Below, piece by piece: positions 1 through 64,000 of a stretch of 64,000 bases of DNA. Source of the stretch: an uncultured Bacteroides sp. Its GTDB lineage: Bacteria > Bacteroidota > Bacteroidia > Bacteroidales > Bacteroidaceae. The stretch lies in contig CANSEY010000009.1 in NCBI GenBank assembly GCA_947646015.1, positions 62,001-126,000 of the forward strand, given 5' to 3'. Below the pieces are notes generated by a model. The model saw only the letters and a program-made list of their open reading frames with translations, did no database searches and was not told where the DNA came from. Every line of letters begins with the position of its first letter. Positions within the stretch are counted from its first letter, which is position 1. Position numbers and translations under genes: made by a program.

Positions 1-990
1 GCTATGTGCTTATTTAACAGGGAAGAAAGAAAATCAATAAAATTGTTTAAGGAGTGTGACGCAGTATTTGTTAAAGGTGGAGGTTTTTTACATTCCTATG
101 GAAAAATCACAGACCCATATCAGTTTTATTATTATTTGTTTGATTATAAATTGGCTACTCATTATAAGAAGCCTGTTGTTTTGTTACCTAATTCTATAGG
201 ACCATTGAAAAATAAAATAGCGAAGAGAATGCTTGAGAAAACTTTAAATAAATGTTCTTTAGTCTATACTAGGGAATCTGTATCCCAAGAATACCTTGAT
301 AGTACAACTGTTATAAAAGCACGACAATCTTTGGATTTAGCTTTTTATCAAACGTCCGATAAAAAAGATTATGTCGGGTATTTGAAGAACAATGGGGTTG
401 ATATTAATAACAAGAACATTGCTATAACATTGCGCCCTTATAGATTTCCTGAAAGTGAAAATTCCAAGGAACATTATAATGCATATTGTCAATCAATTCG
501 TGGTTTTATAATTTTTGCAAGAGAAATGGGATTTTATGTTACTATGGTTGCTCATACGTTAGGACCAAGTGCACATGAGAATGATTGCGATGCTATAGAA
601 GATGTGTTATCGATTTGCAAAGATATAGATGGCATTACATATATTAATGATAAAAGTTTGACGTGTAGAGAATTGCAGAAAGTTTATTCTTATTTTGATT
701 GCGTTGTTGGTACTCGTTTCCATTCGGTAATTTTTGCACTTAATTCTTTGGTTCCTACAGTCGCAATTACTTATGGAGGAAACAAGGGCAAAGGTATTAT
801 GAAAGATTTGGGATTGTCAGAATATTCATTACCTATTGAAGAGGTTTCTGCAGAGAAACTTGATGCCATGTTTTCAAGCTTAATGGATAATAAAAACAAA
901 TTCAAGCAAAAAGTTAATGATTTACTTCAAAAAGCAACTGATGAAAGAAATTTGGTGTTATCAGAACTTCAAAAAGCACTAAATGTATGA
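1..990 (+). CDS. polysaccharide pyruvyl transferase family protein (5' partial)
   Basis: The protein resembles the polysaccharide pyruvyl transferase family (CsaB/WcaK-like), which adds pyruvate ketals to sugars of surface polysaccharides. Visible family features are the early KGGGFLHSYG glycine motif, LLPNSIGPL, and late on TRFHSVIFALNS followed by a GGNKGKG loop. In full-length members the GGG motif lies roughly 60-90 residues in, but here it is only about 25 residues after the first ATG at position 4, so the true start is almost certainly left of the window. The gene is AT-rich relative to the next two. It lies on the same strand as the following sugar-modifying genes, which places it in the polysaccharide locus. 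The exact acceptor sugar cannot be read from the sequence. Confidence 0.85.
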   Translation, partial: AMCLFNREERKSIKLFKECDAVFVKGGGFLHSYGKITDPYQFYYYLFDYKLATHYKKPVVLLPNSIGPLKNKIAKRMLEKTLNKCSLVYTRESVSQEYLDSTTVIKARQSLDLAFYQTSDKKDYVGYLKNNGVDINNKNIAITLRPYRFPESENSKEHYNAYCQSIRGFIIFAREMGFYVTMVAHTLGPSAHENDCDAIEDVLSICKDIDGITYINDKSLTCRELQKVYSYFDCVVGTRFHSVIFALNSLVPTVAITYGGNKGKGIMKDLGLSEYSLPIEEVSAEKLDAMFSSLMDNKNKFKQKVNDLLQKATDERNLVLSELQKALNV

Positions 991-1010
991 TTTGAAGTAT
1001 CTTTGGAATA

Positions 1011-1035
1011 TTACCATTTCTTTTTAGAATGGTAA
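1011..1035 (+). other. intergenic hairpin inside the polysaccharide operon
   Basis: TTACCATT and AATGGTAA form a perfect 8-bp stem around a T-rich 9-base loop, between the pyruvyl transferase and the sugar transferase. A TATCTTTG box (998-1005, matching TAnnTTTG) lies just before it, so this could be a weak internal promoter with a 5' hairpin, or a processing or attenuation element. There is no long U-tract after the stem, so a strong terminator is unlikely. Confidence 0.4.
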
Positions 1036-1085
1036 GAATAACTTGCTTTTATTTGTGTTTTGATAGTAAATAAATATTGTATATA

Positions 1086-1715
1086 ATGGGATATTTCATT
1101 AAGAGAACGTTTGACTTGCTTTTGGCGTTAGTGCTGTTTATTCCTTGTACGTTTGTGCTATTGGCTGGTGTGATTTTAGTGGCTATTGCTTCACCGGATT
1201 CTTCGCCTATTTTCAAGCAAGTGCGCGTCGGATATAGGAACCGTCACTTTACGTTGTATAAGCTTCGCTCGATGACAAATGAGAGAAATGAGAACGGAGA
1301 TTTGCTTCCTGATGAGGTGCGACTGAAGAAGTGGGGCATGATAGTGCGCAAGACGAATATGGATGAGCTCTTTCAAATATGGAACATTTTAACGGGTGAG
1401 ATGTCTTTTATTGGCCCTCGTCCTATTCTGCCTAAGGAAATGCTGGTTATGACTGAGACAGAGCAGATGGAGCGTCAGTCTATGCGTCCTGGCATCACGG
1501 GTTGGGAAGCTATCCATGAGGGTGAGTCGGAGAACCGCCGTCAGATGGCTGAGCAGGATTTGTACTATGTGCGTAACTGGAGCCTAAAGCTAGATTGGAT
1601 TGTGTTCTTTACGACTATCAAGTTGGTGCTTGGCTTTGGTCGTCCGGATGATTCGGTTAGAGCACCTAAGTTAGATAAAAGCGAGTTTAGAACCGATAAA
1701 GAAATAGGTGAATAA
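1086..1715 (+). CDS. undecaprenyl-phosphate sugar phosphotransferase (bacterial sugar transferase)
   Basis: This is a small monotopic phosphoglycosyl transferase (PglC/WcaJ C-terminal type, 209 aa) that moves a sugar-1-phosphate from a UDP-sugar onto undecaprenyl phosphate to start a repeat unit at the inner membrane. It begins with a single hydrophobic re-entrant segment (LLLALVLFIPCTFVLLAG), then shows FKQVRVG, LYKLRSM, the TNMDELFQIWNI region with the expected acidic residue, and GEMSFIGPRP. The start at 1086 (MGYFIKR) fits the family better than the in-frame ATG three codons earlier at 1077. The stop overlaps the next start by one base, so the two genes are co-translated. As the only initiating transferase visible, it likely primes the glycan built by this locus. 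Confidence 0.93.
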   Translation: MGYFIKRTFDLLLALVLFIPCTFVLLAGVILVAIASPDSSPIFKQVRVGYRNRHFTLYKLRSMTNERNENGDLLPDEVRLKKWGMIVRKTNMDELFQIWNILTGEMSFIGPRPILPKEMLVMTETEQMERQSMRPGITGWEAIHEGESENRRQMAEQDLYYVRNWSLKLDWIVFFTTIKLVLGFGRPDDSVRAPKLDKSEFRTDKEIGE

Positions 1716-2680
1716 TGGAGATTGGAAGTTTCATAGAAATGCAGTTCCCCAAGGGAAAGGAATATTATAACCAGTCGGTGGATATTGCTCGTCTAAATAC
1801 TGGTCGTTCTGCCATTTGGCATGCATTTCGTGTGAGTGGTGTGAAGGCAATATGGATTCCCTATTACCAGTGTGATACTGTTCGGGAGTTGTTGCTGAAG
1901 CATAGTGCTAAGGTGAAGTTCTACCATACGGACAATGATTGGAATCCAACGGATTTGGACGCTAAGAAAGACGAGGCTGTTTTGTTTGTGAACTACTACG
2001 GTATTATGTCGCACAAGCGCATGTCTGAGTTGGCAAGCCTTTCAGAACACCCTATCATCGACAACTGCCAGGGTTTTTTTTGTGAGCCTGTAGCGGGTGC
2101 ATTGAACATTTACTCTTGCCGCAAATTTGTAGGTGTGCCGGATGGCTCGTATGTGATTGGAAAGGGTGCTCACAAGTATGTAGGCGAATATCCTCAATGT
2201 TATTCTTCAGACACGGCGGCTTTTCTGTTGATGCGTATAGAGTATGGTTGTGAGGGTAAGGGATACGAAGCTCGCCATATTAACGAACAGCGTATTGATA
2301 CGGAGGACATCATGAAGATGTCAAAATTGACACGTACTATCCTTGATGGAACGGACTATGAGCAGATTAAACAAAAGAGACGTGATAACTTCGACTATAT
2401 GCACAATCGGTTGGGTGGCATCAACAAGATTAATCCGAAGCAGTATTATAATGAAACGACTATCCCTATGGTGTATCCGTTGGTAGTGGAGGACGATGGA
2501 CTTATTCAGCGTCTTTTCAAGGCTAGGCATTTCCAGGGGCACTGGTGGAGCTATATCTGTGATGAACAACCAAAAGGTAGCTTCGAGCATTGGATTTCAC
2601 GATATGTGATACCTATTACTATCGACCAGCGATATGGTACGACAGAACTTGATTATTTAATAAAAATTATTCTGAGATAA
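1715..2680 (+). CDS. DegT/DnrJ-like PLP-dependent aminotransferase fold protein (short variant)
   Basis: The 321-aa protein looks like a compact, divergent member of the DegT/DnrJ/EryC1 sugar aminotransferase superfamily. It has the N-terminal substrate loop (NTGRSAIWHAFR), a mid-protein IDNCQGFF acidic segment where the PLP-pyridine aspartate is expected, and a SCRKFVGVPDGSYV segment whose Lys is the likely Schiff-base residue. It is shorter than the usual 370-400 residues and the normal glycine-rich SxxxxKxxxxGEGG stretch is not well conserved, so activity is an inference. It overlaps its neighbours by one base on each side. Such genes sit next to an ATP-grasp gene in several Bacteroides capsule loci, as here, suggesting joint modification of an amino sugar. 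Confidence 0.7.
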   Translation: MEIGSFIEMQFPKGKEYYNQSVDIARLNTGRSAIWHAFRVSGVKAIWIPYYQCDTVRELLLKHSAKVKFYHTDNDWNPTDLDAKKDEAVLFVNYYGIMSHKRMSELASLSEHPIIDNCQGFFCEPVAGALNIYSCRKFVGVPDGSYVIGKGAHKYVGEYPQCYSSDTAAFLLMRIEYGCEGKGYEARHINEQRIDTEDIMKMSKLTRTILDGTDYEQIKQKRRDNFDYMHNRLGGINKINPKQYYNETTIPMVYPLVVEDDGLIQRLFKARHFQGHWWSYICDEQPKGSFEHWISRYVIPITIDQRYGTTELDYLIKIILR

Positions 2681-3684
2681 TGAAAACTATTAAATTAAAA
2701 TATTTAGACTTTAATAAAGGCTCCTACACAACTGAACTCGGGTATGAGTATTTTAGTGGAATTCTTAGTAAAAAATACAAAGTTGAGTTATCCGATGAAC
2801 CTGATTATGTTATTTATTCAGTGTTTGGTCAAGAGCATCTTAATGCAAAGTATGATAATTGCGTGAAAATATTCTTTACTACGGAATGCTATACTCCAAA
2901 TTTTAATCACTGCGATTACGGCATTGGGTATGATAGGTTCTCGTTTGATGACAGATATTTCCGTCTTCCATTATTCACCTTGTTTCAGTATAGAAAATTC
3001 TTTGACATGATTTTGAACAGGAAGAAGTACACTATAGATGATTTGAAGAATAAAAAAGAATTTTGCAATTATGTTGTTTCTAACTGTTTTGTTAAGGATC
3101 GAAGAACTGACATTTTTCTAAAGATGTGCGAATATAAGAAAGTGAATTCAGGAGGCCGTTATATGAACAACATTGGCGGTGCCGTGAGTGATAAATTTGC
3201 TTTTCAACAAAAACACAAATTTTCTATCGCTTTCGAGAATACTTCGTATTGTGGGTATTGCACAGAGAAAATAGTTGAAGCTTTCGCGGCGGGTACAATT
3301 CCAATTTATTGGGGAGATCCAAGAGTGGCAGAAGATTTTAATGAGAATGCTTTTGTTAATTGCCATAATTATGAGACATTAGATGATATTGTGGCAAGGG
3401 TAAAGGAAATAGATGAGAATGATAAGTTATGTTTGTCAATGCTTAATGAAAGTATTGTAAAATATAAAGATGGTGATATTGAATCTTATTTATTCCATAT
3501 TTTTGATCAACCTAAACAGTCAGCATTTAGAAGACCAAAGTCTATGTATACAGATGCTGTGGAAAAAATGGTGTCAAGACATTGGTTCTTTGAAAAGTAT
3601 ATTTATAAGTATTATAGAAAACTACTGAATCAGTTCTTTAGACTTAACAATAATACGCTATTAACTTCTAGAAGAACGAAATGA
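2680..3684 (+). CDS. glycosyltransferase family 10 (alpha-1,3-fucosyltransferase-like)
   Basis: This is a cytoplasmic GT10 enzyme, the family that transfers fucose from GDP-fucose in alpha-1,3 or 1,4 linkage. The signature region near residues 181-215 reads FSIAFENTSY, then the YCTEKIVEAF block with the invariant Thr-Glu-Lys, then GTIPIYWGDP, matching the donor-binding motif of bacterial fucosyltransferases. The length of 334 aa is normal. Its AT-rich composition differs visibly from the genes on either side, suggesting separate acquisition. It overlaps the following ATP-grasp gene by four bases (ATGA). The presence of GT10 suggests a fucosylated surface glycan, but other deoxy or modified sugar donors are possible. 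Confidence 0.9.
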   Translation: MKTIKLKYLDFNKGSYTTELGYEYFSGILSKKYKVELSDEPDYVIYSVFGQEHLNAKYDNCVKIFFTTECYTPNFNHCDYGIGYDRFSFDDRYFRLPLFTLFQYRKFFDMILNRKKYTIDDLKNKKEFCNYVVSNCFVKDRRTDIFLKMCEYKKVNSGGRYMNNIGGAVSDKFAFQQKHKFSIAFENTSYCGYCTEKIVEAFAAGTIPIYWGDPRVAEDFNENAFVNCHNYETLDDIVARVKEIDENDKLCLSMLNESIVKYKDGDIESYLFHIFDQPKQSAFRRPKSMYTDAVEKMVSRHWFFEKYIYKYYRKLLNQFFRLNNNTLLTSRRTK

Positions 3685-4832
3685 CTTACATTAACTATAT
3701 GAGCAACAGTTACAATGGTCACTTGTGCATCGTGTTTGCACTAGAACACTACAATCCGTTGAATATGATTCGCGCTTTTGGCGAGAACGGTATTAACCCT
3801 GTGTATATCTCAGTGAAGAGACGTTATGAGGTGGCTTGCCGGAGCAAGTACATTTCTAAACTGCATCGTGTGGACTCCGTGGAGGAAGGCTACAAGTTGT
3901 TGATGGAGGAGTATGGTAATATGGAGAAGAAACCATATATTGTATTCTCGGATGATAAGTCGGTGGGATACTTCGACTTGCACTATGACGAGTGGAAGGA
4001 TAAGTTCATTACCTACAACGCTGGTCGTGTCGGCAGAATCAATGAGTTTATGGACAAATACAACATCCAGCAGTTGGCAAAGAAGCATGGTTTCAACGTA
4101 TTGGATTCATATGTTATTGGCAAGGAGGATCCGCTGCCAGAGCAACTGTGGTATCCAATCATTACTAAGGATATTTCGCCTAATTCGGGTAGTTGGAAAG
4201 GGGATGTGTTTGTCTGCCAGAACGAAGAAGAACTGAAGGAGTCCATTAAGAAGATTACAAGTCCACTGATTATGATTCAGCATTTTGTGGATAAACAAAA
4301 TGAGATGGCGTTGGAGGGGTATACTATCAATCGTGGTAAGGATATGCAGATTATCACCCAAATGACTTGGAAGTATTTGATACAGGGATATTATAGTCCT
4401 TTCCACAATGTGTGTATGTTCACGGATAAGGAGATGGAGCATAAGCTTCAAGCTATGTTCGAAGAGATTGGTTTCGAGGGCGTGTTTGAGGTAGAGTTCC
4501 TTATTGACAAAGATGGCACCTTCTACTTTATGGAAACAAATTTCCGTGCGTCAGCATGGAATCCGACTTGTAAGTTTGCGGGTATGCCTTTGGATTACCT
4601 GTGGGTGAAGGGTATGGAGAACGGCTATATTGATCCTGCAGACCGGAGGGTATTTGAACCATTCACTTCGATGAGTGAGGTAATAGACTATGGCAAGCGT
4701 GTGGAAGGTGGCATGGTGAGCATTGCCGAGTGGCTTCGCGACTTTAAGGACGCCAAGTGTGTGTATATCTACGACAAGGAAGATCGTGCCCCATGGGATG
4801 CTGTAATTGAAAATTGGGAAAACTTTAAGTAA
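3681..4832 (+). CDS. ATP-grasp domain enzyme of polysaccharide locus
   Basis: This 383-aa protein has the ATP-grasp architecture: an N-terminal Rossmann-like region (residues 1-110), a lysine-bearing segment YPIITKDISPNSGSWKG that would bind the ATP phosphates, LIMIQHFVDKQNEMALEGYT contributing the hinge, and a metal-binding end EVEFLIDKDGTFYFMETNFR with conserved Glu and Asn. ATP-grasp enzymes join a carboxylate to an amine through an acyl phosphate. In a capsule locus the likely role is attaching an amino acid or similar acid to an amino sugar, but the substrate is not identifiable here. It sits between the GT10 and SDR genes and overlaps the GT10 stop by 4 nt. Confidence 0.8.
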   Translation: MTYINYMSNSYNGHLCIVFALEHYNPLNMIRAFGENGINPVYISVKRRYEVACRSKYISKLHRVDSVEEGYKLLMEEYGNMEKKPYIVFSDDKSVGYFDLHYDEWKDKFITYNAGRVGRINEFMDKYNIQQLAKKHGFNVLDSYVIGKEDPLPEQLWYPIITKDISPNSGSWKGDVFVCQNEEELKESIKKITSPLIMIQHFVDKQNEMALEGYTINRGKDMQIITQMTWKYLIQGYYSPFHNVCMFTDKEMEHKLQAMFEEIGFEGVFEVEFLIDKDGTFYFMETNFRASAWNPTCKFAGMPLDYLWVKGMENGYIDPADRRVFEPFTSMSEVIDYGKRVEGGMVSIAEWLRDFKDAKCVYIYDKEDRAPWDAVIENWENFK

Positions 4833-4845
4833 AGTTAGTGCAGAA

Positions 4846-5694
4846 ATGAAGAAAGTATTAGTTTACGGAAAGAACAGCTACATCGGTGAACATTATTATC
4901 ATGCTTTGAAAAAGTCTGGTAATAATGTAATCATCATTAATTCGTTCGAGCAGAAGCCTAAGGATATTGACTTCACAGGTATTGATACTGTTGTGAATGT
5001 GGTCGGTATTGCTCACATTAAGATTACAGATGATATGGAAGGCTTGTTCTATAAGATAAATACAGACCTTGCTGTAGAATTATGCGATGTGGCCAAGAAG
5101 GCAGGCGTAAAACAATATATCTACATGAGCAGTATGAATGTTTTTGGTGATACCACCGAAACCATTAGCTCGCGTGAGCAGGAAGGTCCGAAGAACTTCT
5201 ATGGGAAAAGCAAATATCTGGCTGATCAGAAAATTCATGCTATGGAAGCTGAGGATTTTAAGATAGCTTCTGTTCGTCCTCCTGTTGTGTATGGTAAAGG
5301 ATGCAAGGGTAATTTTGTGTTGTTACAGAAGGTGGCTTCATTGACTCCTATCTTCCCAAACTACAAGAATAAGAAAAGCATGATTTATATTGGGCATTTA
5401 GATAACTTTATATGTGAACTGGTAGCGAATGGTGAAGGCGGTTATTTTCATCCACAAAACGCAGATGTGATTTCTACGGCTGATACTATTGTTGCTATTC
5501 GCAAGGCGATGGGGAAGAAAACTCTCCTTATCCCCGGTTTCGGTTGGCTTGTAAAGATTGGAATGAAGATGATGTCAAGGGTTGAGCGTGCCTTTGCGGA
5601 TGATAATTATGATTTGGAGTTTTCTAAGTACGGTGAGAACACATACTGTAATCTTGATTTTCAAACAACTATAGACAGAACTGTAAATGGATAA
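4846..5694 (+). CDS. NAD-dependent epimerase/dehydratase (extended SDR)
   Basis: This is an extended short-chain dehydrogenase of 282 aa. It has an N-terminal nucleotide-binding loop (VLVYGKNSYIG), the MSSMNVFG strand, and a catalytic Tyr-x3-Lys (Y119 and K123 in FYGKSK). Such enzymes epimerise, dehydrate or reduce nucleotide-activated or lipid-linked sugars. The start at 4846 (MKKVLVYG) is chosen because the Rossmann strand begins there; an in-frame ATG at 4807 would overlap the ATP-grasp gene by 26 nt. The stop overlaps the downstream GT4 start by 8 nt. The specific sugar reaction (for example 4-epimerisation or 4-reduction) cannot be told from sequence alone. Confidence 0.88.
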   Translation: MKKVLVYGKNSYIGEHYYHALKKSGNNVIIINSFEQKPKDIDFTGIDTVVNVVGIAHIKITDDMEGLFYKINTDLAVELCDVAKKAGVKQYIYMSSMNVFGDTTETISSREQEGPKNFYGKSKYLADQKIHAMEAEDFKIASVRPPVVYGKGCKGNFVLLQKVASLTPIFPNYKNKKSMIYIGHLDNFICELVANGEGGYFHPQNADVISTADTIVAIRKAMGKKTLLIPGFGWLVKIGMKMMSRVERAFADDNYDLEFSKYGENTYCNLDFQTTIDRTVNG

Positions 5695-6796
5695 GAAGAA
5701 AGCACTATTCGTTGCAAATTATGATCATTTCCATATTAAATTTCATCTACATCATATCAAACATTTGGAAGAAAATGGCTATGAAGTTTCCGTTGTCGCT
5801 TCTGGTAACGATTCTTATCCGCCTTCTATTACAAAGTATGATTTAGAATTTGGAAGAACGCCAATTAACAAGCGAAATATAGTGTATTTTAAAAACTTTA
5901 GGAAACTGTTGAATACTCATTATGATCTTATCTATTTCAGTACACCTGTAATTGGGGCATACGGACGATTGGCTACAATAGGAAAACATCAGGGAAGAAT
6001 TATCTATGCTGCTCATGGATATAATTTTTATGAAGGTAATAGCAAACTGAAGAATTTTATATTCCGTACTGCAGAGAAGTTATTGTGCTATTCAACTGAT
6101 TGTACCTTCACCATGAACAAGGAGGATTATGAAGCGGCGTTGAAGTATAAGTTTCCTTGTAAGGAAATATATAACGTGGATGGCGTTGGTATTGACACCT
6201 CTGTTTTCAAAAGGAGTAATTTTGATGAGAAGACTGCTTTGCGTAATAAGCTAGGTTATGCAGATGATTTATTTATTATGATTTATCCAGCGGAGTTGAC
6301 AGAGCGCAAGAATCAAGTTCTATTGTTTGAGGTGATGGAAGAATTAGTTAAGCGGCATTCAAATGTAAAACTACTTTTGGCTGGCAGCGGTTCTATGATG
6401 GATAAATATAAGAATATTGTAGCATCTAAAGGACTGAATGGATTTGTGGAATTTTTAGGTTATCGCAATGATGTACAAGATCTTTTGCGAGCTTCAGACG
6501 TATTACTAGCCTCAAGTATCAACGAGGGGTTACCTATCAATATGATAGAGGGATTAGCATCTGGATTACCTGTAGTAGCTACAGCAACTCGTGGTCAGGT
6601 TGATTTGATTAAAGAAGGTGAAAATGGTTTTTTGTTTAGATTGAATGATTCTGATAAGGCTGTTTCTGATTTATGCAGACTGATTGAAGATAAGAATATT
6701 TATGAAGCTATGGCTACGAAGGCAGCAGAGTCCGCTAAGCAATATGATGCAAAGAATGTTGTAGGTCAGTATGATAAAATTTGGGGATTAAAATAA
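5687..6796 (+). CDS. glycosyltransferase family 4 protein
   Basis: This is a GT-B fold retaining glycosyltransferase (369 aa). The N-terminal half has the acceptor-side Rossmann features (LFVANYDHFH, FSTPVIGAYGR, AAHGYNFYEG) and the C-terminal half the donor-binding GT1/GT4 segment IMIYPAELTERKNQ followed by the E-x7-E type motif NEGLPINMIEGLASGLPVVA. It resembles capsule enzymes that add a HexNAc or hexose to a lipid-linked sugar. It overlaps the SDR gene by 8 nt and is the last closely packed gene of the polysaccharide operon; the following 830 nt hold only a gene remnant before the PIG-L gene. Confidence 0.9.
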   Translation: MDKKKALFVANYDHFHIKFHLHHIKHLEENGYEVSVVASGNDSYPPSITKYDLEFGRTPINKRNIVYFKNFRKLLNTHYDLIYFSTPVIGAYGRLATIGKHQGRIIYAAHGYNFYEGNSKLKNFIFRTAEKLLCYSTDCTFTMNKEDYEAALKYKFPCKEIYNVDGVGIDTSVFKRSNFDEKTALRNKLGYADDLFIMIYPAELTERKNQVLLFEVMEELVKRHSNVKLLLAGSGSMMDKYKNIVASKGLNGFVEFLGYRNDVQDLLRASDVLLASSINEGLPINMIEGLASGLPVVATATRGQVDLIKEGENGFLFRLNDSDKAVSDLCRLIEDKNIYEAMATKAAESAKQYDAKNVVGQYDKIWGLK

Positions 6797-6969
6797 TGTA
6801 ACTAACTAGGGCAGATACATTTCCTTTCGTTATTAAGGTCGCTTATTAGTGGATATTCTTGTTCTTATATAAATTAGATACTCTGCTTAAAACGCATTTT
6901 CCATATACGACACATGTCATATGTAATGATATTCATTATTTCTACAGTATATAGCTGCTAAAGAAGCAA

Positions 6970-7482
6970 GTGAAAATATTTGAATGTGTAAATTATTTTG
7001 CCTATACTGTTTTGTCATCAATAATGCTGCAGGGCAAATAAGTAGATTTGTATGGCTATCATCTGTAGAGCAATAATTATTCGGTAGTATCCAATAGTAT
7101 TAAGCCGGATGATATAGATGGTGTTGGGGCTTTTGGAAATTATCTTCAAAATATCAAGAATGCTTTGGTATTGCGAAAGCAGGAGATAAATGTAATAATT
7201 GATTCATTGCTGACATTATCAACTCCGTTCGTCGTGCTTAGAGATATGAATGATGTGACGGGTTCGCCAGCGTTGCGTGTTTTTAAAGATGTAAGTTTTA
7301 CCGATGCTTGATGGAAGTGTGGCACAGTTAAGATACTACAATCCATAGTCCGTTGCCGTATAAGATTGATCATATCTTGTACTCTAAAACTTCGCTTCAC
7401 CTTGAGTCTGTAAGGAAAATTAATGCAGGGGGGATTGAGTGATCATGATGCGCTCCTTGCCGAATTTTTGTTTGAAAAATAA
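6970..7482 (+). pseudogene. gutted endonuclease/exonuclease/phosphatase (EEP) family gene
   Basis: From a possible GTG at 6970 the sequence encodes a hydrophobic start (VNYFAYTVLSSIML), then stops. A second in-frame stretch from about 7090 reads IKPDDIDGVGAFGNYLQN and later FVVLRDMNDVTGSPALR, the conserved EEP block in which the usual GDMND Gly-Asp has become Arg-Asp. After a stop near 7310, another frame gives HSPLPYKIDHILYS, and a last frameshift near 7435 gives SDHDALLAEF before the stop at 7480. Order and content match a Bacteroides membrane-anchored EEP protein, but the middle third is absent and at least three disruptions are visible. It is non-functional. The upstream stretch 6797-6969 shows nothing recognisable. 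Confidence 0.75.
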
Positions 7483-7627
7483 AAAATAATATACACTATT
7501 TTATTTAATTATGCTGACTACAGCATGTGAAAAGACTAATATGCGATATTTGCCAGTAATCGGTAATGGCTTTGCTGTTCACTATAACATAATTACGAGT
7601 AAGTACTTATTATAAATAGAAAATAAC

Positions 7628-8305
7628 ATGAAATATTTGATTGTAGTGGCTCATCCTGATGATGAGGTTCTTGGCGTTAGTGCGTCAATTTGGAAATGGT
7701 CACATCAAGGTGATGAAATAGATGTGGCTATTATGTGTACTGAAGCAAAGGCGCGTGCATTCCGCCCAAAGGATAATGAATTAGAGGAGGATATGAACGG
7801 TGCGTTGAAGTATGTGGGAGTGCATCACAAGTTTGAGGCTACATTCCCGAATATAGAGATGAATACTGTGCCTCACCTTAAATTGGTACAATTCATAGAG
7901 AGTGCAATCAGGGAGAGTGAGCCAGATATTGTAATAACACACCATCCTGCGGATACGAATAATGATCATCTGATGACGTCGATGGCGTGCCAAGAGGCGG
8001 TGCGTTTGTTCCAACGTCGTCCAGAGATAAAGCGTGTGAAAGAGCTGTGGTACATGGAAGTTCCTTCTTGCACAGAGTGGGCTATTAATAGTGCTATGAG
8101 CCTATTCCGTCCGAACTGCTATGTAGAGGTAGGCAAAGAGGGGGTGGATGCTAAAATTAAGGCACTTTCGATGTATCGAGGTGTGATGCGTACGTATCCT
8201 CATCCTCGTTCAGTAGAATACATTACTGGACTTGCAGCTATGCGTGGTGGTCAATGGGGACTTCAGTATGCAGAAGCATTCGAGGTGGTATTACGTGCTT
8301 ACTAG
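7628..8305 (+). CDS. PIG-L/LmbE family deacetylase
   Basis: This is a zinc-dependent N-deacetylase of the PIG-L family (225 aa), which removes acetyl groups from N-acetylglucosaminyl substrates. The zinc motif AHPDDE is at residues 8-13 and the second metal/catalytic motif THHPADTNNDH is near residue 110. Its GC content and codon use resemble the sugar transferase and ATP-grasp genes rather than the AT-rich GT10, so it probably belonged to the same modification cassette before the EEP remnant separated it. In this setting it likely unmasks an amine on a sugar that could be the acceptor for the ATP-grasp enzyme; that link is inference. Nothing is seen in 7483-7627 beyond AT-rich leader. Confidence 0.9.
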   Translation: MKYLIVVAHPDDEVLGVSASIWKWSHQGDEIDVAIMCTEAKARAFRPKDNELEEDMNGALKYVGVHHKFEATFPNIEMNTVPHLKLVQFIESAIRESEPDIVITHHPADTNNDHLMTSMACQEAVRLFQRRPEIKRVKELWYMEVPSCTEWAINSAMSLFRPNCYVEVGKEGVDAKIKALSMYRGVMRTYPHPRSVEYITGLAAMRGGQWGLQYAEAFEVVLRAY

Positions 8306-8670
8306 AAACACAAATGTGGTAATGTACAAAGTATGATGTAGAAGGTTTATAATGTGATCTAGTAATTTATGAATTATCTGCTTTGACTGTCTGTTTGTAT
8401 TGCTTCGTATATATATCTTGCCTGTTCTGCTTTCAGAATTAATTAACGTGGTTACCAGTTTATGCATCCTGTCTATGAAGGTGGTCGTGTGACTCATTTT
8501 CAACTCGACTTCAAGTACTTGGTAGCATTGTTTAAATGTTCTGTTGTATGTACGTTATCTATAATGTGAGATTGATATTAATTGTAATACACTGTGTTAT
8601 ATGCTTTTTTGTCCGTTGTTTTTGTTGATTTTTTAGTGTAAAAAAGAGTCAGAAAACGGATATAGACAAA
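8306..8670. other. non-coding or degraded spacer
   Basis: This 365-nt stretch contains no supported gene. A short open reading stretch around 8460-8540 (starting FMHPVYEGGRVTH) has coding-like character but cannot be assigned and has neither a start signal nor a stop in context. The final 60 nt are T-rich and lead into the IS66 transposase remnant, so part of this may be the left end of that element; no terminal inverted repeat could be recognised with confidence. Confidence 0.35.
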
Positions 8671-10152
8671 ATGATTATGTAGGCTCATTATTTCCATGCT
8701 TTGGATAAGGAGTCCCAAGCAAATCAACCGCTATCTGAAATGGAACGTGGAGATTACATAGATAAGATCAATAGTTTGTCCACTGCCATCAATCAATTCA
8801 AGGAGTCCTATTCTTTGTAGAAACCCTCAATGGAGGCTTCTGAGAAGCACAATGAATCCTTGTAGTCTCAAGTAGCCCGTCTTCAATATATCATTTGTAT
8901 CATTACTGATGAAATCCGTGATTTGAGTGAAGAAGTCTCTAAGCAGTCGGATTATACCAAGCGTCACAATAAAATGTCTTACGGCAAGAAGAGTCTCTCC
9001 TTCCGTATCAGACAAGAAGACAGAAAGAGCCGTGAAGAGGATAAGATGGATGATGACGGTTCTGGTACTTTTTCCACAGGTAGTGCTGATTTTTCCTTGG
9101 ATTTGACTAAAATAAAATCAGAGAATCTCGACAACAAGCGTGGCCCCTGTACTCTCGAATTTCTTGCTGATATGGTTGTGAACAGTTGATCGCTTCATAC
9201 TCCCAATCACAGAGAGAATATTCGTATGGTATGCGCATTGATAAGTTTACTTCCAGCGAGAATAACCGTTCTAACTGGCTTAAGAGGGTTGCCGATTATT
9301 TGAAACTTTTATATGAATACATCAAACAGAGATTATTGAAGGTGAAATCCATTCTTCATATTGATGAGAGTTGGTGTAGGGTACGTATAAAATATAAGGG
9401 GGATGGTACGAAACTCGGCAGATATTTTAAAAAGTATGTTTGGGTTTTGGTCAACAAGCTAGACGGTTTGGTTTGTTTCCTTTATGACAATGATGAGAAT
9501 GACAGTCGTGGATGTCGCCCGATAGAGGAACTTTTAGGGGATTTTACAGGTTCGATTCATTCTGATGGTTACGTCGTTTATAAATATCTTGCACGTACGA
9601 ATCCTGAAAATGTCCATCTTCTTTGTTGGGCGCATGTGCGGGCGAAGTTCAAAGCCGAAGAGATAAGTAAGGATTCTGATGCCGCGTGGTTTGTAGAACA
9701 GATTGGACTTTTGTATATGGTTGAAGCAGAGAATATCAAGCTTTACCGAAGTGCTGATAAAATAAAACTTCGTCGGTTGCAGTCTGATGTGCTCTAAATC
9801 CTCACAACTTTTCATGCCAGAGCCGAAAAGATGATAAAGAATGCCAATCGCCTTTATTTGGGAGACTTGATCTTAACGGTTGGGCTGAATTACAGAACTA
9901 TCGTATGGTCGTTATACAATCGACAATATGATTGCTGAGCATGTCGTCAGACCTTTTACCGTAAACAGAAAGAATTCTTTGTTCTATAGCAGTGATGCTG
10001 GAGTGGATGTAGCTACTACATATCTTACAGTAATGGAAACAGCCCAAATGCATGGTCTGGAAGTCAGCGATTATCTGATACATGCTTTCCGTGAAATTAT
10101 GAGTGGAAATAAAGACTGTTCAACCTACGCTCCGGAAGCGTTTCTAGAATAA
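8671..10152 (+). mobile_element. IS66 family transposase (TnpC) remnant with stops and frameshifts
   Basis: The N-terminal coiled-coil-like part begins at 8671 and has three in-frame TAG stops at codons 4, 50 and 65, then continues to KIKSENLDNKRGPC and a stop at 9187. After a frame change the catalytic core follows (9186-9797): HIDESWCRVR, WVLVNKLDGLV, HSDGYVVYKYL and LLCWAHVRAKF, matching IS66 DDE transposases. A third segment (about 9885-10152) carries the C-terminal block NMIAEHVVRPFTV and KNSLFYSSDAG. At least three stops and two frame changes make it inactive, and no partner TnpA/TnpB genes are visible. It marks the accessory junction downstream of the polysaccharide locus. Confidence 0.85.
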
Positions 10153-10260
10153 TATGCAAATTAAATGTTAAATTTGAAATCGTAAGTGATGATAAATCGC
10201 TGTTTTTTAATAGGGTTAAAGTAATTGAGTGCTTAAAAAAACGGTGGTCGTGGAGGCTTT

Positions 10261-10734
10261 GTGGCGCCGGGGAGGCCGATAATTTTATTTGAAGGTCACA
10301 TCTTTTGGAGAGAACTCAAAAAGCGGGGACTTGATCCGGAGAGGTATGTTGTCGGTAATGAAAATATTCTTTATCCCAGTTGGAGGAGAGAACATTATTA
10401 TGGAGGGATAAGAGAGTATGAACGTCTGGAAAAGGCCCGAGAAATACATAAAGAAGCTGCTGACGCTTCCACTTCATGGGGAATGTTTCAGGTGATGGGC
10501 TTTAACTATGTGATGTGCGGGTACGGCAGTGTAGATGAAATGGTGAAAGATATGTGTACCGGAGAAGATAAGCAACTGGAGGCATTTGCCAGGTTCATTA
10601 AACTTGCTGAGTTACGGCCCAATCTGGAGCGGAAAGACTGGATCGGTTTTGCCAAAAGATATAATGGTCCCAGATATGCTCAGAATCACTACGATAAAAA
10701 ACTGGAAGAGGCTTATCGGAGATTTACGAAGTAG
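10261..10734 (+). pseudogene. N-acetylmuramidase domain protein, 5' end damaged
   Basis: The 157-aa reading frame is a DUF3380-type N-acetylmuramidase (peptidoglycan-cleaving) lacking its first about 25 residues. The body is well kept: GRPIILFEGHIFW, SWGMFQVMGFN, and the end WIGFAKRYNGPRYAQNHYDKK. The only start is a weak GTG at 10261 without a Shine-Dalgarno-like site. Upstream codons in a different frame read VKVIEC (from about 10215), resembling the missing VKAVxEVE segment with the catalytic glutamate, and a TAA lies in the current frame just before NGGRGGF. A frameshift in the A-run near 10237 therefore probably inactivated the gene. It adjoins HU and smalltalk genes, its common companions in Bacteroides. 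Confidence 0.7.
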
Positions 10735-10774
10735 AAAAGAGATATGCCCTAATGAGTATAGATTTTTGTTTCGT

Positions 10775-10810
10775 CCCCGGTTTTATGCCATGCCAGGTAT
10801 AAAACCGGGG
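10775..10810 (+). terminator. hairpin after the muramidase gene
   Basis: CCCCGGTTTTAT and ATAAAACCGGGG form a perfect 12-bp stem with a 12-nt loop, 40 nt after the muramidase stop. The T-run is weak after the stem, but the location and stem strength fit a transcription terminator. Confidence 0.6.
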
Positions 10811-10955
10811 ATATTTCGTTAAACGGGTATAATATGAATAATCGGACAATAGCAGAGTATGTGAAGTAGATGTATAAGAAAAAAATAAGTAATAGCACTG
10901 ATAATGTGATGATTATAACTTATTCTGTATAACTTGATCCGGATGCCCTGTTTTC

Positions 10956-10987
10956 TTTTGTCATCTTCCTGCAAATGTTCACCTTTG
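10956..10987 (+). promoter_or_regulatory. predicted Bacteroides promoter of the HU-like gene
   Basis: TTTTG (10956-10960) and CACCTTTG (10980-10987, one mismatch to TAnnTTTG) are separated by 19 nt, the normal spacing of Bacteroides -33 and -7 elements. It would give a leader of about 60 nt before the ATG at 11055. Confidence 0.45.
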
Positions 10988-11054
10988 CAATGTTGATCAA
11001 CGCAATGTGAATAAAATCAGTAGTAATAACATTAAAAAAAGGAGATGCAGGAAT

Positions 11055-11534
11055 ATGGCATTATTTTATAAAGCAGTAAAATCGACTATGGCAACTAAGT
11101 CCGGTGATAAGAAATGGCACTTGAACTTGGTGAAGGTAGGCAAGGTGGTATCTACTCAACAACTGGCTGAAATGATTGCGGAAAAATCGTCGTTGACTCC
11201 GGGTGATGTGCATAATGTGGTTCGGAACTTGATGACAGCGATGCGTAGTGCACTGCTGGACAGTAAGACGGTACGTCTGGACGGATTGGGTACTTTTACG
11301 ATGAAAGCGCGTACACGGGGAAGGGGAGTGGACAAAGAGGAAGAGGTGAACCCGAATCAGGTGGCAGCCCTTCTTTGTCATTTTACTCCTGAATATACTC
11401 GTCCTGCGGCTATCGGTACTACCCGGGCTTTGTTTCAGGGTGTTGAGTTCCAGAAAGCGAGTGGAATCGGTGCTTCGGGCAATAATGGTTCCGGAGGTGG
11501 TGATGGAGACATAGTAGATGATCCGACTGCGTAG
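11055..11534 (+). CDS. HU-like DNA-binding protein (Bacteroidota histone-like family)
   Basis: This is a 159-aa HU/IHF-fold protein of the Bacteroidota-specific histone-like group. The HU core runs from about residue 30 to 120, with LAEMIAEKSSLTPGDV, VRLDGLGTFTMKARTRG and a C-terminal Gly/Asp-rich tail (GASGNNGSGGGDGD). The start at 11055 (MALFYKAV) is chosen because AAAAAAAGGAGATG precedes it and MALFYK is the usual family beginning; an upstream ATG at 11007 would add 16 unrelated residues. It binds DNA, but a specific target is unknown. A smalltalk peptide gene follows 24 nt downstream and a muramidase gene lies upstream, a recurrent trio beside Bacteroides surface polysaccharide loci. Confidence 0.9.
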   Translation: MALFYKAVKSTMATKSGDKKWHLNLVKVGKVVSTQQLAEMIAEKSSLTPGDVHNVVRNLMTAMRSALLDSKTVRLDGLGTFTMKARTRGRGVDKEEEVNPNQVAALLCHFTPEYTRPAAIGTTRALFQGVEFQKASGIGASGNNGSGGGDGDIVDDPTA

Positions 11535-11558
11535 TTAGCGGTTCTATAGGATTAGAAT

Positions 11559-11651
11559 ATGAGGAAAAATAATTGGAACATCTTTTTGAAAGTAATCATT
11601 GCTGTGGCAAGTGCTATTGCCGGGGTAATAGGAGGTCAGGGATTACTTTGA
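11559..11651 (+). CDS. smalltalk protein (30 aa membrane peptide)
   Basis: A 30-residue peptide starts MRKNNWNIFLKVI and ends AIAGVIGGQGLL. It is a single amphipathic or membrane-spanning helix with a basic N-terminus. This matches the short peptide family known as smalltalk in Bacteroides, always found just downstream of an HU-like gene. Its function is unknown. The gene is 24 nt after the HU-like stop, so the two are probably one transcript, and a terminator follows at 11682. A start at 11559 is the only possibility in frame. Confidence 0.8.
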   Translation: MRKNNWNIFLKVIIAVASAIAGVIGGQGLL

Positions 11652-11681
11652 CGGTCAGCCGATCATTTCGGTTGAAATAAT

Positions 11682-11721
11682 AAATGCCGTTATCTGTTTG
11701 GAAGAATGGATAGCGGCATTT
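11682..11721 (+). terminator. rho-independent terminator after HU-smalltalk
   Basis: AAATGCCGTTATC and GATAGCGGCATTT form a 13-bp stem (one G-T pair) with a 14-nt loop and are followed by TTATTAT. It closes the HU-smalltalk transcript. Confidence 0.75.
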
Positions 11722-11798
11722 TATTATATGGTTTACGGAATCGGTAATTAGGAATAATCTTGTATATTTGTGAGTGAAGCCATTAATAGGAATACGCT

Positions 11799-12089
11799 AT
11801 GGCTAAACTTTACCCGATTGGGATACAGAACTTTGAAAGTTTGCGAGATGATAATTACTTTTATATAGATTCGCATTTGAAAACCTCTAAATCTTCAGTT
11901 TAGAGGATGAAAAATGCGGGGTAGCATGTGATGGAGTTCAAATTTGACGGGAGTGCGGAAGAGGCTTTGAAACAGATAAAAGAAAAGGGATATGCCGCTC
12001 CGTTTGCCAATGATTCCCGCCAACTGATAAAGGTAGGAGTGAATTTTAGCTCGAAAACAAGGAATATTGATAGTTGGATCGTGGACTGA
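11799..12089 (+). pseudogene. internally deleted AAA-ATPase/PD-(D/E)XK nuclease-like gene
   Basis: The ATG at 11799 opens with MAKLYPIGIQNFESLRDDNY and FYID, the characteristic start of the large Bacteroides AAA-ATPase-like family with a C-terminal PD-(D/E)XK nuclease domain (usually over 500 aa). About 75 nt later the coding sequence jumps to the other end of such a protein: VMEFKFDGSAEEALKQI, GYAAPFAND and WIVD before the stop at 12087. The ATP-binding middle, some 1.3 kb, is missing. In its place is an imperfect hairpin (11872-11918). The product would be non-functional. Confidence 0.75.
11872..11918 (+). repeat. imperfect hairpin at the deletion scar of the ATPase gene
   Basis: CGCATTT (11872) pairs with AAATGCG (end 11918), and CCTCTAAA with TTTAGAGG, leaving a 5-nt internal bulge each side and a 7-nt loop. 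It sits exactly where the middle of the ATPase gene is absent. Confidence 0.6.
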
Positions 12090-12155
12090 CTGTAAGCTTC
12101 ACATGGCTATATAAATTGATATAAAAAGAATAAAATATACATTAAGATGATTAGA

Positions 12156-12187
12156 TTTTGTAAGTTTCTGTTTTTTTGTTATTTTTG
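12156..12187 (+). promoter_or_regulatory. predicted promoter of the LruC lipoprotein gene
   Basis: TTTTG (12156-12160) and TATTTTTG (12180-12187) match the Bacteroides -33 and -7 elements with 19-nt spacing, 65 nt upstream of the start codon. Confidence 0.6.
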
Positions 12188-12252
12188 TATTCAAGTTAGG
12201 TTGTTAATTTACTGAATATAGTAACCTTACACAAACAGACAAACATCGTCTT

Positions 12253-14325
12253 ATGAAGAGAAATGTATCATTGCTGAAGTATGCACTGCTGATAGCACTT
12301 TGCTGTGTAGCATGTGTAAATGAGAAAGATTTGTATGAACCGTCGGGGGAGTATCCTGGCGAAACGGAAGAGTTGGACCTATCGTTCAAATTCGTTTTGA
12401 GATCCGATAAACAGATTCATATATCTGTTACCCGGGCAGATGGAAAAGCTGCTGAGGGGATAGGGGTTGGAGTGTATCTTCAACAGCCTTATGAAGAAGA
12501 CGGGATTATTTCCGGTAAGCCTCTCTATATGGGCTATACAGATGGGAATGGGCAGATTGATGCTACTATTTCTGTTCCGGCAAACAGTGATAAGTTGTAT
12601 GTCGCTTCGTTGACAGCCGGTTATCCCGGAGTGCAGGAGATGGATGTGCAACCTTCGATGACGTGCAACTTGACTGCAACAGCCTTTCAAATCAAGACTG
12701 CTACTACCCGTATGGTTGCTACCCGGAGTGAAACAGGATTGGATGTTCCCGTCGACCAGAAGCTAAGCAATCTTTATGAATTGTATAGCCCTTATACTGA
12801 TTCGGAGATTGGAAAAGACGGTATACCACTTTTGAATGCTTCTCCGCTTGTTACGAAAGAGGAATTATCTGCTAAGTTTCTAAATTTAATGAATAGTTGG
12901 TATCCGGAACAGAAGAATGTGCAGGATGTGGATTTGAAAAAGAGCTCTGACCTGGTGGTGACTGACGAATTGGGAGCGGAAGTGTGGGCTACGTATGTCG
13001 GTGATGGTGGATTTTATGTAAATAATGCGACTGTCTACAATGTGTTGGCTTATTATAGCTATCGGGAAGGGGAGCTTGGCAGACGTGAAGATATACAGGG
13101 ACATCGTATGACTTTGTTACTTCCCAATACTCATCAGCAAAGGTGTCCTTCGGGTTTAAAAGTACAATTGTTGTATTGGGACGGAAAACAATATAGTAAG
13201 GTATTCCCGAAAGGTGCACGTATCGGTTTTGCTGTGGCACGTGACGGATTGAATATAGCTAATGTAAATGCTGCCAATGGAGGAGTGAATTCAAAAAGTT
13301 CCTATAAGTTCAAGAATCAGACCTTCCCGAATGGAGATGTTAATGGCTTTTATTATTCTACCCCATCTTTGAATGCAACGAAAAGGACGAATGCAGTGAT
13401 TCGAAATGTGCCCGATTATAACTGTTGCATTATGGGCTTCGATATTCGCCCTTATGATGATCCGAAAGCTGATTATGATTTTAATGATGTGATGATAAAG
13501 CTTACCGCATCACCGGTATCTGCCATAAAACCGGAAGAAGACATTCCGGTGATCGATGAATTTACTCCATCGGAGGCTGTTTACGGTACATTGGCCTTTG
13601 AAGACCAGTGGCCTAAGATGGGGGACTATGACTTCAACGATTTTGTGATGAATTACAGTTATGAGTTGGAGAAAGGGGATAATAATATGATTACTGCTCT
13701 AAAGTTGACTTTCACGCCGATTGCAAAGGGAGCAGCTTCATGGACGCATATCGGTGTAGGCATCGAACTGCCGCTTTCGGCTGACAATATCGACAAAGCA
13801 AAGTCGGAAGGTGCTACACTTGAAGAGGGTAATGACCGGGCCACTTTTATTGTCTGGAATGATGTTAATACTGCTTTCGGTACGACTGAAGGATATGTGA
13901 ATACGGAGGGTGCGGCGGTCGGAGTTTCCGCTATTCCGGTTGAAGTAACCGTACGACTGAAGACTCCTGTCAGCAGCTTGTTAACTCAGAAGTTTAATCC
14001 GTTTATTTTTGTCAACAGCCGTCAAAGAGAAATACATCTGGTAGATTATAAGCCGACAAAACATGCCGACACTTCACTCTTCGGGACAGAAAATGACAGA
14101 TCGGATCCTGGGGCTGAAGTTTATTATCGTATGGATAACCGATATCCATGGGCTCTTGATTTCCCGCGGAAGGAAGACTCTTCACCGGCGTGGAATTATC
14201 CCAAGGAAAGAGTTATCATTACGAAAGCATATCCTAATTATGAGAAATGGGTGCTTGATCAATCCAATCTTTCCTGGTTTGACGCGAGTGTGTCGGGGAA
14301 CGTGAATAAGGAATGCTTATATTAA
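12253..14325 (+). CDS. LruC domain-containing lipoprotein
   Basis: This 690-aa exported protein has a lipoprotein signal (hydrophobic core, then CVAC with the lipidated Cys near residue 22) followed by acidic and basic residues typical of Bacteroides surface-exported lipoproteins. Two calcium-site-like repeats, DYDFNDVMIKL near residue 408 and DYDFNDFVMNY near residue 459, belong to the DUF4114 region and the LruC (DUF4842) domain that fills the C-terminal half. The family was named from Leptospira LruC, an outer-membrane lipoprotein; its role in Bacteroides is unknown, possibly adhesion or matrix. It stands alone, with its own promoter and a shared terminator. Confidence 0.88.
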   Translation: MKRNVSLLKYALLIALCCVACVNEKDLYEPSGEYPGETEELDLSFKFVLRSDKQIHISVTRADGKAAEGIGVGVYLQQPYEEDGIISGKPLYMGYTDGNGQIDATISVPANSDKLYVASLTAGYPGVQEMDVQPSMTCNLTATAFQIKTATTRMVATRSETGLDVPVDQKLSNLYELYSPYTDSEIGKDGIPLLNASPLVTKEELSAKFLNLMNSWYPEQKNVQDVDLKKSSDLVVTDELGAEVWATYVGDGGFYVNNATVYNVLAYYSYREGELGRREDIQGHRMTLLLPNTHQQRCPSGLKVQLLYWDGKQYSKVFPKGARIGFAVARDGLNIANVNAANGGVNSKSSYKFKNQTFPNGDVNGFYYSTPSLNATKRTNAVIRNVPDYNCCIMGFDIRPYDDPKADYDFNDVMIKLTASPVSAIKPEEDIPVIDEFTPSEAVYGTLAFEDQWPKMGDYDFNDFVMNYSYELEKGDNNMITALKLTFTPIAKGAASWTHIGVGIELPLSADNIDKAKSEGATLEEGNDRATFIVWNDVNTAFGTTEGYVNTEGAAVGVSAIPVEVTVRLKTPVSSLLTQKFNPFIFVNSRQREIHLVDYKPTKHADTSLFGTENDRSDPGAEVYYRMDNRYPWALDFPRKEDSSPAWNYPKERVIITKAYPNYEKWVLDQSNLSWFDASVSGNVNKECLY

Positions 14326-14337
14326 GGAGAAAAACAA

Positions 14338-14372
14338 AATCCTCCGTAGAAAAAAGGTATCTACGGAGGATT
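14338..14372. terminator. bidirectional terminator between LruC and thioesterase genes
   Basis: AATCCTCCGTAGA and TCTACGGAGGATT form a perfect 13-bp stem with a 9-nt loop between two convergent genes; A-rich before and T-rich after, it can serve both strands. Confidence 0.85.
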
Positions 14373-14374
14373 AT

Positions 14375-14809
14375 TTATTTTTTCTTTCTTAAGTCTCTCC
14401 CTTCGAACCGACAGATTGCCTCTATCCATTCTTCGGTCAGTGGCTTGGATTCGTGTCTCTCCAGATCGAATGTCACCATGACCGAACGACAGATGCATTT
14501 CACTTCCATTGTTTCGGTGTCGATGACCCGTTGCAGCAGATGAAAGCTTTTGGTTCCGATTTCGCAAACTGCGGTTTGTACGGCGATGTGGTCCGATGAA
14601 AAAATCTGTGCCAGAAAGTCGGCTTCAATGTGTACGACTACAATGCCGTCTTTTTCCCAGTCGACTCCCGGGCATACAGAAGCGAAATATTCTGTTTTGC
14701 CGAGATCGTAAAATGAAAAATAGACGGTGTTGTTGACGTGTCCGAATTTGTCTACGTCGTTGAATCGTAGTTGTATAGGTAAACTGTGATGAAATTCGAT
14801 TTCTTCCAT
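14375..14809 (-). CDS. acyl-CoA thioesterase (4HBT/YbgC-like hotdog fold)
   Basis: This 144-aa protein has the single-hotdog 4HBT fold, with the signature RFNDVDKFGHVNNTVYFSFYD near residues 15-36, whose Asp (DxDxxGHVNN) is the catalytic residue of YbgC/FcbC-type thioesterases. It hydrolyses acyl-CoA thioesters, probably of short or aromatic acids; the substrate is not determined. The gene is transcribed divergently from tsaC and converges on the LruC gene, with the shared hairpin only 2 nt beyond its stop. A TAATTTTG -7 box on the minus strand (14841-14848) lies 31 nt upstream. Confidence 0.88.
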   Translation of the reverse strand: MEEIEFHHSLPIQLRFNDVDKFGHVNNTVYFSFYDLGKTEYFASVCPGVDWEKDGIVVVHIEADFLAQIFSSDHIAVQTAVCEIGTKSFHLLQRVIDTETMEVKCICRSVMVTFDLERHESKPLTEEWIEAICRFEGRDLRKKK

Positions 14810-14825
14810 TTGTTTTCTCTTAACC

Positions 14826-14857
14826 TTTGTTATTATTGGGCAAAATTAGTATTTTTG
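14826..14857 (+). promoter_or_regulatory. promoter of tsaC, overlapping a divergent promoter
   Basis: TTTG (14826-14829) and TATTTTTG (14850-14857) are spaced by 20 nt and face tsaC. On the opposite strand TAATTTTG (14841-14848) faces the thioesterase gene, inside the same interval, so the two promoters share bases and may exclude each other. Confidence 0.6.
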
Positions 14858-14888
14858 CACGTTATTCTCACAAGAAATAGATCAAGAA

Positions 14889-15452
14889 ATGATAGAAGAC
14901 ATTAAAAAAGCTTGTCAAGTGATGAGCGAAGGCGGGGTGATTCTCTATCCCACCGATACGGTTTGGGGAATTGGCTGTGATGCTACCAATGAAGACGCTG
15001 TGCGCCGGGTGTATGAGATAAAACGACGTGCTGACAGCAAGGCGATGCTGGTATTGGTAGACTCGCCGGTGAAAGTGGAATTCTATGTGCAGGATGTTCC
15101 TTCGGTAGCTTGGGATTTGATTGAGGTTGCCGATAAGCCATTAACTATCATTTATTCCGGTGCCCGCAACCTGGCTTCAAATCTGCTTGCAGAGGATGGA
15201 AGCGTAGGCATCCGGGTGACAAACGAAGCGTTTTCCCGTCGTTTGTGCCAGCAGTTTCGCAAAGCGATTGTCTCGACATCTGCCAATGTCAGCGGACAAC
15301 CGGGAGCAGCCAATTTTAATGAAATCAGCGAAGAAATAAAATCGTCGGTGGATTACATTGTCAATTTTCGACAAGATGATATGAGTCGTCCTAAACCATC
15401 GAGTATCATTAAACTGGATAAAGGTGGAGTGATCAAGATTATTCGCGAATGA
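14889..15452 (+). CDS. tsaC: L-threonylcarbamoyladenylate synthase
   Basis: This is a single-domain YrdC/TsaC protein (187 aa) that makes threonylcarbamoyl-AMP from Thr, bicarbonate and ATP for the universal t6A37 modification of ANN-decoding tRNAs. The family motifs are GGVILYPTDTVWGIGCDA, KRRADSKAMLVLV (KRxxxK-type nucleotide site), VGIRVTNEAF and STSANVSGQP. It lacks the extra Sua5 domain. Its stop overlaps the CLC gene start (ATGA), so both are translated from one message. It is expected to be essential. Confidence 0.95.
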   Translation: MIEDIKKACQVMSEGGVILYPTDTVWGIGCDATNEDAVRRVYEIKRRADSKAMLVLVDSPVKVEFYVQDVPSVAWDLIEVADKPLTIIYSGARNLASNLLAEDGSVGIRVTNEAFSRRLCQQFRKAIVSTSANVSGQPGAANFNEISEEIKSSVDYIVNFRQDDMSRPKPSSIIKLDKGGVIKIIRE

Positions 15453-17242
15453 TGGAAAAAGAAAAGATAAGTTTATTACAGCGCTTTATTATCTGGCGCG
15501 AGAATAAAATCAAAGAAAAGCAGTTTATTCTCATTTTAAGTTTTCTGGTCGGTATTTTTACTGCCATTGCTGCACTGCTCCTAAAATTCTTTATTCATAC
15601 GATACAGAATTTCCTGACAGATAACTTTAATACAACGGAGGCCAACTACCTGTATCTGGTTTATCCGGTGGTCGGTATTTTTCTGGCAGGATGGTTTGTA
15701 CGCAATATCGTAAAGGATGATATCAGCCATGGAGTCACGAAGATTCTTTATGCAATTTCGAGGAGGCAGGGGCGTATCAAAAGACATAATATCTGGTCGT
15801 CGACCATTGCCAGTGCCATTACCATCGGTTTCGGCGGATCGGTAGGAGCCGAGGCACCTATTGTGTTGACCGGATCGGCAATCGGGTCGAATTTGGGAAG
15901 TATGTTCAAGATGGAGCACCGTACACTGATGTTGCTGGTAGGCTGTGGAGCGGCGGGTGCCATCGGAGGTATTTTTAAAGCGCCTATTGCCGGACTGGTG
16001 TTTACGCTGGAAGTACTGATGATCGACCTTACCATGTCGTCTTTATTACCATTGCTGATTTCGGCTGTCACGGCTGCCACTGTTTCGTATATTACGACCG
16101 GACAGGAGGCTATGTTTAAATTTCATCTGGATCAGCCTTTTGAATTGGAGCGTATTCCTTATGTGATTCTTTTGGGAATCTTTTGCGGATTGGTATCGCT
16201 TTATTTCACTCGCGCTATGAACTCTGTGGAAGGAGTATTTGGCAAACTCTCCAATCCATATAAGAAGTTGGCATTGGGAGGTGTGATGCTGAGTGTGCTC
16301 ATCTTCCTCTTTCCACCCTTGTATGGTGAAGGTTACGATACGATCGAACTATTGTTGAACGGCGTGAGCAATGCCGACTGGGATACGGTACTGAATAACT
16401 CGTTGTTTTATGGATACGGTAATCTGTTGCTGGTCTATTTGGTGCTGATCATTCTGTTGAAAGTCTTTGCGTCGAGTGCGACCAACGGTGGAGGCGGATG
16501 TGGCGGTATTTTTGCACCTTCGCTGTATCTGGGATGTATTGCCGGTTTTGTGTTTTCGCACTTTAGCAATGATTTTGACTTTACCTCGACTTTGCCCGAA
16601 AAGAACTTTGCGTTGATGGGAATGGCAGGGGTTATGAGTGGAGTCATGCATGCACCTCTGACTGGAGTATTCCTGATTGCCGAGCTAACGGGCGGATATG
16701 ACCTCTTCCTGCCTCTGATGATTGTTTCGGTCAGTTCGTATCTGACAATCATCGTGTTTGAACCTCATAGTATCTACTCTATGCGTTTGGCTAAAAAGGG
16801 ACAGTTGCTGACCCATCACAAGGATAAAGCTGTATTGACACTGATGAAAGTTGAAAATGTGGTTGAAACTGACTTTGTCAGCGTGCGTCCGGAAATGGAT
16901 CTGGGTGAATTGGTGAAGGCGATTTCAACTTCGCATCGTAATATGTTTCCTGTGACGGATAAAGACGGGGGCTTGCTGGGCGTCGTGCTACTGGACGATA
17001 TCAGGAACATCATGTTCCGTCAGGAACTTTATCATCGTTTTACCGTTAGTAAACTGATGACCTCGGTCCCTGCCCGTCTGTATGATACAGATAGCATGGA
17101 ACAGGTGATGCAGACTTTTGACGATACAAAAGCATGGAACTTACCTGTGGTCAATGAAGAGGGCAAATACCTGGGATTTGTATCCAAATCTAAGATATTT
17201 AATTCATATCGCCAGGTATTGGTACATTTCTCGGAAGATTGA
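15449..17242 (+). CDS. CLC-family chloride channel or H+/Cl- antiporter with CBS domains
   Basis: This 597-aa inner-membrane protein has the CLC fold (about residues 20-430) followed by two CBS domains (about 465-590). CLC anion-path motifs are GGSVGAEAPIVLTG, in which the Glu is the gating glutamate position, GGGGCGGIFAPSLYLG (the GxFxP block), and a conserved Tyr near residue 430. The glutamate and a cytosolic CBS pair suggest nucleotide-regulated anion/proton exchange. Residue E203-type proton glutamate cannot be assigned without alignment, so channel versus antiporter is open. The start is ATG at 15449 or the next ATG at 15452; both overlap tsaC. Confidence 0.92.
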   Translation: MMEKEKISLLQRFIIWRENKIKEKQFILILSFLVGIFTAIAALLLKFFIHTIQNFLTDNFNTTEANYLYLVYPVVGIFLAGWFVRNIVKDDISHGVTKILYAISRRQGRIKRHNIWSSTIASAITIGFGGSVGAEAPIVLTGSAIGSNLGSMFKMEHRTLMLLVGCGAAGAIGGIFKAPIAGLVFTLEVLMIDLTMSSLLPLLISAVTAATVSYITTGQEAMFKFHLDQPFELERIPYVILLGIFCGLVSLYFTRAMNSVEGVFGKLSNPYKKLALGGVMLSVLIFLFPPLYGEGYDTIELLLNGVSNADWDTVLNNSLFYGYGNLLLVYLVLIILLKVFASSATNGGGGCGGIFAPSLYLGCIAGFVFSHFSNDFDFTSTLPEKNFALMGMAGVMSGVMHAPLTGVFLIAELTGGYDLFLPLMIVSVSSYLTIIVFEPHSIYSMRLAKKGQLLTHHKDKAVLTLMKVENVVETDFVSVRPEMDLGELVKAISTSHRNMFPVTDKDGGLLGVVLLDDIRNIMFRQELYHRFTVSKLMTSVPARLYDTDSMEQVMQTFDDTKAWNLPVVNEEGKYLGFVSKSKIFNSYRQVLVHFSED

Positions 17243-17336
17243 CGGAACGGCGATGGCTGTATGTAACGGATAGTGTGCTTTGCAGGCAATTCGTTACTTT
17301 CGTAATCTGCAGTGTGAAACTCATAACTTATAAATT

Positions 17337-18311
17337 ATGAAGAAAGAAGATTTAAGAATTGTATATATGGGGACTCCGGACTTTGCCGTGGAAGCCCTGC
17401 AATGTCTGGTTGAAGGCGGTTATAATGTGGTTGGAGTGATTACGATGCCCGATAAACCTGCCGGTCGCGGACATAAAATTCAGTATTCTCCGGTAAAGCA
17501 ATATGCACTGGATCATCAACTGCCTTTGTTGCAACCGGAAAAACTGAAAGATGAAGAATTCATTCAGGCGTTACGTGAGTGGAAAGCCGATCTACAGATT
17601 GTTGTAGCTTTTCGTATGTTGCCGGAAGTGGTATGGAATATGCCACGTCTGGGAACTTTTAATCTCCATGCTTCTCTGCTTCCGCAATACCGTGGAGCAG
17701 CGCCTATAAACTGGGCAGTGATCAACGGAGACACCGAAACAGGTATTACTACTTTTTTCCTGAAACATGAAATAGATACGGGGGAAGTAATCCAGCAAGT
17801 ACGTATTCCCATTGCCGATACGGACAATGTAGAGATTGTGCATGACAAGTTGATGCATTTGGGCGGTCGGTTGGTTATAGAAACTGTAGACGCTATTCTG
17901 GAGGGAAAGGTGAAATCAATTCCTCAGGAAGAAATGGCAGTGGCAGGCGAACTTCGTCCGGCTCCGAAGATTTTTAAAGAGACCTGCCGAATTGACTGGA
18001 ATCAGCCGGTGAAACGGGTTTATGATTTTATTCGTGGGCTTTCGCCTTATCCGGCTGCATGGAGTGAGTTGGTGAATCCGGAAGGGGAAGCGGTTGTCGT
18101 GAAAATCTTTGAGAGTGAGAAGTTGCCAAAGGTGCATACGTTGGCTCCCGGAAGCATTGTTACTGATGGAAAAAACTTTTTGAGAGTGGCTGTGCCGGAT
18201 GGATTTGTAAATGTCCTTTCGTTGCAGTTGCCTGGTAAAAAGAGACTGAAGACAGATGAACTTTTACGTGGATTCCATCTGACTGAAGCATTTAAGATGA
18301 AGGCTGTGTAA
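17337..18311 (+). CDS. fmt: methionyl-tRNA formyltransferase
   Basis: This 324-aa enzyme transfers a formyl group from 10-formyl-THF to initiator Met-tRNA. The N-terminal formyltransferase domain shows RIVYMGTPDFAVEAL, the LHASLLPQYRGAAPI block with the catalytic His, and a downstream GDTETGITTF segment with the catalytic Asp. The C-terminal OB-like tRNA-binding domain begins near residue 205 (YDFIRGLSPYPAAW). The length is standard. It starts 94 nt after the CLC gene, and no promoter box with good spacing was found in that gap. Confidence 0.97.
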   Translation: MKKEDLRIVYMGTPDFAVEALQCLVEGGYNVVGVITMPDKPAGRGHKIQYSPVKQYALDHQLPLLQPEKLKDEEFIQALREWKADLQIVVAFRMLPEVVWNMPRLGTFNLHASLLPQYRGAAPINWAVINGDTETGITTFFLKHEIDTGEVIQQVRIPIADTDNVEIVHDKLMHLGGRLVIETVDAILEGKVKSIPQEEMAVAGELRPAPKIFKETCRIDWNQPVKRVYDFIRGLSPYPAAWSELVNPEGEAVVVKIFESEKLPKVHTLAPGSIVTDGKNFLRVAVPDGFVNVLSLQLPGKKRLKTDELLRGFHLTEAFKMKAV

Positions 18312-18441
18312 TAACAGATAGTGCATTATCCTTTTGGGATATGAGCCGATCCCGTTGATTATAATTATGAATTTGAAATAGCAGAAAAAGAATTTCTGCC
18401 AAATAAATTGTTATTGAGGGGGAGCCCTGATGTTTTTTTGT

Positions 18442-18449
18442 TAATTTTG
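18442..18449 (+). promoter_or_regulatory. -7 promoter box upstream of rpe
   Basis: TAATTTTG matches the TAnnTTTG consensus and lies 16 nt before the first possible start of rpe; the -33 element is poor. Confidence 0.4.
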
Positions 18450-18465
18450 TGCTATTATTTTAAGA

Positions 18466-19125
18466 ATGATGAATATGAAACCAATTATATCCCCTTCTAT
18501 CCTTTCTGCAGATTTCGCATATCTGGCAAAGGACATTGAGATGATCAACCGTAGTGAAGCAGACTGGGTACACATTGATATTATGGACGGAGTATTTGTG
18601 CCGAACATATCTTTCGGCTTTCCGGTACTGAAATATGTAGCTAAGTTAACTTCAAAGCCGTTGGATGTACATCTGATGATAGTCAATCCGGAAAAGTTTA
18701 TTCCTGAAGTGAAGGCATTGGGTGCCCACATCATGAATGTGCATTACGAGGCATGTCCTCACTTACACCGGGTCGTGCAACAGATTCGTGAAGCAGGTAT
18801 GCAACCAGCGGTCACTATCAATCCGGCCACTCCGATAACCCTGTTGCAGGATATTATCCGGGATGTATATATGGTGCTGGTTATGAGTGTGAACCCCGGA
18901 TTTGGCGGACAAAAATTTATTGAACACTCGGTAGAGAAAGTGAAAGAGCTTCGTGAACTGATTGAGCGTACCGGATCTAAAGCACTGATCGAAGTTGATG
19001 GAGGGGTAAATCTGGAAACAGGCGCCCGTCTGATAGCTGCCGGGGCAGATGCATTGGTGGCAGGAAATGCTATCTTTGCTGCTGAGAATCCGGAAGGAAT
19101 GATTCACGCCATGAAAGGGCTGTAG
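18466..19125 (+). CDS. rpe: ribulose-phosphate 3-epimerase
   Basis: This 219-aa TIM-barrel enzyme interconverts ribulose 5-phosphate and xylulose 5-phosphate in the pentose phosphate pathway. Signature segments are ISPSILSADFAYLAKDI, WVHIDIMDGVFVPNIS (metal His and Asp), LDVHLMI, VLVMSVNPGFGGQKFI and the phosphate-binding IEVDGGVNLET. Three ATG codons (18466, 18469, 18475) are possible starts, and the third gives the classical MKPIISPS beginning. The comEC-like gene follows after 9 nt. Confidence 0.97.
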   Translation: MMNMKPIISPSILSADFAYLAKDIEMINRSEADWVHIDIMDGVFVPNISFGFPVLKYVAKLTSKPLDVHLMIVNPEKFIPEVKALGAHIMNVHYEACPHLHRVVQQIREAGMQPAVTINPATPITLLQDIIRDVYMVLVMSVNPGFGGQKFIEHSVEKVKELRELIERTGSKALIEVDGGVNLETGARLIAAGADALVAGNAIFAAENPEGMIHAMKGL

Positions 19126-19134
19126 AGCCGTCTT

Positions 19135-21234
19135 GTGAACTTTCAGTATTTACACCGATATCCTTTTATACGCCTGCTATTCCCTCTGATAGCAGGCTTT
19201 CTTGTTGGCAATGGGTTGTTTTTTAGGGGAGTCTATGTTTCGAAGGGCGTGCTGGTAGGAGGGCTGGCAGGATTATTTCTTCTGCTCCTAGTCGTTTATT
19301 TTTCTCACCGTTACTCTTTACGTTGGATGTTCGGCTGTATTTTGTACCTGTTCGTGTTTTTGGGCGGAGCAGGTGGAATAAATCAGGCTTTGCAACAGAC
19401 GCTTTATTCTTTTTCGGAACAAAAATGTGTTTACCGGGCTGTAGTGTCGGAACAACCGGAGCCGAAGGAACATAGCTTCCTTTGTCGGGCATTTTTGGAG
19501 GAAAGGCAGGATTCAGTGTGCACCATGCCGGTAAATCGAAAAGTTTTGCTTTATATATCGAAGGATTCATTGTCCGAAGGGTTACGTAGTGGGGATGAGT
19601 TAATATTTTTTGCCCATGTATCTCCACCTTCAAATAATGGTAATCCCGATGAATTTGATTATGCGCGTTATCTGCGCTACAAAGGGATTAGCGGGATTGC
19701 TTTTGTTGCAAGTGGGAATTGGAAAATTACCGGATATCGGTTTTCCCGATCATGCAGGCAGATTGCATTGGAATACCGGGATCGGATTCTTGACCAATAT
19801 CGTGCTTTGAAGTTTAATCCGGATGAATTTGCCGTACTTGCCGCACTTACGGTAGGTTATAAGGAGGAGTTGAGCGAAGATATTCGGGAAACTTACTCTG
19901 TATCGGGAGCCAGTCATGTACTGGCACTTTCCGGACTTCATATCGGGTTTCTGTATATGATGCTTCTGTTTTTTCTGAAGTGGCTGCCAGGGAATACTTT
20001 TGGTGTGAGACTTTTTCGTGCGGTAGTGATAATTACCGCATTGTGGGGATTCGCTTTTTTTACCGGTCTCTCTCCTTCGGTCGTCCGTTCCGTTATCATG
20101 TTTTCACTGTTGGCTTTGTCGGTTTTATCCCGGCGTACAGGTATTTCACTCAATACACTTGCATTGACTGCATGTATCATGTTGGTGGTTCATCCTTTTT
20201 GGCTGTTCGATGTAGGATTTCAACTTTCATTTTCAGCAGTTGCAGCTATTCTGTTATTATATCCCTGGCTGTTCCGCCAATTGCCGGTCGGTAATAGCTT
20301 GTTAAAGAAGGTATGGGCATTAATGAGTGTTTCGCTTGCTGCACAAATAGGTACTGCTCCTTTGGTTTTATTGTATTTCTCCAGATTTCCTACTCATTTT
20401 TTGCTGACTAATCTGTTGGTAATTCCACTTGTTTCAGGCATCATGTATGCAACGGTCGCATTGCTGGTACTCACCCCTTTTCCTATGCTTTATACAGGAT
20501 TTTCAGTGGTAGTGAGATCTCTTGTTGATTGGTTGAATACTATGGTCCGTTGGGTGGAACATTTACCGTTGGCATCTATAGATCGTGTCTGGATCTATCC
20601 GACAGAAGCTTTTGCTTTTTATCTGGTCTTGTTGATCGGTATACGTTATAAAGTAGTGCGCAGTTTGAAATGTTTATATGTTTTTGGTATTTGTATCTTG
20701 GCTATGGGAAGTTTTCATTGGGTGAGCAGAATGATGGACCGTCCGGTGCAAAGCATTGTTTTCTATAATGTCCGGGGATGTCCGGTGGTGCATTGTATCG
20801 AAGCTTGTGGTAAGTCGTGGCTGGCTTATGCGGACAGCATTCCGGATGAAAGACGGCTTTCGCGTGCAGTAGCCGGATATTGGAATAGACTGCATCTGGA
20901 TGTTCCGGTTGCTATAACAGACAATTTTCATTCGTCCGGTTTTTGGATGCAGGATCATTTGCTTATGTTCGGTAATAAACGTATCTGTATGGTTAGTGAC
21001 AATCGTTGGCGGAACAAAACCGTTGCTGAATCGTTAAACATAGATTATTTGTATGTATGCAAAGGCTATACAGGGAAGTTGGAGTCATTGGTAGGTTTGT
21101 TTCATTGCCGGGAAGTTATTTTGGATTCTTCTCTGTCTGCTTATTATAAAGAGGCTTATAGTGAAGAATGTCGCCGGTTGGGGTTGCATTTTATCTCCCT
21201 TTCCGACGAAGGTTCTGTGAGGTTTTTGCTCTAA
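19135..21234 (+). CDS. ComEC/Rec2-family membrane protein
   Basis: This 699-aa polytopic membrane protein has an N-terminal DUF4131 region and the ComEC/Rec2 competence domain (about residues 235-510) with the hallmark SHVLALSGLHIGFLY. In competent bacteria ComEC is the channel for single-stranded DNA across the inner membrane. The C-terminal part (from about 540) does not show the HxHxDH metal motif of the lactamase-like nuclease domain found in many ComEC proteins. It starts at a GTG 9 nt after rpe, so translation is probably coupled. No other competence genes are in the window, so DNA uptake is not implied. Confidence 0.88.
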   Translation: MNFQYLHRYPFIRLLFPLIAGFLVGNGLFFRGVYVSKGVLVGGLAGLFLLLLVVYFSHRYSLRWMFGCILYLFVFLGGAGGINQALQQTLYSFSEQKCVYRAVVSEQPEPKEHSFLCRAFLEERQDSVCTMPVNRKVLLYISKDSLSEGLRSGDELIFFAHVSPPSNNGNPDEFDYARYLRYKGISGIAFVASGNWKITGYRFSRSCRQIALEYRDRILDQYRALKFNPDEFAVLAALTVGYKEELSEDIRETYSVSGASHVLALSGLHIGFLYMMLLFFLKWLPGNTFGVRLFRAVVIITALWGFAFFTGLSPSVVRSVIMFSLLALSVLSRRTGISLNTLALTACIMLVVHPFWLFDVGFQLSFSAVAAILLLYPWLFRQLPVGNSLLKKVWALMSVSLAAQIGTAPLVLLYFSRFPTHFLLTNLLVIPLVSGIMYATVALLVLTPFPMLYTGFSVVVRSLVDWLNTMVRWVEHLPLASIDRVWIYPTEAFAFYLVLLIGIRYKVVRSLKCLYVFGICILAMGSFHWVSRMMDRPVQSIVFYNVRGCPVVHCIEACGKSWLAYADSIPDERRLSRAVAGYWNRLHLDVPVAITDNFHSSGFWMQDHLLMFGNKRICMVSDNRWRNKTVAESLNIDYLYVCKGYTGKLESLVGLFHCREVILDSSLSAYYKEAYSEECRRLGLHFISLSDEGSVRFLL

Positions 21235-21250
21235 GTACAAAGATTTATCG

Positions 21251-21258
21251 TATTTTTG
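21251..21258 (+). promoter_or_regulatory. -7 promoter box before the DHH phosphoesterase gene
   Basis: TATTTTTG matches TAnnTTTG and precedes the ATG at 21286 by 27 nt. It overlaps an alternative in-frame TTG start at 21256, which argues for the later start. Confidence 0.5.
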
Positions 21259-21285
21259 CCAACTCAATATTTATACAAACAAGTT

Positions 21286-22317
21286 ATGCTGACTAAAGTG
21301 ATTGCTCAGGCTCATATTGATCATTTTACCAAATGGTTTGAACGGGCCGACAAAATAGTAATTGTATCTCATGTGTCACCTGATGGAGATGCCATTGGTT
21401 CATCATTGGGATTGTATCATTTTTTGGATTCTCAAGATAAAATTGTTAATGTGATTGTCCCCAATGCTTTTCCCGATTTTTTGAAATGGATGCCGGGTAG
21501 TAAGGATATTTTGCTGTATGACCGTTACCAGGAATTTGCCGACAAGCTGATTATGGAGGCGGATGTCATTTGTTGTCTTGACTTTAATGCGCTGAAGCGT
21601 ATTGATGAAATGAGTGATATAGTGGCCGCTTCACCGGGGCGCAAAATAATGATAGACCACCATCTTTATCCTGAAGATTTTTGCAGAATCACCATTTCAC
21701 ATCCTGAGATTTCCTCTACTTCCGAACTGGTGTTTCGATTGATTTGCCGGATGGGATATTTTAGTGATATCTCCAAAGAAGGAGCCGAATGTATCTATAC
21801 GGGCATGATGACAGATACCGGAGGGTTCACTTATAACTCTAATAATCGTGAAATCTATTTCATCATCAGTGAGTTACTCTCAAAAGGAATCGATAAAGAT
21901 GATATTTACCGGAAAGTCTACAATACTTATTCCGAAAGCCGTTTGCGTCTGATGGGATATGTGTTATCGAATATGAAGGTGTATAAAGATTACAATTCCG
22001 CCCTTATTTCACTGACAAAGGAAGAACAGGGCAAATTTGATTATATCAAAGGGGATAGCGAGGGGTTTGTCAACATACCTCTGTCTATCAAGAATGTCTG
22101 TTTTTCTTGTTTTCTACGTGAGGACACTGAAAAGAAAATGATTAAGATTTCTCTCCGTTCAGTAGGTAAGTTTCCTTGTAATCGGTTAGCTGCGGAATTT
22201 TTCAATGGCGGCGGGCATCTCAATGCGTCCGGAGGGGAATTTTACGGTACTATGGAAGAGGCTGTAAAAGTGTTTGAACAAGCATTGGAGAAATATAAAC
22301 CACTTTTGAAAGAATAA
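21286..22317 (+). CDS. DHH/DHHA1 family phosphoesterase (NrnA-like nanoRNase/pAp phosphatase)
   Basis: This 343-aa protein has the DHH phosphoesterase layout: HVSPDGDAIGSSLG (motif I), an Asp in CCLDFNAL, IDHHLYPE (the DHH motif), and TGMMTDTGGF, then a DHHA1 domain ending FNGGGHLNASGG. It is most like NrnA-type enzymes that degrade 2-5 nt RNA and 3'-phosphoadenosine 5'-phosphate. The start at 21286 (MLTKVIAQAH) is preferred; an upstream TTG at 21256 overlaps the promoter box. It stands as a single gene followed by a 140-nt spacer. Confidence 0.9.
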   Translation: MLTKVIAQAHIDHFTKWFERADKIVIVSHVSPDGDAIGSSLGLYHFLDSQDKIVNVIVPNAFPDFLKWMPGSKDILLYDRYQEFADKLIMEADVICCLDFNALKRIDEMSDIVAASPGRKIMIDHHLYPEDFCRITISHPEISSTSELVFRLICRMGYFSDISKEGAECIYTGMMTDTGGFTYNSNNREIYFIISELLSKGIDKDDIYRKVYNTYSESRLRLMGYVLSNMKVYKDYNSALISLTKEEQGKFDYIKGDSEGFVNIPLSIKNVCFSCFLREDTEKKMIKISLRSVGKFPCNRLAAEFFNGGGHLNASGGEFYGTMEEAVKVFEQALEKYKPLLKE

Positions 22318-22426
22318 AGTGGTAAGTTGACGGTTGGCTCATCGCTCTTCCGTTAAAAGTTGAAAGTCAAAGGTTAAAAGACTTGAACTTTCTGCTTTTA
22401 AATCTAAAGATTCGACTAATTTAAAA

Positions 22427-22434
22427 TACATTTG
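22427..22434 (+). promoter_or_regulatory. -7 promoter box before the DUF4827 gene
   Basis: TACATTTG fits TAnnTTTG, 25 nt upstream of the start. The preceding 22355-22410 is a low-complexity inverted stretch (TTAAAAG...CTTTTAA) of a kind common between Bacteroidota genes. Confidence 0.5.
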
Positions 22435-22459
22435 TACGGAATATACTTAAGATACAGAA

Positions 22460-23104
22460 ATGAAAAAACTTCTATTGTTATTTTTTTCCTTGTTAGCCTT
22501 TGGATATATGTTCCAGGCTTGCGACAATTCGAAGACTTATGCTGAAATGCTGGATGAAGAGAAAGACGCAGTAAACGCCTTTATTAAAAAACACAATATC
22601 CAGACTATTTCCGAGAGTGACTTTGAAGCAAACGGATATAAAACGGATACGACCAAGAACGAATACGTGGCTTTCTCAAACGGAGTCTACATGCAAATTG
22701 TGGATAAGGGTATAGTTACCGATAAACCGGAAAATGACTCTATCAAGAATAACAATATTGTAGCCGTACGCTTTGTAGAGCACGACATCAAGGCGAACGA
22801 TACCACTTGCTTCAATGTGGTGCTTCCCGGTTTCGAAAATTATCCGAATTACTATACTTATCCGGACGTTTTCCGTTATGTGGATAACGGTACTTCAGTA
22901 GCCGGTGTATTTACAGAGGGGTCGATGTATGCCAAATATGGTACGACGGATGTTCCTCCCGGATGGCTGCTTGCTTTAAAGTATGTTACCAATTATGCCC
23001 ATGTGAGAATGATTGTACCTTCGAAGATGGGACATCAGAGTGCAAACCAATATGTAAACCCCTATTTCTACGATATTCGTAAATTTCAGAAAGCATTGAA
23101 CTAA
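22460..23104 (+). CDS. DUF4827 domain-containing lipoprotein
   Basis: This 214-aa protein has a lipoprotein signal (LLLLFFSLLAFGYMFQAC with the lipidated Cys at 21) and a DUF4827 domain covering the rest, recognisable from KTYAEMLDEEKDAVNAFI and the end NQYVNPYFYDIRKFQ. It resembles FKBP-fold-like Bacteroidota lipoproteins, though the function is unknown. It lies 36 nt upstream of glmM on the same strand with no promoter between, so the two probably form one transcript; the pairing with a cell-wall precursor gene hints at an envelope role. Confidence 0.88.
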   Translation: MKKLLLLFFSLLAFGYMFQACDNSKTYAEMLDEEKDAVNAFIKKHNIQTISESDFEANGYKTDTTKNEYVAFSNGVYMQIVDKGIVTDKPENDSIKNNNIVAVRFVEHDIKANDTTCFNVVLPGFENYPNYYTYPDVFRYVDNGTSVAGVFTEGSMYAKYGTTDVPPGWLLALKYVTNYAHVRMIVPSKMGHQSANQYVNPYFYDIRKFQKALN

Positions 23105-23140
23105 AACTACTAAATAACCAATTTTCTAAAACAACAACCT

Positions 23141-24529
23141 ATGACTCTAATCAAATCTATCTCTGGTATCCGTGGAACCATTGGCGGAGGCGCAGGCGAA
23201 GGACTGAACCCGCTTGACATTGTAAAATTCACGTCGGCTTATGCCACTTTGATTCGCAAAACATGCAAATCAAAAAGTAACAAGATAGTAGTGGGCCGTG
23301 ATGCCCGCATTTCCGGTGAGATGGTAAAGAATGTCGTAGTCGGTACCTTGATGGGTATGGGCTGGGACGTAGTTGATATCGATCTTGCTTCTACTCCGAC
23401 AACCGAACTGGCTGTTACAATGGAAGGGGCTTGTGGCGGTATCATTCTGACTGCATCACATAACCCCAAACAATGGAATGCATTGAAATTGCTGAATGAG
23501 CATGGAGAATTCCTGAATGCAGCCGAAGGGCAAGAAGTACTTCGTATTGCTGCTGCCGAGGAGTTCGATTATGCGGATGTCGATCATTTGGGATCTTATC
23601 GCAAAGACTTGACTTATAATAAAAAACATATCGACAGTGTATTGGCACTCGATTTGGTAGACGTTGAGGCTATCAAAAAAGCTGATTTCACAGTGGCTAT
23701 CGACTGTGTGAACTCTGTAGGAGGTATCATTCTGCCCGAATTGTTGGAACGTCTGGGGGTGAAACACGTCGAAAAACTCTATTGTGAACCGACCGGAAAC
23801 TTTGCCCACAATCCGGAACCGTTGGAAAAAAATCTGGGAGATATCATGAACCTGATGAAGGGTGGAAAAGCTGATGTAGCGTTTGTCGTTGACCCGGACG
23901 TAGACCGTTTGGCGATGATCTGCGAAAACGGTGTGATGTATGGTGAAGAATATACACTGGTTACGGTGGCAGACTATGTATTGAAACATACTCCGGGCAA
24001 TACTGTATCCAATCTGAGTTCTACCCGTGCTTTGCGCGACGTAACCCGCAAATATGGTATGGAATACAATGCTTCTGCTGTAGGCGAAGTAAATGTTGTG
24101 ACCAAGATGAAAGCAACAAATGCCGTGATCGGTGGTGAAGGAAACGGTGGAGTGATTTATCCAGCCAGTCACTACGGACGTGATGCTTTGGTAGGTATCG
24201 CATTATTCCTTAGCCATTTGGCACACGAAGGTAAGAAGGTTAGTGAGTTGCGTGCAACCTATCCTCCTTATTTCATTGCCAAGAACCGTGTCGATCTGAC
24301 TCCGGAAATCGATGTAGATGCCATTCTTGCTAAAGTGAAAGATATCTATAAGAATGAAGAGATCAATGATATTGACGGTGTGAAAATTGACTTTGCCGAT
24401 AAGTGGGTACACTTGCGCAAGAGTAATACCGAACCGATCATCCGTATATATAGCGAAGCATCGACTATGGAAGCTGCTGAGGAGATCGGGCAGAAGATTA
24501 TGAACGTAATCAACGAATTGGCTAAGTAA
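23141..24529 (+). CDS. glmM: phosphoglucosamine mutase
   Basis: This 462-aa alpha-D-phosphohexomutase probably converts GlcN-6-P to GlcN-1-P on the way to UDP-GlcNAc. The active phosphoserine is in GIILTASHNPKQWN (S106), the metal loop is FVVDPDVDRLA, the sugar-binding loop GGEGNGGVI, and the C-terminal phosphate loop RKSNTEPIIRIYSEA. The last motif, with SNTEP rather than SGTEP, is common in Bacteroidota members. A phosphomannomutase activity cannot be excluded from sequence. A clear terminator follows. Confidence 0.92.
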   Translation: MTLIKSISGIRGTIGGGAGEGLNPLDIVKFTSAYATLIRKTCKSKSNKIVVGRDARISGEMVKNVVVGTLMGMGWDVVDIDLASTPTTELAVTMEGACGGIILTASHNPKQWNALKLLNEHGEFLNAAEGQEVLRIAAAEEFDYADVDHLGSYRKDLTYNKKHIDSVLALDLVDVEAIKKADFTVAIDCVNSVGGIILPELLERLGVKHVEKLYCEPTGNFAHNPEPLEKNLGDIMNLMKGGKADVAFVVDPDVDRLAMICENGVMYGEEYTLVTVADYVLKHTPGNTVSNLSSTRALRDVTRKYGMEYNASAVGEVNVVTKMKATNAVIGGEGNGGVIYPASHYGRDALVGIALFLSHLAHEGKKVSELRATYPPYFIAKNRVDLTPEIDVDAILAKVKDIYKNEEINDIDGVKIDFADKWVHLRKSNTEPIIRIYSEASTMEAAEEIGQKIMNVINELAK

Positions 24530-24548
24530 GTCATTTAATAAATATACG

Positions 24549-24580
24549 AAAGGCTGTATTGGTAACGATGCAGCCTTTTT
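24549..24580 (+). terminator. terminator after glmM
   Basis: AAGGCTG and CAGCCTT form a short stem with a roughly 15-nt loop, followed directly by seven T residues. Confidence 0.75.
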
Positions 24581-24773
24581 TTATCATAATATAATCCATC
24601 TTTTTTTTAACAAAGTCTATTTTTTCGAAATAATATTTCCCGTTTCTTTGTACCTTCTGTTTTCGGAAATATCATGGGAGAAATCCTTGTCGGATATCGG
24701 AAACGCTGTCTTTCTTTGAAGAAAGGAGGCTTTAGTGAGACGACTCAAAAACTCAAAATAATTTAATAAGAAC

Positions 24774-27083
24774 ATGAAAAAACTGATTCTGCTTCTCATT
24801 TTGATTTTTTCGTTGCCTGTTGCAGCACAAAATTTCACAATCGGGAAGAGCACTTTCCTTTTGAATGGCAAGCCTTTTACGGTTAAGGCTGCCGAGTTGC
24901 ATTATACCCGTATTCCGGCTCCTTACTGGGAGCATCGTATCGAGATGTGTAAGGCATTGGGGATGAATACGATTTGTCTTTATGTATTTTGGAACATCCA
25001 TGAACAGACTGAGGGACAGTTTGACTTTACCGGACAAAATGATATAGCCGCTTTTTGCCGTCTGGCTCAGAAGCATGGGATGTATGTGATTGTACGCCCG
25101 GGTCCTTATGTTTGTGCCGAATGGGAGATGGGCGGACTTCCTTGGTGGTTACTGAAGAAGAAAGATATTGTACTTCGTACACTCGATCCTTATTTTATGG
25201 AGCGCACTGCAATCTTTATGAAAGAAGTCGGAAAACAGCTTGCACCGTTGCAGATTACTCGCGGAGGAAACATTATCATGGTGCAGGTAGAAAATGAATA
25301 TGGTGCTTATGCAGTTGACAAACCCTATGTTTCGGCTATTCGTGATATAGTGAAAAGTGCCGGGTTTACCGAAGTTCCTCTTTTTCAATGTGACTGGAGC
25401 AGTACCTTTGATCGGAATGGATTGGACGATTTGCTCTGGACTATCAATTTTGGTACGGGAGCCAACATTGAACAGCAGTTCAAGCGTCTCAGAGAGGCTC
25501 GTCCGGAGACTCCATTAATGTGTAGTGAGTTCTGGAGTGGATGGTTTGATCATTGGGGACGCAAGCATGAGACCCGTCCTGCCAAAAGCATGGTGCAGGG
25601 CATCAAAGATATGCTTGACCGTAATATTTCATTCAGTCTCTATATGGCCCATGGAGGTACTACTTTCGGGCATTGGGGTGGTGCCAACAATCCGTCTTAC
25701 TCCGCTATGTGTAGTTCTTACGATTACGATGCGCCTATCAGTGAGCCGGGATGGACTACGGACAAATATTTCCAGCTTCGTGATCTGCTGAAAAATTATC
25801 TGCCTGCAGGAGAACAATTGCCTGAGATTCCCGAAGCTTTTCCGGTGATTGAGATACCTGAAGTGGAGTTTACTCAGGTTGCTCCTCTCTTTTCCAATTT
25901 GCCCGAGGCTAAAGAGAGTATGGATATACAACCGATGGAGGCTTTTGATCAGGGGTGGGGAACGATTTTGTATCGGACTACTTTGCAGGAGCCTGTCGAA
26001 AATGGCACTACGATGAAGATCACAGAAGTACATGATTGGGCACAAGTTTTTGCCGATGGTAAATTGTTGGCTCGTCTGGACCGTCGTCGTGGTGAATTTG
26101 TCTTGCAACTGCCGGCTTTGAAGAAAGGAACGCGTATCGACATCCTGGTAGAAGCTATGGGACGCGTTAACTTTGATGAGTCGATTCACGATCGCAAAGG
26201 TATCACTGAAAAAGTAGAACTTGTCCGTGGAAAGCAATCTGCAGAGTTAAAGAATTGGACGGTTTATAGTTTTCCGGTGGATTATTCGTTTGTGCAAGAT
26301 AAAAGATATAAAAATGGGACAGCTCAGACTATGCCTGCGTATTATAGGACTACCTTCCGTTTGGATAAAGTTGGCGATACGTTCCTTGACATGAGTACTT
26401 GGGGTAAAGGTATGGTATGGGTTAATGGCCTTGCTATCGGACGTTTCTGGGAGATTGGTCCGCAGCAGACACTCTTCATGCCCGGTTGTTGGCTCAAAGA
26501 GGGAGAAAATGAAATTATTGTTCTTGATTTGAAAGGCCCTGAGAAAGCATCTATCCGCGGACTGAAGAAGCCCATCTTGGATTGGTTACGCAATGAAGGG
26601 GCTTCTACCCATCGCAAAGAGGGTGAACAACTGGACTTGAGTCGGGAAACTCCCGTTGCCGAAGGTACGTTTGTTCCGGGCAACGGATGGCAGGAAGTTT
26701 GCTTTGATCGTCAGAGTATCGGTCGTTATTTCTGCCTTGAGGCCCTTTCGGCACAAAAAGGAAAGAAGATAGCAGCCATCGCCGAACTTGATGTACTGGG
26801 TGCCGACGGTAAGCCAATTTCACGTGAAAAGTGGAGAATACGCTATGCCGACAGCGAAGAGACACGTAGCGGTAACTGTACGGGAGATAAAGTGTTCGAC
26901 CTTCAGGAATCCACTTACTGGATGACGGTGGCTAAAGATGCTTATCCTCATCAATTAGTCATCGATCTGGGTGGAGACTATACCGTAACCGGTTTCCGCT
27001 ATTTGCCCCGTGCCGAAAAGGGATATCCCGGCATGATAAAAGATTACCGGGTGTACGTCAAAGGGGAAGATTTTCAATACTGA
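24774..27083 (+). CDS. secreted GH35 beta-galactosidase with C-terminal discoidin-like domain
   Basis: This 769-aa protein has a cleavable signal peptide (LILLLILIFSLPVAAQ) and a GH35 catalytic barrel (about residues 25-345). The proton donor is E175 in QVENEYGAY and the nucleophile E252 in LMCSEFWSGWFDHWG. Jelly-roll beta domains follow, and the last about 130 residues (from IAAIAELDVLGADG) look like an F5/8 type C (discoidin) module for carbohydrate binding. It would remove terminal beta-galactose from host or plant glycans in the periplasm or at the surface. It is a lone gene; no SusCD pair is adjacent. Confidence 0.93.
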   Translation: MKKLILLLILIFSLPVAAQNFTIGKSTFLLNGKPFTVKAAELHYTRIPAPYWEHRIEMCKALGMNTICLYVFWNIHEQTEGQFDFTGQNDIAAFCRLAQKHGMYVIVRPGPYVCAEWEMGGLPWWLLKKKDIVLRTLDPYFMERTAIFMKEVGKQLAPLQITRGGNIIMVQVENEYGAYAVDKPYVSAIRDIVKSAGFTEVPLFQCDWSSTFDRNGLDDLLWTINFGTGANIEQQFKRLREARPETPLMCSEFWSGWFDHWGRKHETRPAKSMVQGIKDMLDRNISFSLYMAHGGTTFGHWGGANNPSYSAMCSSYDYDAPISEPGWTTDKYFQLRDLLKNYLPAGEQLPEIPEAFPVIEIPEVEFTQVAPLFSNLPEAKESMDIQPMEAFDQGWGTILYRTTLQEPVENGTTMKITEVHDWAQVFADGKLLARLDRRRGEFVLQLPALKKGTRIDILVEAMGRVNFDESIHDRKGITEKVELVRGKQSAELKNWTVYSFPVDYSFVQDKRYKNGTAQTMPAYYRTTFRLDKVGDTFLDMSTWGKGMVWVNGLAIGRFWEIGPQQTLFMPGCWLKEGENEIIVLDLKGPEKASIRGLKKPILDWLRNEGASTHRKEGEQLDLSRETPVAEGTFVPGNGWQEVCFDRQSIGRYFCLEALSAQKGKKIAAIAELDVLGADGKPISREKWRIRYADSEETRSGNCTGDKVFDLQESTYWMTVAKDAYPHQLVIDLGGDYTVTGFRYLPRAEKGYPGMIKDYRVYVKGEDFQY

Positions 27084-27115
27084 CAGAGGTATTGTTCTAT
27101 AGAGAAAGTGAATAG

Positions 27116-27134
27116 CCGGTTTTATTAGAACCGG
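27116..27134 (+). terminator. weak hairpin after the GH35 gene
   Basis: CCGGTT and AACCGG enclose a 7-nt loop 32 nt after the stop codon. There is no long T-run. Confidence 0.35.
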
Positions 27135-27184
27135 AACTATATATTTTAGGTAATATATCCTACTGAAAGTTAGTTGGATAGTGA

Positions 27185-27221
27185 TAGGCTGTGAATGTTA
27201 TCATTTGACATTCACAGCCTA
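27185..27221. terminator. strong hairpin in the 27.1-27.5 kb gap
   Basis: TAGGCTGTGAATGT and ACATTCACAGCCTA form a perfect 14-bp stem with a 9-nt loop, followed by ATTATATT. It is the likely main terminator for the GH35 transcript. The rest of the gap (27222-27499) is AT-rich; a short open segment at 27263-27331 (VIKELSRVFDAIIERK) is probably the tail of a lost gene. Confidence 0.7.
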
Positions 27222-27470
27222 ATTATATTACCCAATTTTCAAGTGACAGAAATGTTTTTTGGTTATTAAAGAGTTGTCACGGGTATTTGATGCCATCATC
27301 GAGAGGAAGATTCCGGAGAAATATAAGTAAAAGTAAAAGATTTTTTTAGTTATAATACTTTTGGACAGTAATCTTTTTTTTATTACAAATATAGGAATTT
27401 CAGCTTTATATGTTTTGTGGATTCATGGAAAAATATCCGGAAAAAGAAATGGTAAATAACAAATGTTCTG

Positions 27471-27478
27471 TATCTTTG
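27471..27478 (+). promoter_or_regulatory. -7 promoter box before the propeller lipoprotein gene
   Basis: TATCTTTG matches TAnnTTTG exactly and lies 21 nt before the start codon. Confidence 0.5.
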
Positions 27479-27499
27479 ACCAAAATATAACTTTAAAAC

Positions 27500-28699
27500 A
27501 TGATGAACACAAAGTCTTTTTTCATGGTTGCCATTGGCGCATTTGTTTTGGCATCTTGTAATTTAAATCAAGTCGACCAAACAGGTCTGTTAACCGCTTC
27601 CGTTCGTGATGCACTTAATTCGCCGGCAACTTTGTCTATTGCTGATGAGATAGAGTCAGTTGAATATATCCCTTTGGAAATGACCAATGATGATGCCTCA
27701 TTGATAGACGGTGTGGTAGACTTTGCCATCACAAGCAAATACATTTATGTATTGGTGGGCAAGGAAGCCCGTATCGTACTGTTCGATCGTCAAGGACACT
27801 TTTTGCGTACATTCCTTCGCCAAGGCCAAGGTCCCGATGACTTTAATGGTATGATAGGTTTTATACAGGCTGATGAGGCTGATAATCGTTTCTATGTTAT
27901 CGGCAATAAGGTTGGCATATATACATTGGAAGGCACGTTTGTGGAAGACCTGCCTGTAAATTCTCCCATTATTTATGCTCATCACCTTGGTAACAAGCGC
28001 ATTGGTGCCATCGCTATGCCTCTTATGCCGTTTCAGAACGGTAGTTTTGGTATTGGGGTATTTCAAGAGGACGGTGAGGCGATAATTACCAAAAACGATT
28101 TCTATTCGCCGTTGGTACCTCGTGAAGATTCAGGCTTTACTTTTGGAGTAATGGGTTCACCTTCGGATGGGAAGCAGGCGTCAGTCTTGTTTAAAACAGC
28201 TAGCAATGATACCATTTACCGTTTGTCGGCAGATACCATACAGCCTGTTTTAGTGGCCGGTCTAAGCAATTCGGATGAAGAGGTTATTCGTGGGCTCAAT
28301 ATTCGCGATATTAAAAGATTCCCTGCTAACGGTGATATTTTTGTAAGTGATATTTTTGAGACGCCTCGCCGTTTTTATCTGCGCATGATGCTGAATGAGA
28401 AGTATTATGTGGCTTCGGTGGATAAACACAGTGGAGAAACTGTTGTGGAGCAGTGTGATATCCCTGAGACAAGTGCTTATAACTTGGCTGATATCAATAT
28501 GCAGTTAGGTATGGTAGGTAGTAAGGGGCATAACCGGTTCCCGGTATGGGGACGTGTCTTAGGAAATAATCTGGTACAGGTTGTTACACCTTATGAGATA
28601 GAAACATTTAAAGAACAAACTCAAATTACTGTACCACAAGAATTGCAAAAAAGAAATGCCAATGAAAATCCGATTTTCATCATATATAAGATAAAATAA
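27500..28699 (+). CDS. 6-bladed beta-propeller lipoprotein
   Basis: This 399-aa Bacteroides lipoprotein has a signal ending LASC (Cys near residue 20) and a 6-bladed beta-propeller-type domain of the kind annotated DUF4934/BF4221-like. Telling segments are VEYIPLEMTNDDASLI early on, then FDRQGHFLRTFLRQGQGPDDF, a typical blade with the GQGP signature. These proteins are exported and of unknown role; several sit in surface-glycan or sensing loci. A first ATG at 27500 and the next at 27503 are equivalent. It converges on hydF with a shared hairpin. Confidence 0.85.
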   Translation: MMNTKSFFMVAIGAFVLASCNLNQVDQTGLLTASVRDALNSPATLSIADEIESVEYIPLEMTNDDASLIDGVVDFAITSKYIYVLVGKEARIVLFDRQGHFLRTFLRQGQGPDDFNGMIGFIQADEADNRFYVIGNKVGIYTLEGTFVEDLPVNSPIIYAHHLGNKRIGAIAMPLMPFQNGSFGIGVFQEDGEAIITKNDFYSPLVPREDSGFTFGVMGSPSDGKQASVLFKTASNDTIYRLSADTIQPVLVAGLSNSDEEVIRGLNIRDIKRFPANGDIFVSDIFETPRRFYLRMMLNEKYYVASVDKHSGETVVEQCDIPETSAYNLADINMQLGMVGSKGHNRFPVWGRVLGNNLVQVVTPYEIETFKEQTQITVPQELQKRNANENPIFIIYKIK

Positions 28700-28775
28700 T
28701 ATTATTAACTGTTTTATTATATCAAACTCTTTGAATAAATTTCAAGTTTTTGGTTTCATTAGATGACAGGAGCAT

Positions 28776-28815
28776 AAACGCCTTATGAAATACGATCGTG
28801 TCTCATAAGGCGTTT
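28776..28815. terminator. bidirectional terminator between propeller gene and hydF
   Basis: AAACGCCTTATGA and TCATAAGGCGTTT form a perfect 13-bp stem with a 14-nt loop. It lies between convergent genes and ends 5 nt from the hydF stop. Confidence 0.85.
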
Positions 28816-28819
28816 GTTG

Positions 28820-29995
28820 TCAGTGGAAAGGTATGCCATTGATATATGCGATAACTATTCCATAGTTAGTCATTGGGACACCTTGTGCTTTAGCTTTGAC
28901 TATCCGATTCAGGACATGTTTGCGATTGAACATGCAGGCTCCGCAATGAATAATCAGGTCGTAGCAATTCAGGTCCTTAGGAAAATCATTTCCGGAAACA
29001 ATGTCGATATGCAGTTGCTCTCCGATACGTTTGCGCAACATTCGTGGAAGTTTCACTCTGCCGATGTCTTCGGACAGTGGAGCATGAGTACAGGCTTCGG
29101 CTATCAGGACCCGGGAATTTTCTGTCAGTTGGTCGATGATATACGCTCCTTCGGTATAGTAGTCAATGTCTCCCTTGTAGCGGGCAAATAATACCGAGAA
29201 GGAGGTTAGCCGGCTCTGTGGCGGTTTCTTTTCGTAGACGGTTCTGAAAACCTGCGAATCGGTAATGATCAATGAGGGGGGAGCTGACAAGACTTTGAGG
29301 GCATTGTCCAACTGGTCGGTTGTGCAGCTCAAGGTGATGCATTTTTTGTCAAGAAGTTCGCGCAGTGTTTGTACTTGTGGCAGGATAAGTCGCCCTTTAG
29401 GGGCCTGTATATCCTGTGGCATCACGAGTAGTACCACATCGCCTTCGTTGGCCAAATCTCCCACAATATCCGGTTGCTCGTTAAGTTCCGGTAACCGATG
29501 AAGAATAGACTGACGGATTGAGTCTATGCCCGTTTTTTCTTTGGCACTGACAATTAAAGGGTGTTGTCCTGTCTGTTGTTCCAATTTATCGGCGACTTCA
29601 TCCGGTTTCTCTAACAGATCGGCTTTATTCAGTACCAACAGGTAGGGGATATTCCTCTCTTTCAGTAACTCTATCCATCGTTGCTCTTCGGAAAGTTCCG
29701 TATCGCAACAAACCATCAGTGCGATGTCGGCTTTGTCCGCAGCTTGTAAGGTTCGTTCGATACGTAGGGAGCCCAGTTCACCTTCATCGTCGAATCCGGC
29801 TGTATCGATGAATACACACGGACCGATACCATGTATTTCCATCGGTTGATATACAGGGTCGGTAGTGGTACCGGCGATGTCCGATACCAAAGCAGCGTTT
29901 TGATTGGTCAATGCATTGATCAATGACGACTTGCCACTGTTTCGTTTACCAAACAAGGCAATGTGCAGGCGATTGGAGCGGGGCGACGTTTTCAA
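28820..29995 (-). CDS. hydF: [FeFe]-hydrogenase H-cluster maturation GTPase HydF
   Basis: This 391-aa scaffold GTPase carries the assembled di-iron subcluster to apo-hydrogenase. The GTPase domain has a P-loop (GKRNSGKSS, 16-24), a GTT switch, DTAG (64-67) and NKAD (123-126). The C-terminal [4Fe-4S] region has EACTHAPL and, about 50 residues later, HCGACMFNR, the CxHx(n)HCxxC pattern specific to HydF. The start overlaps the hydG stop by 4 nt. It is the last gene of the hydrogenase operon and a strong terminator follows it. Confidence 0.96.
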   Translation of the reverse strand: MKTSPRSNRLHIALFGKRNSGKSSLINALTNQNAALVSDIAGTTTDPVYQPMEIHGIGPCVFIDTAGFDDEGELGSLRIERTLQAADKADIALMVCCDTELSEEQRWIELLKERNIPYLLVLNKADLLEKPDEVADKLEQQTGQHPLIVSAKEKTGIDSIRQSILHRLPELNEQPDIVGDLANEGDVVLLVMPQDIQAPKGRLILPQVQTLRELLDKKCITLSCTTDQLDNALKVLSAPPSLIITDSQVFRTVYEKKPPQSRLTSFSVLFARYKGDIDYYTEGAYIIDQLTENSRVLIAEACTHAPLSEDIGRVKLPRMLRKRIGEQLHIDIVSGNDFPKDLNCYDLIIHCGACMFNRKHVLNRIVKAKAQGVPMTNYGIVIAYINGIPFH

Positions 29996-31410
29996 AACCT
30001 GAAGTCCCTTTCTCCTGCCGCAATTTGCTTCAGGTTTTCTAAAGCCCGTTCTCGGATTTTAGGGTTGGGGATATGTTGCATTTCTTGCTTTATCATGGCT
30101 ACTCCGCGAGCTTTCGTCTCTTCCGAGGCATAATCTTCCAGATATTCCTGTAAGGTTATCAGTGCATTAGGGGAACAGCAGTTGGCTATTTGTCCCGATT
30201 TGACAAGTGACATAAACCGGTCACCCGTGCGTCCGGCACGATAGCAGGCTGTACAGAAGCTGGGAATATAGCCCAGTTTCAGTAACCAGTTGACCACTTC
30301 GTCCAGTGTCCGGGTGTCGCTGACATCGAATTGGGCGGAGTTCTCTTCCGGAGTTTCTGCTTCGGCATAACCGCCTACACTGGTCCGTGATCCTCCGCTG
30401 ATCTGCGAAATACCTAAGTCAAGCACTTTTTCACGGGTCTTTTGCGATTCTCGTGTGGAAATAATCATGCCTGTGTAGGGTACGCTGATGCGAATAACGG
30501 CTACTATCTTTTGGAAGATCTCGTCAGAGATGGCATTTTCAAAGTCTTCGGCATTTATGTCATCGGCCGAGCAGATGCGGGGAACGCTTATCGTATGCGG
30601 TCCCACGCCATAAACGGCTTCCAAGTGTTCGGCATGCATCAGCAATCCTACAAAATCATAGCGGTATGTATTCAGGCCGAACAGGACTCCCATGCCTACA
30701 TCATCGATTCCTCCTTGCATGGCACGGTCCATGGCCTCGGTATGATAGGCATAGTTGCTTTTAGGTCCGGTGGGATGCAGCTGTTCGTAATTCTCTTTAT
30801 GATATGTCTCTTGAAAGAGGATATATGTACCGATACCTGCATCTTTCAGCTTGCGATAATTCTCTACCGTAGTGGCGGCAATGTTCACGTTTACCCGGCG
30901 GATAGCTCCGTTTTTATGATGGATACTGTAGATGGTACGGATTGATTCGAGTATATAATCGATTGAGTTACGCACAGGGTCTTCACCGGCTTCGAGTGCC
31001 AGGCGTTTGTGTCCCATATCTTGCAGGGCAATAACTTCCCGGCATATCTCTTCCTGAGTTAACTTTTTGCGGATGATGGTTTTATTTTTGAGATGATACG
31101 GGCAGTACACACAACCATTGACACAATAGTTGGATAAGTAAAGCGGAGCAAACATGACGATGCGGTTGCCATAGAATTTTTGCTTGATCTCTTTGGCAAG
31201 ATGAAAAATCTCTTTAGTAAGATCTTCTTCAGCACATTCCAGCAATATGGCGGCTTCCCGGTGGGTGAGCCCCTTACAAAGGCGGGCTTTCTCTATTAAA
31301 TTTCGGATAAGTTCCCGGTCATTTCGATGGGCGCGGGCATACTCCAGTGTTTCAATAATTTCCTGATGGTTAATAAAGTCGACAGCATCAGGTGAATCTA
31401 CTTTATACAT
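29992..31410 (-). CDS. hydG: [FeFe]-hydrogenase radical SAM maturase HydG
   Basis: This 472-aa tyrosine lyase makes the CO and CN ligands of the H-cluster. The radical-SAM cluster motif is C96-x3-C100-x2-C103 (NYCVNGCVYC), and the C-terminal auxiliary cluster motif is CTACYRAGRTGDRF followed about 20 residues later by the Cys pair of IANCC, as in bona fide HydG and unlike ThiH. It starts 12 nt after the hydE stop and overlaps hydF by 4 nt. Confidence 0.96.
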   Translation of the reverse strand: MYKVDSPDAVDFINHQEIIETLEYARAHRNDRELIRNLIEKARLCKGLTHREAAILLECAEEDLTKEIFHLAKEIKQKFYGNRIVMFAPLYLSNYCVNGCVYCPYHLKNKTIIRKKLTQEEICREVIALQDMGHKRLALEAGEDPVRNSIDYILESIRTIYSIHHKNGAIRRVNVNIAATTVENYRKLKDAGIGTYILFQETYHKENYEQLHPTGPKSNYAYHTEAMDRAMQGGIDDVGMGVLFGLNTYRYDFVGLLMHAEHLEAVYGVGPHTISVPRICSADDINAEDFENAISDEIFQKIVAVIRISVPYTGMIISTRESQKTREKVLDLGISQISGGSRTSVGGYAEAETPEENSAQFDVSDTRTLDEVVNWLLKLGYIPSFCTACYRAGRTGDRFMSLVKSGQIANCCSPNALITLQEYLEDYASEETKARGVAMIKQEMQHIPNPKIRERALENLKQIAAGERDFRF

Positions 31411-31422
31411 GTCTTTTGTTGA

Positions 31423-32469
31423 TTAGTTGTTATAATCTCCCCGGCTGTAGTCGATGTGATATCCGACCGCTGTCAGTTGCTTTTCCAATAAGGCCAGTCC
31501 TTCGGCCGCTTCGGCACCGAAAGCTACTTTCTGGTCGTACAGGTTATATTTGTTTCTTACAATGATAGGCGACAGATTGGGCATGACCACATTGGCGCCG
31601 GCAAGAATACCCCGTATTCTGCCGTCCGGTGCCAGGCTTGCCAACGCAGTTGTCGAAGGGATCAGTGCCTTGGGATGCATCAGCCTGAAGATAGAGAGCA
31701 GTAACAAGGTCAGCTCTACACTGCCTGCTTTTTCGTCACAGAATGGGGTTCGCTGATGGGGGATAAAAGGTCCGATACCAATCATTTCCGGTTGGAAGTT
31801 TTCAATAAAACGTATATCCTCTATCAGAAATTCCACTCTTTGATGAGGGGTTCCCACCATGATGCCTGTCCCGGTCTGGAAACCGATTCGTTTGAGTTCC
31901 TGAAGGCATTTGATACGTCTTTCGTTGGACATTTCATAGGGGTGCAGACAGTAGTAATGCCCTCTGTTGAATGTTTCGTGGCGTAACAGATACCGATCGG
32001 CGCCTTTCATAAAATAGCGTTCGTAAGCTTTCGCCGGTTTTTCACCGATAGACAGCGTGATGGCACATTCGGGATATCGCCGGCGGATTTCCGCAATGAT
32101 CTCCTCCATATCATTGTCCGACCGTTTCGGATCTTCGCCTCCCTGGAGAACGAATGAGCGGAATCCGAGTTTGTAGCCATGTTCGCAACAATCCCAAATC
32201 ATCTCCTTACTGAGTCGGTAGCGATCGGCTCGCCAATTGTCTTTCCGGATACCGCAATAGTTGCAGTTATTCCGGCAATAATTACTTATTTCGATCAGTC
32301 CGCGTATGTAGACTCCCTGTCCGAAGTGTACGGTCGCTACTTCCCGTGCCTGCTGATTGATGTATGCCAAGGCTTCATCATCATAGTGCGACAACAGGTG
32401 TGCGAACTCTTCGGAGGTGAGGGTGCGCTCCTCCCTTAATTTATCTATGAGTTTCTTCATATGATTCAC
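31423..32469 (-). CDS. hydE: [FeFe]-hydrogenase radical SAM maturase HydE
   Basis: This 348-aa radical-SAM enzyme acts on the precursor of the bridging dithiomethylamine ligand. The cluster motif is C65-x3-C69-x2-C72 in SNYCRNNCNYC, followed by QGGEDPKRSD. The first possible start is a GTG at 32469, with an ATG (MKKLID) at 32460; both overlap the end of the structural hydrogenase gene, so translation is likely coupled. The order structural gene, hydE, hydG, hydF gives a complete maturation set in one operon. Confidence 0.96.
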   Translation of the reverse strand: MNHMKKLIDKLREERTLTSEEFAHLLSHYDDEALAYINQQAREVATVHFGQGVYIRGLIEISNYCRNNCNYCGIRKDNWRADRYRLSKEMIWDCCEHGYKLGFRSFVLQGGEDPKRSDNDMEEIIAEIRRRYPECAITLSIGEKPAKAYERYFMKGADRYLLRHETFNRGHYYCLHPYEMSNERRIKCLQELKRIGFQTGTGIMVGTPHQRVEFLIEDIRFIENFQPEMIGIGPFIPHQRTPFCDEKAGSVELTLLLLSIFRLMHPKALIPSTTALASLAPDGRIRGILAGANVVMPNLSPIIVRNKYNLYDQKVAFGAEAAEGLALLEKQLTAVGYHIDYSRGDYNN

Positions 32470-33910
32470 GGCGTTTTATCAGTTCCTGGTTCAACTGCCG
32501 GCGTCCACCGATAGCGTCATTATGGGCACTGGGGCCGCTGATACATCCGCCTTCGCAGGCCATGACTTCAATGAACTGTCCTTGTGCTTTGCTTGTTTTG
32601 GCAGCAGCACGCAGCAAGCCTATGTTTTTCTTGTTCAGGTCCGAGACCTGGATGGCGGAGAATTTCTTAGCCTCTTCGCCTAAGTAGGCCTTAATAGCTC
32701 CCATCACACCACCTGCCTGAGCAAAACCGTGTGCCTCGCGTACCGAAGTATAGAGTACTGAGAATGGCTGTGTCTGTTCAAGTTGGATGTCCAGTCCCTC
32801 AAAGATCGAAGCCATTTCCTCAAAAGTAAGTATGTAGTCCACGCATTCATCGCGGCGGGCTTCTTTACGTTTGGCCACACACGGGCCGATAAACACGATC
32901 TTTGCATCCGGGTGGCGTTCCTTGGCGATGCGGGCGGCATAATACATCGGGGATCCCGTAGAAGAAACATAAGGCTTCATTCCCGGTATGTGCTTGTTCA
33001 CTAATTCGATGTAAGACGGGCAGCAAGAGGTTGTCATAAACGGCTGTCCTTCCTCCAGCTTTTCTTTCAGTTCGGCAGCTTCGTGACTTACGGTGTCCAT
33101 AGCTCCCTGCGCCACTTCGACTACATCGGCAAATCCCATCTGGCGAAGCGCTCCGTATACTGCTTCGATGGATGTGTTGAATTGTCCGAGTATAGAGGGA
33201 GCAGGTATCGCTATCATCTTTTCACCGCTACGGATGCCTTCAAGGACATCAAAAGCCTGGGAAATCTCGAAAATGGCTCCGAAAGGACAAGCATTGAGGC
33301 ACTTGCCACAGTAGATACATTTGCTTTCATCAATATGTTCGATACCGTTCTCGTCTTTGCTGATAGCTTTCACGGGACAGGCTTCTTCGCAAGGAACCGG
33401 AATGAATACGATGGCGTGGTACGGACAGCTTTGATGGCACTTCCCGCAACTGATACAAGCGTCGTGGTCAATCTTTGCCTGTCCGTTTTTTCGGAAACGG
33501 ATGGCATCCTTGGGGCAGTTCATATAGCAACTGCGGGCTACACAACCACGGCAGAGGTTGGTCACCTCATAGTTAACCTGTACGCAAGATGAACAAGCTT
33601 CATCGATGACACAGAGTATATTTTCTTTCTGTTTGTTTTTACGTTCCAATGCCTGGCGTGCGTATTCCGAAAGTGGAGTGAGCTCGTCCGTTTCGTCTGT
33701 CATATCGAAACCCAACAACGGGAAAAGTTTATATTTGTATACAGCACGCTCTTTGTGGATACAGCAGCGTCCGAGCGGGCGTGAACGGCGAGGGCTCAGT
33801 TCAATGGGAAGTCTGTCAATTTCATTCGTTAATTTGTTCTCTTTCCAGAGATTTACCAATTTTGCCAGCAACTTGTGGCGCACAATCATTACGTTGTTGG
33901 TGAAAGCCAT
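32441..33910 (-). CDS. monomeric [FeFe]-hydrogenase (group B-like)
   Basis: This 489-aa iron-only hydrogenase reduces protons to H2, probably from ferredoxin. H-cluster motifs are L1 TTSCCPSY (around 293-300), L2 GPCVAKRKEA (342-351) and L3 ACEGGCISGP (451-460). L1 and L3 deviate from the group A consensus (TSCCPxW and ECxxGCxxGGG), which points to the less-studied group B. N-terminal ferredoxin-type clusters include Cys at 120/123/128/132, 152/155/158/162 and 198/201/204/208, with an extra CEEACP at 174-179. No NADH-linked partner subunits lie nearby. It starts the operon with hydE, hydG and hydF. Confidence 0.9.
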   Translation of the reverse strand: MAFTNNVMIVRHKLLAKLVNLWKENKLTNEIDRLPIELSPRRSRPLGRCCIHKERAVYKYKLFPLLGFDMTDETDELTPLSEYARQALERKNKQKENILCVIDEACSSCVQVNYEVTNLCRGCVARSCYMNCPKDAIRFRKNGQAKIDHDACISCGKCHQSCPYHAIVFIPVPCEEACPVKAISKDENGIEHIDESKCIYCGKCLNACPFGAIFEISQAFDVLEGIRSGEKMIAIPAPSILGQFNTSIEAVYGALRQMGFADVVEVAQGAMDTVSHEAAELKEKLEEGQPFMTTSCCPSYIELVNKHIPGMKPYVSSTGSPMYYAARIAKERHPDAKIVFIGPCVAKRKEARRDECVDYILTFEEMASIFEGLDIQLEQTQPFSVLYTSVREAHGFAQAGGVMGAIKAYLGEEAKKFSAIQVSDLNKKNIGLLRAAAKTSKAQGQFIEVMACEGGCISGPSAHNDAIGGRRQLNQELIKRRESYEETHR

Positions 33911-33935
33911 ATTTGAGTATTTAGAATTAGGGTTA

Positions 33936-33943
33936 CAAAGATA
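33936..33943 (-). promoter_or_regulatory. predicted promoter of the hydrogenase operon
   Basis: The minus strand reads TATCTTTG (TAnnTTTG) 25 nt upstream of the hydrogenase start, with GCTTG about 20 nt further upstream as a possible -33 element. Confidence 0.5.
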
Positions 33944-33998
33944 CGGCTTGTAGGAGTATTCTGCAAGCGTGCATTAATATTTGTTTTTTATTCCTTAA

Positions 33999-34778
33999 TT
34001 ATTTAACGCTGAACCACTCTTTAAATTCAGCTACACGTGCTTTACTGACTAAAATCTTCTCTCCTGATACCGAATGACGAAGATTGATGGAAAGACGACT
34101 GTTGAACCAGAGGTCTATATCCTTGATGGCTTCCCGTGAAAGGAGATATTGGCGGTTGGCCCGGAAAAAGAGTGTCGGGTCCAGACATTCGGTCAATTCG
34201 TCGAGGGTTTGTGGGAATGAATATTCCATCCCGTCTGTCAGAACAGCTTTCACCTGGCAATCTCTGATGTAGAACAACAGGATCATATCAACCGAAACGG
34301 GGAGCAGTTTATCGCCTTTTATCGGAATCAGGAAATGGGTTTTATAGCTTTCCTGCTTTTTTAACATACGCATCAGGTTCACAAGTTCGTTTGTTTCCGG
34401 ACCGGTAGGTTTGGAATTGCCGGAACTGAACAGGGTCAGTTTTTCTAATGCCTGTTCTATATCCTGTCTTCCGATAGGTTTCAGTAAATAATCGATGCTG
34501 TTGACTTTGAAAGCCCGTAAGGCATATTCGTCATAGGCAGTAGTGAAAATGATGGGGCAGGTGATGTGGACGTGTTCAAAGATCTCAAATGCCGACCCAT
34601 CTGCCAGGTGGATATCCATAAATACCAGATCGGGCATTGAATGATCGGTGAACCACTCGATGGTATCGGCGATACTGTCGAGTTCCGTTACGATTTCTAT
34701 TTGCGGGCAGACTTCACCGAGTAGTGAAGTCAGGTTTCGTACCGCTGCTTTTTCGTCTTCAATGATGATTGCTTTCAT
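33999..34778 (-). CDS. LytTR-family response regulator
   Basis: This 259-aa regulator has a receiver domain (1-120) with acidic pocket EDE at 7-9 and phospho-acceptor D55 in VFMDIHLADG, plus Lys in YLLKPIG. The C-terminal LytTR DNA-binding domain (about 155-255) is shown by LLPVSVDMILLFYIRD and FFRANRQYLLSREAI. It is the partner of the LytS-like kinase whose gene overlaps it by 4 nt. The pair follows the RND exporter genes on the same strand, so it may control or be co-expressed with them; direct control is not shown. Confidence 0.93.
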   Translation of the reverse strand: MKAIIIEDEKAAVRNLTSLLGEVCPQIEIVTELDSIADTIEWFTDHSMPDLVFMDIHLADGSAFEIFEHVHITCPIIFTTAYDEYALRAFKVNSIDYLLKPIGRQDIEQALEKLTLFSSGNSKPTGPETNELVNLMRMLKKQESYKTHFLIPIKGDKLLPVSVDMILLFYIRDCQVKAVLTDGMEYSFPQTLDELTECLDPTLFFRANRQYLLSREAIKDIDLWFNSRLSINLRHSVSGEKILVSKARVAEFKEWFSVK

Positions 34779-35860
34779 AGGTCTTTCCGGATGAGGGGTA
34801 TACGAACGGTGAAGTTTCTGTCTTCTGTGATTTGTATTTCTTGTCGGAACAAGAGGCGATAGCGTTTGTCGAGATTGACCAGCCCAATGCCGGTACCGGT
34901 TGTAGCTGTCAGTTTAGACTGTATGGGATTGCTTACCAGGAGTCCTTCTTCCGAATCGGTCGCGATTGTGATGGTAAGAGGACGGCGGTTGCTGATTTCA
35001 TTATGCTTTACGGCATTTTCAATCAGCATCTGTATGGACATGGGGGGAAGCAAATACTCTTCGGAATTATGAGTTATATTGATCTCGAATCGCAGATTAT
35101 CTTCAAAACGCATTTTAAGGAGAAAGATGTAGGCTGACACAAAGTCCATTTCTTCACGTAGAGTGACGCATTGCGACTCGTTGCCTTGCAATGTGTATCG
35201 TAGTACGTGTGACAGTTCCTGGATGTAATCTTGTGCCCGGTCTTGATTTTCACGAACGAGCGAACGCAGCGTATTGAGCGAATTGAAAAGCATGTGTGGG
35301 TTCAGTTGGTTTTTCAGCACTTCGAACTGGTTGCGTATGTTTTCTGCCTTTAATTGTTCGTTTTCAACAATTACTTGTTGTTGGCGACGGATCAGGTAGA
35401 TGATATAGCAACTGCTGGTCACCAGGCTAGACATAATGAAATCGCGTAATGGATGCAGGTAGTGGTGCACCATGGCATCTATAGCGGGAATATCAAATGT
35501 CTTGTGCAAATATACAAAGCATTGTCCCAGGAAATTGCTTAATATCCAGGTTAGTACAAAAGAGAGAATAATCTTTTGCCATGTGATTTTCATTGAGGTC
35601 TGATTGAAATGAAACAGTCGGGTGTTGACTGCAAACAGAATCAGCAATGACAAAAAGGTAAAGAGGATCTCGTTGGCTACATCAGCGAATTTCATCCCGG
35701 GAAAAAGGGTATGACTCTCAAATCCGTCAAAAAGAGAGACTGATTCGGGAAAATGGATAAGCACCGCCACTGCCAGTGAGATGATGAGGGTGGATAGGAG
35801 GTATTTATCGTTGTATATAGCTCGGATTCGTTTCATGGGGACAAAGATAAGACAATACAC
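34775..35860 (-). CDS. LytS-type sensor histidine kinase (His_kinase family)
   Basis: This is a membrane histidine kinase of the LytS/YehU type: four hydrophobic segments in residues 15-165, then LKNQLNPHMLFNSLNTLRSLV, in which the His of NPHMLFNSL is the predicted phosphorylation site, and an ATPase domain with MLIENAVKHNE (N-box) and TGTGIGLVNLDKR (G-box). The first start is a GTG at 35860, 4 nt after the adaptor stop. An ATG at 35836 (MKRIRAIY) is an alternative that sits only 5 nt from a TATCTTTG box. Confidence 0.92.
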   Translation of the reverse strand: MYCLIFVPMKRIRAIYNDKYLLSTLIISLAVAVLIHFPESVSLFDGFESHTLFPGMKFADVANEILFTFLSLLILFAVNTRLFHFNQTSMKITWQKIILSFVLTWILSNFLGQCFVYLHKTFDIPAIDAMVHHYLHPLRDFIMSSLVTSSCYIIYLIRRQQQVIVENEQLKAENIRNQFEVLKNQLNPHMLFNSLNTLRSLVRENQDRAQDYIQELSHVLRYTLQGNESQCVTLREEMDFVSAYIFLLKMRFEDNLRFEINITHNSEEYLLPPMSIQMLIENAVKHNEISNRRPLTITIATDSEEGLLVSNPIQSKLTATTGTGIGLVNLDKRYRLLFRQEIQITEDRNFTVRIPLIRKDL

Positions 35861-35864
35861 CGGA

Positions 35865-36752
35865 TTATTTCTGTATTCTCGCCGTTACATACATGCCGGG
35901 ACGAAACTGTTGGTTGACATCATCGATACGGGCATATACTTCGAGCGAACGGCTTACCTCATCCACCTTCTGACCGATGGAGACCAAGGTAGCTTTGAAC
36001 ACTGTTTTGCCCATACCGTTGACCCGAAACTGGACGGGACTACCTACTTTCATATCTGCCAGGTCTTTTTCATAAGTTGTCAGGCAAAGCAGGGGGGCTG
36101 ATTTGTCGATGACCTCACAAAGTGCTTCACCCGGTTGGATGTATTTACCGATATTCATCGCTACATCGCTGATATAACCACTGATGGGAGCCTTTACCTG
36201 TAGCAAGGGCTGAATGCCGCTTTTCAGCAACTCTTCCGGGACGATGCCCAATAGGGTAAGCTGTGCTGCCGTAGCTTCCAGCTTGCTTTTCATTGACAGA
36301 TAGTCTGCTTTGCTCTGTTGAAACTTCTTTTGCGAAGCGGCTTGTTCGGTCGAGAGAATTTTTTGCCGTTCATATTCGGCCTGCAGATATTCTGCTTGGG
36401 CATGGCTGTCGAGATAGGTTTGTTGCAGTGCGATGAAGTCGGGATTCTCGAGTGTTGCCAGCAGGGCACCTTGCCGTACTTGTTGCCCTGGTAAGAGTGA
36501 GGTGTGTTTCACTACTCCTCCCATAGTGAGGGCCACCGTAGCTTGACGTTGGGGAGGCAATACAATGGTGCCGTTGAAAGATACTTGATTGGGCTTTGAA
36601 GTAGCCGATGTTATTCCGTCTACTTGGGTCGTAACAGTATCGGTCGGGATGTCGGCAATAGCAGGAGCCGGAACTATGGTTTCGGATGTCTGTTCAGGGT
36701 TTTTGCATGCCGCAAGAACCAATAAGAGGACCGGATAAAATATTTTTTTCAT
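35865..36752 (-). CDS. RND efflux periplasmic adaptor (CusB/HlyD-type) lipoprotein
   Basis: This 295-aa periplasmic adaptor has a lipoprotein signal ending LAAC (Cys16). It has the split biotinyl-lipoyl-like domain (VKHTSLLPGQQVRQGALLATLE, then APISGYISDVAMNIGKYIQPGEAL), a coiled-coil hairpin between them (about 110-165), and a beta-barrel segment (ADMKVGSPVQFRVNGM). It bridges the RND pump to the outer-membrane factor. It is short for a CusB homolog (no N-terminal metal-binding domain). The gene follows the RND-OMF fusion gene by 21 nt and precedes the kinase by 4 nt. Confidence 0.92.
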   Translation of the reverse strand: MKKIFYPVLLLVLAACKNPEQTSETIVPAPAIADIPTDTVTTQVDGITSATSKPNQVSFNGTIVLPPQRQATVALTMGGVVKHTSLLPGQQVRQGALLATLENPDFIALQQTYLDSHAQAEYLQAEYERQKILSTEQAASQKKFQQSKADYLSMKSKLEATAAQLTLLGIVPEELLKSGIQPLLQVKAPISGYISDVAMNIGKYIQPGEALCEVIDKSAPLLCLTTYEKDLADMKVGSPVQFRVNGMGKTVFKATLVSIGQKVDEVSRSLEVYARIDDVNQQFRPGMYVTARIQK

Positions 36753-36773
36753 TTTTTTTTATGTTTCAATAGG

Positions 36774-39700
36774 TTATTGATAAAGTTCGTATTCTAAAGA
36801 AGCTATGTTGTATTGATATATAGTTTCGATATAGCCTTTGCGTATTTCACGGGCAGCACTGACCGACTGGATAAATTCCGCAATACCGGTTTCGCTGTGT
36901 TGTAATTGTAAGTTGGCTGTTTTGACCAGTTCGTCTGCCTCTTTGAGTGCCGACGAAGTATAGAACCGGAGACTTTCTTCGTAACGTCGCAAGGCAGCAC
37001 TCAACTCTGTTATTTTATTGTTCAATTCTCGGATGTTGGCTTCGGCCTGTATTTGTGCCGCCGAAACTGCTAATTTCGCTTGTTTGATCCGACTTTTTTG
37101 TGGCAGGAAGTAGATCGGGAAGGATACACCCACCATCCAGGCATTTAGATTTTTCAGTGGCAAAATATCCTGGCGGCTGTATCCGATACTTAATTCCGGA
37201 AAGAAACGGCTGCGTTCTACATTCAAGATTGCCCGTGCTTCGGAAGCTTGGCTATTGAAGAATCCGAGATGGGCTTCGGAGGTACTTCTCTGCTCACAAT
37301 CGGTGGGGAAGAGTGTCATCATCGTATCTTTCGGTGTAATCGGGTCATCTGCATAACAACTCCATTGAAAGCGGGCCAAAGCTACTTTTTTCTCTTCTAG
37401 TGCCTGGAAGAGTCGATTGTGTAAATCGGCTGCCAGTGTAGTCATCATGTTTTTCTCCAATAAGGTGATTTCTCCCTGTTCGTATCTCAACTCACCGATA
37501 CGCCTTAATTCGGCAGCCATCCGGTCTTGGTCGTGATAGAGTGAAGACATCCCGGAGGCATACTGATAATAGGCCCATGCGCGCTTTACTTCTGCCGTAA
37601 TCTCCTTTTCGACCATTTGGCGGTAGTAAGTGCTTGTTTGTACCTGTCGGTTGATAAGTACATTTTTGTAAAACGGCGTCAACAATGAACCCAGACTCTG
37701 TTCGAAAGCCATTTCCTTGTCTTTCTTATTTTCACCATTCAACTGTCCCCACGAATAGTTGAATGTGGTGGGAGTCGCTTCTACAATTTCTCCCCGTCCG
37801 GCTTGTGCCTGCCGGATGGCCGTTGTGGCTATCTTCAGTCTTGGGTGGTTTTGCTTGGCTATCTCTATCGCTTGTTCCAGGCTGACGGTTTGTGGGGCCT
37901 GTGCCGTGGCGGTGGCACTCAGCAGAAGTGCCGGTAGCAGGATGAACAGATGCAACCGTCTCTTAGGCTGTTTCCAACCGGCACTTGCCGCATTGACTAT
38001 TTTATAAAAGACCGGAAGGATAATCAACGTTAATATAGTGGATAGAATCAATCCTCCGATTACAACTGTTGCCAGAGGGCGTTGTACTTCTGCTCCGGCA
38101 GATGTGGCGATGGCCATTGGTACGAAGCCCAGTGAGGCTACCAGTCCGGTGAGAAATACCGGACGTAGCAGGTGGGGTGTCCCTCTTTTTATAATCTGAT
38201 TGGTGGTCATGGCATATTTATTTTGTTTTCTTAAATCGTTGAAGTGATTGATCATCAGGATTCCATTTAGTACCGCTACGCCAAACAAAGCGATGAATCC
38301 TACTCCTGCTGAGATACTGAACGGAAGTCCGCGTAACCAGAGTGCCAGAATGCCGCCTATCAGTGATAATGGTACTGTAGAGAATACCATCAGTGTATAG
38401 GTCACATTCTTGAAGGCGAAGAACAGAATCAGCAGAATCAGCATCAAGGCTACCGGTATTACAATGGTTAGTGTACGGATGGCATTCTGTAAATTTTCAA
38501 ATTGTCCTCCGTATTCAAAGTAATATCCGGGTTGTAACTTGATATTCTTATCCAGTATCTGTTGTATTTCTGATACTACCTGCTGAATATCGGCATCACG
38601 TACGTTGACTCCGATTACGATGCGGCGTTTGGTGGCGTCGCGGTTAATCTGGAGCGGTCCGTTCACCAAGTCGATGCTTGCCACTTCGCTGACAGGAATC
38701 TGTATGCCTTCCGAAGTGCGTATGAAGAGCTTGTCGAGGTTGAGGTCCGCCACTTTTTCCTGATCAAGGCGTACTACTAAATCGAATCTTCTTTCATTTT
38801 CGAATACGACGCCACTTACTTCACCTGCATAGGCTGTGCGGATCATTGTATTCAATTCTTCGATATTAATGCCGTATCGGGCTATTTTTCCGCGGTTGTA
38901 TTTCACTACCAGTTGGGGCAGTCCCATAGTCTGTTCGACAATGACATCGGAAGCCCCGGAAACTTGTTCGACGAAGCGGGCGGCTTCTTTCGCCTTTGCG
39001 TAAAGTTCGTGAGTATCCTCACCATATAACTTGACAGCTATATCGGCTTTGGCTCCGGTCATCAGTTCATTGAAACGTAACTGAATGGGTTGTGAGAAGT
39101 TGAACTCTGCACGATTTTCCAGGGGCTGGAGGGCTTCTTTCATTTTTTCTACCATTTCCGCCCGACTCGATGCAGAGGTCCACTCTTTAAAGGGTTTCAT
39201 CACAATCATTACATCGGCATCTTCTACTGCCATTGGATCGGTGGGTACCTCGGCTGTACCTATCTTGGCGACGACATGTTTGATTTCCGGGAACCGGTCC
39301 ATCAATAATTTTTCGGCCTGATTGGAAACTTCGATGCTCTCCGAAAGTGAGCTGCCGGCCGGTAATGTCATTTGCATGGCAAAGTCCCCTTCGTCCAAAG
39401 TAGGGATAAATTCAGCTCCCAGTCGTCCGAAAAGCAGAAAAGAACCAATTAAAGTAGCGAAGGCCACGGTAACTGTTTGCCATTTGAAGCGGAGGCAGAA
39501 ATGCAGGCACCGTTGATATATGACATTGAGTTTTTCAAAGAAACGGTCCGCAAATGTAGGTTTTACCATAATGGTGTGTTTTAAAAAAAGAGAAGCCATC
39601 ATGGGTACATAAGTCAGGGAGAGAAGCAGTGCGCCGATAATGCAGAATACCAATGTCTTTGCCATCGGAGTGAAATATTTTCCTTCGATTCCGCTCAGTG

Positions 39701-41093
39701 TCAGTATAGGGAAGAATACGATCAGGATGATGAATACGGCGAATGTAGCCGAACGTACTACACCTGAAGCACCTTTCTCCACTTCTTCGTCCATTTCGGT
39801 TCCCGATAAAGTGCGTCCTTTCAGTTTATTGCTGTATAGGTGGGCAAGTATGCCTTCTACTATCACGATGGAACCGTCTACTACGATACCGAAATCAATA
39901 GCGCCGAGGCTCATCAGGTTGGCTGTCACTCCGAAAATACGCATAAGGATGAATGCGAACAGCATAGCCAGCGGAATGACTGAAGCTACGATAAGTCCGG
40001 CACGTATGTTGCCCAAAAAGATGATAAGTACCACAAATACGATAATAGCTCCTTCAATCAGGTTGTGCACTACGGTAGAGATATTCCGGTTTACCAGTTC
40101 CGAGCGGTTCAGATACGGCTCTATGCTTACTCCTTCGGGTAATAGTTTCTGTATCTTTTCTACCCGTTTTTCCAGCTCTTGTGTGACTACATTGGCATTG
40201 GCCCCTTTCAACATCATGGCGATACCTCCCACACATTCGCCTTTTCCGTCTTTGGTCATTGCTCCAAAACGTTTGGGTGCTCCAAAACGGACAATGCCCA
40301 CATCGCTGATGTGTACCGGGATGCCGTTGCGGTTGGCAACCACAATCTGCTCGATATCTTTAGTGCGGCTGATCATGCCCTCCGAACGGATGTAATAAGC
40401 GTTTTTGGCTTTTTCGATGTAGCTCCCTCCGGTGTTCTGGTTGTTTTTACTCAGCGCCTCGAATACTTCACCGATGGTGATGTTCAATGAAAAAAGGGCA
40501 TCCGGGTCAACGGCTACTTCATATTGCTTCAGATAGCCGCCAAAACTGTTGATTTCTACAATACCCGGTATACCGGATAACTGACGTTTCACCATCCAGT
40601 CTTGAATGGTGCGTAGTTCCATGGCGTCATATTTATCTTCGTAGCCGGGTTCTACTTTCAGGATGTACTGATAGATTTCTCCCAATCCGGTAGTGATGGG
40701 CATCATTTCCGGCATGCCCAGTTCCGGTGGAATTTCTCCGGCTACCGATTGAATCTGTTCGTTAATTAACTGTCGGGCATCGAGGGTCGGTACGCTTTCT
40801 TTAAATACGACTGTTACCACCGACAATCCGAAGCGACTTACCGAACGAATATCTTCCACGTTCATGATATTGCTCATGGCAATTTCGATGGGCATCGTGA
40901 TTAATTGTTCTACTTCCTGAGGGGCAAGTGTGGGAGAGACTGTTACGATCTGTACCTGATTGTTGGTGATGTCCGGTACGGCATCGATCGGCAGAGTCAA
41001 CATTGCATATATGCCTCCGATAAGAAGGAAGAGTGTAGTAAGTCCTACAAATAATTTCTTTTTTATGGAAAAACGTACAATGGCTTTAAACAT
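36774..41093 (-). CDS. CusA/CzcA-type heavy-metal RND pump fused to a TolC-like outer-membrane factor
   Basis: This 1439-aa protein has two parts. Residues 1 to about 1040 form a complete heavy-metal RND pump: first TM segment, DAVPDITNNQVQ, and the proton-relay helix AIDFGIVVDGSIVIVEG with the Asp and Glu positions of CzcA/CusA. From about 1043, a charged KRR and a hydrophobic run ending ATATAQA look exactly like a signal peptide, followed by an OMF/TolC domain (from VSLEQAIEIAKQNHPRLKIA) with its two coiled-coil repeats to the end. The RND C-terminus is cytosolic, so the internal segment would export the OMF part. A TTG codon at 37955 could also be an internal start. Confidence 0.92.
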   Translation of the reverse strand: MFKAIVRFSIKKKLFVGLTTLFLLIGGIYAMLTLPIDAVPDITNNQVQIVTVSPTLAPQEVEQLITMPIEIAMSNIMNVEDIRSVSRFGLSVVTVVFKESVPTLDARQLINEQIQSVAGEIPPELGMPEMMPITTGLGEIYQYILKVEPGYEDKYDAMELRTIQDWMVKRQLSGIPGIVEINSFGGYLKQYEVAVDPDALFSLNITIGEVFEALSKNNQNTGGSYIEKAKNAYYIRSEGMISRTKDIEQIVVANRNGIPVHISDVGIVRFGAPKRFGAMTKDGKGECVGGIAMMLKGANANVVTQELEKRVEKIQKLLPEGVSIEPYLNRSELVNRNISTVVHNLIEGAIIVFVVLIIFLGNIRAGLIVASVIPLAMLFAFILMRIFGVTANLMSLGAIDFGIVVDGSIVIVEGILAHLYSNKLKGRTLSGTEMDEEVEKGASGVVRSATFAVFIILIVFFPILTLSGIEGKYFTPMAKTLVFCIIGALLLSLTYVPMMASLFLKHTIMVKPTFADRFFEKLNVIYQRCLHFCLRFKWQTVTVAFATLIGSFLLFGRLGAEFIPTLDEGDFAMQMTLPAGSSLSESIEVSNQAEKLLMDRFPEIKHVVAKIGTAEVPTDPMAVEDADVMIVMKPFKEWTSASSRAEMVEKMKEALQPLENRAEFNFSQPIQLRFNELMTGAKADIAVKLYGEDTHELYAKAKEAARFVEQVSGASDVIVEQTMGLPQLVVKYNRGKIARYGINIEELNTMIRTAYAGEVSGVVFENERRFDLVVRLDQEKVADLNLDKLFIRTSEGIQIPVSEVASIDLVNGPLQINRDATKRRIVIGVNVRDADIQQVVSEIQQILDKNIKLQPGYYFEYGGQFENLQNAIRTLTIVIPVALMLILLILFFAFKNVTYTLMVFSTVPLSLIGGILALWLRGLPFSISAGVGFIALFGVAVLNGILMINHFNDLRKQNKYAMTTNQIIKRGTPHLLRPVFLTGLVASLGFVPMAIATSAGAEVQRPLATVVIGGLILSTILTLIILPVFYKIVNAASAGWKQPKRRLHLFILLPALLLSATATAQAPQTVSLEQAIEIAKQNHPRLKIATTAIRQAQAGRGEIVEATPTTFNYSWGQLNGENKKDKEMAFEQSLGSLLTPFYKNVLINRQVQTSTYYRQMVEKEITAEVKRAWAYYQYASGMSSLYHDQDRMAAELRRIGELRYEQGEITLLEKNMMTTLAADLHNRLFQALEEKKVALARFQWSCYADDPITPKDTMMTLFPTDCEQRSTSEAHLGFFNSQASEARAILNVERSRFFPELSIGYSRQDILPLKNLNAWMVGVSFPIYFLPQKSRIKQAKLAVSAAQIQAEANIRELNNKITELSAALRRYEESLRFYTSSALKEADELVKTANLQLQHSETGIAEFIQSVSAAREIRKGYIETIYQYNIASLEYELYQ

Positions 41094-41119
41094 AGTCTTT
41101 AAGTGTTTGAATGTCGGTA

Positions 41120-41127
41120 CAAAGGTA
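41120..41127 (-). promoter_or_regulatory. -7 promoter box before the RND-OMF operon
   Basis: The minus strand reads TACCTTTG (TAnnTTTG), 26 nt upstream of the RND start. It would drive the pump, adaptor, kinase and regulator as one unit. Confidence 0.5.
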
Positions 41128-41233
41128 AGTTGCCGGGATATTTATTGTTAACAGAAAACTGTGAGTTGGAAAGATTGACTGGTGAAATGTCAAAATGTGG
41201 AGATGAAGTGAATTGGAATAGCTGAAAAAAAAC

Positions 41234-41241
41234 TATCTTTG
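41234..41241 (+). promoter_or_regulatory. -7 promoter box before the GH92 gene
   Basis: TATCTTTG matches TAnnTTTG, 31 nt before the ATG at 41273. Confidence 0.5.
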
Positions 41242-41272
41242 CATATCAACAACACATCACAAAGATAAGATT

Positions 41273-43619
41273 ATGAAGAAAAAAGTACTTTCCTTGCTGG
41301 CATTCCTTCCGGCATTTACGACAGTGATGGCCCAGCAGACGGCAGAAGTGCCGGATGTATGTGCATTTGTCAACCCGATCATCGGAACCAATGGTATGGG
41401 GCATACATTTCCCGGTGCTTGTGCTCCGTTCGGACTTGTACAGTTAAGTCCGGATACAGATACGATTCCTCACAACATAGATGGAACTTATCAAAAAAAT
41501 GCGTATGAATATTGTGCCGGATATCAGTATCATGATCCGACAATTGTGGGATTCAGCCATACCCATCTGAGTGGTACGGGACATTCGGATCTGGGTGATA
41601 TTTTGATTATGCCCGCCACAGGTCAACTGAAGTTGAATCCCGGAAGAGGCCGGTACTCCTGACGAGGGATACCGCTCCCGTTTCAGTCATGACACAGAGG
41701 TTGCTCGTCCGGGGTATTATGAAGTGGAGCTTGCTGATTATGGCATAAAGGCACAACTGACAGCTACTCAACGGGTAGGAATACATAAATATACTTTTCC
41801 CGATAATGCGGACGGACACATCATCCTTGACCTGATACACGGAATCTACAACTATGATGGAAAAACTCTATGGGCTAATTTACGTGTGGAAAATGACACA
41901 TTACTGACGGGCTATCGTATAACGAACGGATGGGCACGTACCAATTACACATATTTTGCCATCTCTTTGTCTCAGCCCATCAAGGATTATGGGTATACGG
42001 ATAAAGGGAAAGCTCTGTATAAAGGCTTTTGGCGGCGGTTTAATACCGACCGTAATTTCCCGGAAATGACCGGTCGGAAGCTGGTGGCTTACTTTAATTT
42101 CGATACCCGGCAGAATCCGGAGCTAGTGATAAAAGTCGCTCTTTCGGCTGTGAGCACAGAAGGTGCAGTAAAGAATTTACAGGCAGAGGCTGCCGGAAAA
42201 ACTTTCAATCAATTGGTTGCCGAGGCAAATTCTGCATGGAATCGTGAGTTGGATGTACTCGAAGCCAAAGGAACTCCCGATCAGTTGGCCATGTTTTATA
42301 CTTCATTGTATCATACCATGATTAACCCGTCCGTTTATATGGATGTAGACGGTCGGTATCGTGGACTCGATCATAATATCCATACTTCCGAAGGATTTAC
42401 CAATTATACTATCTTCTCATTATGGGATACATATCGTGCGGAGCACCCTTTCTTGAACTTGCTAAAACCCCGGCAGAATACGGACATGGTGCAGTCTATG
42501 ATCCGTCATCAGCAGCAAAGTGTACATGGCATGTTGCCGGTTTGGAGCCTGATGGGCAATGAAGGCTGGTGTATGAGCGGTTATCATGCAGTGTCTGCTT
42601 TGGCTGATGCGGTTGCCAAAGGAGCGGATATATCTGTCGGGGAGGCTTTGATGGCAATGGATCATACAGCTAATGTTCCTTATTATGAAGGAGTTGAAGC
42701 TTATAAAAGATTGGGTTATGTACCTTTCGATCAAAGTGGGACGGCTGCTTCCACTACATTGGAATATGCCTATGACGATTGGACTATTTACCGGACGGCT
42801 CTGTTGGCGGGAGACGACCAGTTGGCCGATCTTTATAAGAAAAGGGCGAATAATTACCGGAATGTTTTCGACACTTCGGTTGGTTTTGCCCGTCCCCGTT
42901 ATAGCAACGGAGAGTTCAGGAAGGAATTTGATGCAATGCAGACTTACGGGGAAGGATTTATAGAGGGAAATTCATGGAATTTCTCTTTCCACGTGCCTCA
43001 TGATGTGGCCGGATTGATTCGTTTGATGGGAGGTGAGAAGAAGTTTGTCAGTCGGTTGGATACACTGTTCTCAATGGCACTTCCCCGCAAATATTACGAA
43101 AAGAATGAAGATATTGCTGAAGTAAGTTTGGTAGGAGGGTATGTACATGGCAATGAGCCCAGTCATCACATTCCGTATCTGTATGCCTGGACTTCCCAAC
43201 CCTGGAAGACGCAATACTGGCTGCGGACGGTCATGAACCGGATGTATAAAAATGATATTGACGGCCTGGGCGGCAATGACGATTGCGGCCAGATGTCTGC
43301 CTGGTATCTGTTTACGGCAATGGGATTTTATCCGGTTTGCCCGGGTACTGACCAATATGTATTGGGAGCACCTTATCTGCCGTATATCCGTATGAATCTG
43401 CCCAATGGCCGCACTTTCGAAATAAAAGCGCCAAAGGTGAGCGATCGTAACTGCTATGTCCGGCAGGTGAAGCTGAACGGAAAGGTTTATGATAAGATGT
43501 ATATTACTCATGCCGACCTTTTGGCGGGAGGAACACTTGAGTTTGATATGGCTGCTTCTCCGAATAAAAAGAGGGGGCTTGCCAAAGAAGCTAAACCTTA
43601 TTCCATGTCTGAAGAGTAG
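41273..43619 (+). pseudogene. GH92 family alpha-mannosidase, single-base frameshift
   Basis: Together the two frames encode a complete secreted GH92 exo-alpha-mannosidase of about 780 aa, with signal peptide (LLAFLPAFTTVMAQ), FVNPIIGTNGMGHTFPGA and FSHTHLSGTGHSDLGDI in the first frame (41273-41662), and FSLWDTYRAEHPF, GNDDCGQMSAWY (metal-site loop) and LGAPYLPYIRMNLP in the second. The break is an extra G at 41642/41643: removing one base turns NPGRGRYS-stop into NPEEAGTPDEGYRSRF, the expected junction. The downstream frame has no other damage. It may be a recent mutation or a sequence error. It would cleave terminal mannose from N-glycans. Confidence 0.85.
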
Positions 43620-43681
43620 GCTGCTTTCAAACATTCTGCCGGGGCTGCTTGTTAATTATTTGATAAACCAAATAATAAGAT

Positions 43682-44224
43682 ATGAAAGCATTTTTTTCTT
43701 TCGTAGCAGCCTTGGTACTTTCATTGTCGATGGCTGCTCAGAATAAATCATTCTATGACTTCACTGTGAAGACCATAGATGGCAAAGAGTATCCACTGTC
43801 AGGTCTGAAAGGTAAGAAGGTGCTGGTAGTGAATGTCGCCTCCAAGTGTGGACTGACTCCGCAATATGCAGAGTTGCAGGAGTTGTATGATCAGTATAAA
43901 GATCAGAATTTTGTGATTATCGGCTTTCCTGCCAATAACTTCATGGGACAAGAGCCGGGGACAAACGAAGAGATCGCCAAATTTTGTTCGGTGAACTATG
44001 ATGTTACCTTCCCGATAATGGCCAAGATATCGGTAAAGGGTAAAGATATGGCTCCGCTTTACCACTGGTTGACAGAGAAGAAGCTGAACGGAAAGCAAGA
44101 TGCGCCGGTACAGTGGAATTTTCAGAAGTTTATGATTGATGAGAATGGAAATTGGGTTGGTTTTGTAGCTCCCAAAGAGAGTCCTTTTTCAGAGACGATA
44201 ATCAGTTGGATAGAAGAAAAGTAA
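43682..44224 (+). CDS. exported glutathione peroxidase-family thiol peroxidase
   Basis: This 180-aa protein has a signal peptide (FFSFVAALVLSLSMAAQ) and a GPx fold. The peroxidatic site is NVASKCGLTPQYAELQ with Cys in place of selenocysteine, followed by GFPANNFMGQEPGTNEEI (Gln of the catalytic tetrad) and VQWNFQKFMID (Trp and Asn). Such Cys-GPx enzymes normally use thioredoxin and would detoxify peroxides in the periplasm. It is 62 nt after the GH92 gene. Confidence 0.93.
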   Translation: MKAFFSFVAALVLSLSMAAQNKSFYDFTVKTIDGKEYPLSGLKGKKVLVVNVASKCGLTPQYAELQELYDQYKDQNFVIIGFPANNFMGQEPGTNEEIAKFCSVNYDVTFPIMAKISVKGKDMAPLYHWLTEKKLNGKQDAPVQWNFQKFMIDENGNWVGFVAPKESPFSETIISWIEEK

Positions 44225-44240
44225 TTTAAGGTGTTAAAAC

Positions 44241-44333
44241 TCACCACAGAAGATACAGAGTAACACAGTGGCAATTTTAAATTGTTGATTATTAACAAAA
44301 AAAGACTCTGTGTTACTCTGTGTTCCGTGGTGA
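44241..44333. repeat. long imperfect inverted repeat between convergent genes
   Basis: The left arm (44241-44268) and right arm (44308-44333) share CAGAGTAACACAG and TCACCAC as reverse complements, with a few mismatches in between and a loop of about 39 nt containing an A7 run. It separates the GPx and NUDIX genes and could end transcription from both. The arms read like words (ACAGAGTAACACAG) seen in dispersed intergenic repeats. Confidence 0.65.
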
Positions 44334-44342
44334 AAAGTGTCT

Positions 44343-44873
44343 CTACACAGCCTCTTTTGGGGAAGTAGAAGAGAAAATCTCTACTTTATCTATTTCACTT
44401 TCAAAGTTCGGTGTGAAGACACCCTTTCCTAAATTCGTTTTGATTTCTTCATAACTCCAGAAACGTCCGCCATCTAATTCATCGCTGGGATGTATTTCTC
44501 CGTCGTACACCGTTTTATGCACAAAGACTAATTCCCGTTCACGGGCAGACTCAAAGACATAGCTTGTCAGGAGTTCCGGTGTGAAGTCTGTGATACCCAG
44601 CTCTTCGGCGACCTCTCTCTTTAAAGCTATTTCTACACTCTCTCCCAGATCGATGTGTCCGCCTACGGAAGTATCCCATTTGCCCGGCTGTATATCTTTC
44701 CATTCAGGGCGCTTCTGCAAGTAAAGTTCACCTTTTGAGTTGAATACGTGCAGATGGACAACCGGATGCAATAGCTTGCTTCCGCTATGACATTCGCCGC
44801 GTGTAGCAGCTCCTGTAATAGTTCCCTGTTCGTCTACGATGGGGAACATTTCCTGATTATTATCGCTTTGCAT
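44343..44873 (-). CDS. NUDIX hydrolase
   Basis: This 176-aa protein has a complete Nudix box GGHIDLGESVEIALKREVAEELGI (GX5EX7REVXEELGI), which binds Mg2+ and hydrolyses nucleoside diphosphate linked to another group. The flanks (HLHVFNSKGELYLQKRPEWKD, PGKWDTSVGGH) resemble the isopentenyl-diphosphate isomerase-like and YfcD subgroup, so the substrate is uncertain. It starts 3 nt after the queA stop, so the pair is likely co-transcribed. Confidence 0.92.
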   Translation of the reverse strand: MQSDNNQEMFPIVDEQGTITGAATRGECHSGSKLLHPVVHLHVFNSKGELYLQKRPEWKDIQPGKWDTSVGGHIDLGESVEIALKREVAEELGITDFTPELLTSYVFESARERELVFVHKTVYDGEIHPSDELDGGRFWSYEEIKTNLGKGVFTPNFESEIDKVEIFSSTSPKEAV

Positions 44874-44876
44874 GTT

Positions 44877-46100
44877 TTAAGGTATTAATAAAGATGAATC
44901 TCCATAACTCAGAAAGCGGAAATCGTGTCCGAGTGCATAATCATAAATGGTATGCCAGTTGCCTTTCACAAATGCCGAAACCAATAGTAGCAGAGTGCTC
45001 TGTGGCTGATGAAAATTGGTAACCATTGCCTTGACTATCTTATAGTCATATCCCGGAGCAATAATGATCTGTGTACTGGTATGCAGTGCCTCCATTCCAT
45101 GTCGGTCGAGATAACCTAATATTTTCTGTAAGGCTACTACGGGGCGAACATCACATTCCGTTTCGTAAGGTTGCCACTGCTTTACGTGCAATTGCTCTTC
45201 TGTGGCTTCCGGATTGTTAGCCAGTGTTACGCCGATGTGGTAGAGGCTTTCAAGGGTACGCACAGAAGTTGTTCCTACGGCAATGGCACAAGCGTCGTGG
45301 TCTATCAGCTTTTTGATAATACTGCGTGATACGGATATATATTCCGTATGCATTTCGTGCCCCTCTATCTCTTCACTTTTTACCGGTTTAAAAGTACCGG
45401 CGCCAACATGGAGAGTCAGTTCCTCGAGGTCGATCCCTTTTTCGGTCAGGGCATCCAGTACACGAGGGGTGAAATGTAAACCTGCCGTAGGAGCGGCCAC
45501 CGAGCCTTTTATTTTTGAATAGACTGTCTGATAGGTCTCCTTATCACTTTCTTCCGTATCCCGGTTGAGGTAGGGAGGGATAGGTAGCTCACCGAACACT
45601 TCGAGAATATCGGCAAATGTTACTTCCGGATTGTCCCACCGGAAATCGATCCAATGACTGGTGCCACGACATTCACCGCGGGTGGCGGTCAACGTGATCG
45701 GGAATCCTTTTACAGTCATTTCACGACATAGCGGACCGTCTTTCCACTTTTTCAGATTGCCTACCATGCAAAGCCAGGCGGCATGTTCCGTTTGCTGAAA
45801 GTTGAGTACGTAGTCATTGGGTTGAATGGGCTCCAGGCAAAATACCTCGATGAGTGCTCCTGTCTCTTTGCGGAAATGGAGCCGTGCCTGAATCACTTTG
45901 GTGTTGTTGAATATCATCAGGCTTCCGGCTGGCAAATATTCCGGTAGAGAGGTAAATACATCTTCACTGACCTCGCCATGACGATAAATGAGTAACTTAG
46001 ACTGGTCGCGCACAGGCAACGGGAATTTAGCGATGCGTTCATCCGGCAATGGATAATTGTATTCGCTAATACGGATATGTTTCGGGTTTTCTTTCATCAT
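44877..46100 (-). CDS. queA: S-adenosylmethionine:tRNA ribosyltransferase-isomerase
   Basis: This enzyme transfers and isomerises ribose from SAM to form epoxyqueuosine in tRNA. Recognisable blocks are YNYPLPDERIAKFPLP, LMIFNNTKVIQARL, SVAAPTAGLHFTPRVL, LTLHVGAGTFKPVK and ATNFHQPQSTLLLLVSA-like VTNFHQPQSTLLLL. The frame opens to 46178, but the start at 46100 (MMKENPKHIRISEYNYP, 407 aa) is chosen: it follows AAAGAAAG, and the upstream 26 codons lie over a low-complexity leader and a promoter box. Confidence 0.95.
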   Translation of the reverse strand: MMKENPKHIRISEYNYPLPDERIAKFPLPVRDQSKLLIYRHGEVSEDVFTSLPEYLPAGSLMIFNNTKVIQARLHFRKETGALIEVFCLEPIQPNDYVLNFQQTEHAAWLCMVGNLKKWKDGPLCREMTVKGFPITLTATRGECRGTSHWIDFRWDNPEVTFADILEVFGELPIPPYLNRDTEESDKETYQTVYSKIKGSVAAPTAGLHFTPRVLDALTEKGIDLEELTLHVGAGTFKPVKSEEIEGHEMHTEYISVSRSIIKKLIDHDACAIAVGTTSVRTLESLYHIGVTLANNPEATEEQLHVKQWQPYETECDVRPVVALQKILGYLDRHGMEALHTSTQIIIAPGYDYKIVKAMVTNFHQPQSTLLLLVSAFVKGNWHTIYDYALGHDFRFLSYGDSSLLIP

Positions 46101-46117
46101 TTCTTTCTTTGCGACGA

Positions 46118-46135
46118 CAAAAGTAGTTATATTTG
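46118..46135. promoter_or_regulatory. back-to-back divergent -7 boxes (queA and DUF2027-Smr gene)
   Basis: On the minus strand TACTTTTG (46118-46125) faces queA and on the plus strand TATATTTG (46128-46135) faces the DUF2027-Smr gene. Both match TAnnTTTG, with just 2 nt between them, so polymerases on the two would collide. Confidence 0.55.
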
Positions 46136-46177
46136 CCTTAATTTGTAGATTGTAAATGGTAAATTGTAAACAGAACA

Positions 46178-47227
46178 ATGAAAATAGGTGATAAAGTGCG
46201 CTTCCTCAGTGAGGTGGGCGGAGGAATCGTAAAAGGATTCCGGGGAAAAGATATTGTATTGGTGGAAGATGCTGATGGATTTGATATCCCGATGCAGATA
46301 CGCGAGTGTGTGGTGATCGATACGGATGATTATAATATGACCCGGAAGGCTGCTCCTGCGCCAAAGAAACCCGAAGAACCCGTCAAACCGGTAAAGCCTG
46401 AGATTCCGGTAGTTCGTTCGGCCGAAGTGCGGGGTGGTGATGTTTTAAATGTTTTTCTGGCTTATGTGCCCGAAGACGTGAAAGCTATCAGCAGTACTTC
46501 GTTTGAGGCTTATTTGGTAAATGACAGCAATTATTATTTGTATTATACGTATCAGAGTGCCGAAGGAAAGGCCTGGAAAACCCGTTCGCATGGACTGGTG
46601 GAACCCAATACGAAGCTTTTGCTGGAAGAGTTTACTAAGGATATGCTGAATGAAATGGAGCATGTGGCCGTTCAGTTCATTGCTTTTAAAGATGGACGGA
46701 CAGCGCCTTTGAAACCTGCGGTTTGTGTGGAGTTGCGTATCGATACGGTGAAGTTCTATAAACTGCATACATTCCGTGAGTCGGACTTCTTTGAACAGCC
46801 GGCTTTGGTTTATGATATTGTGAAAGACGATGTTCCTACCCGTCAGGTATTTGTTTCGGCTGAGGAACTGCAGTCTGTATTGATCCAGAAGAAGGAAGTG
46901 GATAAGCCTAAGTCACAACCGATTGTGAAACGTGGCGGAAAGAATGAAATTCTTGAGATAGACTTGCACATCAACGAATTGCTGGATGACACACGTGGCA
47001 TGGGGAATGCCGAGATACTGAATTACCAGTTGGATAAATTCCGTGAAGTGATGGAGAAGTACAAAACCAAACGTGAACAAAAAATAGTTTTCATTCATGG
47101 TAAAGGTGACGGAGTGCTTCGTAAAGCATTGATTGATGAATTAAAGCGAAAATATAGTAATTTCCGCTATCAGGATGCTTCATTTCAGGAATATGGTTTC
47201 GGAGCAACCATGGTGACCATTAAATGA
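46178..47227 (+). CDS. DUF2027 and Smr domain-containing protein
   Basis: This 349-aa protein has an N-terminal SH3-like DUF2027 domain ([20 protein letters not shown]), a Pro/Lys linker near residues 62-78 ([18 protein letters not shown]), a central beta domain, and a C-terminal Smr (MutS2-related) domain from about residue 257 ([10 protein letters not shown], then [15 protein letters not shown] with the catalytic HGxG). Smr domains are DNA or RNA nickases. The arrangement is common in Bacteroidota; a role in RNA turnover or ribosome rescue is plausible but unproven. It is divergent from queA. Confidence 0.9.
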
Positions 47228-47263
47228 TGCTTCTATGCCTGTTTTTGAAATAGATAATCTTTA

Positions 47264-47302
47264 AAATTATACATCGATGTATTATACGTTGATGTATAAT
47301 TT
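47264..47302. repeat. AT-rich inverted repeat with nested ATCGAT palindrome
   Basis: AAATTATACATC (47264-47275) pairs with GATGTATAATTT (47291-47302), 12 bp perfect, with a 15-nt loop; the left arm also continues into ATACATCGATGTAT, itself a palindrome. It lies just after the DUF2027-Smr gene and just before the ATPase remnant, so it may be a terminator, an operator, or an element end. Confidence 0.45.
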
Positions 47303-47307
47303 GTGTC

Positions 47308-47688
47308 TTTGTTCTCATCTCTCCACGTCGTTGGGGAAAGTCTTCACTTGTCAAAGTAGCGATGGACGAATTGATGCATGAAGATGAACAGGTTCGGAAA
47401 CCATTGAAATGCGTACCCGGCAATTGATAGATACCGATATGTCTATGTGCATGAATGATACTGAAAATCTGATCACTCCGTAAATAGCCATGTTGCGTGC
47501 CGTAGCCAATGGTGAATACCGCTTCAATTCTATTCCTGTAGTGCGGAAATATGAATTGGGAAGCGCGCAAACCATCACCCGCAACAAACGCATGCTGACC
47601 GAGCGTGATTTTATTGAGAAGGAGGGGGGAACTGTATGTGTTTTCTGATCCTGTATTCGAACTTTGGTTTAAGAGGGAGTATTGTTGA
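47308..47688 (+). pseudogene. internally deleted AAA-ATPase gene
   Basis: The fragment begins with a Walker A region, FVLISPRRWGKSSLVK, then AMDELMHEDEQVR, and then jumps to the C-terminal winged-helix part of the same family: LRAVANGEYRFNS, IPVVRKYELGSAQTI, TRNKRMLTERDFIE, and after a frame change FSDPVFELWFKREYC before the stop at 47686. It also has an in-frame TAA near 47480. About two-thirds of a typical 370-380 aa ATPase is missing, including Walker B. It belongs to the same broad family as the intact ATPase 540 nt downstream. Confidence 0.72.
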
Positions 47689-47855
47689 GCTAAATTATAT
47701 GGGAAAACCGGCTGTTTAACAATGTTAACGTCAATTTCCGTTCATTTTATTCTTGTGTGCAAATAACAAATCTTTTGCATTTAAAACACTTGTTATTTGC
47801 ATCCAAAGAACAAGCTTTAACACTGTGTTAAGACAGTCTGTTCCTGATCGGGAGT

Positions 47856-48191
47856 TTGATTCTTCAAACGAAAGATTTCAGCTGGCTTGTGATGCTTACT
47901 GTATATGGAGTGGATAGTGTGTTGACAATCATACACCGGTTGTTGCTACATGAAAATATTGGTTTGCCTCACCGGAAACATTTGTATCAGATCATGGTTA
48001 ATGAATTGAGAATACCGCACGTGGTGGTATCGTTGGTGTATATGATTGTGCAAATTGTGATTATCATCGGGTATTTATATTGCCGGGGTTATGGTGATTG
48101 GTATTTATTGGGCTGTATCCTTTTGCTGAGTGGAATATATATTGTTCTTATGCGCAAATATTTTCACTTGCATCTTTTACCTAAAAGATAA
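47856..48191 (+). pseudogene. C-terminal fragment of a MraY/WecA-like GlcNAc-1-P transferase
   Basis: The 111-aa stretch, ILQTKDFSWLVMLTVYGVDS, VLTIIHRLLLHENIGLPHRKH and PHVVVSLVYMIVQIVII, matches the last third of the polytopic polyprenyl-phosphate GlcNAc-1-phosphate transferases found at the end of Bacteroides capsule loci; HRLLLHENIGLPHRKH is the conserved cytosolic loop with catalytic-site His residues. There is no N-terminal part (the ORF preceding is non-coding), so it is a truncated relic. Its presence suggests that a polysaccharide locus or part of one was once here. Confidence 0.78.
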
Positions 48192-48195
48192 TTAT

Positions 48196-48203
48196 TATAT
48201 TTG
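48196..48203 (+). promoter_or_regulatory. -7 promoter box before the AAA ATPase gene
   Basis: TATATTTG matches TAnnTTTG, 28 nt before the ATG at 48232, which supports that start over an in-frame upstream ATG at 48130. Confidence 0.55.
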
Positions 48204-48231
48204 CAATAATTATAAATATAATAATTTTGTT

Positions 48232-49362
48232 ATGGCTGTTATTAATCCTTTTGTAGTTGGAGGATACGTTTCTCCTCGTTATTTTTGTGATAGAGTTGCT
48301 GAAACAGAAAACTTGATCCGTAACTTGATAAATGGGAGAAATGTGGCTCTTGTTTCAACTCGCCGAATGGGAAAAACGGGATTGATAAGGCATTGTTTTT
48401 ATCAGCCTTTGATTAAAGAAGGCTATTATACTTTCTTTATTGATATATATGCGACTTCAAGTTTGAAAGAGTTTGTTTTTGCTTTGGGTAAAGGGATTTT
48501 TGAGAAGTTAAAGCCCCAGGGGAATAAATTCATAGATCGTTTCTTTTCTATAATTACCTCTTTAAGGATTGGATTTAAATTAGATAGTATTACAGGAGAA
48601 CCGATTTTAGAACTTGGTTTGGGAGATATTCATGCTCCTGAAACTACTTTAGAAGAAATCTTTATCTATCTGGAGCAGGCAGACAAGCCTTGTATTGTAG
48701 CAATAGATGAATTTCAGCAAATCAGTTCATATCCGGAGAAAAATCTGGAAGCTATTTTAAGGACTAAAGTTCAGCATTGCAGTAACTCTAATTTTGTTTT
48801 TGCAGGAAGTCAGAGGCATATAATGATGAATATATTCAACAGTCCTTCCAGGCCATTTTATCAAAGCGTGAGTATGATGCACTTAGGAGCAATTCCTTTG
48901 GAGGTATATAAACCTTTTGTGAAGGGATTGTTTGAGGAGAATGGTAAGAAAGTGACAGATCAATTGGTAGAGAATGTATATACCCTGTTTGATGGGCACA
49001 CTTGGTATGTGCAGTTAATGTTGAATGAACTTTTTATTTTGACAGACAAAAAGGGTATCTGTGATGTACCTATGATAAATCTGGCACTAAACAATATAAT
49101 TGCTACACAAGACTTTACTTTTCAAGAAATATTTTCTCGTCTTCCGGAAAAGCAAAAAGAGATAATGATTGCCATTGCCAAGGAGCAGAAAGCAAAAGGA
49201 GTTACTTCTGCTGCATTTATTAAAAAATATCGGTTGACTTCTGCCAGTTCGGTGCAGTCGGGGTTGAAGGGTTTACTGGAAAAAGACATGTTGACTCAGG
49301 AGTCTGGAGGGTATCAGGTGTATGATAGACTTTTCAATATCTGGCTTAGGAGGAATTACTGA
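48232..49362 (+). CDS. AAA ATPase (ATPase_2/archaeal-type STAND-like)
   Basis: This 376-aa P-loop ATPase has INPFVVGGYVSPRYFCDR at the N-terminus, Walker A STRRMGKTGLIRH (about residues 44-56), Walker B CIVAIDEFQQI (near 160), a sensor segment FVFAGSQRHIM, and a C-terminal winged-helix part ending YQVYDRLFNIWLRRNY. The family is widespread in Bacteroides, of unknown biological role. The last 18 codons lie in an 87-bp sequence that is repeated after the following TA module, so the insertion kept this gene intact. Confidence 0.85.
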   Translation: MAVINPFVVGGYVSPRYFCDRVAETENLIRNLINGRNVALVSTRRMGKTGLIRHCFYQPLIKEGYYTFFIDIYATSSLKEFVFALGKGIFEKLKPQGNKFIDRFFSIITSLRIGFKLDSITGEPILELGLGDIHAPETTLEEIFIYLEQADKPCIVAIDEFQQISSYPEKNLEAILRTKVQHCSNSNFVFAGSQRHIMMNIFNSPSRPFYQSVSMMHLGAIPLEVYKPFVKGLFEENGKKVTDQLVENVYTLFDGHTWYVQLMLNELFILTDKKGICDVPMINLALNNIIATQDFTFQEIFSRLPEKQKEIMIAIAKEQKAKGVTSAAFIKKYRLTSASSVQSGLKGLLEKDMLTQESGGYQVYDRLFNIWLRRNY

Positions 49363-49393
49363 TTTAACCGGAAACATCAGTGTTAACCATCTT
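49307..49393 (+). repeat. 87-bp direct repeat, left copy
   Basis: The sequence covers the last 18 codons and stop of the AAA ATPase plus 31 nt of its tail. It is identical to 51092-51178 except for one G/A difference at 49380. It marks the left boundary of the TA cassette. Confidence 0.95.
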
Positions 49394-49578
49394 CGCGGAA
49401 GAGGACAGATTTGAAATAATCAACTTGGAGGATGGACAGGGACGTATTGAGAATAAATGCAGCATATGAATTGAATTAAATGGTTTGCCAATCATTTATA
49501 TACTAATAATTTTGAAAAGTTGTTTTTCACGAAACAATATATCCTTTCTTATTGTTTTTTTGAGAAATGATATTGTAT

Positions 49579-49598
49579 AATTATCAAATTTGATAATT
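49579..49598. promoter_or_regulatory. 20-bp palindrome upstream of the TA module (predicted operator)
   Basis: AATTATCAAATTTGATAATT is a perfect 20-bp palindrome 85 nt before higB. A second half-site, ATTATCAAA (49614-49622), overlaps the expected -33 region of the promoter at 49637. Such sites are typical of autoregulation by the HTH antitoxin. The rest of 49394-49663 shows no gene. Confidence 0.6.
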
Positions 49599-49636
49599 TA
49601 TTTTATGATATATATTATCAAAAAGAATAAAATCCT

Positions 49637-49644
49637 TATCTTTG
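49637..49644 (+). promoter_or_regulatory. -7 promoter box of the TA module
   Basis: TATCTTTG matches TAnnTTTG and lies 19 nt before the higB start. Confidence 0.6.
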
Positions 49645-49663
49645 CAGAAAGATAACGAATTGC

Positions 49664-49987
49664 ATGAATATCTATACAGAAGATGAAGCACTAATTGAGT
49701 TGTTGGAAGAGGGTTGCACCAACGACAAAAGATACAAGAGACTTCCTAAGGATGTAATCAAAGGTTATATAAAAGCATATAATCATTTAAAAGCAGCCAC
49801 AAGAATAGAAGATTTATTCAGAATCGGAAGTCTGCATTATGAACGATTGAAAGGAGGCTTAAAAGACTTTGAATCGGTTAGATGTACCGGACGGTGGAGA
49901 TTAATATTTCAAAGCTCCACAATAGACGGTTCATTGATAATTACTGAAATAGAATTAATAGAAATATCCAACCATTATGGCGACTAA
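49664..49987 (+). CDS. higB: HigB/RelE-type toxin
   Basis: This 107-aa basic protein matches the HigB/ParE-RelE toxin fold. It has a long N-terminal helix region, LFRIGSLHYERLKGGLKDFESVR, then RCTGRWRLIFQ, and a C-terminal beta strand ITEIELIEISNHYGD. In this family, toxins cleave ribosome-bound mRNA. It overlaps its antitoxin by 11 nt, toxin first as in all higBA loci. Its composition is much more AT-rich than the housekeeping genes around, suggesting transfer. Confidence 0.88.
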   Translation: MNIYTEDEALIELLEEGCTNDKRYKRLPKDVIKGYIKAYNHLKAATRIEDLFRIGSLHYERLKGGLKDFESVRCTGRWRLIFQSSTIDGSLIITEIELIEISNHYGD

Positions 49988-51092
49988 AATTAAATTAAAC
50001 GATTGCGTACCTTGTATAGCCATTCATCCGGGTGAAATCATTAAGGATGAATTGGATGCAAGAGAAATGAAGCAAAAAGAGTTGGCTTCACTTATGAGCA
50101 TGCCTACTTCAGTACTCAATGATATTATAAAGGGACGTCGTGCTGTAACTCCTGAAGTTGCTGTTTTGCTACAGGAAATTTTAGGAATAGATGCTTCATA
50201 TTGGTTATCATTACAAAATCAATATGATATAGACCGAGCAAATATAAATAAGAAAATAGTAGAACGAAAAAAGAATATTGAGATATGGAAAGTAATTTCT
50301 CAATATTGTTCTGTTAAATATTTCGAGAAATTAAATGTTATTGGAACGAAAATATCAGAAAACATAAAAATAATATATTCAATTTTCGGTGTAACTTCAG
50401 TTGAAGAACTAATAGCTTCGTTTTCTTCAGAAAAGGAACTTTCTTATTTTAAGAAATCTGAACGGTTAAAGAGTGACCCCATTAACATTTTCTCATGGAA
50501 ACATTTTGCTTTCTATCAAAGTTCACAAATGCTGGATGTTGCCGATTTTGATGAAAACAGTTTAGAAAGGCTTGTGCAGGAATTGAATCAAATGTTTGTT
50601 GTAAACATAAACACTATTGATAAGACAAAAGAAATTCTATCACGATATGGAATTAAATTTATCATAGTGCCTAAATTCGACAAGACACCGATTGATGGAT
50701 TTTCTTTTTGGCAAGGAAAAAATCCAACCATTGTATTAACATTACGATTAAACAAAATTGATAATTATGCTTTCGCTTTATTGCATGAGATATACCATGT
50801 TTATATGCATCTTTTCAACAATAGAGAACAGAAATATATTGCCATAGAAGGAGCTGAAATAAATAAATGCGAGGAAGAAGCAAATAAATTCGCCAAGTGT
50901 TCTTTAATTGGTAAAGACTTATGGAATACATTCCTCAAACAACATTCCATGATATCTCCACATGCAATGCAAATGAAAATAAAACAATTTGCTCATCAAC
51001 ATAATATCAATGAGGCTATTGTTTTAGGATTTTATCAGCATGATATTAATTTGTATTCTATTAAAAGCTCAATATCAAGAGAGATAAAATAG
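49977..51092 (+). CDS. higA: HigA-type antitoxin fused to an ImmA/IrrE metallopeptidase domain
   Basis: This 371-aa protein joins an N-terminal XRE HTH of the HigA type (IHPGEIIKDELDAREMKQKELASLM, then NDIIKGRRAVTPEVAVLLQ, residues 16-70) to a C-terminal ImmA/IrrE-like zinc peptidase domain, HEIYHVYMH at 270-278 with downstream EEEANKFA supplying the third ligand. HigA antitoxins are usually about 90-140 aa, so most of this protein is the extra domain and linker. The stop codon's last base is the first base of the right 87-bp repeat. It probably represses its own promoter and neutralises HigB; the peptidase role is unknown. Confidence 0.88.
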   Translation: MATKIKLNDCVPCIAIHPGEIIKDELDAREMKQKELASLMSMPTSVLNDIIKGRRAVTPEVAVLLQEILGIDASYWLSLQNQYDIDRANINKKIVERKKNIEIWKVISQYCSVKYFEKLNVIGTKISENIKIIYSIFGVTSVEELIASFSSEKELSYFKKSERLKSDPINIFSWKHFAFYQSSQMLDVADFDENSLERLVQELNQMFVVNINTIDKTKEILSRYGIKFIIVPKFDKTPIDGFSFWQGKNPTIVLTLRLNKIDNYAFALLHEIYHVYMHLFNNREQKYIAIEGAEINKCEEEANKFAKCSLIGKDLWNTFLKQHSMISPHAMQMKIKQFAHQHNINEAIVLGFYQHDINLYSIKSSISREIK

Positions 51093-51178
51093 AGGGTATC
51101 AGGTGTATGATAGACTTTTCAATATCTGGCTTAGGAGGAATTACTGATTTAACCGGAAACATCAATGTTAACCATCTT
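51092..51178 (+). repeat. 87-bp direct repeat, right copy
   Basis: This is a copy of 49307-49393 with one base change (A at 51165). It is out of context here, as an orphan of the ATPase 3' end directly after the antitoxin stop codon. Confidence 0.95.
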
Positions 51179-51200
51179 TGTCAGTGATTGGCATAAAAAT

Positions 51201-51240
51201 AAAAGACCGATGTCAGTTCATTCGACGACACCGGTCTTTT
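51201..51240. terminator. bidirectional terminator after the TA module
   Basis: AAAAGACCGATGTC and GACACCGGTCTTTT form a 14-bp stem (one mismatch) with a 12-nt loop. It has A-rich and T-rich flanks, so it can also end transcription of the secreted-protein gene on the other strand. Confidence 0.75.
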
Positions 51241-51265
51241 ATCCTTTTATTCATCAATCAAGTTC

Positions 51266-51619
51266 CTACTTTACTTCGATGCCTTTGTTCTTCAAAGTCA
51301 TGTTCAATATTGTAGTATACTTAGTGTACTGAGCATCTGTCAACGTCTTTTTCATCAATTTCAGATTGCCGTAAACAGCGTTACGAACCATGGTATCCTT
51401 GTTCTTTTTCGCAGTGGTGGCTCTTCCCATCTGTTCGTCAAAGTAGTTGCAAATGTTGGCTACTTCTTCTGCCTGTACAGAAGATAAATTCAGGTATTTA
51501 CCCAATTTATTCACATTGATGTTACCTTCCCATTTTGCAACTGTAGGTTGATTGCCTGCTGCAAATGTAGTAGCAACAAGGCATAGCGCTGCCACTAATG
51601 TTAATCCTAATCTTTTCAT
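51266..51619 (-). CDS. small secreted protein of unknown function
   Basis: The 117-aa protein has a classical signal peptide (LGLTLVAALCLVATTFAAG) and a mostly helical mature part with LGKYLNLSSVQAEEVANICNYFDEQMGRA and LMKKTLTDAQYTKYTTILNMTL, which recall Spy/CpxP-like or DUF4890-type periplasmic helical proteins, although no LTxxQ repeat is exact. It is not identified further. It is transcribed alone with a leader of about 115 nt from the TATATTTG box. Confidence 0.75.
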   Translation of the reverse strand: MKRLGLTLVAALCLVATTFAAGNQPTVAKWEGNINVNKLGKYLNLSSVQAEEVANICNYFDEQMGRATTAKKNKDTMVRNAVYGNLKLMKKTLTDAQYTKYTTILNMTLKNKGIEVK

Positions 51620-51661
51620 AATACCTACTTTTTTAATTGTTATTCCTGAAAACTAATCTTT

Positions 51662-51747
51662 GTCCTTATCCTTGTCATAAGGACCCTAATACCTATTAAA
51701 AACAATTGCTAAGCGCTTAGCTTTTTCTTTTTACCTATGCAAATATA
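51662..51747 (-). promoter_or_regulatory. promoter and leader hairpin of the small secreted protein gene
   Basis: The minus strand has TATATTTG (51740-51747), then a leader of over 100 nt that contains a perfect 8-bp hairpin, GTCCTTAT/ATAAGGAC (51662-51684). The upstream stretch to 51883 shows no gene. Confidence 0.45.
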
Positions 51748-51883
51748 CAAATATGTTATTCAACATAAAAGCGCAAAGAAAGAAAAGTGGGCAGAATGAT
51801 ACCATTTCTTGATGTATATCAAAAATATGCTGTAAAAAAGATGGGATATTAGAGAAAACTGAAATCGTTTTGTAATATGATGT

Positions 51884-52486
51884 CTATATGGAGCAGAATA
51901 ATGTCACCAGAAACGGTACGCTAAAGTCTACAATGAATCCATGGAAAATGGAGACGATGACAAATTCCTGTCCGGAACAACGGGTGATAATGGGAAGAGT
52001 CGTGTCCATGGTGGTGGCTCCTCCGACTGAAATGGGGGCCAGTTTTCCGAAGAACTTTACCAATAGGGGGGCACAAAGCAAAGCGATGATTTCGCGCATG
52101 ATGTTTGAAAGTAATGCGATGGTACCCAATTCGGCTCCTTTGTACTCGGTGATGAATATACTTGAGAGTGAATAATACCCGAATCCGGAACCTACCGCCA
52201 TACAATCGGACGGTGAACGATGGGACAAAAAGAGGCTGACTACGGCACATCCAGCCAATGTTCCCAGAATGGTCATGACGGGCAGGAAGAGTAGGCGGGG
52301 ATTCAGTGACCGGAAACTTTTCAGTGTCTGCGGATCGTTGCCTATGCTAATGCCGACGCAGAACATCAGTCCGCATAAGGCATAAAAACTGAGTTTACTT
52401 TGGCTGAAATCGTACGGGATCAGCTGAAAAAGTCCGCACAGAGTGCCGACAATGAAGAAAGAAACGATAATGAGACTGCCTTTCAT
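51884..52486 (-). CDS. lysO: LysO-family lysine exporter, C-terminal half
   Basis: This 200-aa membrane protein corresponds to the C-terminal part of LysO (YbjE, DUF340), with CVGISIGNDPQTLKSFRSLN, GFGYYSLSSIFITEYKGAELGTIALLSNIMREI and TTMDTTLPIITRCSG (the conserved ion/substrate motifs). LysO exports lysine and toxic analogues; E. coli LysO is one polypeptide of about 300 aa. Here the family is split in two, with this gene overlapping the N-terminal half by 4 nt, and both halves are presumably needed for one transporter. Confidence 0.88.
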   Translation of the reverse strand: MKGSLIIVSFFIVGTLCGLFQLIPYDFSQSKLSFYALCGLMFCVGISIGNDPQTLKSFRSLNPRLLFLPVMTILGTLAGCAVVSLFLSHRSPSDCMAVGSGFGYYSLSSIFITEYKGAELGTIALLSNIMREIIALLCAPLLVKFFGKLAPISVGGATTMDTTLPIITRCSGQEFVIVSIFHGFIVDFSVPFLVTLFCSI

Positions 52487-52770
52487 GGTTTAGCCTCCTT
52501 TTTCTGATAGCGTGTATGGAGCAGATACCAAAGTCCCCAGGCAGCCAGTGTGCTTCCGGTTACGGCAGCTGCCGTGATGATGAGAGCTTCCAGCCCGATG
52601 GCATGCAATCCTTTCACGATGGCTTCGTTGCCTCCTACATCGATGCCGAGCAGGAAGAGCAACAGCCATATTAATAATGTGATGACTTTATGTATCCACG
52701 TGAGCCTTTTGCTACGTAACAGGTAACCCAGTAGCATGCCCGTGAGCATGATTCCGATAATTATAAACAT
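52483..52770 (-). CDS. LysO-family exporter, N-terminal half (DUF340)
   Basis: This 95-aa protein has three hydrophobic segments and matches the N-terminal third of LysO: IGIMLTGMLLGYLLRSKRL, then KVITLLIWLLLFLLGIDVGGNE. It overlaps the start of the C-terminal half by 4 nt (ATGA type), so the two are co-translated from one promoter. In the sum, 95 + 200 residues equal the usual length of LysO, with no visible decay, so the split looks stable rather than a recent break. Confidence 0.86.
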   Translation of the reverse strand: MFIIIGIMLTGMLLGYLLRSKRLTWIHKVITLLIWLLLFLLGIDVGGNEAIVKGLHAIGLEALIITAAAVTGSTLAAWGLWYLLHTRYQKKEAKP

Positions 52771-52790
52771 ATAAATGTGCTTTTAGGGCA

Positions 52791-52798
52791 CAAAGATA
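52791..52798 (-). promoter_or_regulatory. -7 promoter box of the split lysO operon
   Basis: The minus strand reads TATCTTTG, 20 nt upstream of the first start codon. It lies only 9 nt past the stop of the DUF4249 gene. Confidence 0.5.
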
Positions 52799-52807
52799 GT
52801 GGTTTCT

Positions 52808-53842
52808 TTATAAATCCGGTACCATTGGGGGAACTGCGTTGTTTTTAACTGTCAGCATATAGTTTGTTTCTGTACTGAACCCTACCATTCCGGTACCTCC
52901 GTTCACATTGCTTGGGAAAGCGATAGGCTCGCTCAGGGTGTTGTCGTAGGCATCGGAGTCGAGCAGATTCAACGCTCTTAAATAATAATATTCTTTTTCG
53001 GTAATGCTGAGTATGCGGATGTAGACATCCGTCTTTATCCAGATATACTCCTGTCCCCAGAATCCCCATCCGTAGATATCGTTATAGACGTTCATCGTAT
53101 AACTTCCGTCGGTGAAACGTGAGTCGTCAAATATGGCATACTTGTTATTGACAGTGCCGAACAGTCCGTTTTCATCATCTTCTTCCGTACTGGGTTTGCC
53201 GTCGGTCAACACCACGTCTTCGTTTGTTTGCAGTTTAAAGCTTTTCTGCATTGCCGAACTCCAACAGGTCTGGTCATTTTGTTCCCAATAGTATTTCCAG
53301 TATTTCCGTTGTTCCACAATGATCCGATAAAAATTCTTCTCTCCCGGGCGGTCCTTTATTTTGATTTGGTAACGGAGATGTCGTCTTGGCGGAGTTCCGT
53401 AGCCATAGTTACTCGGCTTTCTCATGATGGAGACCGTATCCACCTTTTCTATCTTCCCGATGGGTTGAGGTACGGTGACTTCGGTCCATGCGTGGTGTTC
53501 GCCGTCATCCGTCATAGCATCTATACGGACCACATCGCCCGGATGGAAAGCACTGTTTATATAAAAGCGCCCTTTATCGCTGCTATGCGGATCGGGACGG
53601 AGAGTTTCACTGAGAGAACCGTTGATGCGTACTTCTACGGTGGCTCCTTTTATTTGTCCGATCTGGTTTCTGCCGGTGAGGTTCAGAAACAAGGTGTTGT
53701 AGGTGCTGTCGGCGTTGATAATGGCATTCATCACTAACTTGGGCGGATTCTCCTTCAAGTCGAAAGGAAGATCGTTATTGCATGCCGCAGTGGATATGAT
53801 AACCAGCAAGAAAAGGAATATATCAAGAATTGATCGTCTCAT
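52808..53842 (-). CDS. DUF4249 domain-containing lipoprotein
   Basis: This 344-aa protein has a lipoprotein signal ending TAAC (Cys21) and a DUF4249 domain: PPKLVMNAIINADSTYNTLFLNLTGR, VRINGSLSETL, YRIIVEQRKYW and NVNGGTGMVGFS. DUF4249 lipoproteins nearly always follow a TonB-dependent receptor and are thought to form the surface lid or ligand-binding partner. It starts 6 nt after the receptor stop, so it is the last gene of the FecR-receptor operon. The ligand is unknown. Confidence 0.9.
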   Translation of the reverse strand: MRRSILDIFLFLLVIISTAACNNDLPFDLKENPPKLVMNAIINADSTYNTLFLNLTGRNQIGQIKGATVEVRINGSLSETLRPDPHSSDKGRFYINSAFHPGDVVRIDAMTDDGEHHAWTEVTVPQPIGKIEKVDTVSIMRKPSNYGYGTPPRRHLRYQIKIKDRPGEKNFYRIIVEQRKYWKYYWEQNDQTCWSSAMQKSFKLQTNEDVVLTDGKPSTEEDDENGLFGTVNNKYAIFDDSRFTDGSYTMNVYNDIYGWGFWGQEYIWIKTDVYIRILSITEKEYYYLRALNLLDSDAYDNTLSEPIAFPSNVNGGTGMVGFSTETNYMLTVKNNAVPPMVPDL

Positions 53843-53848
53843 AAATAC

Positions 53849-56527
53849 TTAGAATTTATATGTATAACTGAATGAAGGAATGCAAGGCAACAGAGTGAAT
53901 TTCCGAATGACCGGTATGCGGTTGCCTTGTGCTTGTTCGCCTTGAGTATATTCAGTCTTTTTGTAGGTGCGATATATCAGAGTGGGGTTCATGGCATTGT
54001 ATACATTATATATGCTGACATTCCAGATGCGCATGCCATGTTTAGTCTTCTTGCTGAAGTTGACCCCTACATTTAACCGGTGGGTGGCGGGGAGGCGATA
54101 ATTGTTGCGATGCTTGACGTAGTCTCCCTCTTCTATCGATGAGTCGTTGTCGCCCGGACGGATAATACCTGTCAGTTCGGTGGGGATCGTTGTCGTACCT
54201 CCGGTGGTAAATATCCAGGAAGCACTTACATCGATCCGTTCGTTGAACCGATGATTGAGTGTCAGGTCGATGTTGTGTCGGCGGTCATATTTATATGGAA
54301 AGCGTTCGCCGTTGTTTATTCCTCCTGTGGCAAACTTACGGTCACTCTTAGCCAGGGTATATGCCAGCCATCCCGTTGTCTTTCCTATGGTTTTCTGCGC
54401 CATGAACTCTACACCCATAGAGCGGCCGTGTCCCATCTCCACTTTGTCCTCCCATCCGGTAGAAGAACCGAGAAAGCTGACACCGTCTTTGTACTCGAGT
54501 ACATTTTTCATTCCTTTATAGTATCCTTCTATTGAGAATTCCCATCCGTCGATTCCCGTATAGTAACCGCCTAACGAGACCTGATGGGCCTGCATGGGTT
54601 TGATTTTGCTGGTGACAGGTACCCATAAGTCGGTGGGCATGGCAAAAGGCATGGATGAAATCAAGTGTACATATTGGCTCATTTTCGTATACGAAGCTTT
54701 CAATACTACATCTTTGCTGAGCTGATAGCGTGCGGAGATGCGGGGCTGCACGGAGAAGTAGTTTTTCTTTTGCACTTGGAAAGTCGAGAAGTGCAGGCCC
54801 AGATTCATACGCAGGCGACTGCTCAGATTGAAGTTATCTTCAAGATAGGCAGATGCTTCGTGGGCAAGGATCTCACTGTTGGAGGTAGTATAATACGTCG
54901 TGTCCCGCTCGATGGTTTCTCCGGTCTTGTCGAATATCTTCGAGGTGGAGACTTCCGGACGGAAGCTATGGTGCAGATATTGCACTCCGAACTTGACATG
55001 ATGTGTAGGGATAGGGTTATAGTCAAAATCTATCTGAGCGCTCCAATCCCGGATTCCCGATTTATAATCGGCCTTATAGCGGTTCCAGGTGATTTGGTTG
55101 TTTGTATGTATCTCATTCTTGGTGAATGTACTGACGTCAAACTTATAGTTATTGAAAGCGACTGTGGTATTGCTGAACAGCTTGTTGTTAAAGATGTAGT
55201 TCCAGCGTCCCGAAACGATGGTATTTCCCCAGTTCATCTTTCCGCCATCCCTGTACTTGTCTTCGTCACCGTAGTAAGTGTCGTCATACTTTGTCATAAA
55301 ATGGTCTTTGCCATTGTATGCACTGAGGAACAGGCGGCTGCGATCAGAGAACTTATGGTTGATCTTGGCATTGACATCAAAAAAGTAATAGCTGTATTTC
55401 TCGTCTTTGGGCATGAAGGGTTTGGCCAGCAGGTCGATGTACGAACGGCGGGCGGAAATGTTGAACGAAGTCCGGTTCTTTATGATCGGTCCCTCGAAAT
55501 TGATTTTGCTGGTCAGAAGCCCCACGCTGACCACTCCGTGATAGTTCTTCATGTCGCCATCGTTGGTGCGCACATCGATAACGGAAGAGAGGCGTCCGCC
55601 AAAGCGGGCGGGGAAGGAGCTTTTGAAAAGTGTCACTTTCTTCACGGCTTCAGGTGTAAAGACGGAGAAGAAGCCCAATAAATGGTCTACGTTGTATACC
55701 GGTACTCCGTCCAGAAGGATCAGGTTCTGGTCGGGGCCTCCGCCGCGTACATAGAGTCCGGCAGAGCCTTCCATTCCGGCTTGTACGCCCGGCATCAGCT
55801 GGATGGCTTTCATCACATCGGCTTCTCCCAGGATGCTGGGTGTGTTTTTTATCTGGGTCATCGGTATTTCGCTGGCTCCCATCTGGGTGGCCATGACTCC
55901 CGATTCGGCTTTGTCCGACACGATGACTACTTCTTGCAGCATATTGTTGTCTTTCATCCGGATGTTCAGTAGAGTATCTGCGGTTAAGTTCAGCACATGT
56001 TGCTGGCCGGTATATCCCAAATAGGAGAAACTCAGCCGAGCTTCTCCTTCAGGCAGCGTGATGCTGTAGAAACCGTAAGGATTGGTGGTAGTTCCCTGAT
56101 GATGACGACTCTCAAGAATATTTGCACCAATCAGCGTTTCGGCAGACGCTCCGTCGGTCACGTATCCACTGACAGTGAACTTCCGGCTTACGGGTTTGGG
56201 GGGCGTTTTTTGTAATAAGATATGCTTCCCGGTTATTTTATAGCTTATCGGCTTATTGGCGAATAGCAGGTTCAGGACTTCTCTGAGAGGTTTCTTTTGT
56301 ACGTTGAGGCTGACTTTATGGTCGAGCTTCACCTCCTCTCCATAGATAAAAGAGAAGCCGGTATCCTGTTCTATCTGCCGGATGACTTCTGACAAGCTGG
56401 TGTTTTGCAGTTTGAGTGTGAGCTTGGGTTCCGGTGTTTGCGCATAGATTGTCGAAAAGGTTAGGGAAACCACACACATCAGAATGTAACTTCTGATGTG
56501 GTGGAAATCCGGATTGGATTTTCTCAT
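53849..56527 (-). CDS. TonB-dependent receptor with STN and carboxypeptidase-like N-terminal domains
   Basis: This 892-aa outer-membrane receptor has a signal peptide, an STN (secretin/TonB N-terminal) domain (SLSEVIRQIEQDTGFSF, about 40-90), a carboxypeptidase-regulatory-like domain (FTVSGYVTDGASAETLIGAN, about 117-195), a plug domain (ILLDGVPVYNVDHLLGFF) and a 22-strand-type barrel ending in SYTYKF. The STN domain is the part that signals to FecR-type anti-sigma factors. It follows the fecR gene by 2 nt and precedes the DUF4249 gene. The import ligand is not readable from sequence. Confidence 0.93.
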   Translation of the reverse strand: MRKSNPDFHHIRSYILMCVVSLTFSTIYAQTPEPKLTLKLQNTSLSEVIRQIEQDTGFSFIYGEEVKLDHKVSLNVQKKPLREVLNLLFANKPISYKITGKHILLQKTPPKPVSRKFTVSGYVTDGASAETLIGANILESRHHQGTTTNPYGFYSITLPEGEARLSFSYLGYTGQQHVLNLTADTLLNIRMKDNNMLQEVVIVSDKAESGVMATQMGASEIPMTQIKNTPSILGEADVMKAIQLMPGVQAGMEGSAGLYVRGGGPDQNLILLDGVPVYNVDHLLGFFSVFTPEAVKKVTLFKSSFPARFGGRLSSVIDVRTNDGDMKNYHGVVSVGLLTSKINFEGPIIKNRTSFNISARRSYIDLLAKPFMPKDEKYSYYFFDVNAKINHKFSDRSRLFLSAYNGKDHFMTKYDDTYYGDEDKYRDGGKMNWGNTIVSGRWNYIFNNKLFSNTTVAFNNYKFDVSTFTKNEIHTNNQITWNRYKADYKSGIRDWSAQIDFDYNPIPTHHVKFGVQYLHHSFRPEVSTSKIFDKTGETIERDTTYYTTSNSEILAHEASAYLEDNFNLSSRLRMNLGLHFSTFQVQKKNYFSVQPRISARYQLSKDVVLKASYTKMSQYVHLISSMPFAMPTDLWVPVTSKIKPMQAHQVSLGGYYTGIDGWEFSIEGYYKGMKNVLEYKDGVSFLGSSTGWEDKVEMGHGRSMGVEFMAQKTIGKTTGWLAYTLAKSDRKFATGGINNGERFPYKYDRRHNIDLTLNHRFNERIDVSASWIFTTGGTTTIPTELTGIIRPGDNDSSIEEGDYVKHRNNYRLPATHRLNVGVNFSKKTKHGMRIWNVSIYNVYNAMNPTLIYRTYKKTEYTQGEQAQGNRIPVIRKFTLLPCIPSFSYTYKF

Positions 56528-56529
56528 GT

Positions 56530-57408
56530 CTAGTTAAGTTTAGTAGTAATCGTTATTTCTTTATTATTGTATGAATAGTTGAAATTGCCAACAGTATGTA
56601 GCAGATCGAGAATCTGGTCGAGACCTTCTTCACTGGAGAACCGTGCCGTGATCCGGTAATTCTGCAAAGCAGTGTCTGTTATGGAGATATCTACGCCAAA
56701 TGTGTTGGACAACTGGCGGGCAATCTCCTGCAAGGGGAGATTGGTAAAAATCAATTCTCCGTTCCGCCAGGCTATCTCTTCGGCAACGCGGTCTGAAACT
56801 TCAAGGGTCATGCTTTTTTTCTCCTTATTATATATAGCACTTTCGTTTGGTTTCAAGACGATACGTACAGAATTGCTTTTATTGCTCACGGCTACAGAAC
56901 CTTCGAGTAGCGTGGTCTTCACTTCCGGATCGTCCGGATAGGACTCTACGTTAAAGTGAGTGCCCAGTACCTCTACATTGACCGACTCTGTCTGTACGAT
57001 GAAAGAGTGTTTCCTATTTTTCGTCACTTCGAAATACGCTTCTCCTTTCAGGTTCACTTCCCTGTGTTCTCCCTTAAACTTTTCGGGATAGGTGAGTGAC
57101 GAGAAATGGTTCAGCGTCACTTCCGTTCCGTCGGGCAGTTTGATGGTCCGCGTATCGGCCAGTGTGGAAATTGTCTGTAGGGCGGCAGGTTTCAGATAGC
57201 AGTAAGTGTTCCATCCTATGAAGCAGAGCAAAGCGATGGCAGCTACTGCCGACAAGGTGCGTAAAGAGAAGAGGCGAAGTGCCGGACGCGGCAATCGTTT
57301 CTCTAATATCTGATAGCTTGCCGCTGCCGAGAATTTTCCTCTGGGCGAGCGGGTGGATGCGATAAGTTTCTCCAGTAATCGGTCAAGTTCCCGGTCTGTA
57401 TATTTCAT
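56530..57408 (-). CDS. FecR-family anti-sigma factor
   Basis: This 292-aa protein has a cytoplasmic N-terminus (residues 1-45), one TM helix (SAVAAIALLCFIGWNTY, about 51-67), a periplasmic FecR domain (IKLPDGTEVTLNHFSSLTYPE, GEAYFEVTKNRKHSFIVQT, VEVLGTHFNV) and a C-terminal DUF4974/STN-like part (TNLPLQEIARQLSNTF). It carries the receptor signal to the ECF sigma factor. Its order after the lipoprotein gene, 11 nt apart, shows an unusual gene between sigma and anti-sigma. Confidence 0.93.
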   Translation of the reverse strand: MKYTDRELDRLLEKLIASTRSPRGKFSAAASYQILEKRLPRPALRLFSLRTLSAVAAIALLCFIGWNTYCYLKPAALQTISTLADTRTIKLPDGTEVTLNHFSSLTYPEKFKGEHREVNLKGEAYFEVTKNRKHSFIVQTESVNVEVLGTHFNVESYPDDPEVKTTLLEGSVAVSNKSNSVRIVLKPNESAIYNKEKKSMTLEVSDRVAEEIAWRNGELIFTNLPLQEIARQLSNTFGVDISITDTALQNYRITARFSSEEGLDQILDLLHTVGNFNYSYNNKEITITTKLN

Positions 57409-57419
57409 TGTTTATTTCG

Positions 57420-57857
57420 TTATTTTTTCACCAGCCGGATAGACATCTTGGTCGTTTCCGACTTTCCGTTCTGAGGCCGGCAGATAAGCTGAATGTATTC
57501 ATTCGTTCCCACTTTCCGGGGATAAACCAGGATTGTGGCTTTGGCCGATTTGCTGCCGCCCTTGATGGTGATTTTATTATCTTTAATTTTATAAAACGGT
57601 GCCGAAGAGCTTCCGGGCTTCGTCGGCCGTGCGGGTGACTCGATGAAGACAATCCGGTCTTCACTTGTTTTATCAGCCGCAACGATTTTTACTTGCAGTT
57701 CCGTTTCCTCTGCATTCTTTTGATAAGAGAAATCCTGCGCTTTCTTTTCGAATCCCAGGTATTCTTTGGGGTAAGAGTTGTTGCCGTTCTCACACGCAGT
57801 GAAACACAGTGCCATTGTAAGCAGTGCAAAGGTTGTAGGTCTTAATAACTTCTTCAT
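57420..57857 (-). CDS. small lipoprotein between sigma factor and FecR genes
   Basis: This 145-aa protein has a lipoprotein signal ending FTAC (Cys21), then an all-beta, Ig/Calx-beta-like mature part (LQVKIVAADKTSEDRIVF, KSAKATILVYPRKVG). It resembles the repeated beta units of DUF4843-type lipoproteins but has no sure assignment. It is the first gene after the sigma gene's 138-nt spacer and 11 nt from fecR. Its position in the signalling operon suggests a ligand-binding or modulating role at the envelope. Confidence 0.78.
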   Translation of the reverse strand: MKKLLRPTTFALLTMALCFTACENGNNSYPKEYLGFEKKAQDFSYQKNAEETELQVKIVAADKTSEDRIVFIESPARPTKPGSSSAPFYKIKDNKITIKGGSKSAKATILVYPRKVGTNEYIQLICRPQNGKSETTKMSIRLVKK

Positions 57858-57995
57858 AAGCTAAGTCTTTGTGTTTTGGTTTAAATGAACTTCATGGATA
57901 AAGACAGAGCGTTTGAAGAATCTCCCTATCGGAGGTGTGCAAATAAAAGTTAAACCTCTCTTGCTGTTCGCCGGGCATTATTCACTGTCGATTGT

Positions 57996-58553
57996 TTATC
58001 GATCATTATTCACCATCGATATTGCTTCTTTCAGCCGGATGGTTGCCTTCTGGAGTTGAGCGTCTACGGTCTTGGTGCTGATACCCAGTTCTTCTGCTAC
58101 CTGTGCATAGCTTTGCTTCTCTTCCCGGATGCGGATGAATACCTCTCTACAACGTTCGGGCAAGCGGTCGAGTGCTTTCACATAAATGGCAAACAACTCT
58201 TCACTGATCATCGATTCTTCGGGTGAGTCGCTTTGTGCTTCGGGTTCCGGCAATGTCTCGGTAGATACCGTGGTACGCCTGTTTTCTTTCTCCAGATAGT
58301 TGAGTGAAGCGTTTTTAACCAATATGAAGCAATAGTCCTCAATGCTTTTGACTTCGGGAAGCGAGCTGCGCTGTTCCCAGAGTTTCAGGAACACATCGAG
58401 TACGATTTCCTGCGACCATTCTTCGCGTTTTACATAGTAGTAGGCGATGCGGTAGAGACGGTCGTACGTCATATCGTAGAAGGCCCGGAACGCTGTTTGC
58501 GAATCCAGCTCCTTCATTCGTCTGAGTAGTTTTCGAACCTCTGATTCGGTCAT
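57996..58553 (-). CDS. ECF RNA polymerase sigma-70 factor
   Basis: This 185-aa factor has sigma region 2 (FRAFYDMTYDRLYRIAYYYVK, EEWSQEIVLDVFLKLWEQR) and region 4 (LDRLPERCREVFIRIREEKQSYAQVAEELGISTKTVDAQLQKATIRLKEAI), of the FecI-like type that pairs with FecR. It starts 12 nt after the hemW stop. Its expected target is the downstream receptor operon. The 138-nt spacer after it (57858-57995) holds no gene and probably the operon's own promoter. Confidence 0.94.
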   Translation of the reverse strand: MTESEVRKLLRRMKELDSQTAFRAFYDMTYDRLYRIAYYYVKREEWSQEIVLDVFLKLWEQRSSLPEVKSIEDYCFILVKNASLNYLEKENRRTTVSTETLPEPEAQSDSPEESMISEELFAIYVKALDRLPERCREVFIRIREEKQSYAQVAEELGISTKTVDAQLQKATIRLKEAISMVNNDR

Positions 58554-58565
58554 GACTTTATAATT

Positions 58566-59699
58566 TTAGTTTTCCACCCAGAGCAGGTCGCTCATGATGC
58601 TGTCGGAAATAAAAATTCCTTCGCGGGTGAGGCGCAAAGCACCTTCGTATATTTCTAATTTGCCGTTTTCTAAAGAAGGACGTGCCATTTTGAGACAATA
58701 TTGTTCCAGTTGCGTTCCGTAATCATTACTGAGGCGTTCGAGTGAAATTCCCCATTGAGTGCGGACAGAGGTAATGATAAATTCGTTGTATCGGGTGGTC
58801 AGATCCCGCTCTTCCTGTTCGAAGTCCCGTTGTCCGCTTTCAATGCCGGACATGTATTTTTCGATCGAAGAGCAGTTCCATTCCCGGGTTTGTCCATCGA
58901 AAGAGTGTGCCGACGGGCCGCAGCCGAGATAACTTACTCCCTGCCAGTACGAAGTGTTGTGGCGCGAATACATGCCCGGCTTGCAGAAGTTGGATATTTC
59001 ATAATGCTCGTATCCGGCTTCATGCAACCGGTCTATTAATAAGGTGAAGAACCGGACACTGCTGTCCTCGTCCACCTCTTCGACCTGATGCTTTTGCAAC
59101 ATTTTATAAATGGGAGTACCTTCTTCGTAAATCAAGTGATAAGCCGATATATGTTCCACGTCTAGGGCAATAGCCTGTTGCAAGTCTTTTTCCCAGCGTT
59201 CCGTTGTTTCACCGGGGAGCCCGTAGATCAGGTCGATGCTGATGTTGCGGAAACCGTGGGCACGGCACAACTCTACCGCACGAATGGCTTGAGCCGCATT
59301 GTGGCGGCGTTTCAGCAACTTGAGCGTAGTGTCGTCAAATGTCTGGATGCCCATGCTGATGCGGTTGAACGGCAATTCGGAGAGCATTTGCAGGTATTCC
59401 GGACAGAGGTCATCCGGATTGGCTTCAAGTGTTATTTCATGGCAATTCTCCATCCCATAAACCCGGCGGACGGTGTCGAATACTTTCCGGAAATCCTTTT
59501 CGTCGAGCTGCGAAGGAGTACCTCCACCAAAGTAGAGCGTCTCAATAGGCTTTCCTTTCAGGTAAGTATATCTCATTTCCAGCTCTTTGCAGAGTGCTTC
59601 GATGTAGCGTCCTTTCCATTCGCTTCGCGTCGTTGAGTAAAAATCGCAATAGATACAGCGTGTCTTACAGAAGGGGACGTGTATGTATATGCCTGCCAT
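58566..59699 (-). CDS. hemW: radical SAM heme chaperone HemW
   Basis: This 377-aa protein has the HemW pattern: the radical-SAM motif C11-x3-C15-x2-C18 in PFCKTRCIYCDF, GGGTPS, and RISMGIQTFDD, with the C-terminal HemW domain (SYWQGVSYLGCGPSAHSF). It binds heme and delivers it to respiratory enzymes; it lacks the coproporphyrinogen oxidase-specific extra residues of HemN. It is the first gene of a long minus-strand series, with the ECF sigma gene 12 nt downstream. Confidence 0.94.
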   Translation of the reverse strand: MAGIYIHVPFCKTRCIYCDFYSTTRSEWKGRYIEALCKELEMRYTYLKGKPIETLYFGGGTPSQLDEKDFRKVFDTVRRVYGMENCHEITLEANPDDLCPEYLQMLSELPFNRISMGIQTFDDTTLKLLKRRHNAAQAIRAVELCRAHGFRNISIDLIYGLPGETTERWEKDLQQAIALDVEHISAYHLIYEEGTPIYKMLQKHQVEEVDEDSSVRFFTLLIDRLHEAGYEHYEISNFCKPGMYSRHNTSYWQGVSYLGCGPSAHSFDGQTREWNCSSIEKYMSGIESGQRDFEQEERDLTTRYNEFIITSVRTQWGISLERLSNDYGTQLEQYCLKMARPSLENGKLEIYEGALRLTREGIFISDSIMSDLLWVEN

Positions 59700-59731
59700 G
59701 ATGGTCTGAGTTATTTTTGCGTTTCAAATTG

Positions 59732-59739
59732 CAAAAGTA
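59732..59739 (-). promoter_or_regulatory. -7 promoter box of hemW
   Basis: The minus strand reads TACTTTTG, 32 nt before the hemW start; GTTG about 19 nt further upstream is a possible -33 element. Confidence 0.5.
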
Positions 59740-60402
59740 AGGTTTTCGTGTTAGTAAACAACCCTGTAGGGTAGATATTCTCTTTTATTTAACGGGAGGA
59801 AAGTTCCTTTTTGACCATTTGACAATCTGATAATCCGATGGCCTCAGAATGCTTTCGTTTCGTGCCGTCCTGAAGGTTGGCCGGAAAAACGCCTGCATTT
59901 GCCAACAGACTTTTCTCCTGTGTCACAGATTTATGGTATATGTGTGCAAATGGACGGACTTGGGGCTGAATCCGATGAATTTGCTTTCGTTCTGTCTCTG
60001 TCCCGATGCTTTTGCTATATTCTCTCCGTATGCTTCTGCGGGGCAACCGGAGAAAAAAAAGCACCGGTGCGGGGTTCTGCACATAACAATATATGTGAGG
60101 AGGCAAAACATATAGACATCTTACCCGAAAGAAGTAAGCATTTTCCGGAAATGCTTACTTCTTTTGCACAGAATGTTTGCTTCTTTTTGGGAAAATGCAC
60201 CGTGTTCAACCCGAAATGCCCCCTTCTTTGGTTGGAAAAACCTCCGTCTTGCACCGAAAAGTCTGCTGCTGCATTCTATTTCATCCTGTCCGGAAGAAGA
60301 AGGAGTCAGTAAATGTAAGGCAAACTGCTCTTTTTAATCGGGAATCGGAAAGAATACTTCCATTCTGTCAGATAGCCTGTTTCGCGCTTGTCGAAGGCTG
60401 TA
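59740..60402. other. long gene-free region upstream of the EF-G paralog gene
   Basis: No reading frame here has family features; several short overlapping frames on both strands look random. It holds a strong hairpin (60129-60163) and patches such as GCACCGGTGC (10-bp palindrome, about 60062). It could include an unannotated small RNA or a long leader. I see no tRNA. Confidence 0.4.
60129..60163 (+). terminator. strong hairpin in the 59.7-60.5 kb gap
   Basis: AAGAAGTAAGCATTT and AAATGCTTACTTCTT form a perfect 15-bp stem with a 5-nt loop (TCCGG), followed by TTGC. It does not follow any gene, so it may end a small RNA. Confidence 0.5.
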
Positions 60403-60427
60403 TGTTACATAACATTGTTTAGTAACA
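60403..60427 (+). promoter_or_regulatory. tandem TGTT-N4-AACA palindromes upstream of the EF-G paralog gene
   Basis: TGTTACATAACA (60403-60414) and TGTTTAGTAACA (60416-60427) are two copies of TGTT-N4-AACA whose centres are 13 bp apart, about 110-130 nt before the start codon. A possible imperfect -7 box TAATTTG lies at 60463-60469, so the sites would be near -55 and -68, the place for a CRP/FNR-family activator. Confidence 0.45.
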
Positions 60428-60534
60428 CTGTCCGTTTTATTGCTTTTCATTTGATTAATGCCTAATTTGCGCCTCAGTAAAAAAAGGGTATGCGAAAAAC
60501 ACATACTGAATCATTCATTTAAATCTTATATATC

Positions 60535-62691
60535 ATGAAAGTATATCAGACGAACGAAATTAAGAACATTGCCCTTCTTGGCAATGACGGCTCAGGAAAA
60601 ACCACTCTCACAGAAGCGCTGCTCTATGAGAGTGGTATTATAAAACGTCGCGGCAGAATCACTGCCAAAAACACCGTAAGCGATTACTTTCCGGTAGAAC
60701 AGGAATATGGATATTCTGTCTTTTCGACCATCTTCCATGTAGAATGGAACGGGAAGAAACTGAACATCATAGACTGCCCGGGCAGCGATGACTTTGTAGG
60801 CGCTGCCATGACAGCACTCAATGTAACGGATACAGCAATTTTGCTGTTGAACGGACAATATGGAGCCGAAGTGGGAACTCAAAACCACTTCCGCTATACC
60901 GAGAAACTGGGTAAACCGGTGATCTTCCTGGTGAATCAGCTCGATAACGAGAAGTGTGATTATGATATGGTGCTTGAACAACTGAAGTCCATCTACGGTC
61001 CCAAAGTAGTTCCGGTTCAGTATCCGCTGGCTACCGGTCCCAACTTCAACTCGCTGATAGACGTGCTGTTGATGAAGAAGTACTCTTGGGCACCCGAAGG
61101 CGGTGCACCTATCATCGAAGAAATTCCTGCTGAAGAGAAAGATAAAGCCATGGAGCTGCACAAAGCACTGGTCGAGGCCGCTGCCGAGAACGATGAAGGC
61201 TTGATGGAGAAATTCTTCGAACAAGATTCACTGACGGAAGACGAGATGCGCGAAGGTATCCGTAAGGGTCTGGCTGCACGCGGCATGTTCCCCGTATTCT
61301 GCGTATGTGCAGGCAAAGATATGGGGGTACGTCGTTTGATGGAATTCCTGGGTAATGTAGTGCCCGGTGTATCGGAAATGCCGAAAGTGCATAATACCCG
61401 TGGTGAAGTGGTGGAACCCGATCCCAACGGACCTACCTCTTTGTATTTCTTCAAGACCGGTGTGGAACCACACATTGGTGACGTTCAGTATTTCAAGGTC
61501 ATGAGCGGAAAAGTGCATGAAGGAGACGACTTTACCAATGCCGATCGCGGTTCGAAAGAACGTGTGGCGCAGATTTATGCTTGCGCCGGTGCCAACCGTA
61601 TCAAAGTAGAAGAGATGGTGGCAGGTGACATTGGCTGTACGGTGAAGCTGAAAGATGTTCATACCGGAAATACACTGAACGGTAAAGGTGCCGAGAACCG
61701 GTTTAATTTTATCAAATATCCGAATTCTAAATATTCACGCGCCATCAAGCCGGTGAACGAGGCCGATACGGAAAAGATGATGGCCATCTTGAACCGTATG
61801 CGTGAGGAAGATCCGACTTGGGTCATCGAACAATCGAAAGAACTGAAACAGACCATCGTGCATGGCCAGGGAGAATTCCACCTCCGTACGTTGAAATGGC
61901 GTCTGGAGAACAATGAAAAGCTTCAGGTGAAATTTGAAGAACCGAAGATCCCTTATCGTGAAACCATCACAAAAGCCGCCCGTGCCGACTATCGTCACAA
62001 AAAGCAATCGGGTGGTGCCGGACAGTTCGGCGAGGTGCATCTGATAGTGGAACCCTATTATGAAGGAATGCCCGTGCCCGATATGTATAAATTCGGCGGA
62101 CAGGAATTTAAGATTAACGTGAAGGGTACTGAGGAAGTTCCATTGGAATGGGGCGGAAAATTGGTATTTGTTAACAGTATTGTCGGGGGTTCTATCGATG
62201 CCCGCTTCCTGCCGGCCATCCTTAAAGGGATCATGTCCCGCATGGAACAGGGACCTCTGACCGGTTCGTATGCCCGCGATGTACGCGTCATTGTATATGA
62301 TGGAAAGATGCACCCGGTAGACTCTAATGAAATTTCGTTCATGCTGGCCGGACGTAATGCCTTCAGCGAAGCGTTTAAGAACGCCGGACCGAAGATTCTC
62401 GAGCCAATTTATGATGTGGAAGTCTTCGTACCGTCCGATAAGATGGGTGACGTGATGGGTGACCTTCAGGGACGCCGTGCCATGATCATGGGTATGAGCA
62501 GCGAAAACGGTTATGAGAAACTGGTGGCTAAAGTGCCTTTGAAAGAGATGTCTTCTTATTCAACCGCTCTTAGTTCGCTTACCGGAGGCCGTGCTTCGTT
62601 CATTATGAAATTTGCAAGTTACGAACTGGTTCCGAGTGATGTGCAGGATAAGTTAATAAAAGACTTCGAATCCAAACAAACAGAAGAGTAA
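60535..62691 (+). CDS. fusA2: elongation factor G paralog (EF-G2-like, non-canonical G domain)
   Basis: This 718-aa protein has all five EF-G domains, with the C-terminal domain IV-V part well kept (GAGQFGEVHLIVEPYYEGMP, ILEPIYDVEVFVPSDKMGDVMGDLQGRR). The G domain is altered: P-loop GNDGSGKTT (16-24), NQLD (134-137) in place of NKxD, and switch II is DCPGSDDF (80-87), so the catalytic His of DxPGH is Ser84; switch I has EYGYSV for ERGITI, replacing its Thr by Ser61. This fits the Bacteroides EF-G paralog I recall described as working without GTP hydrolysis. It is a lone gene with its own long leader. Confidence 0.92.
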   Translation: MKVYQTNEIKNIALLGNDGSGKTTLTEALLYESGIIKRRGRITAKNTVSDYFPVEQEYGYSVFSTIFHVEWNGKKLNIIDCPGSDDFVGAAMTALNVTDTAILLLNGQYGAEVGTQNHFRYTEKLGKPVIFLVNQLDNEKCDYDMVLEQLKSIYGPKVVPVQYPLATGPNFNSLIDVLLMKKYSWAPEGGAPIIEEIPAEEKDKAMELHKALVEAAAENDEGLMEKFFEQDSLTEDEMREGIRKGLAARGMFPVFCVCAGKDMGVRRLMEFLGNVVPGVSEMPKVHNTRGEVVEPDPNGPTSLYFFKTGVEPHIGDVQYFKVMSGKVHEGDDFTNADRGSKERVAQIYACAGANRIKVEEMVAGDIGCTVKLKDVHTGNTLNGKGAENRFNFIKYPNSKYSRAIKPVNEADTEKMMAILNRMREEDPTWVIEQSKELKQTIVHGQGEFHLRTLKWRLENNEKLQVKFEEPKIPYRETITKAARADYRHKKQSGGAGQFGEVHLIVEPYYEGMPVPDMYKFGGQEFKINVKGTEEVPLEWGGKLVFVNSIVGGSIDARFLPAILKGIMSRMEQGPLTGSYARDVRVIVYDGKMHPVDSNEISFMLAGRNAFSEAFKNAGPKILEPIYDVEVFVPSDKMGDVMGDLQGRRAMIMGMSSENGYEKLVAKVPLKEMSSYSTALSSLTGGRASFIMKFASYELVPSDVQDKLIKDFESKQTEE

Positions 62692-62745
62692 TTATAGTCA
62701 TAAGCTGCCGGGCTTAGGCTATAAGTGGCTGTGCTACTAAATGAT

Positions 62746-62790
62746 AAGGCTACGAGAAGTGTGCAATGAATGTGCAGCTACTCGTAGCTT
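62746..62790 (+). terminator. hairpin after the EF-G paralog gene
   Basis: AAGGCTACGAG and CTCGTAGCTT pair (10 bp, one mismatch) around a 24-nt loop, followed by TACTTTTTTA. The rest of 62791-62930 shows no gene. Confidence 0.6.
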
Positions 62791-62933
62791 TACTTTTTTA
62801 GGTATTCTTTGGGACGTGCTTGTCCGGTGTGGCGGTTGTGAGAGAGGACGTAACCGGTATCTTATAGCCTTCCCGTCCATTAACAATGATTAAAGAAAGT
62901 AGATTTTCTGAAGAGAAATCTTTAATTTTTTAT

Positions 62934-62941
62934 TAAATTTG
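62934..62941 (+). promoter_or_regulatory. -7 promoter box upstream of the sensor kinase gene
   Basis: TAAATTTG matches TAnnTTTG and would give a leader of about 130 nt. That leader contains CCTGTT-AA-AACAGG (63022-63035) and a tandem GGAGTGTTAATT repeat (63046-63072). Confidence 0.45.
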
Positions 62942-63080
62942 CAAACCAAAGGTGTATACGTTTTGTTATAGTGGTCAGAATACGACCTAAAAAACGCCTT
63001 TCGGTTAATTATAGAGAACGTCCTGTTAAAACAGGTTAAGCTGTTAGGAGTGTTAATTAGGGAGTGTTAATTTTGTTGCT

Positions 63081-64000
63081 ATGAAAAAGTCAACAATCTG
63101 GATATTAGGCATTATTATGGGTCTTTCCTTTCTGAGTTTGCTCTATTTACAAGTGAGCTACATCGAAGAAATGGTGAAGATGCGTAAAGAACAATTTAAT
63201 ACATCCGTGCGAAATGCTTTGTTTCAGGTTTCAAAGGATGTAGAGTATGATGAAACGCAACGTTGGCTGTTAGAGGATATCACTGAAGCGGAACGCAGAG
63301 CACTGGCTCAGTCTTCTTCTACTACCGAACAGAAAAACGGTTTAATTCAGCAATCGGAGCGTTATAGGTTCAAGTCACCGGACGGAACCCTGTATTCGGA
63401 GTTTGAACTGAAGATGATTACCACCGAGCCGTCGAAAGTGCCCAAAGCCATGATTTCCGAAAGGCATGGCCGGAATACCATTCCGCAGACATCACGGAGC
63501 TTGACTGACGCTATTAAAAATAGGTATATGTATCAGCGTTTTCTGCTCGACGATGTGGCTTTGCGGATGATTTACAAGGCAAGCGATAAATCGATTGGCG
63601 AACGGGTGAACTTTAAGAAGCTGGATAATTATCTGAAATCGAACTTTATTAATAATGGTGTAGAGTTGCTCTACCATTTTTCGGTGATCGATAAAGATGG
63701 ACGTGAAGTATATCGTTGCTCGGACTACGAAGACGGAGGGAGTGAAGACTCTTATACGCAACCTCTGTTCCAGAATGATCCGCCTGCGAAGATGAGTATT
63801 GTGAAGGTGCACTTTCCCGGTAAGAAAGATTATATCTTCGACTCGGTTAGTTTTATGATTCCTTCGATGATATTCACTATCGTACTGCTGATTACATTCA
63901 TCTTCACCATCTACATCGTCTTCCGTCAGAAGAAGTTGACAGAGATGAAGAATGACTTTATCAACAACATGACGCATGAGTTCAAGACACCGATATCGAC
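63081..64000 (+). CDS. membrane sensor histidine kinase (3' partial, RprX-like)
   Basis: The frame from ATG 63081 stays open to the window edge (306 codons). It starts with a TM segment (IWILGIIMGLSFLSLLYLQ), has a periplasmic sensor region of about 235 residues, a second TM (FMIPSMIFTIVLLITFIFTIYIV), and ends in the H-box NDFINNMTHEFKTPIS with the phosphoryl His. The layout matches Bacteroides RprX-type kinases (two TMs, large extracytoplasmic loop), but no response regulator is inside the window to confirm. Kinase and ATPase domains lie beyond the edge. Confidence 0.9.
   Translation, partial: MKKSTIWILGIIMGLSFLSLLYLQVSYIEEMVKMRKEQFNTSVRNALFQVSKDVEYDETQRWLLEDITEAERRALAQSSSTTEQKNGLIQQSERYRFKSPDGTLYSEFELKMITTEPSKVPKAMISERHGRNTIPQTSRSLTDAIKNRYMYQRFLLDDVALRMIYKASDKSIGERVNFKKLDNYLKSNFINNGVELLYHFSVIDKDGREVYRCSDYEDGGSEDSYTQPLFQNDPPAKMSIVKVHFPGKKDYIFDSVSFMIPSMIFTIVLLITFIFTIYIVFRQKKLTEMKNDFINNMTHEFKTPIS

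Follow-up and report, generated by a model that had tools for sequence, protein, structure and literature searches.

A HigB/HigA-ImmA module behind a Bacteroides ATPase gene: probable illegitimate capture of a mobile-element passenger with duplication of the target

In the window analysed here, a stretch of 64,000 nucleotides from an uncultured Bacteroides sp., a HigB/HigA-ImmA toxin-antitoxin module lies behind an intact AAA ATPase gene and is enclosed by two direct copies of the end of that gene. The empty site, the composite make-up of the insert, three junctions and the association of related modules with integrases were all seen directly. We infer that one event would account for the arrangement, and the explanation we regard as probable is a single illegitimate capture, linked to a break or to replication, of a passenger of a mobile element, accompanied by duplication of the target. 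The event is apparently an isolated repair accident of a generally known kind and not a new self-moving cassette. An empty site, relatives that resemble donors and three junctions that can be read make it a well-resolved snapshot of a toxin-antitoxin passenger leaving an integrating element and settling in the chromosome, which is one route to solitary chromosomal toxin-antitoxin genes; it is also a warning against taking every toxin-antitoxin pair between repeats for a mobile cassette.

The duplicated gene end and the empty site

The target gene (48232–49362, forward strand) encodes an AAA ATPase of the ATPase_2 / AAA_14 type (Pfam PF01637, E = 4.1e-8; PF13173, E = 2.3e-6). A repeat search returned two direct copies of 87 nt, at 49307–49393 and 51092–51178, with a spacing of 1785, 86 of 87 positions identical (99%) and a longest exact stretch of 73 bp; the 64-kb window holds no other exact direct repeat of at least 25 bp. 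The left copy comprises the final 56 nt of the ATPase gene, which closes with its stop codon at 49362, and a further 31 nt; the right copy begins on the third base of the antitoxin stop codon (51092). The duplication with its one mismatch, and this placement of both copies, had been described in the initial annotation and are confirmed. Searched against its own genome, the 87-mer matched the two copies (E = 1.2e-39 and 3.7e-38) and nothing else. The single substitution, carried by the right copy (forward strand), is uninformative given a background divergence of 0.35–1%.

The initial annotation had suggested a search for an empty site in which the 87 bp occur once, and such a site exists. In a sample of 158 genomes of the genus, one per species, the 87-mer is present in two, the window's own (two copies) and a relative designated G017 (one copy, 100%), at the same locus in both. 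G017 is collinear with the window and 99.3–99.5% identical to it on both flanks, and at this place it has the ATPase gene and lacks the toxin-antitoxin genes. The ATPase has 377 codons including the stop in both genomes and the two alleles differ by one amino acid, which bears out the earlier claim that the insertion lies at the gene's 3' end and left the gene intact. The site in G017 reads CATCTTCGCGGCTGTCAG. The left side of the window reads CATCTTCGCGG, followed by the insert, and the right side reads CATCTT and then TGTCAG. Identity with the empty site thus continues for 5 nt beyond the left repeat, so that the native copy extends over 49307–49398 (forward strand) up to the break point, CGCGG^C. 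After the right copy, at the outer junction (51178/51179), the next six bases of the empty site, CGCGGC, are missing. These features had escaped the initial annotation.

Two sister species, G018 and G023, are about 88% identical over the right flank and read CTTCGCGGTTGTC at the site; together with G017 they retain CTTCGCGG(C/T)TGTC. Since all three carry CGCGG(C/T), the single-copy state with CGCGG is ancestral. Moreover, recombination between the repeats of the window would leave CATCTT-TGTC, a 6-bp scar, and G017 is therefore not an excision product. We take the G017 site, from its sequence, to be the original empty state that preceded the insertion.

In the segments that align with G017, about 52 kb in all (window 10238–64000 minus the insert, positions 1–10237 having no match in the G017 stretches fetched), seven indels were counted, six of them of 1–2 bp and the seventh the 6-bp CGCGGC loss. 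The lost bases straddle the break point, five to its left and one to its right. As the only indel longer than 2 bp, located exactly at the break point, this loss is hard to see as independent of the insertion. The other large difference in the aligned segments is a stretch of 3.7 kb that is absent from the window at 47835, 1.5 kb upstream; its left part is shared by G017 and G018, and a long repeat at its ends is not visible. We count this absence among the points in favour of an illegitimate capture. As a consequence, a family-4 glycosyltransferase (318 aa in G017) is reduced in the window to a 111-aa ORF, its last third (47835–48191). Positions 47360–47690 resemble, by eye, a remnant of another ATPase C-terminal end (DPVFELWFKREY), and 47397–47835 also occurs in both sister species at 94%. 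On the other side of the insert, about 25 bp from the right junction, the strong inverted repeat at 51203–51244, which has T-runs on either strand, is apparently the terminator of the gene at 51266–51619. A hairpin at the break point was considered and set aside as evidence, since the longest stem in the fold of the empty site (z = -3.0) is this downstream terminator.

Composition of the insert, its junctions and the proposed event

The insert is composite and consists, from left to right, of a scrap, 52 bp long, from a DDE transposase gene, the HigB/HigA-ImmA module with its upstream region and the 87-bp copy. The scrap (49397–49448, forward strand) comes from the interior of the gene and is 92% identical to G003:C1:1680646-1680697, inside an 828-bp ORF of another genome of the genus (PF01609, DDE_Tnp_1, E = 2.9e-9). 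This transposase gene matches 22 of the 158 genus genomes (E up to 0.001), mostly over part of its length, and its 52-bp part is closest in G003; within the window's own genome its sole match beyond the scrap is a 91-bp stretch at 74%, with no intact copy. The earlier description of the insert as free of integrase and transposase holds, in that its ORFs and their Pfam matches include no integrase or working transposase gene, although the scrap had been overlooked. None of the four inverted repeats of at least 20 nt listed for the window sits at the insert ends. An IS element or composite transposon was rejected considering that the insert has only 52 bp of a transposase gene, an 87-bp duplication and none of these inverted repeats at its ends.

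The next part of the insert, from 49450 to 51093, is 97% identical over 1644 bp to Bacteroides faecichinchillae JCM 17102. This match includes the region upstream of the module (49450–49663, forward strand), a putative promoter region in which the 200 nt before higB align without gaps and with 183 identities, and in which a perfect 20-bp palindrome, AATTATCAAATTTGATAATT (49579–49598), is a possible operator for the HTH antitoxin. The first gene (49664–49987, forward strand) encodes a HigB-like (RelE-like) toxin of 107 aa (PF05015, E = 1.5e-7; 99% to B. faecichinchillae) that has no PADLOC match at 0.01. The second (49977–51092, forward strand) encodes a HigA antitoxin of 371 aa fused to an ImmA/IrrE (M78) peptidase domain (TIGR02607, E = 2.9e-18; PF01381; PF06114), with a match to PADLOC PD-Lambda-2_B over residues 12–367 (E = 5.2e-36). 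The two genes overlap at 49977–49987, with the toxin first and the antitoxin second, as in HigBA type II toxin-antitoxin systems. Codon differences from B. faecichinchillae are 17 silent and 5 changing among 371 for HigA, and 5 and 1, respectively, among 107 for HigB; being mostly silent, they indicate that both copies of the module look maintained. HigB and HigA-ImmA thus look intact and maintained, and they form a predicted toxin-antitoxin pair that would presumably be active.

Three of the junctions can be resolved. At the left junction the host and the transposase scrap have 2 bp in common (GG, 49397–49398), the module and the ATPase copy also share 2 bp (GA, 51092–51093), and the sources have 0 bp of overlap at the right outer junction. 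The junction between scrap and module is not resolvable, and an earlier linkage of these two pieces is conceivable, since no donor with both joined was found.

We propose that, in an ancestor resembling G017, the chromosome suffered an interruption at CGCGG^C, a point 36 bp past the stop codon of the ATPase gene. About 50 bp of a transposase gene would have been joined there, followed by the complete module, which would have been taken, as a copy or by cutting, from an integrative element. The local 87 bp would then have been added a second time and connected back to the chromosome, at the cost of six bases spanning the original break point. One molecular route that we infer for these steps is microhomology-guided template switching at a broken fork, in which a first switch at an obstacle would be followed by a return 87 bp upstream and a skip of the obstacle; microhomology-mediated break-induced replication is a published mechanism (PMC2621351). 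End-joining of sister chromosomes that had broken unequally, with capture of DNA between them, would also fit. Either way, the module, now free of an integrase, should be stable and lost mainly by recombination between the repeats. The initial annotation had raised the replacement of a longer tandem duplication, which is not needed, and a sign supporting it was not seen.

Another origin would have the locus acquired by homologous recombination with a donor strain in which ATPase, scrap and module were already in a row; one end would stem from a crossover within the ATPase gene, and the other would have been joined 87 bp upstream through a 2-bp microhomology. A crossover at one end combined with a microhomology join at the other is known as homology-facilitated illegitimate recombination. 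Here one illegitimate join would account for the 87-bp duplication, and GA is indeed common to both sides of the module/ATPase junction. Such a locus was however found neither among the 158 genus genomes nor among 399 sampled genomes of the family (each species represented by one genome, and each genome by its two scored candidates), and the loss of the six bases straddling the break point, beyond the right copy, is left unexplained; we consider this origin unlikely.

The insertion is carried by one genome only, whose assembly has 100 contigs and an estimated completeness of 74.7%, which makes absences in this genome weak and raises the concern of a chimera produced during assembly or amplification. 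Fragmentation and low completeness speak for such an artefact, but the scrap and the antitoxin gene each match only this place in the genome, junction overlaps of 0–2 bp are too short for a repeat-driven mis-assembly, and most differences between the module and its nearest relative are silent. A chimera is in our judgement very improbable.

Related modules, integrative elements and the genomic slot

The closest relatives of the module are found in integrative surroundings. In B. faecichinchillae (97% DNA identity to the window) the module has a tyrosine integrase on one side and, on the other, a sequence that resembles, by eye, the 3' end of a tRNA. In G390, an inferred Phocaeicola (87% identity), integrase and module form a 4.5-kb unit bounded by perfect 46-bp direct repeats of this tRNA-end-like att sequence; this is a very small integrase-plus-addiction element. 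Within it (L088, 6760–11291) are the integrase, a 213-aa protein with no Pfam or PADLOC match and the toxin-antitoxin pair. In Phocaeicola faecalis the module is located between 212-bp repeats (94%) that start inside the tRNA-end-like att sequence. The module there (L063, 5172–7454) has no integrase of its own and sits at an att-like sequence adjoining another integrase, a locus that resembles a cis-mobilisable remnant. ARAGORN detected no whole tRNA in the four stretches searched (L062, L063, L088 and L089). Unlike in the G390 and B. faecichinchillae elements, the module in the window stands alone at another site, without integrase and without that att sequence.

Homologues of HigA (E of 1e-30 or better) occur in 11 of the 158 genus genomes, the window's own included, which makes this a patchy family. 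The phage search returned one unannotated 4.3-kb faecal scaffold filed as phage, which ends inside higB and carries next to it a 407-aa ORF 88% identical to the B. faecichinchillae integrase. A phage origin was rejected, the viral contigs containing neither a HigA relative nor a match to a degenerate pattern for the transposase scrap, as was a plasmid origin, for which the matches were two Tenacibaculum records covering 14% of the insert.

We examined bracketing by direct repeats at 13 loci of the toxin-antitoxin family, the window included, and found it at four. The fractions of equal-size random brackets in the same stretches that were also bracketed were 0.028 for the window, 0.086 for L063, 0.228 for L088 and 0.484 for L126, so that L126 is uninformative and L088 only partly informative. 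The nine unbracketed loci are L062 and eight distant homologues, among which the modules of L121 and L127 lie near a contig end, where a left repeat could be missed. Direct-repeat bracketing as a general rule of the family was rejected on these counts and random fractions. Among the three near relatives, two are bracketed (L063 and L088, not L062, a 10-kb contig), a finding that goes against illegitimate capture; the end of the module exactly at the stop codon could likewise be a hint of a defined cassette end.

These observations bear on whether the 87-bp repeats could be the att sites of an element that targeted the ATPase 3' end by site-specific insertion and later lost its integrase. A gene 3' end left intact after insertion is typical of tyrosine-integrase elements. 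The intact target gene end, the occurrence of the close module relatives as passengers beside an integrase and an att sequence, and the bracketing of two of the three near relatives are in line with this origin. Against it, the insert has no integrase, and that of B. faecichinchillae matches only 68 bp at 76% in the window's own, incompletely assembled genome; the 46-bp att sequence of the relatives, searched with its flanks, matches the 87-mer only at chance level, over 8 to 14 bp; the 87-mer occurs in two of the 158 genus genomes, at this locus only; and a crossover in a shared core yields neither a 6-bp loss at one end nor a transposase scrap at the other. With the required integrase, shared core and clean ends all unseen, this route is disfavoured and appears improbable.

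The same distribution of the 87-mer argues against the suggestion of the initial annotation that a cassette moves by homology with the 3' end of its target, as does the finding that close relatives of the module have a tyrosine integrase and another att sequence as neighbours. A mobile cassette with the 87 bp as homing sequence was rejected, given the single locus and an exact 43-base piece that has no match in viral contigs. The reading as a minimal mobile cassette is not supported.

The site itself lies in a slot between convergent genes, Smr/DUF2027 (46178–47227) and the 117-aa ORF (51266–51619), which was surveyed in 20 further genomes out of the 98 with the right-hand gene. The slot is 74–112 bp wide in 13 of the 20 and 1.65–12.2 kb in six, the left gene not being found in the stretch in the remaining one; in G017 it spans 5.97 kb. 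Five ORFs scanned from two wider slots (a response regulator, a histidine kinase, a DUF5723 protein, a protein kinase and a PP2C phosphatase) are, from these assignments, not mobile genes. In both sister species the slot contains HipA and a decayed integrase with 91–93% DNA identity to that of the B. faecichinchillae element, which indicates that relatives of this element left pieces there in two lineages. An att46 match above chance was absent from these slots, and a Pfam search with a 98-aa piece of the integrase remnant gave no match. The G018 slot (L057, 1286–5616) encodes a cyclic-nucleotide-binding regulator, a GNAT acetyltransferase, the decayed tyrosine integrase and an HTH protein followed by HipA; the integrase remnant and HipA recur in G023 (L058).

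That two sister species keep the decayed integrase in the same slot would be in keeping with a clade that once carried an integrase-plus-module element, and cells that lost it may have survived only with the module pasted elsewhere. If this were true, rare illegitimate insertions of the module alone would be selected at once, and the pair would "move" without a recombinase because its loss kills. We rate such capture enforced by addiction as a minor possibility beside the simple repair accident.

Comparison with known systems

The module shares with the PD-lambda-2 anti-phage system its gene order, a HigB-like gene first and a HigA-peptidase gene second (excerpts of PMC9519451). According to the same excerpts, a third gene is required for defence (Vassallo et al., 2022). 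Unlike in PD-lambda-2, component C was not found next to the window module: the two ORFs that follow it, of 55 aa (51165–51332, forward strand) and 117 aa (51266–51619, reverse strand), have no PADLOC hit up to E = 1.

In the literature searched, the closest published idea for the insert is that of insertion with long target duplication, which was put forward for restriction-modification genes (Nobusato et al., 2000, as described in PMC3031569). The accessible text of PMC3031569 also reports plasmid insertion by crossing-over at 1–3 bp of identity. For a toxin-antitoxin module inserted with a long target duplication, no description was found in the consulted parts of the literature searched, which included PMC3031569, PMC3874152 and PMC9519451. 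As far as these accounts go, the resemblance lies in how the insertion works: an addiction-type gene complex without transposase or integrase stands between direct copies of its target, a related genome (here G017, with a single copy) has the empty site, and later excision or amplification of the insert through the repeats would be possible. The window insert differs in being a type II toxin-antitoxin module instead of a restriction-modification gene complex, in a second copy that is not clean, as it lacks six bases at the break point, and in its transposase scrap. The unclean right copy and the type of gene place it outside the strict class, and the six-base loss together with the transposase scrap points to a messy repair event.
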